Below are positions 1 to 36,958 of a DNA stretch of 36,958 nucleotides, in pieces. A model generated the notes under the pieces. That model was not told the DNA's origin and did not search any database. It was given only the letters and a program-made list of their open reading frames with translations. Each line of letters starts with the position of its first letter. Position 1 is the stretch's first letter. A program made the position numbers and the translations under genes. This DNA is from Pseudomonadota bacterium (GTDB lineage Bacteria > Pseudomonadota > Gammaproteobacteria > Ga0077536). The DNA is taken from positions 1-36,958 of the forward strand of contig JAPOKK010000007.1 in NCBI GenBank assembly GCA_029977665.1. The letters are read 5' to 3'.

Positions 1-1484
1 CCTCGGGCTTCATTCCCAACGAAGACCAGGGAATGATTTACGCGATCATCCAGACGCCGCCCGGATCGACCCTGGAGAGAACGTACGCGAAATCGCTCGA
101 GTTGCAGGAGATTGCCGAGCGCATCGACGGCATCGAGTCGGTCTCGGCACTTGCCGGCTACGAGGTGCTGACGGAAGGTCGTGGTTCGAATGCCGGGACC
201 TGCCTGATCAGTCTCAAGAACTGGTCGGAGCGCGAGCAGACCGTGCAGGACATCATCTACGAACTCGAGGAAGCGGCCAAGGAAATCCCGGGCGCGACCA
301 TCGAGTTCTTCGAGCCACCTGCGGTCCCGGGCTACGGCGCGGCCGGCGGTTTCGCGCTGCGGCTGCTGGACAAGACCAACTCCGGCAATTACGACCGTCT
401 CGAGGAAGTCAACGACCGTTTCATGGCAGCGCTCGCAGAACGCAAGGAGCTGCGTGGTCTGTTCACCTTCTTCAGTGCCAACTATCCGCAGTACGAGCTC
501 GTGATCGACAACCAGGTCGCGATGCAGAAAGGGGTTTCGATCGGCAAGGCCATGGACAACCTGGCCATCCTCATCGGCAGCACCTACGAACAGGGGTTCA
601 TTCGCTTCGGACGCTTCTACAAGGTCTACGTGCAGTCCGACCCGGACTTCCGGCGCATGCCGGCAGACCTGATGAACCTGTACGTGGAGAACGACAAGGG
701 CGAGATGGTGCCGTATTCGTCGTTCATGACGATGCGCAAACGGCAGGGGCTGAACGAGATCACGCGCTACAACACCTACCCGTCTTCGGCGATCCGTGGC
801 GCGCCGGCCAAGGGTTACAGCAGCGGCCAGGCCATCAAGGCGATCCAGGAGGTGGCCGAAGCGACCTTGCCGCGGGGTTATGACATCGGCTGGGGCGGGC
901 TTTCCATCGACCAGGCGAAGCGCGGCAACGAGGCCCTGTACATCTTCCTCGTCGTGCTGGTGTTCGTGTACCTGGTGCTGGTCGGCCAGTACGAGAGCTT
1001 CCTGTTGCCGCTCGCCGTGATCCTGTCCCTGCCGGTCGGTGTGCTCGGTTCGTTCATGCTACTCAAGCTGATGGGGCTCGAGAACAACATCTACGCGCAG
1101 GTAGGACTGGTCATGCTGGTGGGCCTGCTGGGTAAGAACGCGATCCTGATCGTGGAGTTCGCGATCCAGAAGAACCAGCAGGGGATGAGCGTGCTGGAAG
1201 CCGCGATCGAAGGCGCGCAGGTGCGCTTTCGCCCGATCCTGATGACGTCCTTTGCGTTCATCGCGGGTCTCGTGCCGCTGGTCAGGGCGACCGGTGCCGG
1301 TGCGATCGGTAATCGCACCATCGGCGCGTCCTCGGCCGGCGGCATGCTGCTCGGCACCGTGCTCGGCGTCATCGTGGTGCCGGGGCTGTACTACGTGTTC
1401 GGCAAACTGGCCGAGAACCGGCACCTCATCCGGGATGCCCATGAATCGCCCTTGAGTGAAGTCATCGAGTATGGGGACGTCTGA
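1..1484 (+). CDS. RND (HAE1/AcrB-type) multidrug efflux permease, 3' part
   Basis: This is the C-terminal half of an inner-membrane proton-driven drug efflux pump. The frame is open at the window edge: the codons before the listed ATG at 33 read SGFIPNEDQG, the conserved GFIPxEDQG segment found near the middle of AcrB/MexB proteins, so the true start lies upstream and the ATG at 33 is internal. The visible part contains the second periplasmic porter region and then the last membrane helices. Family motifs are NNIYAQVGLVMLVGLLGKNAILIVEF (shortened here to the core GKNAILIVEF) and FRPILMTSFAFIAGLVPL. The outer-membrane channel gene starts 2 nt after the stop, so the two are certainly one operon, with the membrane-fusion protein presumably upstream. 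The substrate cannot be told. The family call is very secure. Confidence 0.95.
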   Translation, partial: SGFIPNEDQGMIYAIIQTPPGSTLERTYAKSLELQEIAERIDGIESVSALAGYEVLTEGRGSNAGTCLISLKNWSEREQTVQDIIYELEEAAKEIPGATIEFFEPPAVPGYGAAGGFALRLLDKTNSGNYDRLEEVNDRFMAALAERKELRGLFTFFSANYPQYELVIDNQVAMQKGVSIGKAMDNLAILIGSTYEQGFIRFGRFYKVYVQSDPDFRRMPADLMNLYVENDKGEMVPYSSFMTMRKRQGLNEITRYNTYPSSAIRGAPAKGYSSGQAIKAIQEVAEATLPRGYDIGWGGLSIDQAKRGNEALYIFLVVLVFVYLVLVGQYESFLLPLAVILSLPVGVLGSFMLLKLMGLENNIYAQVGLVMLVGLLGKNAILIVEFAIQKNQQGMSVLEAAIEGAQVRFRPILMTSFAFIAGLVPLVRATGAGAIGNRTIGASSAGGMLLGTVLGVIVVPGLYYVFGKLAENRHLIRDAHESPLSEVIEYGDV

Positions 1485-1486
1485 AC

Positions 1487-2965
1487 ATGATCACGAAGAA
1501 AAGCAAACCAGCGTATGCAGCCATGCTCGGCCTGACGCTTTGCCTGCAGGGTTGCTCCGGCTTGTCACTGTTCGGCCCCACGGACGAGCTACCCCAGGCA
1601 TCGCCCGGGGCGGAAATACCGGCCAGCTTCCCGGCCGGCTCCGGGGCTGCCAGTTCCGCGGGCGTCGCCTCGCGCGAGTTCTTTACCGATCCGCGGCTCA
1701 TCGCACTGATCGACAGCGCCCTGCAGAGCAACCAGGAACTCAAGGTCCTGATGCAGGAAATCGAAGTGGCCAGGAACGAGGTCAGCGCGCGCGAAAGTGA
1801 GTACCTGCCGTTCGTCAACCTGCGTGCCGGAGCGGGCGTGGACAAGGTCGGACGGGCCACGCGCGAAGGCGCGGTCGAGGAGAATCTCGAGATTGAACCC
1901 GGGCGCGAATTCCCGGAGCCGTTGCCGGACTTCCTGGTTTCGGCCGAGGTCTCGTGGGAAGTCGACATCTGGAAGAAGCTGCGTAATGCGAAGAAAGCGG
2001 CCGTGCTGCGCTACCTGGCGACCCGGGAGGGGCGCAACTTCATGGTGACGCACCTGGTGGCCGAGATTGCCAACGCCTACTACGAGCTGACCGCGCTGGA
2101 CAATCGACTTGCCATTCTCAACAAGACCATCGAGGTCCAGGAGAGCGCGCTCGAGACGGTCAAGTTACAGAAGGCCGCGGCCAAGGCAACCGAACTGGCA
2201 GTTCGCAAGTTCGAGGCCGAGGTGCTGAAGAACCGTAGTCGCCTCTACGAGATTCGACAGCAGATTACCGAAACCGAGAACCGGCTCAACTACCTCGTCG
2301 GCCGTTACCCGCAGCCGATCGAGCGATCCGCACGAGGTTTCGAGGAACTCGCGTTGCCCGTGGTGCATGTCGGCGATCCCGCCGAGCTGCTCGGCAACCG
2401 CCCGGACATCCATCAGGCGGAGCTGGAACTCGCTGCTGCCGAGCTCGACGTGAAAGTAGCGCGGGCGCGATTCTATCCCTCGCTCGACCTGTCGGCCGCG
2501 ATTGGCTTGCAGACCTTCGACGCAGGCGCCATCGCATCGACGCCGGAGTCGTTGATCTACCGGGTTGCGGCAGACCTGTTGGTGCCCCTGTTCAACAAGA
2601 AGGCTATCCGAGCCGCCTACCGTAGCGCCAACGCCCAGCAGCTTCAGGCGCTCTACAAGTACCGGCAGGCCGTCCTCAAGGCCTATCTCGAAGTGCTGAA
2701 CCAGTTGGCCAAGATCGACAACCTCGAGCAGAGCTATGCCATGAAACGCAAGCAGGTCGAGGCCATGTCCGAGTCCATCGCGATTGCGGCGCGCCTGTTC
2801 AAGTCGGCGCGCGCCGACTACATGGAGGTCCTGATGACCCAGCGCGACGCGCTCGAATCGAGGATGGAACTCGTCGAGCTCAAGCAACAGCAGGTGAATG
2901 CACGGGTCACGACCTACCAGGCACTCGGTGGTGGCTATACGACCGATACCGACGGTAACGGCTGA
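1487..2965 (+). CDS. NodT/OprM-type outer membrane efflux lipoprotein
   Basis: TolC-family outer-membrane channel that completes the tripartite RND pump encoded just upstream (2 nt gap). The 492-aa product begins with a lipoprotein signal: a basic start, a hydrophobic run and the lipobox LQGC with the lipidated Cys at residue 23. The rest is the long alternating helical and strand pattern of the outer membrane efflux (OEP) family in two repeats. The NodT-type segment RPDIHQAELELAAAELDVKV followed by ARFYPSLDLSAAIGLQ is diagnostic. The length is normal for the family. The start at 1487 is supported by the signal peptide. The following ~100 nt (2966-3069) hold no gene and no clear terminator. 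Confidence 0.95.
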   Translation: MITKKSKPAYAAMLGLTLCLQGCSGLSLFGPTDELPQASPGAEIPASFPAGSGAASSAGVASREFFTDPRLIALIDSALQSNQELKVLMQEIEVARNEVSARESEYLPFVNLRAGAGVDKVGRATREGAVEENLEIEPGREFPEPLPDFLVSAEVSWEVDIWKKLRNAKKAAVLRYLATREGRNFMVTHLVAEIANAYYELTALDNRLAILNKTIEVQESALETVKLQKAAAKATELAVRKFEAEVLKNRSRLYEIRQQITETENRLNYLVGRYPQPIERSARGFEELALPVVHVGDPAELLGNRPDIHQAELELAAAELDVKVARARFYPSLDLSAAIGLQTFDAGAIASTPESLIYRVAADLLVPLFNKKAIRAAYRSANAQQLQALYKYRQAVLKAYLEVLNQLAKIDNLEQSYAMKRKQVEAMSESIAIAARLFKSARADYMEVLMTQRDALESRMELVELKQQQVNARVTTYQALGGGYTTDTDGNG

Positions 2966-3069
2966 GAGGGGCGCAGGGGGTGCGGGGCCAGCGCCGTTGG
3001 CGGAGGCGGAGCCGTTGCACTACAGTTATCCCACCACAGGCACAATCGTGACCAGGAGTGAGTTGCTGC

Positions 3070-3558
3070 ATGAACGAAGCATTACACGTGACGCCTAACC
3101 TGCCGGGCGGCATTGATCTCGACGCCGTGAGCTGGATGTGCCTCGCCGGCGGGCCCGATTTCGACTACCCGATCGACTACGCCTACGCCGTGGCCGACGC
3201 GGACCCCGAGCGCGGCCGCATCGAGTTGCTGATCCGCTGGGAGCCGGACGCCTACTGCCACTACCACCGGCATCTCGGAACGACCACCGCACGCGTCATC
3301 GCCGGCGAACAGCACCTCCTCGAAGAGCGCCCGGCCGAGAGCGTGCACAAGGTGCGCACGGCCGGTTTCGAGGGCAAGGTCGCCGAAGGCGACGTGCACA
3401 TGGAGCACGCGGGTCCGGAAGGGCTGACCATGCTGTTCAGCGTGCACGCGCCGGACGGGCGCTTGTTCGACCTGTTGGACGCCGCAGGCAATACGATTCT
3501 GAACGTGACCATCGCCGATCTGGTCGAACGCCGTCTGGGCGAGCCCTGCGCCGCATAG
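3070..3558 (+). CDS. cupin-like domain protein, function unknown
   Basis: A 162-aa protein that looks like a single-domain cupin (double-stranded beta-helix). The segment YCHYHRHLGTTTARVIAGE resembles cupin motif 1, with clustered His as possible metal ligands, and GDVHMEHAGPEGLTMLFSVH resembles motif 2. Small cupins of this kind include dioxygenases that cleave C-C bonds, isomerases and anti-sigma-type sensors, so no reaction can be assigned. The ORF track starts at a GTG (3058), but the AGGAG immediately before that GTG is correctly spaced only for the ATG at 3070, so I use 3070. The gene stands alone: it is convergent with the amidohydrolase at 3595 and about 100 nt downstream of the efflux operon. 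Confidence 0.7.
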   Translation: MNEALHVTPNLPGGIDLDAVSWMCLAGGPDFDYPIDYAYAVADADPERGRIELLIRWEPDAYCHYHRHLGTTTARVIAGEQHLLEERPAESVHKVRTAGFEGKVAEGDVHMEHAGPEGLTMLFSVHAPDGRLFDLLDAAGNTILNVTIADLVERRLGEPCAA

Positions 3559-3594
3559 CCTGTCGGCCGCCCGGCGCATAGGGGTAGGACGCCG

Positions 3595-4455
3595 CTAGCG
3601 CCTCGACCGGCGCGGCTGCCAGCGATAGAGCCGTGCGGTGTTGCCGCCCATCAGCAAGCCGCGTTCCTCGCGTGTCAGGCGTTCGTTCAGGCGGAACGCA
3701 TCGACACCTTCGGCGAAGGTGAGAAACGCCGTCGCGCGTGTCCAGTCGGTACCCCACAGGCAGCGCTCGATGCCGTAGGCCTCGAACACGCGCGCGAGCG
3801 GATCCCAGATATCGGCATACGGAAAAGCCTGGTGCGACAAGGTGCCGGCGCCGGTGATCTTGATCGCGACGTTGGCGTACTCGGCGAGCGCGAGCACCTC
3901 GTCGAGCGTGGCGAAGGGCTGCGCCGGCGGCGGCTGCTCGAAGTGTTGCCGCAGGCCGAGGTGGTCGAGCACGAGCCGGGCATGCGGGTGACGCCGCGCG
4001 AGCCCGGACATGAACGTGAGATGCCCCCAGCACAGTATGTTGACCGGCAGGTCGTGCGCGCTGGCGGCGCGTACGATGGCGTCGATGCCGGGATCGTCGG
4101 CGGCCGGCGGTGCGTCGGTGAGAAACACGATGCGTGCGCCGACTGCGCCTGCCTGGCGCGACCATTCCGTCACCTGCTCGCCGACCGCGGGGTCGTGATG
4201 GTCGAACGGCTTGATCAGCGCGAAACGCTCCGGGTGGCGTGCCTGGACTTCGCGGGCATAGCTCGCATCGTAACGGTACATGCTCCACGGCGAGACGAGC
4301 AGCGCACCATCGACGCCCACGGCGTCCATGGCCGCGACGAGCTGGTCGCCGGTGACCTCGGCCGGACCGTGCAGATGGCCGATCCAAGGTCGTCCCGGGT
4401 GATTGCGCTCGTAGGCGTGCACCTGCGCATCGATCAAGGGCCAGCTCGTGGTCAT
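3595..4455 (-). CDS. amidohydrolase 2 family TIM-barrel metal-dependent hydrolase (COG3618-like)
   Basis: A 286-aa hydrolase of the amidohydrolase-related family (PF04909), whose members hydrolyse lactones or decarboxylate ring acids in catabolic pathways. It starts with the first barrel strand IDAQVHAY, where the usual HxH is QVH, a variant common in this branch. Later it has VLDHLGLR and LWGTDWTR, matching the conserved DHLG and WGTDWP motifs, with the Asp as metal ligand. The ATG at 4455 overlaps the stop of the upstream P450 (ATGA), so the two genes are translationally coupled. The ORF track's longer start (4548) lies inside the P450 and adds an unrelated tail. The pairing suggests hydrolysis of a product made by the P450, but the substrate is unknown. 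Confidence 0.88.
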   Translation of the reverse strand: MTTSWPLIDAQVHAYERNHPGRPWIGHLHGPAEVTGDQLVAAMDAVGVDGALLVSPWSMYRYDASYAREVQARHPERFALIKPFDHHDPAVGEQVTEWSRQAGAVGARIVFLTDAPPAADDPGIDAIVRAASAHDLPVNILCWGHLTFMSGLARRHPHARLVLDHLGLRQHFEQPPPAQPFATLDEVLALAEYANVAIKITGAGTLSHQAFPYADIWDPLARVFEAYGIERCLWGTDWTRATAFLTFAEGVDAFRLNERLTREERGLLMGGNTARLYRWQPRRSRR

Positions 4456-5765
4456 GGGCGGCGCCTCCGCGCCCGCGCGGACAGGCGCAGCGGCAGGTGC
4501 GCGTAACCGAGGACATGTGTCTGGCGGATGCGGGTCGGTTCCCCGCACAGCTCGAGATCCGCCAGGCAGGGCAGCAGGGCGGTGAGGCTCGCCTTGAGCT
4601 CGGCGCGCGCGAGGTTGGTACCGAGACAGAAATGCGTGCCGAAGCCGAACGTCAGGTGCGGGTTCGGCGAACGCGTGATGTCGAAGCGGTACGGCTCGCT
4701 GAACACGCGCTCGTCGCGGTTCGCCGAAGGATAGAAGATGGCCACCGTGTCGCCGGCGCGGATGCGCGTGCCGGCGAGGACGAAATCGGCCACCGCCGTG
4801 CGTAGGAAGCTGCCGATGGGTGAAGTCCAGCGCAGGATCTCCTCGATTGCGAGCGGCAACAGCGTGGGATCCGCGAGCAGCCGGTCACGCTGCGCGGGGT
4901 GTTCGATGAGCGCGGCGACGCCGCCGGAGAAGGCGTTGCGCGTGGTGTCGTTGCCGGCGGCGATGAGCAGCAGCAGGTAACCGTTGAGCTGCTGGTTGTC
5001 GAGCAGCCGGCCGTCCACCGGCGTGTGTACCATGCGGTCGATGAGACCGCCGCGCTGGCGGCCGTGGGCGCGTGCCTCCGCGATCACTTCCTCGAGATAA
5101 CAGCGCAGCTCGTAGAGCAGGCGGTAGGCGGCGCGTCCGCGACTTTCGCCGGGCCGCCGATGCGTCGGTGCCACTTCGCCAATCAGTGCATCGCCCCACA
5201 CCAGCAGGCGATCCCAGTCCTCGCGCGCGAGACCGAGAATCTCGCCGACGGCGGTCAGCGGCAGCTGTGCCGCGAGACCGTGGACGAAGTCGACCCCGGT
5301 GTCGCCAGCCCGTTGTAGCGCATCGACGTAGGCCGCGGTGAAACGCTGTGCGAGGGCGGCGAAATGCGGTGCCATCGCGCGCATCGCGCCCTGCGTGTAC
5401 GCCCAGCTCGTCAGGCGCCGCATATGACGGTGGCGCGGATCGTCCATGAAGACCATGTCGGGCGGCTCGTCCGGATCCCAGCCGCGCGGCAGGCCGAAAT
5501 CGTCGCGCCCGGCATAAGACAGCTCCGGGTGGCCCTTGAGCGTCATGCGCAGGCGTCCGCCGCCGTTGATGAAGACCTTGGGATGCTGGGAGACCGTCAT
5601 CACGTCGGCATGGCGGGTCACCGCCCAGAACGGCTCGATGTCCTCGCGTTCGTACCAGAACACCGGCGCCTCGCGGCGCAGCCGGTCCCACGCCGCCCAC
5701 GGGTAGCCATGGGCGGCATAGGTATCGGGGTGGTGGATGTCGAGTTGCTCGAGCGGCGTGGTCAC
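4452..5765 (-). CDS. bacterial cytochrome P450
   Basis: A soluble cytochrome P450 monooxygenase of about 437 aa, the normal size for bacterial class I enzymes. All signature elements are present: the I-helix oxygen-activation motif AGNDTT (about residues 270-275), the ExxR motif as EILR (309-312), and the haem loop FGFGTHFCLG with the cysteine ligand at about 380. The segment DDPRHRHMRRL is the usual C-helix region. The general pattern resembles steroid/lipid-hydroxylating CYP families of actinobacteria and proteobacteria, but the substrate cannot be read off. The start is the GTG at 5765 (MTTPLEQLDIHHPDTY); codons further upstream encode a tail unlike P450s. No ferredoxin or reductase gene is adjacent. 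It overlaps the amidohydrolase by 4 nt and is divergent from the aminoacylase operon. Confidence 0.93.
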   Translation of the reverse strand: MTTPLEQLDIHHPDTYAAHGYPWAAWDRLRREAPVFWYEREDIEPFWAVTRHADVMTVSQHPKVFINGGGRLRMTLKGHPELSYAGRDDFGLPRGWDPDEPPDMVFMDDPRHRHMRRLTSWAYTQGAMRAMAPHFAALAQRFTAAYVDALQRAGDTGVDFVHGLAAQLPLTAVGEILGLAREDWDRLLVWGDALIGEVAPTHRRPGESRGRAAYRLLYELRCYLEEVIAEARAHGRQRGGLIDRMVHTPVDGRLLDNQQLNGYLLLLIAAGNDTTRNAFSGGVAALIEHPAQRDRLLADPTLLPLAIEEILRWTSPIGSFLRTAVADFVLAGTRIRAGDTVAIFYPSANRDERVFSEPYRFDITRSPNPHLTFGFGTHFCLGTNLARAELKASLTALLPCLADLELCGEPTRIRQTHVLGYAHLPLRLSARARRRRP

Positions 5766-5980
5766 GGTAACGCGTCCGATACGGGTTGCGGGGCGATGCT
5801 TGCCCGCGGGCAAAATAACCCCGCCGAGGTCGTGAGAACAATGCGCGTGCTGCCGTGTTGTGGCGATCTGCCGGGCGGCTTGTATCATGCTGCGGGTTGC
5901 ACGCGTTCGCTCCCCGGCCGTCATCGCCGGCGGGAGGCAGCGTGCCGGTGCGGTTCGGCCAGGGGAGGCACAGCGGAATC
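5766..5980. other. divergent intergenic region between P450 and aminoacylase operons
   Basis: About 215 nt separate the P450 start (minus) from the aminoacylase start (plus). Both promoters should lie here. No convincing sigma-70 pair was found and no strong operator-like palindrome stands out. The ORF-track extension of the downstream gene into this region (from 5855) is not supported. Confidence 0.45.
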
Positions 5981-7698
<1,718 letters not shown>

Positions 7699-7702
<4 letters not shown>

Positions 7703-8055
7703 CGACACCGACGCTACCCGAACCGTTTGCCGAGCTGGCGCCGTTCTGCGCGACCTGGGTGCTGCCCGACTCGAACGCGCGGCACGCCCGACGCCTGGCG
7801 ACGGCCTACCCAGAGATCAAGGCGTTCTACGATGCCATGCTGGCCGTCGCGCCCGCTGCGCTCGCCTACCTGAGTGAACGCCAGCTCGGTCAGCTCGACG
7901 AGGCCGACGCCAACCTGCTCAAGCTGATGCTCGCCCTCGCCGAGGTCGGTCCCGCCGTCGAGTGGTACCAGCAACCGGCCGTCATCGACGGTTGGCCGGC
8001 AGAGCGTTTCCCGCTGGTCGAAGCGATTCCTGATACCGCCGCACAGGAGGTCTGA
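7699..8055 (+). CDS. unrecognised 118-aa protein between aminoacylase and Rieske oxygenase
   Basis: I do not recognise this protein. It is soluble, mostly helical in appearance and acidic, without signal peptide, membrane segment or Cys-rich metal site. It has an AGGAG site before the ATG, overlaps the stop of the aminoacylase by 4 nt and ends 2 nt before the Rieske gene, so its translation is coupled on both sides. Codon use looks like its neighbours. Its position suggests an accessory or structural partner of one of the flanking enzymes, for example a small subunit, but it does not look like the cystatin-fold beta subunit of ring-hydroxylating dioxygenases. That it is a real gene is nearly certain from the spacing; its function is open. 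Confidence 0.8.
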
Positions 8056-8057
8056 AC

Positions 8058-9296
8058 ATGTCCGCACGCCTCACTCCGCCCGATCTCACGGCGCGACACC
8101 CCGAACTCGGCACCGGTCCGGTGCCGACCGATATCTACTACGACCCGGCTTTCTACGAGCGCGAACTCGAAGCCATCTTCAAACGCGTGTGGCTGTGCAT
8201 GGGGCGGGTCGAACAGGTGCGCCAGGCCGGCGACTTCTTCGTCAAGGAAATTCCCACCTTCGGCATGTCCATCCTGGTCGTGCGCGGCAAGGACGATCGT
8301 ATCCGCGCTTTCCACAATGTCTGCCAGCACCGTGGCAACCACGTCGAGCTCAAGCGCGAAGGCAACTGCAACGTGTTCCGCTGCCCGTTCCACGGCTGGG
8401 CCTACGGTCTCGACGGGCGTCTGGCCGGCGTGCCGGACGCGGAGGGGTTCTACGATCTCGACCGCGACGCAAAAGGCCTGCCGGCGGTGCATCTCGATGT
8501 CTGGGAAGGTTTCATTTTCATCAACCTCGACGATCCGCCGTCGATGTCGCTCGAGGAATTCCTCGGTGAGCAGGGTAGTGACCTGGTGGGTTATCCGTTT
8601 CACCGCGGCACCCAGACCTTCGAGTACGAGGGCGTGGTCGGGTGCAACTGGAAGTGCATGGTCGATTCGTTCTGCGAAACCTACCACGTGCCGTTCCTGC
8701 ATAAGCGTTCCGTGACCGATACGCTGGCCGGCCCCGACAACCCGTTCGGCCGCCTCATCGATGTGCGTCTGAAGGGACCGCACCGCACCTCGTCGGTGGT
8801 CGGCAACCTGGCCTACCAGCCCAATCCCGTGCAGGGACTCGCGTTCCAGTACGCGCCCGGGCCGTCAGTGACCAGCGGCAGTGTCGACGAGGGCACGGTG
8901 CTGCCGAAAGGGCTCAACCAGACACGTGCGCCGAACTGGTCGATCGACGTCACAGTGTTCTTCCCGGGCTGGATCATCGTCATCGGCAGCGGCATGTACT
9001 TCACCCACCAGATGTGGCCGCTCGGGCCGAACGAGGTGGTGTGGCAGATGCGCGGCTTCCTGCGTCCGGCGTCTAACGCGGCACAGCGTTTCGGCCAGGA
9101 GAACTCGCTGGTCGAGCTGCGCGACGCGGTGCTCGAAGACGGCAACACGCTCGAACGCATCCAGCGCTCGTTGAAGCAGGGCCTGATCAAGGAGTTCGTA
9201 TTCCACGATCACGAACTCGCGCTGCGCCACCACTACCACACCGTCGTCAACTGGGTGGAACACTACGAGCGCACGGGCCGGGCCGGCGCGGCCTAG
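8058..9296 (+). CDS. Rieske non-haem iron oxygenase, alpha subunit type
   Basis: A 412-aa aromatic-ring-hydroxylating-type oxygenase. The Rieske [2Fe-2S] site is CQH (Cys89, His91), then 17 residues, then CPFH (Cys109, His112). The mononuclear iron site follows in the C-terminal domain: D203 in the bridge position, then ETYHVPFLH giving His210 and His215. These enzymes use electrons from a reductase to hydroxylate, demethylate or cleave C-N/C-O bonds; many single-subunit homologues act on quaternary amines, so the substrate is not necessarily aromatic. An AGGAGG lies in the end of the preceding gene. No ferredoxin, reductase or beta subunit gene is nearby, so the electron donor must be encoded elsewhere. 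The stop is 4 nt from the convergent amidotransferase. Confidence 0.93.
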   Translation: MSARLTPPDLTARHPELGTGPVPTDIYYDPAFYERELEAIFKRVWLCMGRVEQVRQAGDFFVKEIPTFGMSILVVRGKDDRIRAFHNVCQHRGNHVELKREGNCNVFRCPFHGWAYGLDGRLAGVPDAEGFYDLDRDAKGLPAVHLDVWEGFIFINLDDPPSMSLEEFLGEQGSDLVGYPFHRGTQTFEYEGVVGCNWKCMVDSFCETYHVPFLHKRSVTDTLAGPDNPFGRLIDVRLKGPHRTSSVVGNLAYQPNPVQGLAFQYAPGPSVTSGSVDEGTVLPKGLNQTRAPNWSIDVTVFFPGWIIVIGSGMYFTHQMWPLGPNEVVWQMRGFLRPASNAAQRFGQENSLVELRDAVLEDGNTLERIQRSLKQGLIKEFVFHDHELALRHHYHTVVNWVEHYERTGRAGAA

Positions 9297-9300
9297 CCCA

Positions 9301-10038
9301 TCACGCGGGGTCCGCGGCGGCATCGCCGGGGTCCTCCGGCGCGCCGCGTGCGGCGAGGAAGAACGCCCTGATCCGCGCAGCGACACGGGCCGCATCGAGT
9401 GCCTCGCCGCTGCGTGCGCGTGCGGCTTGCACGCGTGCTGCGGGCAGCAGGTCATTGCGTGCCGTCAGCAGGTCGTCGACGTAGGCCGGGGTGAATTCGG
9501 GATGCGGCTGCATGCTGATGGCGCGCTCGCCATAGGCGAGGAAAGCGTAGCGGCAGAACGGTGTCGAGCCGGTCACCGTGGCCCCCGGCGGCGGTTCGAC
9601 GACCTGGTCCTGGTGGAACGCGAGCAGGCGCGTGCGGCCCGCGCCGGCCGTGACCTCGTCGGTCACCGTGTAGTCGACTGCGCCGAGTGACCAGCCACCG
9701 GCGAATTTCTCCACTTTGCCGCCGAGCGCCTGGGCGAGAACCTGGTGCCCGAAGCAAATGCCGACAATGGGCACCGCGGCGGCGTAAGCCGCGCGCAGGA
9801 ATGCCTCCAGCCGCGCAATCCAAGCGTGGCCTTCGTACACGCCGAAGCGCGAGCCGGTGATGAGCCAGCCATCGGCGGCGTGCACGCTCTCGGGCAACGT
9901 GCCGTCGACGACCGCGTAGGTCCGATAGGTGAAGTCGTCGTTGCCGAGCAGGCGCTCGAACATCGTGTCGTAATCGCCGTGGGCGGCGACCAGGGCTTCG
10001 GGTGCGTGGCCGCACTGCAGGATACCTACCGTGAACAT
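9301..10038 (-). CDS. class I glutamine amidotransferase-like protein (GMP-synthase-like GATase1)
   Basis: A stand-alone class I glutamine amidotransferase domain of 245 aa. The nucleophile elbow is GICFGHQ with Cys95, and the remaining triad is in MQPHPEF (His179, Glu181), so the enzyme should be catalytically competent. Free-standing proteins of this group hydrolyse gamma-glutamyl amides or transfer amide nitrogen in catabolic and modification pathways, for example gamma-glutamylated amine breakdown. That would fit a neighbourhood of amide hydrolases and an amine-type oxygenase, but this is inference. The ATG at 10038 has an AGGAG with 5-nt spacing; the track's GTG at 10044 overlaps that site. 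It is divergent from the SnoaL-like gene. Confidence 0.88.
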   Translation of the reverse strand: MFTVGILQCGHAPEALVAAHGDYDTMFERLLGNDDFTYRTYAVVDGTLPESVHAADGWLITGSRFGVYEGHAWIARLEAFLRAAYAAAVPIVGICFGHQVLAQALGGKVEKFAGGWSLGAVDYTVTDEVTAGAGRTRLLAFHQDQVVEPPPGATVTGSTPFCRYAFLAYGERAISMQPHPEFTPAYVDDLLTARNDLLPAARVQAARARSGEALDAARVAARIRAFFLAARGAPEDPGDAAADPA

Positions 10039-10148
10039 GGTCACTCCTGTTGCTGCGGACGGGCAGCGTTGACGGTCATCGTCGCGCTGGTGAAGATAGC
10101 CGCAGGCGCGCGCCGGCGCGCCCTGTGCCGTAGCGGGGGAGCATAACC

Positions 10149-10496
10149 ATGCGCAACGCGGAAGCGATTTTCGATCATCACCTCGAGGTCTTCGGTGCCG
10201 GCGACCTCGATGGCATTCTCAGTGACTACGCCGATGACGCGGTCATGATCTACGGCGATCGTACCTGGTACGGTCTCGATGGCGCGCGGGCGTTCTTCAC
10301 CATGTGGCTCGGCGACCTGCTGCCGGCCGGTAGTGCGTTCGATCTCATCGACAAGGTCGCGACCGACGACATGGTCTTCATCAGTTGGCACGCCGAGTCG
10401 CCGCGTTATCGCTTCGATTTCGGCACCGACACGTTCGTCATGCGCGACGGCCGCATCTGGCGCCAGACCGTTGCCACCTCGCACGTACGCAAGTAG
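10149..10496 (+). CDS. SnoaL-like/NTF2-fold small protein
   Basis: A 115-aa protein with the NTF2-like cone-fold pattern: an N-terminal helix (AEAIFDHHLEVFGAGDLDGIL), then YADDAVMIYGDRTWYGLDGARAFF, typical of SnoaL-like polyketide-cyclase/ketosteroid-isomerase relatives, and a beta-rich end VMRDGRIWRQTV. Such proteins are isomerases, dehydratases or non-enzymatic binders. A GGGGGAG site lies 7 nt before the ATG. It is single, divergent from the amidotransferase and convergent with the PQQ dehydrogenase 21 nt away. Family call likely; reaction unknown. Confidence 0.82.
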   Translation: MRNAEAIFDHHLEVFGAGDLDGILSDYADDAVMIYGDRTWYGLDGARAFFTMWLGDLLPAGSAFDLIDKVATDDMVFISWHAESPRYRFDFGTDTFVMRDGRIWRQTVATSHVRK

Positions 10497-10517
10497 CCGC
10501 AGCGGCGCCGCCCGCAG

Positions 10518-12467
10518 CTACTCGGGCAGGGCGAAGGCGACGACGTAGTCGCCCATCGGCGTGTCGTACCAGGCGTGCCCGCCGGAGGCGATGACAACGT
10601 ATTGCCGGCCGTTCACCTCGTAGGTCATCGGTGTCGTCTGGCTGCCGGCCGGCATGCGGTGTTTCCACAGCACCTCACCCGTTTCGACATCGAAGGCGCG
10701 GAAGCGCTGGTCCATGGTCGCGGCGATGAACACCAGGCCGCCCGCCGTGACGATAGGGCCGCCCGAGTTGGGCGTGCCGAGATTCCATTCGAACGGCAGC
10801 GGAATCGGCGTCTCGCGGTCGATCGAACCGAGCGGCACGTCCCACTTGATGGTCCCCGTGGCGAGGTCGACGGCGCTCAGACCGCCCCAGGGCGGTGGGT
10901 TGCAGGGCGCGCCGAGCGGTGAGAGCAGGTAGCCGACGGTCATCGCGTACGGTGTCCCGAGCTGTAGCGAGGGAATGGTCTCGCGCAGGATGGCGGCGCC
11001 GGCCTCGGCGCCGACGCTCGCGATCTCGCCGGCGGCTTCGCGCGGGTAGAGCCGGACCTGCGTTGCGATGCGCGTGGTGTTGACGATCAACAGGCCGCTG
11101 TCGCGGTGCCAGGCGGGGCCCGGCCAGTTGGCACCGCCGGTCCAGCTCGGCATGAGGATCGTGCCCTGCGTGCTGGGCGGCGTGTAAAGCCCTTCGTTGC
11201 GCAGTTCGGCGATGCGCTTCTTGCACATCATGCGGTCGATGAAGGTGAAGCCCCAGGCATCTTCCGGATCGAGCTTCTGCGCGACGAGCGGGGGCGGCGC
11301 GGTCGGGAACGGCTGTGTCGGCGACAGCCATTCGCCGTCGACGACGCCGCCCGGCACCGGGCGCTCTTCGATCGGGAACAGTGATTCGCCGGTCTCGCGA
11401 TTGAACACGAACACCCAGCCCTGCTTGGTGGTCTGCACCACGGCCGGGATGGTGCGGCCGTCCTTCTCGAGCTCGATCAGCGTGGGCTGCGACGGCAGGT
11501 CGTAATCCCACAGGTCGTGATGCACGAACTGGAAGTGCCACACGACCTCGCCGGTGGCGCCGCGCAAAGCAACGAGCGAGTTGGCATAGCGGTTCTCGCC
11601 GGGCCGGTTGCCGCCGTAGAAATCCGGTGCCGCGCTGCCGGTCGGCAGGAACACGAGGTCGCGCTCCTCGTCGACCGAGAGTATCGACCACACGTTGGCG
11701 TGGCCGGCGCGGCGCCAGCTCTCGTCGTGCCAGGTCTGCGCGGCCGGGTCGGCGGCGTCGCGCGGGATCGGGTCGAAGCGCCAGCGCAAGGCACCGGTGC
11801 GGGCGTCGTAGGCGCTGACCCGTCCGCTCTGGCCTTCGGCGCGCTGGTTGTCGGCGATCGACGTGCCGATGACGACGACGCCGTTGACGACCACCGGTGG
11901 CGAGTCGAGGTGAACTTCACCGGGGAACAGCAGCTCCTTGCTCGGCTCGACGAAGACCTCGCCGTTGTCGGCGAAACCGGCACAGCGTTCACCGGTCTCG
12001 CCGTCGATGGCGAACAGGCGCGAGTCGCTCGTGCCCATGAACAGGCGCGTACGGCAGGCCGTGCCCGGCGCGGCCTGCGGATCGGTCCACTGCGTGATGC
12101 CGCGGCACTTGTAGATCATCGCCTCGGGGTTGTCGAGCGAGACTTCGGCGTCGAAAGTCCATTGCTCGGCACCCGTCGCGGGGTCGAGCGCGACGATGCG
12201 GTTGAACGGCGTACACAGGACGAGCTTGTCGCCAACGATGATCGGCGTGCTCTCGAAGGAGCTGTCCTCGAAGCGCTCCGGGAAGCGCTGCGGTTCGCCG
12301 GTGCGGTAGGTCCAGGCCGGCTCCAGCCTGGCGACGTTGCCGCGATTGATCTGGTCGAGCTCTGAGTAGCGCTCGCCGCCGCGGTTGGCGCCGTAGGCGT
12401 GCCAGGTTTCCGCTGCCGCCTGGTGAATGCAGAGCGTGAGCAGGGCGCCGAGCAGACCACGCATCAT
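10518..12467 (-). CDS. periplasmic PQQ-dependent (quinoprotein) dehydrogenase
   Basis: A 649-aa eight-bladed propeller quinoprotein dehydrogenase with a cleavable signal peptide (MMRGLLGALLTLCIHQAAA, AxA cleavage before ETW), so it acts in the periplasm and passes electrons to the respiratory chain. The mature start AYGANRGGERYSELDQI and the C-terminal pattern MTYEVNGRQYVVIASGGH and WGGLSAVDLATGTIKWDVPLG are those of the glucose/quinate-type PQQ dehydrogenases. It lacks the five N-terminal helices of membrane-bound glucose dehydrogenase. The ATG at 12467 has GGAGG at 7-nt spacing; the track's start at 12521 would bury the signal peptide. No PQQ synthesis or cytochrome c gene is visible here. 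The sugar or alcohol substrate is unknown. Confidence 0.92.
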   Translation of the reverse strand: MMRGLLGALLTLCIHQAAAETWHAYGANRGGERYSELDQINRGNVARLEPAWTYRTGEPQRFPERFEDSSFESTPIIVGDKLVLCTPFNRIVALDPATGAEQWTFDAEVSLDNPEAMIYKCRGITQWTDPQAAPGTACRTRLFMGTSDSRLFAIDGETGERCAGFADNGEVFVEPSKELLFPGEVHLDSPPVVVNGVVVIGTSIADNQRAEGQSGRVSAYDARTGALRWRFDPIPRDAADPAAQTWHDESWRRAGHANVWSILSVDEERDLVFLPTGSAAPDFYGGNRPGENRYANSLVALRGATGEVVWHFQFVHHDLWDYDLPSQPTLIELEKDGRTIPAVVQTTKQGWVFVFNRETGESLFPIEERPVPGGVVDGEWLSPTQPFPTAPPPLVAQKLDPEDAWGFTFIDRMMCKKRIAELRNEGLYTPPSTQGTILMPSWTGGANWPGPAWHRDSGLLIVNTTRIATQVRLYPREAAGEIASVGAEAGAAILRETIPSLQLGTPYAMTVGYLLSPLGAPCNPPPWGGLSAVDLATGTIKWDVPLGSIDRETPIPLPFEWNLGTPNSGGPIVTAGGLVFIAATMDQRFRAFDVETGEVLWKHRMPAGSQTTPMTYEVNGRQYVVIASGGHAWYDTPMGDYVVAFALPE

Positions 12468-12590
12468 CGTACCGCCTCCCCTTGGTTGGTCCGCCGCAGT
12501 GTGCCCGATGCGCGGCACCATCGCGAGTCCCGGGCCGACGCTGGCACCGCCGCCCGATGGCAGCGGCGTCGCGCGGTCGTCGCGCCCGGC

Positions 12591-13748
12591 TCAGCCGAGC
12601 GCGTTCAACGCGCGCGTGAAGTTCTCGACCGTGCGCTCGATGTGGGTGAGCTTGTCGAGGCCGAACAGGCCGATACGGAACGTGCGGAACTCCGCCGGCT
12701 CGTCGACCTGCAGCGGCACACCGGCCGCGATCTGCAAACCCTGCTCGCGGAACTTCGAGCCGTTGTGGATGGCCTGGTCCTGCGTGTAGCACACGACCAC
12801 GCCCGGCGCCTCGAAGCCGGGCGCCGCAACGCTGCGATAGCCGGCGTCGGCGAGCACCGCGCGCACGCGCCGGCCGAGTTCGATCTGCTGCGCTTTGAGC
12901 GCGTCGAAGCCGACCTGCTGCATTTCGGCCATGGTGCGGCGGAACGTGACCAGCCCGTCGGTCGGCATGGTCGCGTGGTAGGCGTGGCCGCCGTTCTCGT
13001 AGGCCTGCATGATCTGCAACCACTTCTTGAGATCACACGCGAAGCTCGTACTGGTCGTCTCTTCGACCCGTGCGCGCGCGGCGTCGTTCATCATGACCAG
13101 GCCCGCGCAGGGCGAGGCGCTCCAGCCTTTCTGCGGCGCACTGATGAGGACATCGACACCGACGTCCTGCATGTCGACCCACAGCGTGCCCGAGGCGATG
13201 CAGTCGAGGACGAACAGGCCGCCGACCTCGTGCACGGCGGCGGCGACGGCGCGCAGGTAGTCGTCAGGCAGCAGCATGCCGGCCGAGGTCTCCACGTGCG
13301 GCGCGAACACTAGCGCCGGCTTCTCGGCGCGGATCGTCGCGACGACCTCCTCGATCGGCGCCGGCGCGAACGGCGCGTCTACGGCATCGCCGGTGCGGCG
13401 CGCCTTGAGCACGGTTTCCGCCGACGGAATCCCGCCCATCTCGAAGATCTGGCTCCAGCGGAAACTGAACCAGCCGTTGCGGATGACGAGCACCTTGCTG
13501 TTCTGGGCAAGCTGCCGCGCGACGGCTTCCATCGCGTAGGTGCCTCCGCCCGGTACGACCGCGACGGCCTGGGCGTTGTAGACGTGCTTCAGCGTGGCCG
13601 AGATGTCGCGCATGACTTCCTGGAAAGTCGCCGACATGTGGTTGAGCGAGCGATCGGTGAACACCACCGAGTATTCGAGCAGGCCGTCCGGATCGACGGT
13701 ATCAAGCAATGCGGCCACGGTTTCGGTTCTCTCCCTTGCAATGGTCAT
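12591..13748 (-). CDS. class V PLP-dependent aminotransferase (alanine-glyoxylate type)
   Basis: A fold-type I PLP enzyme of about 385 aa. Recognisable elements are the glycine-rich VVPGGGTYAMEAV (cofactor phosphate region), HVETSAGM, the PLP-binding Asp in LFVLDCIAS (about 182) and the Schiff-base lysine in SAPQKGW (about Lys207). These match the alanine-glyoxylate/serine-pyruvate branch of class V. The ATG at 13748 has no good ribosome site; a GTG at 13718 is preceded by AAGGGAG and is a realistic alternative start that would trim ten residues. The track's start at 13976 adds a low-complexity tail and overlaps the divergent LLM gene. Donor and acceptor are not known. Confidence 0.88.
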   Translation of the reverse strand: MTIARERTETVAALLDTVDPDGLLEYSVVFTDRSLNHMSATFQEVMRDISATLKHVYNAQAVAVVPGGGTYAMEAVARQLAQNSKVLVIRNGWFSFRWSQIFEMGGIPSAETVLKARRTGDAVDAPFAPAPIEEVVATIRAEKPALVFAPHVETSAGMLLPDDYLRAVAAAVHEVGGLFVLDCIASGTLWVDMQDVGVDVLISAPQKGWSASPCAGLVMMNDAARARVEETTSTSFACDLKKWLQIMQAYENGGHAYHATMPTDGLVTFRRTMAEMQQVGFDALKAQQIELGRRVRAVLADAGYRSVAAPGFEAPGVVVCYTQDQAIHNGSKFREQGLQIAAGVPLQVDEPAEFRTFRIGLFGLDKLTHIERTVENFTRALNALG

Positions 13749-13961
13749 GGACGAGGCAGGGCCAGATGATCGGGGACTGCCCGCCGAAGTACAAGTCGGC
13801 GGCGCCCGGGTGCGCGGTGCATTGCCCCGGAATCGGCCCCGAACGTCATCGCCGCCGGGGGGTGCGGGCTTGCTTACCGCACGGCCCTGGCATGAAATGA
13901 CGCTTTGGCCGGCGATTGCCGGCCGGTCACGAAACATCCGGACTGGGGAGGTCAAGCGGAA

Positions 13962-14846
13962 ATGGGAGCGAAACAATCAGAGGGGATGGGTGTCGGCGTA
14001 TTTCAGGTCATTGCCGACCACTTCACCGGCGACCCGGCGGTCATCGCCAGGCGCGCCGAGGAGCTCGGTTTCGACTCCTACTGGCTGCCCGAGCACGCGG
14101 CAATCCCGCAAGGCTCGGCGGACGAGTATCCGGGTAAGGTCGAGGGCGGTTCGGCACCCGATTATCTGTTCAAGATGCCTGATCCCTTGATCGCACTCTC
14201 GCGCGCCGCCGCGGTGACCAGCACCATCAACCTGGGTACCGGTGTCGCCCTAGTTCCGGAGCGGCACCCGGTGTTGGCCGCGAAAGAGATCGCGACGCTC
14301 GATCATTACTCGAAAGGGCGTTTCATCTACGGCATCGGCGCTGGTTGGAACGAAGCGGAATGCACCATGATGGGCGGTGACTTCGCGCATCGCTGGGGGC
14401 AGGTCAAGGAGTACATCCTGGCTATGAAACAGCTGTGGACGGGGGAGTACGTCGGTGCCGAGGGCAAGTACGCCAATTTCCCGCCGAGCGTGTGCCGGCC
14501 CACGCCCTGGCGCAAGCCGCATCCGCCGATCCTGCTCGGCAGCATCGGCTCGCCCAACGTTTATCGCCGCGTCGCACAATGGGGCGACGGCTGGCTGCCG
14601 TTCGTGCTCGATCCGCAGGAGATCGCCGACGGCCGCGCCGCGATTAACGAGGCCGCGCAGCGCGTCGGGCGCGATCCGGGCACGATCAACATCACCGCCT
14701 TCGCGCCCGACGGCATGTTCCGCAAGCGCAGCGACCTCAAGGCCCTGGCTGCCGCCGGCGCCGACAACGCGGTGTTGTGGCTGCAGGGCGATAGCGAGAG
14801 CGCATTGCTCGCCGAGCTCGAGGCGCTCGCCGGCGAGGCGTTCTGA
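13962..14846 (+). CDS. LLM-class (F420/FMN) flavin-dependent oxidoreductase
   Basis: A luciferase-like TIM-barrel flavin oxidoreductase of 294 aa. Features are the early strand VGVFQVIADH, the segment ARRAEELGFDSYWLPEHAAIP, TGVALVPERHPVLAAKEIATLD and RFIYGIGAGWNEAE, all typical of the LLM group often named 'TIGR03619 family F420-dependent' in annotation. F420 use is a family-name convention; FMN with an external reductase is equally possible in a proteobacterium. The ATG at 13962 follows GGGGAGG at about 10 nt; ATG 13986 is an alternative with poorer spacing. It is divergent from the aminotransferase, with 213 nt between them. Confidence 0.9.
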   Translation: MGAKQSEGMGVGVFQVIADHFTGDPAVIARRAEELGFDSYWLPEHAAIPQGSADEYPGKVEGGSAPDYLFKMPDPLIALSRAAAVTSTINLGTGVALVPERHPVLAAKEIATLDHYSKGRFIYGIGAGWNEAECTMMGGDFAHRWGQVKEYILAMKQLWTGEYVGAEGKYANFPPSVCRPTPWRKPHPPILLGSIGSPNVYRRVAQWGDGWLPFVLDPQEIADGRAAINEAAQRVGRDPGTINITAFAPDGMFRKRSDLKALAAAGADNAVLWLQGDSESALLAELEALAGEAF

Positions 14847-14979
14847 ACCTGGCGTGGCGGCCCGGCGGTGAGGTGCCGCCGGCGCCGTTGCGCGGCACGG
14901 CGATGCACCGGATGCGCCGGCGCCCGAATCGTGCATACTTCGACGCGGTGCATTCCTTCCGTCAAAAGCAACCGCCGCC

Positions 14980-16782
14980 GTGATTCCAGCCCGACGCCTG
15001 TTGGCAGCCGCCGTCTTCTGCGGCTTCTCAATGGTCCCGCCTGCGGGGGCCGCGGTCGAACCGTCGGTCACGAGCGAGGCGTCTACGGCGCCGGCGGAGA
15101 CGCCGTCGGCAGGCAGCGCGGAGGCCCCCGCAGCGCGAACCGAAGCAGCCGTCGCCGAGCCCTCATCGCAAGATCCGCTCGCGATGTCGCTCGACGCCAT
15201 CCGTGACCTGCTCGAGCAGCGCGCCGAGCGGCGCGCCGATCTCAAGATCCTGCGCAAGGAACTCGCCAAGCCGCGCGAGGACACCGACACCGCGCAGCTC
15301 AGCGCCAGCATCAACGAGATCGAGGCCAGTATCGACGACGTCAACCGCCAGATCAGCGCGCTGGCCACCGGCGTCAGCGAAGTCGAGTTCGATCTCGACA
15401 GCAATCTCAAGATCGATCTCAAGGCCGAGGCTGAACAGCTCCTGCAGCCGTTCGTCATCATGCTGCGCTCGCTCACCGAGCAGGCGCGCCAGATCGAGAG
15501 CCTGCGCCGCGAGCTGAGTGTCGCACGCAATCATCGCGGTGTCGCCGAACGTGCGCTGCAGCAGCTCGACCCGCTGATCGCGGCGGCCGGGGACGACAAG
15601 ACGCGAGCGGAGCTGACGCGCCTGCGCAAGCAATGGCAGCAACGGCTCGAGGCGGTCGATGATCTCATCGCCGCGAGCCAGAGCCAGCTCGACGCACGCC
15701 AGGCGAACCGTTCCTCGAGCGTCGATGCGGCCAACGAGTTTGCACGCTCCTTCCTGCGCGAACGCGGCCGCAACCTGCTCTACGGCGGTACGGTGTTCTT
15801 CGTGTCGCTGCTCGGGCTGCGTTTCGTCAGCCGTCATCTCGGCACGTATCGCGCGCGCCGTGGCGCGCGCAAGAACCTCGCCACCCGCATCGTCACCCTG
15901 GTCTACGCCGTCGGCAGTTTCGTCATCGCCCTGCTTGCCATGTTGATCACCTTCAACGTGCTCAACGACTGGCTGCTCGTCGGCGTGACCGTGGTGTTCA
16001 TCGTGGCGCTGGCGTGGATCGGCGTGCGCATGCTGCCGAGCCTGATCGAGCAGGCGACGTTGTACCTCAATCTCGGCGCGGTGCAGGAAGGTGAACGTAT
16101 CTTCTTCAACGGTATACCGTGGCGGGTGAGCAAGCTCGGTTTTTACTGCGACCTGGCCAACCCGGCGCTCGAGGGCGGCGAGTTCTCGATGCCGATCCGC
16201 GAGCTGATCGGCCTGCATTCGCGCCCGGTGACGCCGAACGAACCCTGGTTCCCCACGCGCAAGGGCGATTTCGTGCGCCTCGAAGCCGGCCTCGCCGAGG
16301 TGCTGGTACAGACCCCGGGACTGGTCGAAGTGCGCATCGAGGGCGGTATTCGCCAGACCTTCACGGCTGCCGCCTTCTACGAAATGGCGCCGCAGAACCT
16401 GTCGCACGGTTCACGCGCCGAAGTGGTGTTCGGGATCTCCTACAAGCACCAGGCCATTGCGACGAAGGAAGTGCGTGAGAAGCTGCGTGCCTTCGTGCGC
16501 AAGGGCCTAGAGGAGGTCCTGCGCCCGGAACAGATCCGGCGTGTGGACGTGGAACTCATGCGCGCCGGCGAATCGTCGATCGACTACGGGGTCGAAGTCG
16601 ACCTGTCGCCGGATGCCGCGGTCCACTACGACACCGCGGAGTGGCTGCTGACGCGCCTGTGCGTCGACGCCTGCAATCACTTCGGCTGGGAGATTCCCTT
16701 CCCGCAACTCGTGGTCCATCGCGCGCCTGACGACGACCCCGTGCCGCCCGGTGCGCCGGGCGCCGTCGGCAGCACGGTCTGA
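14980..16782 (+). CDS. MscS-family mechanosensitive channel-like protein with N-terminal coiled coil
   Basis: A 600-aa membrane protein. A signal peptide (MIPARRLLAAAVFCGFSMVPPAGA) is followed by an Ala/Pro/Glu-rich stretch and a long charged coiled coil in the periplasm (about 60-255), as in the large MscK/MscM-like channels. Then come two or three hydrophobic segments (LLYGGTVFFVSLLGLRFV, IVTLVYAVGSFVIALLAMLI, WLLVGVTVVFIVALAWIG) and a MscS-like beta domain beginning near VQEGERIFFNGIPWRV with a C-terminal alpha/beta domain. It lacks the clear Gly/Ala-rich pore helix of MscS, so conduction is uncertain. The start is a GTG at 14980, chosen because it gives the signal peptide; no strong ribosome site is seen. 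Single gene. Confidence 0.8.
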   Translation: MIPARRLLAAAVFCGFSMVPPAGAAVEPSVTSEASTAPAETPSAGSAEAPAARTEAAVAEPSSQDPLAMSLDAIRDLLEQRAERRADLKILRKELAKPREDTDTAQLSASINEIEASIDDVNRQISALATGVSEVEFDLDSNLKIDLKAEAEQLLQPFVIMLRSLTEQARQIESLRRELSVARNHRGVAERALQQLDPLIAAAGDDKTRAELTRLRKQWQQRLEAVDDLIAASQSQLDARQANRSSSVDAANEFARSFLRERGRNLLYGGTVFFVSLLGLRFVSRHLGTYRARRGARKNLATRIVTLVYAVGSFVIALLAMLITFNVLNDWLLVGVTVVFIVALAWIGVRMLPSLIEQATLYLNLGAVQEGERIFFNGIPWRVSKLGFYCDLANPALEGGEFSMPIRELIGLHSRPVTPNEPWFPTRKGDFVRLEAGLAEVLVQTPGLVEVRIEGGIRQTFTAAAFYEMAPQNLSHGSRAEVVFGISYKHQAIATKEVREKLRAFVRKGLEEVLRPEQIRRVDVELMRAGESSIDYGVEVDLSPDAAVHYDTAEWLLTRLCVDACNHFGWEIPFPQLVVHRAPDDDPVPPGAPGAVGSTV

Positions 16783-16793
16783 TCCGCACGGGA

Positions 16794-16811
16794 GCGCCGC
16801 CACGGCGGCGC
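16794..16811 (+). terminator. GC hairpin after the MscS-like gene
   Basis: A perfect 8-bp inverted repeat, GCGCCGCC / GGCGGCGC with a 2-nt spacer (in practice a 6-bp stem with a larger loop), lies 11 nt after the stop at 16782. There is no T-run behind it, so it may be a barrier or part of a factor-dependent stop and not a classic intrinsic terminator. Confidence 0.35.
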
Positions 16812-16912
16812 GATGCCCGGGTCGAGGGCCATCGCGACGACTCGGCCGGCCGCGGCGCTGTCCCGCCCGTGCGGCTGTGCTACGGTGGCGCGCCCCCAAC
16901 CAGGACCGCAGG

Positions 16913-18958
16913 ATGAACCGACTAGGCGACCAGATCAGCCCCTTTCTCCTCAGCCACGCAGGAGATCCCGTCGAGTGGCAGCCGTGGGACGAGGAGGCGC
17001 TGGCACTGGCACGGCGCGAGGACAAGCCGATCCTGCTGTCCATCGGCTACTCGGCCAACCACCTGTGCCACGTGATGGGGCGCGAGTCGTTCAACAGCTC
17101 GCAGGTCGCCGCGATCATGAACCAGCAGTTCGTCAACGTGCTCGTCGACCGCGAGGAGCGTCCGGATATCGATCGCTTCTACCAGGTCACCCACGGCCTG
17201 CTCAACCGTAAGCCGGGCGGCTGGCCGCTGACGATGTTCCTCGATCCCGAGGATGGCCTGCCGTTTTTCGGCGGGACGTATTTCCCACCGCAGCCGCGTG
17301 CCCAGGCGCCGGGCTTTCGCGAAGTGCTGAAGAGCATTTCGAAGATGTACGGCGAGAAGAATCGGCGCATGGCCGAGTTTAAGGAGAAGTTCAGCGCCGC
17401 GCTCGGCGAGATCCTCGGCGGTCACGCGCCCGCCGCGCCCGATGCTTCGATGGTCGAGCGCGCCTGTGGCCAGATCGATGCGAGCTTCGATGCCGCCAAC
17501 GGTGGCTTCAGCGCCGCGCCCAAGTATCCGCACCCGGCAGGGCTCGCGCTGCTGCGGGACGCGGCGATTTGTGCCGCGACGCCGGCGCAGACCGAGCGCG
17601 CGCATTACATGCTGGATTTCACGCTGGCCGCGATGTCACGCGGCGGGCTGTTCGATCACCTCGGCGGCGGCTTCCATCGGGCTGCCACGGACGCCACTTG
17701 GACCGTCCCGCACTTCGAGAAGATGCTCTACGACAACGGCGCGTTGCTCGCGCTCTACGCGGAGCGGGCCGCCGACACCGGTTCGCCCTGGTTGACCGAG
17801 ACCGCACGGCGCACGGCTGACTGGTTGACGGCCGACCTGCAACTCGAGAGCGGCGCGTTCGCCGCCAGTCTCGACGCCGACAGCGATGGCGGGGAGGGCG
17901 AGTTCTACCTCTGGCGCGACGATGAGCTGGGTGCCGTACTCGGCGACGACCGGGCTGCTTTCGCCGACTGCTTCGAGATCGAAGGCAAGCCCAACCACGC
18001 CGGCCGCTGGCTGCTGCGCCGGCGCGCCCCCCTCGCCGACGCCGCGCCGGACGAAGAAGCGACCCCGCAGGCGGTGGCCCGGGTGTGTGAGCGCCTCGCG
18101 CAGGTGCGCAGCGAGCGCCCGGCGCCGCAGCGTGACGACAAGGTGATCACGGCCTGGAACGCCCTCGCCATCCAGGGGCTGGCGACGGCCGGCCGCCTGC
18201 TCGGATACGAAGAGCCGCTAGCCGCCGCGCAGCGTGCCGCCGACTTCCTGCGGGCACATCACTGGCGCGACGGCGAGCTGTGCGCGATCAGCCACGACGG
18301 TGTCACGGGCCTCGGCGGTTTCCTCGACGACTACGCGTTCCTCCTCGATGCCCAGCTCGCCCTGCTCGCGGCGCGTTGGCGCGACACCGACCTCGCGTTC
18401 GCCACGACGCTGGCTGATGCGCTGATCGCACGATTCGAGGATAGTGAGCGCGGCGGTTTCTATTTCAGTACCGCGGCCCACGACACGCCGGTCATGCGCA
18501 TCAAGCCCTACGCCGACGACAACCTGCCGAGCGGCAACGCCGTCGCCGTGCGTGCGCTGCTCGAACTCGGCCAATTGCTCGACGAGCCGCGCTACGTCGA
18601 TACGGCCGAGCGCGCGTTACGCGCCGGTATGACGGAGGCCGGGCGCTGGCCGTCGGCCCACGCGACGCTGATGCGTGCCCTGCTCGACATCGAGCAGCCG
18701 CCGACCCGGGTCATCGTGTACGGAACGCCGGCCGCGGCTGCGCCGTGGTTGGCGCTGGCACGCGAGGCCGTCGGTGCACGCGGACACGTCTACGCGGTAC
18801 CGCCGGGTGCCACGCTGCCGGGCAGGCTGGCGGGGCAGGAGGACACGGCCGGTGATGCCGGCGTCATCGCCTGGGTCGCGCGCGCTACGGCCCAGGACGA
18901 TGCGCTCACCAGCCGCGAGGGGTTCGAGGCTGCGCTCGCGGCGGCGAGCGCGGACTGA
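16913..18958 (+). CDS. YyaL/SSP411 (DUF255) thioredoxin-domain protein with altered active site
   Basis: A 681-aa protein of the YyaL / spermatogenesis-associated protein 20 family: an N-terminal thioredoxin-like domain (about 1-160) and a C-terminal (alpha/alpha)6-barrel resembling N-acylglucosamine 2-epimerases. Family marks are DPVEWQPWDEEAL, KPILLSIGYS, the CHVM..ESF region, RPDIDRFYQ, GGWPLTMFLDPE and FGGTYFPP, then TVPHFEKMLYDNG and YADDNLPSGNAV. The usual GYSTCHWCHVM is here GYSANHLCHVM: the first Cys of CxxC is Asn49 and only Cys52 remains, so dithiol chemistry should be lost. The ATG at 16913 has an AGGA site 8 nt upstream; the track's start at 16751 overlaps the MscS gene. Physiological role unknown for the family. 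Confidence 0.9.
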   Translation: MNRLGDQISPFLLSHAGDPVEWQPWDEEALALARREDKPILLSIGYSANHLCHVMGRESFNSSQVAAIMNQQFVNVLVDREERPDIDRFYQVTHGLLNRKPGGWPLTMFLDPEDGLPFFGGTYFPPQPRAQAPGFREVLKSISKMYGEKNRRMAEFKEKFSAALGEILGGHAPAAPDASMVERACGQIDASFDAANGGFSAAPKYPHPAGLALLRDAAICAATPAQTERAHYMLDFTLAAMSRGGLFDHLGGGFHRAATDATWTVPHFEKMLYDNGALLALYAERAADTGSPWLTETARRTADWLTADLQLESGAFAASLDADSDGGEGEFYLWRDDELGAVLGDDRAAFADCFEIEGKPNHAGRWLLRRRAPLADAAPDEEATPQAVARVCERLAQVRSERPAPQRDDKVITAWNALAIQGLATAGRLLGYEEPLAAAQRAADFLRAHHWRDGELCAISHDGVTGLGGFLDDYAFLLDAQLALLAARWRDTDLAFATTLADALIARFEDSERGGFYFSTAAHDTPVMRIKPYADDNLPSGNAVAVRALLELGQLLDEPRYVDTAERALRAGMTEAGRWPSAHATLMRALLDIEQPPTRVIVYGTPAAAAPWLALAREAVGARGHVYAVPPGATLPGRLAGQEDTAGDAGVIAWVARATAQDDALTSREGFEAALAAASAD

Positions 18959-18973
18959 GCCGGGGCACCTTCG

Positions 18974-19384
18974 TCATTTCGCCGCCAGGTGCGTGGTGGT
19001 CACGTCGAGCAGCAAGCGGTCGTCCGGCCCGCACACGGTCGTGCGCACGATGGACAGCGTGCGGCCGCGCTTGACGAAGCGCGCCGTCGCCGTGAGCGTA
19101 CCGGCGCTCAGGTTGCCGACGAGGTTCGCCGTCAGGTTGATGGCGAGCGGAAAGCCCGTCATGCCGGGCGTCGGCGTGCGCCCGTCGAGCACGAGGTGGG
19201 TTGCGGTGACGTCGGCGAACCAGATGAGCGCCCCCGCGTGCACGGTGCCGAACGGGTTGCGCATGCCGTCGGTTACGGTCATGCGCGCGCTGATGGCGCC
19301 GTCCCGCGGGGCGCCGACATCGAAGGCGATGTCACCGCGGTAGGGGTGCGAGGTCGATGCGTCGGTCGTGTCGTGGTCGGTCAC
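18974..19384 (-). CDS. PaaI-type hotdog-fold thioesterase
   Basis: A 136-aa single hotdog domain. The segment MRNPFGTVHAGALIWFADVTATHL matches the PaaI/YbgC-like 'N-G-x-x-H-G-G' helix region, with NPFGTVHAGA carrying the conserved His, and LTATARFVKRGRTLSIVRTTV the later strands. These enzymes hydrolyse acyl-CoA or aryl-CoA thioesters, often as CoA-recycling partners of aromatic-acid pathways. The GTG at 19384 has a GGAG at about 10 nt; the track's start at 19420 is a TTG. It is convergent with the YyaL gene (15 nt) and divergent from the SUI1 gene. Confidence 0.85.
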   Translation of the reverse strand: MTDHDTTDASTSHPYRGDIAFDVGAPRDGAISARMTVTDGMRNPFGTVHAGALIWFADVTATHLVLDGRTPTPGMTGFPLAINLTANLVGNLSAGTLTATARFVKRGRTLSIVRTTVCGPDDRLLLDVTTTHLAAK

Positions 19385-19585
19385 GCGGGATGGTCTCCGT
19401 CTCGAGTTCTCGCGGGACAATCCCGCCGGCGAACTTTAGCAGAACGGCCCGGCAGGGCCGTGCGCCGGGCGCGAAGGCGGCCATGGCCTGCGGCCCGTGT
19501 CGTGCGTTGCGAGCACCGGGGCGGCCGGACATGGTGAAATAGCCCGACCCTCTACAACGACGCAGCGGCCGCGCCGCAGCAGCCC

Positions 19586-19969
19586 ATGAAAAAGAAGCCG
19601 CCCCCCGCCCCGCCCGAGACGCCGTCGTCGAGTCCCTTCGCCGTCCTCGCCGGGCTCGACGTACCGCAAGCCCCGCCTGCCGAGTCGCCCGCGGAGCGTG
19701 TCGCGCCGGGGCCTGCGCGCACGCCGCGCCAGCGGCTCGACGTGCGGCGCATGACGGCCCACCGCGGCGGCAAGACAGTCACCGAGATCTCGGGCTTCGA
19801 CGGCGTGCCGGCGGCGGAGATCCAACAGCTCGCCAAGCGCTTGCAGAAAGCCTGCGGTGCAGGCGGCACGGTCAAGCAGGGGCGCATCGAGATCCAGGGT
19901 GACCAGCGTCAGACCGTCGTGCGCCTGCTCGAAGAGGCGGGCTTCCGGCCGGTACTGGCCGGCGGCTGA
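19586..19969 (+). CDS. SUI1/eIF1-like translation factor family protein (YciH-like)
   Basis: A 127-aa protein with a Pro/Ala-rich, probably disordered first half (about 1-50) and a C-terminal SUI1 domain: the basic RRMTAHRGGKTVTEISGFDG, then QQLAKRLQKACGAGGTVKQG and IEIQGDQRQTVVRLLEEAGF. The latter two are the classic SUI1 signature seen in E. coli YciH and archaeal/eukaryal (e)IF1, which monitor initiation-codon fidelity at the ribosomal P site. Bacterial members are non-essential and thought to affect start selection under stress. The ribosome site is weak. It is a single gene. The family call is secure. Confidence 0.92.
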   Translation: MKKKPPPAPPETPSSSPFAVLAGLDVPQAPPAESPAERVAPGPARTPRQRLDVRRMTAHRGGKTVTEISGFDGVPAAEIQQLAKRLQKACGAGGTVKQGRIEIQGDQRQTVVRLLEEAGFRPVLAGG

Positions 19970-20083
19970 AGCTCGCGCACGGCGAAGCCGTCACCGCAGC
20001 CAACGCCAGGCACCGCCCAGCGCGCCGCGTCGGCCGCCGCGTGCCGGCGCGAACGCGATCGCTCGCCAGCGGGCCGATCCGCG

Positions 20084-21589
20084 TCAGGCGCTCGCCATCG
20101 GCAGCGCTTCCGGATGTCTGCGGTGGCCGCGAACCTGCTCGAAGCCGTAAGCGACGCGGAACATGGTCGGCTCGTCGTACGGGCGCGCGAGGATTTCCAT
20201 GCCGACCGGCAGGCCGTCATCGGTGAAGCCCGCGGGTACGGTCATCGCCGGCATCCAGGTCTGCGAGCCGATCAGCGTGTTGGTCGGGAAGGTGAGCGTC
20301 GTCCATTCGCCGGAATCGGTTTCGCTGCGGCGCGGCGGCGGTACCTGCGCAGTGGGATAGACCAGCGTAGCGAGACGTTCGCGCGCCATGATGTTGACGA
20401 CGAGCTGCATGAACGCCTCGCGCGCCGCGTAGGCGCGGTGGTACGCCATGTCGTCCAGCGGCGCGTCCGGCCCGGCCGCGATGCCCTCGAGCAGATCCAG
20501 TTTCGGATGGTAGCGCCCCGACGCCACGATCGCCTGCACAGATCGGGCCGGCGCGTCGACACGCTCGGCGAGGAACGCGTCGATGTCGAATTTCGACTTC
20601 AGCAGGTACAGCGAGGTGTCGACCAGCCATTGACCGAGATCGGGGATCTCGACGTCGACGAGCGTGGCGCCGCCAGCGCGGAGTTCTGCGAGTGCGCCGT
20701 CGAGCACGCCGTTGACGGCGGCGGCCGCGGGCAGCGACGCGCTACCGAAGGCATTGCGCACGACGCCGATGCGCATGCCGGCGAGACCGTCCGGCCCCAG
20801 CGCGGGCAGGTAGGATGCCGGCGCGCGGCCGATGCCGTGGACACAGGTCAGCGGATCGGCCGGGTCGTAGCCGGCGAGCGCCGAAAAAAGCCGCGCCGCG
20901 TCCTCGACGCTGCGAGTCATGGGGCCGATCGTGTCCTGCACGCCGACCAGCGGGTTGCAGCCCTTGCGGCTGATCATGCCGGGCGTCGAGCGCACGCCGA
21001 CGAGGTTGCAGAACGACGCCGGCAAGCGCACCGAGCCGCCGCAGTCGGTGCCCAGCCCGATCGGCGCGAACGATGCGGCGACCGCCGCACCCGTGCCACT
21101 GCTCGAACCGCCGGGGTCGCAATCGAGGCGATACGGGTTCTTGGTCTCGCCGCTGCGCGAGGAATAGGCGAACCACGACGTCGCCCAGTCCGGCAGCGTC
21201 GTCTTGGCGAGGATCACGGCGCCGGCGGCGCGCAGCTTGGCGACGACCGTGGCGTCTTCCCGCGCCATGTAATCGGCGAACACCTCGGAGCCGAACGAGG
21301 TCGGCATGTCCGTCGTCTCCAGGCAGTCCTTGATGACGACCGGGATGCCGTGCAGGGGACCGCTCAACGCGCCGCTCGCGGCGAAGCGCTTGTCGAGTGC
21401 GCGGGCCTGCGCCGCGGCCTGCTCGTTCAGGGTGACGACGGCGTTGAGCTTCGCGCCCGACTGGTCGTGCGCGGCAATCTGCGCCGTGAAAGCCTGCACG
21501 AGTTGCTCGGCGCTCGTCTCGCCGCCGCGCATGGCGGCGTGAAGCTGCGCGATCGTGGCGTCCTGCAAGCGGGGTTCGATCTGAGCCAT
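20084..21589 (-). CDS. amidase signature family amidase
   Basis: A 501-aa amidase-signature hydrolase. The Ser-cisSer-Lys triad is visible: Lys87 in PVVIKDCLET, the cis-serine in PGGSSSGTGAAVA (Ser162/163) and the nucleophile Ser186 in GTDCGGSVRLPA. The ORF is full length, with the normal C-terminal substrate-binding region (PTAQVPPP, PAMTVPAGF). The ATG at 21589 follows GGGAG at 7 nt; the track's 27 extra residues are unlikely. It hydrolyses a carboxamide or ester, but the substrate is unknown and the gene could also be an amidase of a GatA-like paralogue without GatCAB partners. It is divergent from the GMC oxidoreductase. Confidence 0.93.
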   Translation of the reverse strand: MAQIEPRLQDATIAQLHAAMRGGETSAEQLVQAFTAQIAAHDQSGAKLNAVVTLNEQAAAQARALDKRFAASGALSGPLHGIPVVIKDCLETTDMPTSFGSEVFADYMAREDATVVAKLRAAGAVILAKTTLPDWATSWFAYSSRSGETKNPYRLDCDPGGSSSGTGAAVAASFAPIGLGTDCGGSVRLPASFCNLVGVRSTPGMISRKGCNPLVGVQDTIGPMTRSVEDAARLFSALAGYDPADPLTCVHGIGRAPASYLPALGPDGLAGMRIGVVRNAFGSASLPAAAAVNGVLDGALAELRAGGATLVDVEIPDLGQWLVDTSLYLLKSKFDIDAFLAERVDAPARSVQAIVASGRYHPKLDLLEGIAAGPDAPLDDMAYHRAYAAREAFMQLVVNIMARERLATLVYPTAQVPPPRRSETDSGEWTTLTFPTNTLIGSQTWMPAMTVPAGFTDDGLPVGMEILARPYDEPTMFRVAYGFEQVRGHRRHPEALPMASA

Positions 21590-21717
21590 GTGCCGTCTCC
21601 CTTTAAGAGATGATTCTACAGCGCCCGGCGCCGGTGTCATCGTCGTGCGGTGCGGCGGGCATGCGCGCATGCCGTGGACGGATACGGGACAGGCATGGGC
21701 AGCGGCGCTGCGCTTTC

Positions 21718-21747
21718 TTTACTTGGCTGGACGGGCCACGGTATAAA
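21718..21747 (+). promoter_or_regulatory. sigma-70-like promoter upstream of the leader ORF and GMC gene
   Basis: TTTACT and TATAAA are separated by 18 nt in an unusually AT-rich patch of an otherwise GC-rich stretch, giving good fits to the -35 and -10 hexamers. Transcription would start near 21754, about 60 nt before the 23-codon leader ORF and about 130 nt before the oxidoreductase. Confidence 0.5.
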
Positions 21748-21813
21748 AAACGGTCGCGGGCTGCGCCAATCGTAGCAAGGGACCGCGGCAAACGGCGTAC
21801 GCGGGAGGGCGAG

Positions 21814-21885
21814 ATGAACGCAACGTTGGGGAGCGGGCCGATGGATCGTTGCGAGCGTCAGCCGCCGGCCGGAGCGATACGATGA
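21814..21885 (+). CDS. 23-aa leader ORF coupled to the GMC oxidoreductase
   Basis: A short ORF with a strong ribosome site (GGGAGGG, about 5 nt before ATG) that ends in an ATGA overlap with the oxidoreductase start at 21882. The 23-residue product (MNATLGSGPMDRC...) has one Cys and no obvious similarity to known leader peptides. It is too short for the track as a separate entry and appears there only as the tail of the frame-1 ORF 21610-21885. Its ribosome site is better than that of the main gene. Likely roles are translational coupling or attenuation; it could also be fortuitous. Confidence 0.5.
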   Translation: MNATLGSGPMDRCERQPPAGAIR

Positions 21886-23393
21886 GCGACGCCGACGTCA
21901 TCGTCATCGGTAGCGGCTTCGGCGGTTCGGTCGTCGCCGCACGACTCGCCGAGGCGGGTTTCCGCGTCACCCTGCTCGAGCGCGGTCCATGGCGCGACAC
22001 CGTCCCGGTGCGTTCGATGGGCATCGAGCAGCGCACGCCGCTGCCGCGAGGCCGGCAATTGTTCACGCGCCTGCTGCGCGCGGTAGGCGGCAACCGGATG
22101 CCCGGCGGCAGCATCAAGTTGAACAAGCAGGGCCTCTTTGAACTGTTCTTTGCCAAGGGCGTCAAGATTGCCTGTTCCTCGGGTGTCGGTGGCGGCAGCC
22201 ACGTGTATTCAGCGGTCAACATCCGCCCGCTGGCCGAGAACTACTGGGAAGGGCATGTCGACGACATTTCCGACGCCAGCATGTCCCCGCATTACGACGC
22301 GGTGCTCGAGCGCATGGGCTCGGAAACGCCGATGGCCGACCACCGCATCCCGAACACCTCCGCGGTGCGTTTCAAAGGCTCCGAGGCGATCGAGCCGGCC
22401 ACGCCGCCACCCGATCCGCGCATCGGTTACCTGCTGCCCGAGGATCCTGACAACCCGCAAAAGGTCGTCGATGCCAACGGCATCGAGCGTTACGAGGTTG
22501 ACTACCAGGCGGGCGAGGATGGCTTTCTCGGATCGCCCAAGGGCAGCAAGACGACGCTCGACTGCGTCTATCTCGCGCCAGCCATGAAGCAGGGCCTCGA
22601 GGTTCGGGATCTCGCCGAGGTCACGCGGATTGCCGGTCTTGGCAGCGGGGCGGGCTACCGGGTCGAGTTCATCGATCACCACGGCGGCGGCGAGCGCTCG
22701 CTCAGCGCCGAGCGTGTCGTGGTCGCGGCGGGAACGCTGAACACGCTCAGGATCCTGCTGCGCAGCCGCGAGACGGGTGGTCTCACCGGCATGCCGCGGC
22801 TCGGCGAGCGCTTCGGTACGAACGGCGATTTCTTCGGTTACTGGGACTACAACGACAAGGGCGTCGACCAGTCCATCGGCCTGCCGACGACCGGCGGGGT
22901 GAAGCTGAAAGGTGACACCGACTCGCCGGTGATCGGTGGCGGCGGGCTGCCGGCCGTCGACAGCTATCCGCTGCCGAAGCGGCTGAAGGCGCGTATGAAG
23001 CGCGCCTACATGATCGCGGGCCTGGGCGAGGACAACATGACCGGCAGGGCGAGCTTCCACAAGGGCCGGCTGCGCATCGAGTACGACCCCGACCAGAGTC
23101 CCATATTCGCGCGCCTACGCAGCACGTTCGACGAGATCTCGCGGCGCACCGGGCACAAGATCTACGCCCCGAAGACGCCGATCACCGTGCATCCCACCGG
23201 CGGCGCCTGTCTCGGCCGCAGCAGCGAGGACGGCGTGGTCGACAGCAACGGCGAGGTCTTCGACAACCCGGGCCTATACGTGGCCGATGCGGCCGCACTA
23301 CCGCGCGCCCCGGCCGGGCCGCCGTCGATGACGATCGCCGCCTGGGCCAATCACCTGGCGACACGGTTCATCGCGCGTCACGCGAAGCGCTAG
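21882..23393 (+). CDS. GMC-family FAD oxidoreductase, cholesterol-oxidase-like
   Basis: A 503-aa flavoprotein. The N-terminal dinucleotide-binding motif is VIVIGSGFGGSVVAARLAE (about 6-24). Further marks are CSSGVGGGSHVYSAV near the FAD/substrate interface and the C-terminal HPTGGACLGR with DNPGLYVADAAALP, which are those of the cholesterol oxidase branch of GMC enzymes. These oxidise secondary alcohols such as 3-beta-hydroxysteroids, or act as dehydrogenases on related substrates. There is no Tat or Sec signal, so it is cytoplasmic. The ATG at 21882 has CGGAG at 8 nt and overlaps the leader ORF; the track's start at 21849 is less good. Steroid chemistry would fit the acyl-CoA dehydrogenase downstream and the P450, but this is inference. 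Confidence 0.88.
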   Translation: MSDADVIVIGSGFGGSVVAARLAEAGFRVTLLERGPWRDTVPVRSMGIEQRTPLPRGRQLFTRLLRAVGGNRMPGGSIKLNKQGLFELFFAKGVKIACSSGVGGGSHVYSAVNIRPLAENYWEGHVDDISDASMSPHYDAVLERMGSETPMADHRIPNTSAVRFKGSEAIEPATPPPDPRIGYLLPEDPDNPQKVVDANGIERYEVDYQAGEDGFLGSPKGSKTTLDCVYLAPAMKQGLEVRDLAEVTRIAGLGSGAGYRVEFIDHHGGGERSLSAERVVVAAGTLNTLRILLRSRETGGLTGMPRLGERFGTNGDFFGYWDYNDKGVDQSIGLPTTGGVKLKGDTDSPVIGGGGLPAVDSYPLPKRLKARMKRAYMIAGLGEDNMTGRASFHKGRLRIEYDPDQSPIFARLRSTFDEISRRTGHKIYAPKTPITVHPTGGACLGRSSEDGVVDSNGEVFDNPGLYVADAAALPRAPAGPPSMTIAAWANHLATRFIARHAKR

Positions 23394-23632
23394 CAGCGGC
23401 TTGGGCCGTGGTCATGCTCACGCGCGCGAGAACCGCCGCGTGCAGCGACGACTGGGCGCACGCCTGCATGCGGCGCGCAACGAAGCCGCCTGAAACGAAC
23501 ATGCACTGCCGCGCGTGTCTCCTGACCGTGCAGTAGTCGGCGCCGCATGACCGGATTTCGGCGGCATGACGCGTGATGCCGTAACGGCACGGGCGCGGTG
23601 GCCGACTCCGCGCTACGCAATGGAGAAGTACG

Positions 23633-24784
23633 ATGTTCGTATGTCCGAGCGAAGATGAAGCCATCTACTGCGAATCACTCGAGAAGCTGCTGCGCGATGT
23701 CGCCCCCGTGCAACGCGTGCAGGCGCTCGACAACGCCAAGGCATTCGACTTCGAGCTGCACGCGGCGATGGCCGAGCTCGGAGCTTGGGGAGTCGGGGTC
23801 GGGGAGGAACTCGGTGGAGGAGGTGGGGGCCCGGTTCTGCAGGTGATGACGCTCGAACTATTGGGGCGCCACGCTACCTCGATGGCCGTGTTCGGGGTCA
23901 TCCAGTACATGGCCAGCCGGCTGTTGCGCCAATACGGAAGCGACGCGCAGAAAGCGCAGTACCTCGCCGACCTGTGCGCTGGCAAACTGCGCGCTTCCTT
24001 CTGCATGACCGAATCAGGCGGCGGTACCGACATTCTCGCGACGATGAAGACGCGCGCCGTACGCGAAGACGGTGGCTGGCGCCTGACCGGTTCGAAGCAC
24101 TGGATCAGCGGCGCCGCACGTTCCGACGTGCTGATTGTCGTGGCGAGGACGGCCGAGCATCGGTCGCGCGGCATCTCGCTGTTCCTCGTGCCCGCGTCAA
24201 CGCCCGGCGTCACCGTCAGCGAGCTCGGTACTTTCGCGATCAATGGCTACGACACCTGCGCCATCACGTTCGACGAGGTCGTACTCGGCGAGGACGCGGT
24301 GCTCGGCACCGTCGACCAGGGCTTCATGCAGGTCCTGGGAACCCTCAACTCGGAGCGACTGAACGCTGCCGCCGTTGCTGCCGGCATTGGCCGTGGTGCG
24401 CACCGGCTGGCGCTCGATTACGCCAGGGAGCGCGAGGCCTTCGGGCGCCCGATCGGTCAGTTCCAGGCGCTTCAGCACAAGCTCGTGCATGCCGGTGTCG
24501 AACTCGAGGCGGCATGGACGATGACCGTCAGCGCGGCGCGCCTGGAGGAACAGGGGCGCGATGTCAGCGTCGAGAGCGCCGTCGCCAAGCTCGCGGCGTC
24601 AGGCGCGGGACAGCGGGCCGCGCAACTGGGCATGGAAGTAATCGGCGGGGCCGCCTTCGCCCTGGAGCTGCCGATGCAGCGCTATTACCGCGATATTCGC
24701 CTGTATTCCTTCGCGCCTCTGACCGACGACATGATCGCCAACTTCCTGGGGGAACGCTGGCTTGGTCTGCCACGCTCGTATTGA
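23633..24784 (+). CDS. acyl-CoA dehydrogenase family protein lacking the YEGT glutamate
   Basis: A 383-aa acyl-CoA dehydrogenase with the three-domain layout: helical N-terminus, central beta domain with CMTESGGGTDILATMKTRAV (FAD/substrate motif) and TGSKHWISGA, and C-terminal helical domain with LDYAREREAFGRPIGQFQALQ. It also has a run of six glycines at about residues 61-66. The catalytic base of medium/short-chain enzymes is the Glu in YEGT; at the equivalent place (RDIRLYSFAPLTDDM) there is no Glu. This 'FAP..D/NEM' ending with GLPRSY marks a recurrent subgroup, so the base probably lies elsewhere in the chain. A GGAG lies 7 nt before the ATG. Beta-oxidation of an unusual acyl chain is the likely role. 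The 239 nt upstream hold only small inverted repeats. Confidence 0.9.
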   Translation: MFVCPSEDEAIYCESLEKLLRDVAPVQRVQALDNAKAFDFELHAAMAELGAWGVGVGEELGGGGGGPVLQVMTLELLGRHATSMAVFGVIQYMASRLLRQYGSDAQKAQYLADLCAGKLRASFCMTESGGGTDILATMKTRAVREDGGWRLTGSKHWISGAARSDVLIVVARTAEHRSRGISLFLVPASTPGVTVSELGTFAINGYDTCAITFDEVVLGEDAVLGTVDQGFMQVLGTLNSERLNAAAVAAGIGRGAHRLALDYAREREAFGRPIGQFQALQHKLVHAGVELEAAWTMTVSAARLEEQGRDVSVESAVAKLAASGAGQRAAQLGMEVIGGAAFALELPMQRYYRDIRLYSFAPLTDDMIANFLGERWLGLPRSY

Positions 24785-24968
24785 ACCTGCGCGCGACCAG
24801 TGCTTTCGTACTGATAGGCCCGGGTGCGACTCGGCTACGATCGGCCGGTAGAACAGTGTTCAGGGAGGCCTCCGGTGGAGGTGGCCTGCGCGGACGCTTC
24901 ACCCGGGGGACGAGCGCCATGCATGCACCGAAAGGCGCGGCGGGTCGTGACCGGAAGCGAGAGTGACG

Positions 24969-25613
24969 ATGAAGATTCTCATCATCGACGATCATCCACT
25001 GCTGATTGCCGGCGTGCGTGATGTGTTGTGCTCGCTCGACGCCGACGTCGAGTGCGTCGAGGCGGGTAACGCCGCGGAGGCGCTGGAACGCTTGTGCGCG
25101 GAGGGTGACATCGATGCCGTGTGCCTGGATCTCAACCTGCCAGACGAACAGGGACTGGTACTCCTCGAGCGAATCCGCGCCAGCCGTCAGGGCCTGCCGG
25201 TTCTCGTTTTTTCGGCCATTGCCGACGCACCGGTCGTCGAGCGTGCGCTCGAGGCCGGCGCCGCCGGCTATGTCGTCAAGGCGTCCTCGCGTGGCGAGCT
25301 GGTCGAAGCGTTCGAGGCATTCCTCGCGACCGGACATTATGTTTCTCCCGCGTTGCGGCAGGCTTTGGAGACCTATCGCAGCGAAACGGCGCGTGCGCCG
25401 CGGCTCACGCGCCGTCAGCGCGAGGTGCTGCAGCTGATGGCGCGCGGCCTGAGCAACCAGGAGATTGCCACGGAACTCGCGCTCGTGGAGAGCACGGTGA
25501 AGGGGCACGTGTCGTGCCTGCTGGACCTGATGGGCACCGGCAACCGTACGGCCTGCGTGCAGCAGGCGTTTCGTTTCGGCCTGTTGTCCCCGCGCGAGGC
25601 GCTCGACACCTGA
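24969..25613 (+). CDS. NarL/FixJ-family response regulator (REC + LuxR HTH)
   Basis: A 214-aa transcriptional regulator. The receiver domain has the acidic pair (Asp7, Asp8), the phosphoacceptor Asp54 in VCLDLNLPD and the conserved Lys in YVVKASS. The C-terminal LuxR-type HTH is LTRRQREVLQLMARGLSNQEIATELALVESTVKGHVS (core SNQEIATELALVESTVKGHV). The start at ATG 24969 gives the standard MKILIIDDHP; the track's GTG at 24963 only adds two residues. It faces a hybrid histidine kinase tail to tail with 11 nt between the stops; this kinase is the probable partner although they cannot be one operon. The 184 nt upstream hold no gene. Confidence 0.93.
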   Translation: MKILIIDDHPLLIAGVRDVLCSLDADVECVEAGNAAEALERLCAEGDIDAVCLDLNLPDEQGLVLLERIRASRQGLPVLVFSAIADAPVVERALEAGAAGYVVKASSRGELVEAFEAFLATGHYVSPALRQALETYRSETARAPRLTRRQREVLQLMARGLSNQEIATELALVESTVKGHVSCLLDLMGTGNRTACVQQAFRFGLLSPREALDT

Positions 25614-25624
25614 AGCCGTTCGCG

Positions 25625-27373
25625 TCAGCCGATCGCGCGGCCGATAGCTTCGCGCAGGCGCTTGGGCGCGACGGGCTTGCGTAGCAGGGGGACGCCGCAG
25701 CTGGCCGCGGCGTCGCTGACCGCCGCACCGGGCTCGGCGCTCAGGAGCAGCGCGGGCAACGCGTTGTCGAAGCGGTCGCGTGCGGTACGGATGGCCTCGA
25801 CGCCGTTGCTTGCGCCCGCGAGACGATAATCGCTGATCACGATGTCGACCGGCCGGCGCTGCGCCTCGACTTGCGCCAGGGCATCGGCGACGGTCGCGCC
25901 CGCGCTTACCCTGCAGGACCAGTCCCCGAGCATGAGTGCGAGGCCTTCGCGAACGGGTTCGTTGTCTTCGATCAGCAGCACATGAATGCCGACGAGATCG
26001 TGCGGCGCATCGAGCACGACACGGGGTAGGTCAGCGGCCGTGCCGGCGGGTAGTACGAAGCTTAAACGTGCACCACGCCCTGCTGCCGAGTCCAGCTCGA
26101 TGGTCGTGTCGAGCAGACGACACAGGCGCTTGACCACGGCGAGTCCCAGGCCCAGGCCGCCGCGCTGATCGAGCGCGCGGTCGCGGACCTGGTAGTACTC
26201 GTCGAACACGCGGTCCTGATCGGCCGGGTCGATGCCGATGCCGGTATCTTCGACCGCGATGCGGACACCGCCCGAAACCGGTTCACTCACGAGGGAGACG
26301 CTGCCGTGCGCGGTGTTCTTGAGGGCATTGCTGATCAGGTTGCGCAGTATCCGCATGACCAGTACCGAATCACTTTCGATGAGCCTGTGCGCGGTCGTGA
26401 AATGCAGTGCCAGGCCCTTGCGGGCCGCCTCGGCCGAGAACTCGATGCGCAGGCCTGCAGCCAATGCGGCGAGATCGAACGTCTCGCGCCTGGCGTGCGG
26501 CGGTGCGTTGTCGAGCTGGGATATCTCGAGCACCGCATTGAACAGTTCGCCGACCGCCGCCAGCGAGCGCGCCGTGTTGTCGTAGACCTCGCGCTGCGTG
26601 CTGCTGGTGAGCCGCGCGCCGAGTGATTCGAGGAACAAGCCGGCTGCATAGAGCGGTTGGCGGACGTCGTGGCTGAGCGTGGCGAGAAAGCGTGATTTTT
26701 CCGCACTGGTGCGTTCGGCGGCATCGCGTGCGGCGGTGACCGCAGTGAGCAGGCGCAGATTCTCCGCCGCCAGGTGCAGGGTCTGGTCGACGGAACGTGC
26801 GTAATTGCGCGCCGTGACGACGGTGAACAGCATGAATGCGAGGGTCAGCAGCGTGAGCAGGGTTGCCGCTTCGCTGTTCGATCCGGCAAGGCCCAGCGCG
26901 GTCAGCAGGCTGAGCGGCACGATGAACGCGACGACCGCCGGAAAGTACATCGATACCGAGGCCACGGCGCCCCACGCGAGGCCCATCAGGATCAGGAGAA
27001 AGAGCGACAGGCGGAGCTGATCCGCGAGCGGCATGAACGTGAGCGCGCCGCCGCCCCAGAGCAGGCCGGCGAGAAAGAGATACACGGCGAGCGTGCGGAA
27101 CCAGCGCCGGATGTCTTCCGGCTCGCGCAACTCGCCCTCTGCCAAGGGCCGCACCGTGCGGTCCCGGGCCGCCATGAGGACGATGTTGAGCACGACCCAC
27201 ACGGTAAGCATGCCGTGTGCACCGAGTGGCCACAGCAGGGCAACGCAGACCAGCTGCAGGGCGAGGTTGCCGAGCCGCAGCGTGGGGCGCTGGCGCAGGT
27301 ACAGTGCCACGCGTTCGCGCTCGATGCCGGCCGCCGCGACTGTCTCGATGCCCGATGCTCCGTCGTCCTGCAT
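25625..27373 (-). CDS. hybrid sensor histidine kinase with membrane sensor and C-terminal receiver
   Basis: A 582-aa hybrid kinase. Residues about 35-190 contain five or six hydrophobic segments, probably an integral-membrane sensor without a large periplasmic loop. They are followed by a HisKA domain with His235 in LSHDVRQPLYAAG, an HATPase domain (N box NLISNALKNT, DTGIGI, GLGLGLAVVKRL) and a receiver domain with Asp515 in VISDYRLAG and the conserved Lys566 in LRKP. The HDVRQPL H-box is the variant seen in a branch of proteobacterial hybrid kinases. The ATG at 27373 has an AGGA at about 9 nt; the track's start at 27559 runs over unrelated sequence. The receiver may act as a phosphate sink or relay to the regulator encoded opposite. 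Confidence 0.92.
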   Translation of the reverse strand: MQDDGASGIETVAAAGIERERVALYLRQRPTLRLGNLALQLVCVALLWPLGAHGMLTVWVVLNIVLMAARDRTVRPLAEGELREPEDIRRWFRTLAVYLFLAGLLWGGGALTFMPLADQLRLSLFLLILMGLAWGAVASVSMYFPAVVAFIVPLSLLTALGLAGSNSEAATLLTLLTLAFMLFTVVTARNYARSVDQTLHLAAENLRLLTAVTAARDAAERTSAEKSRFLATLSHDVRQPLYAAGLFLESLGARLTSSTQREVYDNTARSLAAVGELFNAVLEISQLDNAPPHARRETFDLAALAAGLRIEFSAEAARKGLALHFTTAHRLIESDSVLVMRILRNLISNALKNTAHGSVSLVSEPVSGGVRIAVEDTGIGIDPADQDRVFDEYYQVRDRALDQRGGLGLGLAVVKRLCRLLDTTIELDSAAGRGARLSFVLPAGTAADLPRVVLDAPHDLVGIHVLLIEDNEPVREGLALMLGDWSCRVSAGATVADALAQVEAQRRPVDIVISDYRLAGASNGVEAIRTARDRFDNALPALLLSAEPGAAVSDAAASCGVPLLRKPVAPKRLREAIGRAIG

Positions 27374-27508
27374 GGTCTGTCGTCCTTGCCGTCCCGAGGC
27401 TGCCGGCACCCCGCGCCATGATACCGGGTGCTGGTGTTCTTCCGGCGTGGCTCGAGTGCACCCCGGCGGGGCCCCGGCAAGGCCCGCGGTCCTGAGCTGC
27501 CGCATCAG

Positions 27509-27896
27509 GTCGATGTCGTCGGTACGCCGGTCACGGTCACCGCCAGCTTTCATGTGCATGCCGGTTTCAGCCGTGATGACCAGGGCGTCTCGGCACAGTT
27601 CTCGTTCGTGGCTGGCGGATCGCTGAGCTTCAACATGGCTGCCGGCACCAACAAGGCGCGCAGCCCTGGAAGTCGGGGCGACCCTCGATTACCCGCAAGG
27701 TGAGCGCAAGCTCCGCGTCCAGGAATACCTCTGCAACGGCGTCTTCGACCTGCTCTTCCAGGCCTCGCAGGCCGGCATCAGTGGCTCCGGTGGCGCCTCG
27801 GTAGTGCTTCATGCGCGCGTTCTCCTCCGCGAGCCGGTGCGCGCTTGCCGATCTGCGCCGTGCCGGGGGTGTCCATCTGGCAAGGCCCGGGTTTGA
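27509..27896 (+). pseudogene. frameshifted remnant of an unidentified protein gene
   Basis: Two successive reading frames look coding. From 27509 one frame reads VDVVGTPVTVTASFHVHAGF and goes on beta-strand-like to AAGTNKAR near 27661. One base further, the next frame continues smoothly as ALEVGATLDYPQGERKL to a TGA at 27894-27896. Both stretches have the high third-position G+C of the neighbours, and the join fits a single extra base in CGCGCAGCCC. No start codon or ribosome site is visible before 27509, so the 5' end is missing too. I do not recognise the family. Alternatives are a sequencing error in a real gene whose start is obscured, or a chance frame; the first is credible. The overlapping 60-codon minus ORF (27630-27812) has a GGAGGAG ribosome site but poorer codon bias. 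Confidence 0.5.
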
Positions 27897-27926
27897 GCCT
27901 AGTCAAAGTTCTGGATAAGCGCGAAT

Positions 27927-27949
27927 CGGCCGCTACGCGTACGCGGCCG
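27927..27949. terminator. inverted repeat between the remnant and the MBL operon end
   Basis: CGGCCGC and GCGGCCG (7-bp arms, 9-nt spacer) lie between the end of the plus-strand remnant (27896) and the stop of the minus-strand MBL gene (27974). It is a position expected for a bidirectional transcription stop, but there is no T-run. Confidence 0.3.
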
Positions 27950-27973
27950 GCGATGGGCCGTACGCTTCGCGCC

Positions 27974-28768
27974 CTATTCCGGCGCCACATCGAGACGTGC
28001 CACCCGCCCGCGAAGATTCTCGTGTGCCGGCGGGTAGCGTTCCATCACCAGGGGATCGTGTCCCGGCACGATATGTTCGGGGGATTCGGCGAGCGCCCGC
28101 AGGGTGTTGTAGCCTTCGAGCATCTCGGCGAGGTTGTAGAGCACGGGGAAGGCGCGGTCACCGTCCATGTGGGCATAGAAATGACTGGCGTCGGAAGCCA
28201 GTACGACCCAGCCGCGCCGCGTTCGCACGCGCACGACCTGCAGCCCGCGCGTATGACCGCCGATGTGATGAACCTCGAGGCCCGGTGCGATGCAAGCGCT
28301 GCCGTCATGGAACGCGACGCGGCCGTCGAACACGTGGCGCACCATGCCCGAGACGTCCTCCGCACTGTAGCCGTGGCGCATGAGGTCGTGGCACATGCAG
28401 CGTCCCGTGGCAAATGCCATCTCGCGGTCCTGCAGATGGAACCGTGCCTGCGGAAACAATGGCAGGTTGCCCGCATGATCGTAGTGGAGGTGCGTCACGA
28501 TGACATCGGCGATGGCCTCGGCATCGATCCCGAGCGAAGCGAGCCCGCTGCCGACAGGTTGTACGAGCGTGCGCCCGCGGGCGCTGGCCGCTTCGGCATT
28601 GAAGCCGGTGTCGACGACGATGGTGCGCGCGGCATTGCGCACGATCCATACGTAGTAGTCGAGCGGCATGGGCACGTCGTGAGCATCGCCGCCGACGAAA
28701 TTTTCCCCCGAACGTCGGGCATGGTGGCCGTACTTGATGGCGTAGACTTCGTAGCTGTCGTCGTTCAC
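27974..28768 (-). CDS. MBL-fold metallohydrolase, lactonase-like
   Basis: A 264-aa metallo-beta-lactamase-fold hydrolase. The zinc motif is THLHYDHAG (His93, His95, Asp97, His98), followed by the later ligands in HHIGGHTRG, the bridging Asp in VLASDASHFY and the His in IVPGHDP. This ligand set and the size are those of the N-acyl-homoserine-lactone lactonase (AhlD/AttM) branch, which also includes many lactonases and thioester hydrolases of catabolic operons. Quorum quenching is possible but not shown. The start is a GTG at 28768 with GAGG at 8 nt. It is the last gene of a four-gene minus-strand operon, 23 nt after the CMD gene. Confidence 0.88.
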   Translation of the reverse strand: MNDDSYEVYAIKYGHHARRSGENFVGGDAHDVPMPLDYYVWIVRNAARTIVVDTGFNAEAASARGRTLVQPVGSGLASLGIDAEAIADVIVTHLHYDHAGNLPLFPQARFHLQDREMAFATGRCMCHDLMRHGYSAEDVSGMVRHVFDGRVAFHDGSACIAPGLEVHHIGGHTRGLQVVRVRTRRGWVVLASDASHFYAHMDGDRAFPVLYNLAEMLEGYNTLRALAESPEHIVPGHDPLVMERYPPAHENLRGRVARLDVAPE

Positions 28769-28791
28769 AGCGACACCTCGGTTGATGTGTA

Positions 28792-29187
28792 TCAGGGCTG
28801 TGCGCCGTCTTGCTGCTCGAACTCAGCGATCGCCTCGCGTGCGACGCGGAAGCTGTCGACCGCGGCCGGTACGCCGCCATAGATCGCGACCTGCAACAGC
28901 ACTTCCCGGATCTCGGCCTTGGTGACGCCGTTACGCAGCGCGCCGCGCACGTGCGCCTTGAGCTCGTTGGGCCGGTTCAGGACCGAGAGCATGGCGAGAT
29001 TGAGCATGCTGCGCGTGGCCTTGGGCAATTCCTCGCGGCCCCACACGGCGCCCCAGCAATATTCGGTGACGAGGCGTTGCAGCGGCTCGTTGAATTCGTC
29101 CGCGCTCGCCAGCGCCTTGTCCACGAACTCGGCACCGAGCACGGACTTACGGATGGCGAGGCCGCTGTCGTAAAGCTCATCGTTCAT
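28792..29187 (-). CDS. carboxymuconolactone decarboxylase (CMD) family protein
   Basis: A 131-aa protein of the PcaC-type CMD family. The core GAVWGREELPKATRSMLNLAML and KAHVRGALRNGVTKAEIREVLLQ, then YGGVPAAVDSFRVAREA, is the textbook pattern of gamma-carboxymuconolactone decarboxylase homologues. It has no AhpD CxxC motif, so it is more likely a decarboxylase or lactone-processing enzyme than a peroxidase. The ATG at 29187 has AAGGAG 7-8 nt upstream; the track's start at 29589 overlaps the MmgE/PrpD gene and must be wrong. It lies 131 nt after the MmgE/PrpD gene and 23 nt before the MBL lactonase-like gene. That pair could handle a lactone intermediate. Confidence 0.9.
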   Translation of the reverse strand: MNDELYDSGLAIRKSVLGAEFVDKALASADEFNEPLQRLVTEYCWGAVWGREELPKATRSMLNLAMLSVLNRPNELKAHVRGALRNGVTKAEIREVLLQVAIYGGVPAAVDSFRVAREAIAEFEQQDGAQP

Positions 29188-29318
29188 CGGAGATCTCCTT
29201 TCGTTTTGGGGCTCGCGGGTAGTCATCAATCGCGCTGGCGGCGACGTTCCCGGCAGCCGCCGCGAGGCCGCGGAGCGGTCGCGGGACATCATGGCCAGGC
29301 CGCGCGATGCGCGGCAAG

Positions 29319-30704
29319 TCACAGGCGCAGCAGGCGGGCCAGGACGCCGGTATCGTCGAGCGTCTCCAGCGCATCGATGGCCTGCGCGATTTCGCGCGCC
29401 CGCGCATGGCCGAAGACTTCGTCCGTTGCCTGTTCGAAACGCGCCGTGACCTCGGCATCGGTAGCGTGGACGACGTCGTCCAGGCGCACCGCGTGACACG
29501 TGCCATCGTCGAGTTCGAGCACCACCTCGCCACCTTGCCGAGCGGGATAGGCGGCCGTGAAATCGTCGTCGACCTGCAGCGTCGTGCACGCGAGCAGGCG
29601 CGTGATGCGCGGGTCGTCGAGGCGCGAGAAATTGTTTTCCGTGATCTCCGCGTTAGCGAGCGCCGCGGCAACGTTGTACTGGATGCTCATCTTGCCCTGC
29701 AGGACGTTGGCGTAGGGGCCGGACCAGTCGCAGCCCGGATAGAGCGCACCCGCTCGCGGCACGCGGACGGTGACGGACGCGATACGGTGCGGCTCGATGC
29801 GCGCCGTGCGCGCGAGCTGCAGGGCGGCGAGTGCCGGAGTCTGGGCGAAATTACAGGCCGGCACGGCCTTGTGATAGACGCCGAGGATCTCGGGCGTCGT
29901 CGCGAACGGTCTGATGTCGTGGCCGGCATCGGGCTTGCCCAGCGCGGCGCAGAGTCCGGCCGCGCCCTCGACGGCGTCCGGTGAGCCGTAGGCGCCGGCG
30001 GCGGCGAGCGTCACGGCAGTGACCGCGTTGCGCGCCGCGGCGCCGGCCTGGAAGAACATCTCGCTGCCACCGGTCCAGGCCCACTGGTTGAAGCCGGCGC
30101 AGGTGTTCGCGGCGAGCGCGAGCGCGCTCGTGTAAGCGTCTTCGTCGAACCGCCGCAGGCGCGCGCCGGCCGCGGCGCCAGCCAACGGACCGGTCACGCC
30201 GGTGGGACGATGGATGCGCGCGACGCCCGCGTCCATCACCGCGCGGCCGAGCTGCGCGCCCGTCTCGTAGCCGGCGAGGATCGCGGCGATGAAGTCGGTT
30301 CCCGCCACCGGCCGTTGTTCGGCAAGCGCCAGCACGGTCGGCACGACGACGATGCCGAGGTGACTGATACTGCCGCTGTGCATGTCTTCGCGGACCAGGC
30401 CATGGCCCATCACCGCGTTGACGAACGCGGCATCGCCCGCGCTTGCAGCCCCGCGCCGGCCGATGATGGTGACACCGTCACTGACGGGGCAGGCCACCGC
30501 GCGGGCTTGCTCAGCCCAAGGCAGGTCGCGTGATTCGCAGGCGCAACCGATGAGATCGCGCAGGCACACCTTCACCTTGGCCGTGACCACCGGCGGCACC
30601 GTGCTGCCGTCGAATGCAATGCCGGCCGCGGCGAGGCGCCGCGTTGCCATCGAGGGCGCTGCAACGGCCGCGCCAGGGGTGGCATGGATATCGCTCGAGG
30701 ACAT
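29319..30704 (-). CDS. MmgE/PrpD family protein
   Basis: A 461-aa protein of the MmgE/PrpD family, which includes 2-methylcitrate dehydratase, cis-aconitate decarboxylase/iminodisuccinate-type lyases and many unassigned relatives. Features are the helical N-terminal domain with AKVKVCLRDLIGC, the glycine-rich FVNAVMGHGLVREDMH region carrying the conserved active-site Asp/His, and the C-terminal domain KMSIQYNVAAALA. The SIQYNVAAAL segment matches the typical 'K.YP.C' to 'VKFS..YC.A.AL' block. The ATG at 30704 has AGGAG at about 5 nt, and the track's GTG at 30710 overlaps this site. It lies 25 nt downstream of the dehydrogenase gene in the same operon. It is not assigned as PrpD, because no other methylcitrate genes are present. 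Confidence 0.88.
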   Translation of the reverse strand: MSSSDIHATPGAAVAAPSMATRRLAAAGIAFDGSTVPPVVTAKVKVCLRDLIGCACESRDLPWAEQARAVACPVSDGVTIIGRRGAASAGDAAFVNAVMGHGLVREDMHSGSISHLGIVVVPTVLALAEQRPVAGTDFIAAILAGYETGAQLGRAVMDAGVARIHRPTGVTGPLAGAAAGARLRRFDEDAYTSALALAANTCAGFNQWAWTGGSEMFFQAGAAARNAVTAVTLAAAGAYGSPDAVEGAAGLCAALGKPDAGHDIRPFATTPEILGVYHKAVPACNFAQTPALAALQLARTARIEPHRIASVTVRVPRAGALYPGCDWSGPYANVLQGKMSIQYNVAAALANAEITENNFSRLDDPRITRLLACTTLQVDDDFTAAYPARQGGEVVLELDDGTCHAVRLDDVVHATDAEVTARFEQATDEVFGHARAREIAQAIDALETLDDTGVLARLLRL

Positions 30705-30729
30705 CGTCACTCCTGGGCAGGCGCCCCGT

Positions 30730-31620
30730 TCAGCCGCGCACTTCGACGCCGGCCCAGCTTTCGAGCACGCGGCAGATCGACGTGAAATCGGATTCAGCGC
30801 CGTACATCGCGTTGGTCACGGCGAGCATTTCCCGGACCGCTGCACCGATGACCATCGGCACACCCAGGGTTTCCGCTTCGTCGATGCACAGGCGGACATC
30901 CTTATACGACAAGCCGGTGTGGAAGCCGAAATCGAACGTGCCCGGCAGGATCGCCCGCGGGAACTTGTCCTGGCTTGCGCTGTTGCGGCCCGAGCCTGCG
31001 TTGATCACCTCGACCATCACTTTCGGGTCGAGCCCGGCCTTGACGCCCATGACCATGGCTTCCGAGGTCACGGCCAGCGCCGCCGCCGCCAGCAGGTTGT
31101 TGGCGAGCTTCATGGTCTGTCCCTGGCCAGCACCCTCGCCGAGATGGAACACGCGGCCGAATGTGCCGAGCACCGTTTCGAGTTCGGCGAACACTTCGCG
31201 GGCACAGGCCACCATGACGGCGAGCTTGCCGTCGCGCGCACCGGCCAGTCCACCGCTGACCGGGGCATCCACGTAGACCTTGCCGCCCGGCGCGAGGCCG
31301 GCGGCGACGATGCCGGCCATGTGCGGACCTATGGTCGAGAAATCGACCACGCGCGTGGCTCGCTCACCCGCCGCGACGCCGTTGGTACCGAGCGTGGCAG
31401 TACGCACGATGTCGGGCGTCGGCAGGCTGAGGAACAGGACATCGACCGCGTCCGCGACGGCGGCCGGTGACGTCGCGGCTTCGGCGCCCTTGGCGACGGC
31501 CGCGTCGATGGCCTCGTCAGACGTGTCGAACACGACGATGGCGTGACCGGCTGCAAGCAGGCGTGCCGACATGAGCGAGCCCATGCGACCGACGCCGATG
31601 AATCCGTAACGTGTCTTCAT
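30730..31620 (-). CDS. 3-hydroxyisobutyrate-dehydrogenase-like beta-hydroxyacid dehydrogenase
   Basis: A 296-aa NAD(P)-dependent dehydrogenase. The N-terminal Rossmann motif is GFIGVGRMGS (6-15), followed by VDAPVSGGLAGARDGKLAVM, the substrate-binding DAPVSGG signature, and the catalytic Lys171 in GQTMKLANN. The length and order are those of the 3-hydroxyisobutyrate / tartronate semialdehyde / 2-hydroxy-3-oxopropionate reductase family; which member cannot be told. The ATG at 31620 has a purine-rich GGGGAGAAGGGG in front. It is the first gene of the minus-strand operon that continues with MmgE/PrpD, CMD and MBL. No other valine-pathway gene is close. Confidence 0.92.
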   Translation of the reverse strand: MKTRYGFIGVGRMGSLMSARLLAAGHAIVVFDTSDEAIDAAVAKGAEAATSPAAVADAVDVLFLSLPTPDIVRTATLGTNGVAAGERATRVVDFSTIGPHMAGIVAAGLAPGGKVYVDAPVSGGLAGARDGKLAVMVACAREVFAELETVLGTFGRVFHLGEGAGQGQTMKLANNLLAAAALAVTSEAMVMGVKAGLDPKVMVEVINAGSGRNSASQDKFPRAILPGTFDFGFHTGLSYKDVRLCIDEAETLGVPMVIGAAVREMLAVTNAMYGAESDFTSICRVLESWAGVEVRG

Positions 31621-32017
31621 CCCCTTCTCCCCTGCGCTCCCATCCAGATTAGAAGCGGTCTCACTAGTATTCGCGTCATCGTCGACAGCTGTTGTCGCAC
31701 ATTTCCGCCTTGCTCGTCACTCATTGACGTCCGGTCGACCACGCCCCTGTGCCTCGAACTGCACGAGAACAGCCCTCGGCACAGCCCTGAATAATGTCGA
31801 GACCGGTTCTAGAAAGACGTTGCAGATCCGAGTCGCACAGCCGCTAGACAGGATGGGCGTGCGTGACCGAGCCGGGACCGAAGCAGAGCGCGCAACGCCC
31901 GATGAGCAGGTTTCGGGGGCATCCAAGCAGCCGCGCGGCCAAGCTGCCGCCCGCGCGGTGTCTGCCTCGGCAGCGGGCGGCGGCCCCGTTCGTCGCCGGT
32001 TTTCTCCAAGACGAGGT
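31621..32017. other. 397-nt divergent intergenic region
   Basis: This stretch separates two divergent starts. It is less GC-rich than its surroundings near 31650-31810. The frame of the downstream gene is open through it from 31724, but the encoded Arg/Ala/Pro-rich sequence is not convincing as protein and has no ribosome site. I see no gene, no strong palindrome and no clear promoter pair, although both operon promoters must be here. Confidence 0.5.
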
Positions 32018-32815
32018 ATGCACCCGGTCGTGTTCAGAAAACTCCGTATCGCCGTTCTCTTCTTTGTCCTGGCCAACGTCGTCGTCGGCGCGTGGGCGAC
32101 GCGCGTACGCACGACGGGCTGGTACCGTCCGTTGTCCGTGACCATTCATGCCATCAATGGTGATGACAGTGCCGCCAGCGCCGCGTACATCGATCGCCTG
32201 CTCGCCATGGACGAAGTCCAGGTGGACGAGTTCTTCGGTGACATCGAGCGGTTCTTCACGCGCGAGGGAGGGCGTTACGCCCTTGCCGGGAATGAGCCGG
32301 TCGACATCATCTTCGCCGGCGTACGCGAAGCGCTGCCTCCAGCGCCTCCCCGGCACGGTTCGGTTCTGGCGGTCATGGCATGGAGCCTCCGCCTGCGCTT
32401 CTGGTCCTGGCGCCATGACGACTATGCTGCACTGCAGGATGGCGAAATCTTCGTCATCTATTTCGATCCCGAGCGCAGCCGGACACTGGCCCATTCGCTC
32501 GGCCTGCAGCAAGGCCTGATCGGCGTCGTCAATGCCTTTGCTGCCCCGCACATGGCAGCAGAGAACCATGTCGTCATCGCGCACGAACTCCTGCACATGG
32601 TCGGCGCGAGCGACAAGTACGACCCGGCGAGCAATGCGCCGCTGGTTCCCGATGGCCTCGCCGATCCGCATCGGGAGCCGCTCTACCCGCAGCGCCAGGC
32701 CGAGATCATGGCCGGTCGCATTGCACTCGGACCGCGCGCGCTCGAGGCGCCGCGATCGCTTGATCAGGTTGTCGTCGGCGGCGCTACGGCGCGGGAGATC
32801 GGTTGGATAGATTAA
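32018..32815 (+). CDS. membrane-anchored putative zinc metallopeptidase (HExxHxxGxxD)
   Basis: A 265-aa protein with one N-terminal membrane anchor or uncleaved signal (LRIAVLFFVLANVVVGAWA, about 9-27) and an extracytoplasmic domain. Residues 189-199 read HELLHMVGASD: an HExxH zinc motif extended to HxxGxxD. This fits the metzincin consensus with Asp instead of the third His, as in snapalysin. QAEIMAGRI further on could supply a Met-turn-like methionine. Similar uncharacterised proteins with HELLH...DKYD occur in other proteobacteria, by memory. The start at 32018 is chosen because it gives the anchor; its GAGG is very close to the ATG, so the exact start is unsure. Substrate unknown. It could be an inactive homologue, but the ligands are intact. 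Confidence 0.72.
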   Translation: MHPVVFRKLRIAVLFFVLANVVVGAWATRVRTTGWYRPLSVTIHAINGDDSAASAAYIDRLLAMDEVQVDEFFGDIERFFTREGGRYALAGNEPVDIIFAGVREALPPAPPRHGSVLAVMAWSLRLRFWSWRHDDYAALQDGEIFVIYFDPERSRTLAHSLGLQQGLIGVVNAFAAPHMAAENHVVIAHELLHMVGASDKYDPASNAPLVPDGLADPHREPLYPQRQAEIMAGRIALGPRALEAPRSLDQVVVGGATAREIGWID

Positions 32816-32818
32816 GGC

Positions 32819-33169
32819 GTGTCGACCGTTCGTGATTCATCGAATGACGAGCCGCCAATGGCTCTGGTGGCGGCCGGCAAGAACCCGACCTGCTACCCGC
32901 AACGCAGGGCACGCCAAGACCCCGCGTTCACCTTCTTCGCGCTCGCAGACGTCGGGGGACATCCAATCAACGGCGAGGCGGACCGGATCTCGACGACCGG
33001 CAGCCCGGTACTCGAATCGGCGATCGCCCACGTCGAATGCGGGCTGGTGCATACTTACGCGGCAGGCGGTCACGCGGTGTGCGTCGGCGAAGTGGTTGAT
33101 GCCGGTGGGCACGACATCCCCGCCGGACGCCTCGACAACGCCGGCCTTACACCGGCGGACCGCTGCTAG
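32819..33169 (+). pseudogene. truncated flavin-reductase-like remnant
   Basis: The middle of this 116-codon frame reads TTGSPVLESAIAHVECGLVH followed by AAGGHAVCVGEVVDAG. This matches the second half of HpaC/FMN_red-type flavin reductase domains (G.PVLE.ALA..EC......GGDHT..VGEV). The N-terminal half, with the FMN-binding strands, is missing, and the first 30 codons look random. There is no ribosome site at the GTG start. It begins 3 nt after the metallopeptidase stop and ends about 175 nt before the selenoprotein. I read it as a decayed or transferred fragment. A functional short protein is the less likely alternative. Confidence 0.55.
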
Positions 33170-33344
33170 AAGATTTTCTACGGCGGCTCATCGCCACTGG
33201 CGGGGGGGGGAACGAAAAGATCCCCGCGTCAGGCCAGCGATGCGGAGACGCCTCGTCAGCGATGCGCCACGTCCCGAGGTGACCGACCCGTTGCGCGGCG
33301 CCGCCCAGGCGCTACATTGGCAGCTTGGACACAGGGGATACATC

Positions 33345-34220
33345 ATGTTGCAACGTCGCACCCATCCATCGTTCGTGCGCTACATCGACAAGAGTCGCGA
33401 ATACTACGCCGCGCACGGTTATGACAAACCCTATGCGTGGGCGCACTACGCCGATGTGCCGTTCTGCGGTTTGTCGAAGCCGCTCGCGGAATCCCGCATC
33501 GGACTGGTCACGACGGCCGATCGCGCGCCGCGCGAACAGGGGCGCGATGCGCGGCTCTACGCCGAGCCGGTGGAGCGCAGTGAACCGCTGTATACCGAAA
33601 TGTTCTGGGACCGCGACGCGACGCATACGGACGACCCGGAGTCCTTCCTGCCGCGCGCCAGCATGGCGCGGCAGCGTGATGCCGGACGCATCGGCAGCCT
33701 GAGCCCGCGGTTCTACGGCCTGCCGACCGATTACAGTCAACGCCGGACGCTCGAGCACGACGCACCTCGAATCGAGGCTTGGATGCGCGAGGATGGCGTC
33801 GAAGCGGCGGTACTCGTTGCGCTTTGACCCGTGTGTCACCAGACCGTGAGTCTGGTCGCACGACATCTGGAAAGCCGGGGGATCCCGTCGGTGGTTATCG
33901 GTTCGGCGCGCGATATCGTCGAAGAATGCGGTGTAGCGCGCTTTCTATTCGTCGATTTCCCGCTCGGCAACCCCTGTGGGAAACCCTGGGATCGCGGCAT
34001 GCAAGATGCCATCGCCTCTGCGGCGCTGGATCTCTTGGAACGCGCTTATGTCCCGCGCACCACCATCCAGCGCCCGGAGATCTGGAACCCTTCGGATGAC
34101 CTTGGCTGGCGCGACAACTTCATGCGCGTCGACTACAGCAATCGCGCGGCGCTCGCGCGCGCGGGCCAAGCGCGGCGGCGCGCACAAGCCGCGGCGAAAG
34201 CCGGGCAGTCGGACGGGTGA
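33345..34220 (+). CDS. selenoprotein of the GrdB/PrdB-like reductase family (Sec at codon 161)
   Basis: Read through the in-frame TGA at 33825-33827, this is one 291-residue protein. The ORF track splits it at that TGA, but its two ORFs (ending 33827 and starting 33831) share a frame. Before the TGA come PFCGLSKPLAESRIGLVTTA, THTDDPESFLPRA and RIGSLSPRFYGLPTD. After it come PVCHQTVSLVARHLESRGIP and FLFVDFPLGNPCGKPWD. Together they match the whole length of the glycine/sarcosine/betaine/D-proline reductase selenoprotein B superfamily. The TGA stands just before the helix leading to RGIPSVVIG, where GrdB and PrdB carry selenocysteine, and gives the redox motif U-P-V-C. A hairpin follows at the right distance. 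The ATG has AGGGGA at 7 nt. Aerobic bacterial homologues have no known substrate; a dithiol/selenothiol reductase is the inference. A single nonsense mutation is the alternative. Confidence 0.88.
33825..33862 (+). promoter_or_regulatory. candidate bacterial SECIS element after the Sec UGA
   Basis: Right after the TGA lies a hairpin with a perfect 6-bp upper stem, CCAGAC / GTCTGG, and a 5-nt loop CGTGA (33845-33849). The stem extends downward through an A-U pair, one C-C mismatch and five further pairs including two G-U, to 33832/33862. The loop starts 18 nt after the UGA and has G at its second position. Both agree with the known bacterial SECIS layout, where a small stem-loop within about 16-37 nt of the UGA is bound by SelB. 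The hairpin is inside the coding sequence, as bacterial SECIS elements must be. Confidence 0.72.
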
Positions 34221-34499
34221 AAGCGGCTGACAGGGACCCGGTCCACGACGGAGCCGGGTCGCGGGCCGAGCGCGGCTGGCGTACGTTACTGCATGGAGCG
34301 AGATGTCCTTCCGGCGGCCCCACTTCGGTCTGGCGCGCGCTGCGGCCCCGATCAAGACCCGCCCACGTTGGCCGCTAGTAACGGGTGGAGCGAGCGCGTG
34401 CCAGCAGTCGAGGGCCATCAGCGCCGCACTTGCGTGACGTATTGTCCCTCACCGCACGAAGCGCGGGGCAAGGCTATGCCCTGCCCCGACAATGGAGCC

Positions 34500-36455
34500 A
34501 TGTCAGTCGCAGACACCTTTCCCACGCTGACCCGCCCCGGTGCACCGCTCGTGCCGCGCCTGGTGAAGCGACTCGGCGTCGGTGCCGCGCGCGCAGGGTG
34601 GCCTGCACGCGCCGCGGACCTGCTCTTTGTACTCGGCCTGGCCCTGCTCGCGCCGACTGCCGTGGCCCTGGACACCCTGTACCTCGACGAATCGGCCGAT
34701 CGTTACCCCCTGGGCGCCTCGTTCCAAATCCTGCAGGACCCCAGCCATGCCATCGACATCGAGGAACTGGTCCGGGGTGACGCGGATGCCGGCTTCGAGA
34801 CATCCGGGCAGGCGGTGCCGAACTTCGGGTTCACGCAGTCGACCGTCTGGTTCCGTGCGCGGCTGAGCAACGACTCGGGCACGCGCAGATGGTTGCTGCA
34901 CACGAGTTATCCGCTGATTGACGATCTCACCGTATACCTGGTCGGGCCCGAGGGCCTGAGGTCCACCTATTACGCTGGTGAAGTGCTGCCCGCCAAACAG
35001 GGCGGGGACGTCGCACCGCGCTACACCGTCGAACTCGACCTAGGCGGTGAGGACGCGATCACGCTCTATGTCAGAACGCGCACCGCCAATGCGCACATGG
35101 TGCCGCTGACGTTATGGAAGCCGATGGCGTTCATCGACTACACGAACGGCGTGCGCTTCCTGCTCGGCATCTACTTCGGTGTCGCCGTCGCGATGCTCAT
35201 TTACAACCTGATGCTCTACCTGTCGGTACGGGATACCGCTTACCTGTACTACGTCGGTTTCATGTTCTGCTTCGCTGTGTTGATGCTCAGCGTCAACGGC
35301 CTGGCGACCGAGTACCTGTGGCCGGGCAGCCTGTGGTGGTCGGATCGCGTCATCCCCTTCAGTATCGCCTTCGCCGTCATGACCGGTATCCAGTTCACGC
35401 GTCGACTGCTCGAGACGCGCGTTAACCTGAAGACCGGAGACACGCTGCTGCGCAGCCTCCTGCTGCTGGGCCTGATGTTCGTCCCGCTGTCCCTCTTGCT
35501 CGGCATGGGGCCCGCGGTGAGCATCGCGGCCGGTCTTGGCCTCAGTGCGGCGCTCACGCTGTTCGGTTGCGCCTGGGCCAGTTGGCGTGCCGGCGTGACC
35601 GTGGCGCCCTTGTACCTGCTGGCATGGGGGGCGTTTCTGCTCGGCTGCATCGCCTACGCACTGCTCGCATTCGGCGTTCTGCCGGCGAACTTCCTCACCG
35701 AGTACGCCATCCAAATCGGTTCGGCGATGGAGGTCTTGCTGCTTTCCTTCGTCCTCGCCTATCGCATCAAGCTGCTCAAGGAAGAGAACGAGCGCGTTCA
35801 GCGCGAAGCGACCGAGACCCTCGAGACGCGTGTGATCGACCGCACCGAAGAGCTCAATCGTGCCCTCGAGCAATTGTCGGCGGCGAACGAACAGCTCGCC
35901 TTGCTCAGCGAAGAAGACAAGCTGACCGGAGCCAAGAACCGGCATTACTTTGATGCCCGCTTCGACGAGGCCTGGCGCAACGCCGAACGCGGCGGCAACG
36001 CCATCTCGCTTCTGCTGATCGACATCGATCACTTCAAGCTCATCAACGACCGCCATGGCCACTTGATCGGCGACCAGGTGCTGCGCGAGGTGGCGGCGGC
36101 CGTGCGTGCCGTGCTGGTCCGCTCTACCGACGTGCTCGTGCGCTTCGGCGGCGAGGAGTTCATCGTCATGCTGCCGCACGCCGAGCTCGAGGGCGCGCTC
36201 GAGGTCGCGCAACGGGTCAAGGCGCAGATCGAGCAGGTCTCGATGCACAGTACGGGCGAGCAGCTCACGGTGCGCGTGAGCATCGGTATCGCTTCCACCC
36301 GGCCGGCGCCGGGCGAGGAGCCAGTACAGCTGATCGAGCAGGCCGATGCCGCGCTCTATCGCGCGAAGCAGACCGGCCGGAACCGCATCGTGATCTTCGA
36401 GCAGGCGAGCGTCGTGTGCGAAGATGATGCGACGCGTCTAGTCTCTCACGCCTGA
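34500..36455 (+). CDS. 7TMR-DISM diguanylate cyclase (GGDEF)
   Basis: A 651-aa membrane enzyme making cyclic di-GMP from two GTP. After a signal/anchor (LLFVLGLALLAPTAVA) comes a periplasmic 7TMR-DISMED2 carbohydrate-binding-like domain (about 45-190, with FTQSTVWFRARL and LHTSYPLIDDLTVYL). It is followed by a 7TMR-DISM seven-helix domain (about 215-420), a coiled coil and a GGDEF domain. The catalytic loop is GGEEF at 550-554, with DIDHFKLINDRHGH earlier. An RxxD inhibitory I-site (RSTD, 541-544) lies exactly five residues before GGEEF, so product feedback is expected. The start at 34500 has GGAG very close, while the track's 34293 and the ATG at 34476 are alternatives. Single gene; likely senses an extracellular ligand. 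Confidence 0.92.
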   Translation: MSVADTFPTLTRPGAPLVPRLVKRLGVGAARAGWPARAADLLFVLGLALLAPTAVALDTLYLDESADRYPLGASFQILQDPSHAIDIEELVRGDADAGFETSGQAVPNFGFTQSTVWFRARLSNDSGTRRWLLHTSYPLIDDLTVYLVGPEGLRSTYYAGEVLPAKQGGDVAPRYTVELDLGGEDAITLYVRTRTANAHMVPLTLWKPMAFIDYTNGVRFLLGIYFGVAVAMLIYNLMLYLSVRDTAYLYYVGFMFCFAVLMLSVNGLATEYLWPGSLWWSDRVIPFSIAFAVMTGIQFTRRLLETRVNLKTGDTLLRSLLLLGLMFVPLSLLLGMGPAVSIAAGLGLSAALTLFGCAWASWRAGVTVAPLYLLAWGAFLLGCIAYALLAFGVLPANFLTEYAIQIGSAMEVLLLSFVLAYRIKLLKEENERVQREATETLETRVIDRTEELNRALEQLSAANEQLALLSEEDKLTGAKNRHYFDARFDEAWRNAERGGNAISLLLIDIDHFKLINDRHGHLIGDQVLREVAAAVRAVLVRSTDVLVRFGGEEFIVMLPHAELEGALEVAQRVKAQIEQVSMHSTGEQLTVRVSIGIASTRPAPGEEPVQLIEQADAALYRAKQTGRNRIVIFEQASVVCEDDATRLVSHA

Positions 36456-36564
36456 GACCCCCGTGGGGCGGTCCTCGTGGCGGGCCGCCGGGCCTGGCTG
36501 CTCGTGGTGGCGCAGCCTCACTCGCGGGCGACGGCGCCGCGCTGCTGGCCTATGATCGCGTCCG

Positions 36565-36592
36565 TGATCCCGCGACGGGGGTGCCGGGATCA
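36565..36592. repeat. 8-bp inverted repeat upstream of the dehalogenase gene
   Basis: TGATCCCG and CGGGATCA form perfect arms with a 12-nt spacer, 22 nt before the start of the dehalogenase-like gene and close to its ribosome site. It could be an operator for a dimeric regulator or an mRNA hairpin. It could also be the terminator of the diguanylate cyclase gene, although no T-run follows. Confidence 0.4.
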
Positions 36593-36614
36593 GGCGTCGC
36601 AAAGGAGGACCCCG

Positions 36615-36958
36615 ATGACCGATCCGCGCCATCTCAAAGACGCGCTCAAAGTGTGCATGTTCGATCAGTACGGCACGATCGTCGACATGCAGGGTGGACT
36701 GACCCGGGTCGCTGCGCCCTACCTCGCAGCGAAAGGCTGGCAGGGCAATCCGGGTTCCTTCGTTACCTGGTGGCGCCGCACGCATTTCGAGAATTCCATG
36801 ATCGATGCCCTGCTGCACAAGCAGCACACGCCGTATCGCGAGATTGGCTTTCGCGCGGTGTGTCACGTTCTCGAGCGCGCGGGCATCGCGTATACGGATG
36901 ACGAGGTCCGTGACCTGGGGTCCGACAGCATCAAGGTCTGCGTCACCTTCGACCGGAC
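36615..36958 (+). CDS. haloacid dehalogenase, type II, 5' part
   Basis: The open frame runs off the window, so it is absent from the ORF track. It begins MTDPRHLKDALKVCMFDQYG and shows HAD motif I as FDQYGTIVD, with the nucleophile Asp at about residue 17, as in L-2-haloacid dehalogenases (FDAYGTLFD). Then come WWRRTHFENSMIDALLHK and TPYREIGFRAVCHVLERAGI, which fit the helical cap of the type II group. The AAAGGAGGA ribosome site 6 nt before the ATG is the strongest in the window. Such enzymes hydrolyse 2-haloalkanoates or, in many homologues, phosphate esters. The active-site remainder lies outside the window. Confidence 0.85.
   Translation, partial: MTDPRHLKDALKVCMFDQYGTIVDMQGGLTRVAAPYLAAKGWQGNPGSFVTWWRRTHFENSMIDALLHKQHTPYREIGFRAVCHVLERAGIAYTDDEVRDLGSDSIKVCVTFDR

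What the first reader, a model, noticed from the sequence alone, without database searches (positions are those of the whole stretch)
32018..32815. Membrane-anchored HExxHxxGxxD protein: possible uncharacterised metzincin-like peptidase
The zinc motif HELLHMVGASD with Asp as a possible third ligand resembles snapalysin-type metzincins, but the protein is short, anchored at the N-terminus and otherwise unfamiliar. A conserved proteobacterial family of this type has, to my knowledge, no assigned substrate.
Basis: partly seen in the sequence, partly recalled or inferred. Interest (0 to 1): 0.5.

Follow-up and report, generated by a model that had tools for sequence, protein, structure and literature searches.

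The report
Membrane-anchored bacterial metzincin-type zinc peptidase
A small, widely shared but unnamed bacterial protein, tethered to the inner membrane, carries the complete active-site signature of the zinc proteases that include snake-venom proteases and human ADAM 'sheddases', and it appears to be a new family of them whose target is unknown.

Summary
The ORF at 32018-32815 is real and under purifying selection (dN 0.073, dS 0.57 against its congener). HExxHxxGxxD is far beyond chance: H189, E190, H193, D199 and Y201 are identical in all 85 homologues collected, and M231 in 84 of 85. M231 sits 29-32 residues after D199 and aligns with the Met-turn of bacterial M12B/M10-type metzincins. 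AlphaFold2 is confident (pLDDT 91.8 full length, 96.2 for the domain). Every PDB match with E<=0.001 for the full-length model (49), and all 50 listed for the domain model, is an M12B metzincin (ADAM17, ADAM33, adamalysin; TM about 0.3-0.6, 9-17% identity). By sequence it belongs to no Pfam or NCBIfam family and matches no PDB chain. It is a single-copy gene in about 1 in 5 sampled Gammaproteobacteria (76/369), rare elsewhere in the phylum; in Acinetobacter baumannii it is annotated 'hypothetical protein'. No neighbour is conserved overall; one lineage places it between pepN and envC-ctpA. Best reading: a signal-anchored periplasmic metzincin with Asp as third zinc ligand, a new family-level variant of a known kind. 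Activity and substrate are untested.

The parts
32018..32815 (+). Complete gene, 265 aa, membrane-anchored metzincin-type peptidase
   Evidence: ORF; 85 homologues; dN 0.073 / dS 0.57 against the congener copy
32024..32116 (+). Residues 3-33: single long hydrophobic helix, basic at its start (FRKLR), read as an uncleaved signal anchor
   Evidence: Hydropathy peak and no lipobox in the family; helix 3-33 in the model; R10 kept in 82/85
32117..32812 (+). Residues 34-265: soluble catalytic domain, predicted periplasmic
   Evidence: AF2 pLDDT 96.2, pTM 0.92; Foldseek PDB matches to M12B metzincins, best E 1.4e-5
32363..32416 (+). Residues 116-133: helix between two sheet strands, at the place of the 'adamalysin helix' (inferred)
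   Evidence: DSSP on the model; term from PMC12237041
32546..32599 (+). Residues 177-194: active-site helix carrying HELLH
   Evidence: DSSP on the model
32582..32620 (+). Residues 189-201: zinc motif HExxHxxGAxDKY; H189, H193, D199 predicted ligands, E190 predicted catalytic base, K200 family-specific residue, Y201 possible tyrosine switch
   Evidence: H189, E190, H193, D199, Y201 85/85; K200 84/85
32702..32716 (+). Residues 229-233 (EIMAG): Met-turn candidate with M231
   Evidence: E229 85/85, M231 84/85; spacing from D199 29-32; aligned with TIMxY of bacterial metzincins by hhalign
32780..32797 (+). Residues 255-260: short C-terminal helix that closes the domain
   Evidence: DSSP on the model; T257, A258, E260 conserved

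Best explanation
The gene encodes a small zinc endopeptidase of the metzincin type. A single N-terminal helix keeps it in the inner membrane and places the catalytic domain (residues 34-265) in the periplasm. Zn2+ is held by H189, H193 and D199; E190 polarises the zinc-bound water that attacks the peptide bond; M231 forms the Met-turn under the metal; Y201 may stabilise the reaction intermediate. As a tethered, single-copy, chromosomal enzyme without prodomain or accessory domains it most likely cuts periplasmic or membrane-proximal envelope proteins (processing or quality control) rather than foreign protein. Shown here: gene, conservation, hydrophobic anchor, predicted fold. Inferred: topology, zinc binding, catalysis, and the class of substrate.
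For: Invariant HExxHxxGAxD and near-invariant Met; D-to-M spacing of 29-32; confident models; all 49 PDB matches with E<=0.001 for the full model and all 50 listed for the domain are M12B metzincins; profile alignment to bacterial reprolysin-like domains runs from HExxHxxG through the Met-turn, while a gluzincin control (PepN) aligns only over the 10 residues around HExxH; weak TIGR03296 (M6) signals in 21 of 25 members; N-terminal anchor and no lipobox; purifying selection; single copy in nearly all carriers.
Against: No biochemical data. Structural similarity is moderate (TM about 0.3-0.6, rmsd 5.7-11 A). hhalign support is weak (probability 26%). The anchor could be a cleaved signal peptide. 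No prodomain or latency mechanism is evident.
Confidence: 0.78

Rival explanations
1. It is a short, divergent member of an existing Asp-ligand metzincin family (M6 thuringilysin/immune inhibitor A, or M7 snapalysin) that the profiles fail to recognise.
For: Third ligand Asp; the M6-type motif HExGHxxGLPDLY resembles HExxHxxGAxDKY; 21 of 25 members give a sub-threshold TIGR03296 signal, best E 6e-4.
Against: Scores are far below cut-offs (11.4 bits against 110.8 for the window protein), and that match covers only the helix. PDB matches listed are M12B, not M6 or M7. No M6-type accessory domains.
Confidence: 0.15
2. A metzincin-fold protein that binds metal but is not a peptidase, for example a scaffold or inhibitor-like membrane protein.
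For: No activity data; putative HExxH families without detected activity are known (PMC3890501).
Against: The catalytic Glu, which a metal-binding scaffold would not need, is invariant in 85/85, as is Tyr201.
Confidence: 0.1
3. A secreted nutritional protease with a cleavable signal peptide.
For: The fold is closest to secreted or ectodomain metzincins.
Against: Conserved juxtamembrane segment with W35 (84/85) directly after the helix and no conserved cleavage site seen in the alignment; helix 3-33 is continuous in the model.
Confidence: 0.1

Closest known systems
M12B adamalysins/reprolysins/ADAMs (ADAM17/TACE 1bkc, ADAM33 1r55, adamalysin II 1iag/2aig)
   Same: Overall predicted fold; HExxHxxG active-site helix; helix between the sheet strands; Met-turn; membrane tether in ADAMs
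   Different: Third ligand Asp instead of His; Lys as family-specific residue; type II N-terminal anchor; no prodomain or disintegrin domain; 9-17% identity; the window protein matches no Pfam M12B model
M7 snapalysin (Streptomyces)
   Same: Small enzyme, Asp third ligand, Met-turn (PMC3890501, PMC12237041)
   Different: Snapalysin is smaller and its Met lies about ten residues after the ligand against 29-32 here; only one of 25 members has even a weak Pfam M7 match, E 0.25
M6 immune inhibitor A / thuringilysins
   Same: HExxHxxGxxD followed by x-Tyr; weak TIGR03296 signals
   Different: Match restricted to the active-site helix and far below cut-off; M6 proteins are large, secreted and multidomain (own knowledge)
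M64 igalysins (IgAse)
   Same: Asp third ligand, Tyr two residues later, Ile-Met in the Met-turn (PMC12237041)
   Different: IgAse has HExxHxxxGxxD with one extra residue, a structural zinc site and many domains
M94 / PF06262 mini-zincins (Acel_2062)
   Same: HExxHxxGxxD (PMC3890501)
   Different: Mini-zincins lack a Met-turn and almost all sequence after the third ligand; here 66 residues follow, with a near-invariant Met

Membership tests
Metzincin clan MA(M) | HExxHxxG/NxxH/D motif | tested here: met
   Ligands and Glu 85/85, Gly 84/85
Metzincin clan MA(M) | Met-turn below the zinc site | tested here: inconclusive
   M231 84/85, near-constant spacing, aligned to TIMxY in hhalign at 26% probability; position in space not measured
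Metzincin clan MA(M) | Fold: twisted sheet, backing helix, active-site helix, short C-terminal helix | tested here: met
   AF2 pLDDT 96.2; Foldseek probability 1.00 to metzincins, TM about 0.3-0.6
Metzincin clan MA(M) | Zinc-dependent peptidase activity | not testable with these tools
   Needs purified protein
M12B adamalysin/reprolysin | His as third ligand | tested here: not met
   Asp in 85/85
M12B adamalysin/reprolysin | Match to family profile | tested here: not met
   No match in the window protein at E<=10; best Reprolysin_4 E 0.0016 in one of 25 members
M6 immune inhibitor A | Match to M6 profile above cut-off | tested here: not met
   TIGR03296 11.4 bits against 110.8; PF05547 in one member, E 0.048
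M6 immune inhibitor A | Asp as third zinc ligand | tested here: met
   D199 85/85
M7 snapalysin | Match to M7 profile | tested here: not met
   PF02031 in one of 25, E 0.25; NF033628 in one, E 0.14
M94 mini-zincin | No Met-turn; chain ends just after third ligand | tested here: not met
   66 residues follow D199 with near-invariant M231

The most novel reading that the evidence does not exclude
A new metzincin family, combining an adamalysin-like fold, Asp as third ligand, the signature HExxHxxGAxDKY...EIM and an inner-membrane anchor, that acts as a bacterial counterpart of a sheddase: it cuts a specific periplasmic or membrane-proximal envelope protein, possibly in the pathway of EnvC (divisome amidase activator) and CtpA, next to whose genes it lies in one lineage.
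Probability: 0.15. Interest if true: 0.65.

Novelty: new variant of a known kind. Interest (0 to 1): 0.42.

Why it matters
A single-copy, strongly conserved envelope peptidase present in roughly a fifth of sampled Gammaproteobacteria, including Acinetobacter baumannii, has no family model in Pfam or NCBIfam and no known substrate. If active it adds a family-level branch to the metzincins and a new player in periplasmic proteolysis, and it can be tested with a single point mutant.

Tried and rejected
Sequence searches of the PDB with the protein and with two family profiles found nothing. A 'conserved neighbour' in 13 loci turned out to be the antisense reading frame of the gene itself. A search for shared neighbours in about 80 loci found none in general, only promiscuous ABC transporters, GGDEF-type proteins and a lineage-specific pepN / envC / ctpA arrangement. 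Gluzincin membership was rejected: the PepN control aligns only at HExxH. A hit list in 'plasmids' consisted of four A. baumannii records that are megabase-sized (1.0-4.1 Mb) and probably mislabelled chromosomes. Only two M6 loci were found for a family comparison, too few for a profile. Paper searches found no description of this family in the held library. Presence outside the phylum was not tested.

Full report
Observation. The ORF 32018-32815 (+) encodes 265 residues and contains HELLHMVGASDKYD. This is the only HExxHxxGxx[DH] in the six frames of the window; a shuffled protein of this composition would carry HExxHxxGxxD with a probability of about 1e-4. Against the copy of its congener (87% identical) the differences fall 25, 19 and 76 on codon positions 1, 2 and 3, with dN 0.073 and dS 0.57, so the gene is under purifying selection.

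Family. Searches of relatives, class and phylum gave matches in 19 of 96, 76 of 369 and 5 of 399 genomes, nearly always one copy per genome. Named carriers include Woeseia, Neptuniibacter, Azonexus hydrophilus and Acinetobacter brisouii and Acinetobacter baumannii, where it lies beside topA and is annotated 'hypothetical protein'. In 85 homologues H189, E190, H193, A197, D199, Y201, R127, S160, P211, G213, Q225 and E229 are invariant, and G196, K200 and M231 are kept in 84. A few database matches are partial (G219, G389, G120).

Known families. The window protein matches no Pfam model at E<=10 and only one NCBIfam model, M6 domain TIGR03296, at 11.4 bits against a cut-off of 110.8. Scanning 25 members gave only weak hits; those that concern peptidases point to metzincins: TIGR03296 in 21, Reprolysin models in a few, M57, M6 and M7 in one or two. 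Profile searches of the PDB by sequence found nothing.

Fold. AlphaFold2 gave pLDDT 91.8 for the full protein and 96.2, pTM 0.92, for residues 34-265 with 76 sequences. TM-scores are about 0.3-0.6 and identities 9-17%, so this is shared fold and active site, not close kinship. The order of elements (strand, backing helix, strand, extra helix, strands, active-site helix, loop-rich C-terminal part, short terminal helix) fits the description of metzincins, including an 'adamalysin helix', given in PMC12237041; assigning the helix 116-133 to it is my inference.

Met-turn. The family has a near-invariant E[IVL]M 29-32 residues after D199. A profile-profile alignment with bacterial reprolysin-like domains, made without any instruction about this, aligned that Met with the Met of TIMxY, while a gluzincin control (PepN) aligned only the 10 residues around HExxH. 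The hhalign probability is only 26%, so this supports but does not prove the Met-turn. The tyrosine two residues after the third ligand matches the position of the tyrosine in IgAse (Y552 after D550).

Membrane anchor. The first 33 residues form one hydrophobic helix with basic residues at its start, with no lipobox in any homologue. With W35 conserved directly after the helix, an uncleaved type II anchor with the domain in the periplasm is the most economical reading; topology is inferred.

Context. No neighbour is conserved in general. In eight loci pepN lies divergently next to the gene; in five or fewer of these an envC-like M23 gene and ctpA follow it on the same strand, and in one more ctpA alone. 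These are peptidase genes, two of them of the cell envelope, which is a hint, not evidence, of an envelope role. In the window the neighbours are a metabolic cluster on the other strand (hydroxyacid dehydrogenase, MmgE/PrpD, CMD, metallo-beta-lactamase fold) and, downstream, a PrdB-like gene and a GGDEF protein.

Verdict. A real, conserved, probably active membrane-anchored metzincin; by sequence a family not modelled in Pfam or NCBIfam; new variant of a known kind. Shown: gene, conservation, anchor hydrophobicity, predicted fold. Inferred: zinc, catalysis, topology, substrate class.

Noticed in passing
window 33825-33857 (+), within about 33348-34220: A PrdB-like (D-proline/glycine reductase family) protein is interrupted by an in-frame TGA in the context VLVAL-U-PVCHQT (UxxC), followed at once by a strong hairpin (-18.4 kcal/mol, z -2.0), a candidate bacterial SECIS. 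NCBIfam PrdB matches at E 9e-17, below its cut-off, and the genome has a tRNA-Sec match above the gathering score. Probable selenoprotein.
   Followed up: partly
L044, L046, L116, L121, L127, L130, L132, L133: The peptidase gene lies divergently next to pepN, in five of these loci (L044, L127, L130, L132, L133) also upstream of an envC-like M23 gene and ctpA (S41) on the same strand, and in L046 upstream of ctpA alone.
   Followed up: partly
L095:2711-3175 and relatives in L041, L083, L085, L090, L091, L112: A conserved small protein of about 120-150 aa without a Pfam match (possibly receiver-like, 'LLLSIVELGGYPNFAPVYTRLGCQVILET...') lies in the neighbourhood of the peptidase gene in seven loci, on either side.
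   Followed up: no
window 31818-32017 against the same stretch in L002: Between congeners the 200 bases upstream of the gene are only 33% identical in ungapped register, yet the 14-15 bases around the ATG (GACGAGGTATGCACC) are identical.
   Followed up: no

Follow-up and report, generated by a model that had tools for sequence, protein, structure and literature searches.

The question raised by this locus is whether a TGA triplet lying between two consecutive open reading frames (ORFs) works as a selenocysteine (Sec) codon, and what kind of enzyme the joined product would be in a host that seems to live aerobically. The window, i.e., the whole stretch of 36,958 nucleotides analyzed here (contig JAPOKK010000007.1 of a Pseudomonadota bacterium), was initially annotated from its letters alone, and that initial annotation had joined both ORFs into a single selenoprotein gene related to GrdB and PrdB, with Sec in a U-P-V-C motif and a hairpin behind it. 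The features of the gene are the following:

33345..34220, forward strand: PrdB-like selenoprotein gene, with ATG at 33345, Sec161 encoded by TGA, and stop codon TGA at 34218-34220; 291 amino acids when translated with TGA as U.
33333..33338, forward strand: Shine-Dalgarno-like site AGGGGA, 6 nt 5' of the ATG, as read off the sequence.
33825..33827, forward strand: in-frame UGA taken as selenocysteine codon 161, in a column holding only Sec or Cys and aligned with Sec151 of PrdB.
33834-33836, forward strand: codon of Cys164, which completes U-P-V-C.
33838..33856, forward strand: putative SECIS apical hairpin, seen by folding, as an inverted repeat and by covariation, with the full stem in 0 of 19 Cys forms.

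The first ORF, whose last nucleotide is 33827, and the second, which begins at 33831, share one frame and are split solely by the TGA at 33825-33827. When this TGA is translated as Sec, 33345-34217 encodes 291 residues and U161 lies in ...AVLVALUPVCHQTV..., so that the active-site motif of the protein reads U161-P-V-C164-H-Q. A congeneric genome (G001) carries an orthologue with the identical TGA and 93% identity, and the dN/dS ratio against it is about 0.05 on the 5' side of the UGA and about 0.11 on the 3' side; therefore, both halves of the gene are under purifying selection. The same TGA is also found in homologues from Syntrophaceae and Smithella metagenome-assembled genomes (MAGs), at about 58–62% identity.

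We aligned 55 homologues drawn from the family of the window organism, from other proteobacteria, and from the Syntrophaceae and Smithella MAGs, and column 161 holds Sec in 36 of them and Cys in the remaining 19, with no other residue. On a tree built with the Sec/Cys column masked, at least four Sec/Cys changes are needed, and therefore Sec and Cys have been swapped repeatedly. Outside of the motif, D97, H165, Q166, R173, D190, and R199 are invariant. The host genome (G000) holds a second Sec-type PrdB-like gene (L063, contig C135, 469-1338) with the motif UPVCHQ, together with a Cys paralogue (L064, contig C386, 8168-8971, minus strand) whose motif is CPLDHQT, with Asp replacing the resolving Cys. 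This paralogue retains the nucleophile. The UxxC motif is found in most members; given the Asp of C386 at the second motif position, a selenenyl-sulfide of the UxxC type is not universal in the family, and the first motif position appears, from the sequence of the C386 paralogue, to be the indispensable one.

Directly behind the UGA, the arms 33838-33844 and 33850-33856 (ACCAGAC/GTCTGGT) form a stem of 7 bp closed by the loop CGTGA (CGUGA in the RNA), which starts 18 nt 3' of the UGA, while a weaker lower stem extends the structure to 33833-33861. From the window alone this hairpin is modestly unusual, with a folding z-score of -2.2 and with 4.7% of synonymous recodings attaining 7/7 pairs; across the family it is strong, and the family pattern is the argument. 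Among 26 distinct Sec-form sequences, 96% of the pair cells are standard pairs, and when the partner is slid by 1–3 columns just 15–34% remain paired. In these same 26 sequences, compensatory substitutions (C-G to U-A and G-C to A-U) affect two of the hairpin pairs and account for 8 cells, where shuffling yields 1.8 on average. All seven pairs are present in 26 of the 36 Sec forms and six of seven in the remaining 10, while none of the 19 Cys forms has the complete stem and five of them reach 6/7. The minimum free energy does not separate the two forms (means of -15.3 kcal/mol for Sec and -14.2 kcal/mol for Cys); conserved pairing at a fixed position does separate them.

The host genome G000 contains all of the genes needed to read such a codon, with selA, selB, and tRNA-Sec sharing one contig:

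C15:8403, host genome G000: selA.
C15:9797, host genome G000: selB.
C15:13001, host genome G000: tRNA-Sec, anticodon TCA.
C312:1348, host genome G000: selD.

Two further selenoprotein genes with an in-frame TGA, of the UGSC family, were found in the same genome (L107 on C99 and L108 on C282), both just below the NCBIfam cut-off (121 bits against 125). In the family of the window organism selA was detected in 26 of 29 Sec-form genomes, and elsewhere in 4 of 4, i.e., in 30 of 33 overall, the three Sec-form genomes without a detected selA being 81–87% complete; among Cys-only genomes it was found in 1 of 15, and all these counts are phylogenetically non-independent. The 22 genomes sampled from other families of the class had neither the Sec form nor selA. 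The sole exception among the 15 Cys-only genomes is G343 (L097), which has the Cys form together with selA.

Thus, the reading of the two ORFs as one gene broken by a TGA without a change of frame is sustained by the reading frame and by the dN/dS ratios against G001; Sec in U-P-V-C is upheld by the Sec/Cys-only column, the covarying hairpin, and the host Sec machinery, and the hairpin itself by the fold, the inverted repeat, and the family covariation. A sequencing error at the TGA, or a pseudogene stop in a true Cys protein, as might be thought from the 442-contig draft that yielded the window and from the existence of Cys homologues, is rejected as very improbable, given that the TGA recurs in many separate assemblies (36 homologues), that the part of the gene 3' of it is under strong purifying selection in relatives, including against G001, that the downstream hairpin shows both conservation and covariation, and that the host has the Sec machinery. 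We conclude that the window gene is almost certainly a genuine selenoprotein gene with UGA161 decoded as Sec.

As for the kind of protein, the NCBIfam PrdB profile TIGR04483 matches the window protein with an E of 5e-17 and 62 bits, where the equivalog cut-off of 300 is not reached, and weaker matches to GrdB/F/H follow. TIGR04483 is matched by all 33 aligned members (E<=0.01), and PF07355 (GRDB) by 26 of these 33 at E<=0.1 (best 6.5e-10); the window protein itself gave no PF07355 match at the Pfam gathering score. U161 aligns with Sec151 of the PrdB proteins of Terrisporobacter and Peptoclostridium (loci L112 and L111), and window residues 96-233 align with positions 82-220 of the PrdB profile. 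By its homology over the Sec-bearing part and its Sec/Cys-P-x-C-H-Q motif, the window protein is placed within the PrdB/GrdB-like superfamily, and the initially proposed homology to PrdB and GrdB, with Sec at the equivalent column, agrees with both the profiles and the PrdB alignment. Sequence searches of the PDB returned no relative of the window protein. AlphaFold2 models of five sequences were poor (mean pLDDT 45), and with a query model of that mean pLDDT of 45 Foldseek gave no match against the PDB at E<=0.001.

The differences from the known members are considerable. Compared with PrdB, the window protein shares 24–26% identity, reads U-P-V-C-H-Q where PrdB has U-G-T-C-H-R, and has about 290 residues instead of about 240, and no PrdA was found in its genome. 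GrdB, GrdF, and GrdH (PF07355, selenoprotein B of glycine, sarcosine, and betaine reductase) show weak homology to it in the C-terminal Sec-bearing part, but they are themselves of about 430 residues and are partnered by GrdE, whose family was not found in the window genome. The UGSC family (NF041046) also consists of UxxC selenoproteins and received a borderline profile match from 1 of the 33 members, but its proteins are much shorter and it is represented in the host by its own two separate genes.

The initial annotation had also noted the lack of a grd or prd partner. PF09338, the family of the pyruvoyl partners PrdA and GrdE, was not found in G000, while the positive control, PrdA in the Terrisporobacter plasmid record W01, was detected, so that the absence of a PrdA/GrdE-type partner from the host genome stands with a working control. 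In seven further family-bearing genomes PF09338 was not found either, in a search whose controls were silent. These results bear on the idea that the protein is a true subunit of a D-proline or glycine reductase and that its PrdA/GrdE-like partner went unrecognised elsewhere in the genome. The alignment of its Sec with that of clostridial PrdB and the E value of 5e-17 would speak for it; the score far below the equivalog cut-off and the missing PF09338, in the host as well as in those seven genomes, speak against it, and we regard it as improbable. Therefore, by the available tests, the window protein is no D-proline reductase subunit.

As the genome search recovered no pyruvoyl subunit of the PrdA/GrdE type, the protein is unlikely to act on glycine or D-proline through the established imine chemistry. 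A reaction different from that of the clostridial reductases, as proposed at the outset, would be plausible in view of the absent partner subunit; a literature search found no reaction described for the PrdA-less members. Taken as a whole, the explanation that we favor with good confidence is that of a genuine selenoprotein acting as a stand-alone Sec/Cys redox enzyme of the GrdB/PrdB superfamily; its part that the enzyme, redox or nucleophilic, works alone without a PrdA partner is a fairly probable one, and any single substrate class is at best tentative. In the mechanism that we propose, SelB and Sec-tRNA would read UGA161 by virtue of the hairpin directly 3' of it. The selenol of Sec161 would then attack a small electrophilic substrate, giving a selenenyl or Se-C intermediate; Cys164 might resolve this intermediate through a selenenyl-sulfide, to be recycled by a thioredoxin-type reductant.

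The genomic context offers some leads. The window surroundings contain a Rieske oxygenase, a luciferase-like monooxygenase, a PQQ dehydrogenase, and an acyl-CoA dehydrogenase, which would fit an aerobic host. The selenoprotein gene has no evident operon partner; a GGDEF protein gene lies downstream of it, and upstream there is one more ORF:

32819..33169, forward strand: upstream ORF with a partial flavin-reductase-like match, to positions 94-134 of 153 of PF01613 only.

In the congeneric locus L051, no ORF like it was picked in the interval separating the selenoprotein gene from its upstream neighbour; it is probably not part of the system and is possibly a remnant. A conserved operon partner was sought in 33 neighbourhoods and none was universal, the neighbours differing by lineage. 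In eight loci (L091, L093, L099, L100, and L102-L105), belonging to two families of the phylum of which one has the Sec and the other the Cys form, the next gene downstream, in the same orientation, encodes a CoA-transferase III, about 56% identical between families, and genes for enoyl-CoA hydratase, CoA-ligase, or acyl-CoA synthetase are neighbours in L018, L019, L060, L062, and L106. In L106, the Cys form is preceded by an AMP-binding ligase gene and followed by UPF0261 and PEP-hydrolase-like genes (7067-8281 and 6222-7049). Different genes flank the annotated plasmid copies of Roseomonas and Haematobacter. In Roseomonas (L109, 8878-10350), the Cys form adjoins selO (protein adenylyltransferase) in convergent orientation. 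The acyl-CoA and carboxylic-acid gene neighbours are a weak lead to function.

One specific form of the stand-alone enzyme would therefore place it in acyl-CoA or carboxylic-acid catabolism, where selenolate attack might expel N, S, or halogen as the leaving group from the position adjacent to a carbonyl, in analogy to GrdB and to FarB, a GrdB-like protein for which a role on fluoroacetate has been proposed (PMC10838667). The eight CoA-transferase loci and the five loci with other CoA-related neighbours point to it; however, the window gene itself has no such neighbour, genes of this type abound in these genomes, and the Roseomonas and Haematobacter copies depart from the pattern, so that we hold this form to be rather doubtful. 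The other specific form, an antioxidant of general thiol/selenol type that reduces peroxides or disulfides and merely shares the GrdB/PrdB fold, is tentative but slightly more credible: the UxxC motif, the aerobic-looking surroundings, and weak Thioredoxin_3 matches in 4 of the 33 members (best E 0.0066) are consistent with it, whereas the profiles favor PrdB/GrdB and not thioredoxin or peroxiredoxin, and the six invariant residues outside of the UxxC motif suggest a specific substrate pocket.

We suggest keeping in mind that the protein belongs to a family that is, contrary to the initial annotation, neither undetected nor undescribed. RefSeq names the Cys relatives of Roseomonas (WP_207415257.1) and Haematobacter (WP_035710215.1) "glycine/sarcosine/betaine reductase selenoprotein B family protein"; these share with the window protein 45–46% identity over nearly 90% of the length, the position of the motif, and likewise the lack of grd or prd neighbours, while differing in having Cys in place of Sec. 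No paper was found in a literature search on that family name. PrdB selenoproteins with UXXC proved abundant in surface water: 42 genes were counted in the Sargasso Sea survey of 2005 (PMC1088965), and 235 PrdB Sec genes with 110 Cys homologues in the GOS survey of 2008 (PMC2398784); we infer the place of these proteins in the PrdA-less subfamily from a likeness of label and motif, not of sequence. Anaeromyxobacter and Geobacter were also listed as carrying "proline reductase" selenoproteins in a 2006 survey (PMC1794560). Therefore, this kind of protein was already known.

In summary, two split ORFs are corrected to one gene. With its Sec and Cys orthologues and the complete stem in the Sec forms only, the family of this gene amounts to a clean experiment of nature on SECIS function. 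It is conceivable, though for now speculative, that a widespread PrdA-less family of PrdB-like Sec/Cys proteins in aerobic proteobacteria carries out a new selenol-based reduction, possibly on acyl-CoA substrates or on carboxylic ones substituted at the alpha position, and that its name, "proline reductase", has been wrong for two decades. Because the partner subunit is missing, the label "PrdB" in oxic genomes need not stand for D-proline reduction, and our results suggest that in many such genomes it may not; counts of Stickland-type metabolism resting on this label may accordingly be wrong. The function of the family can be tested through its Cys forms, which occur in complete genomes as well as in alphaproteobacteria available in culture.
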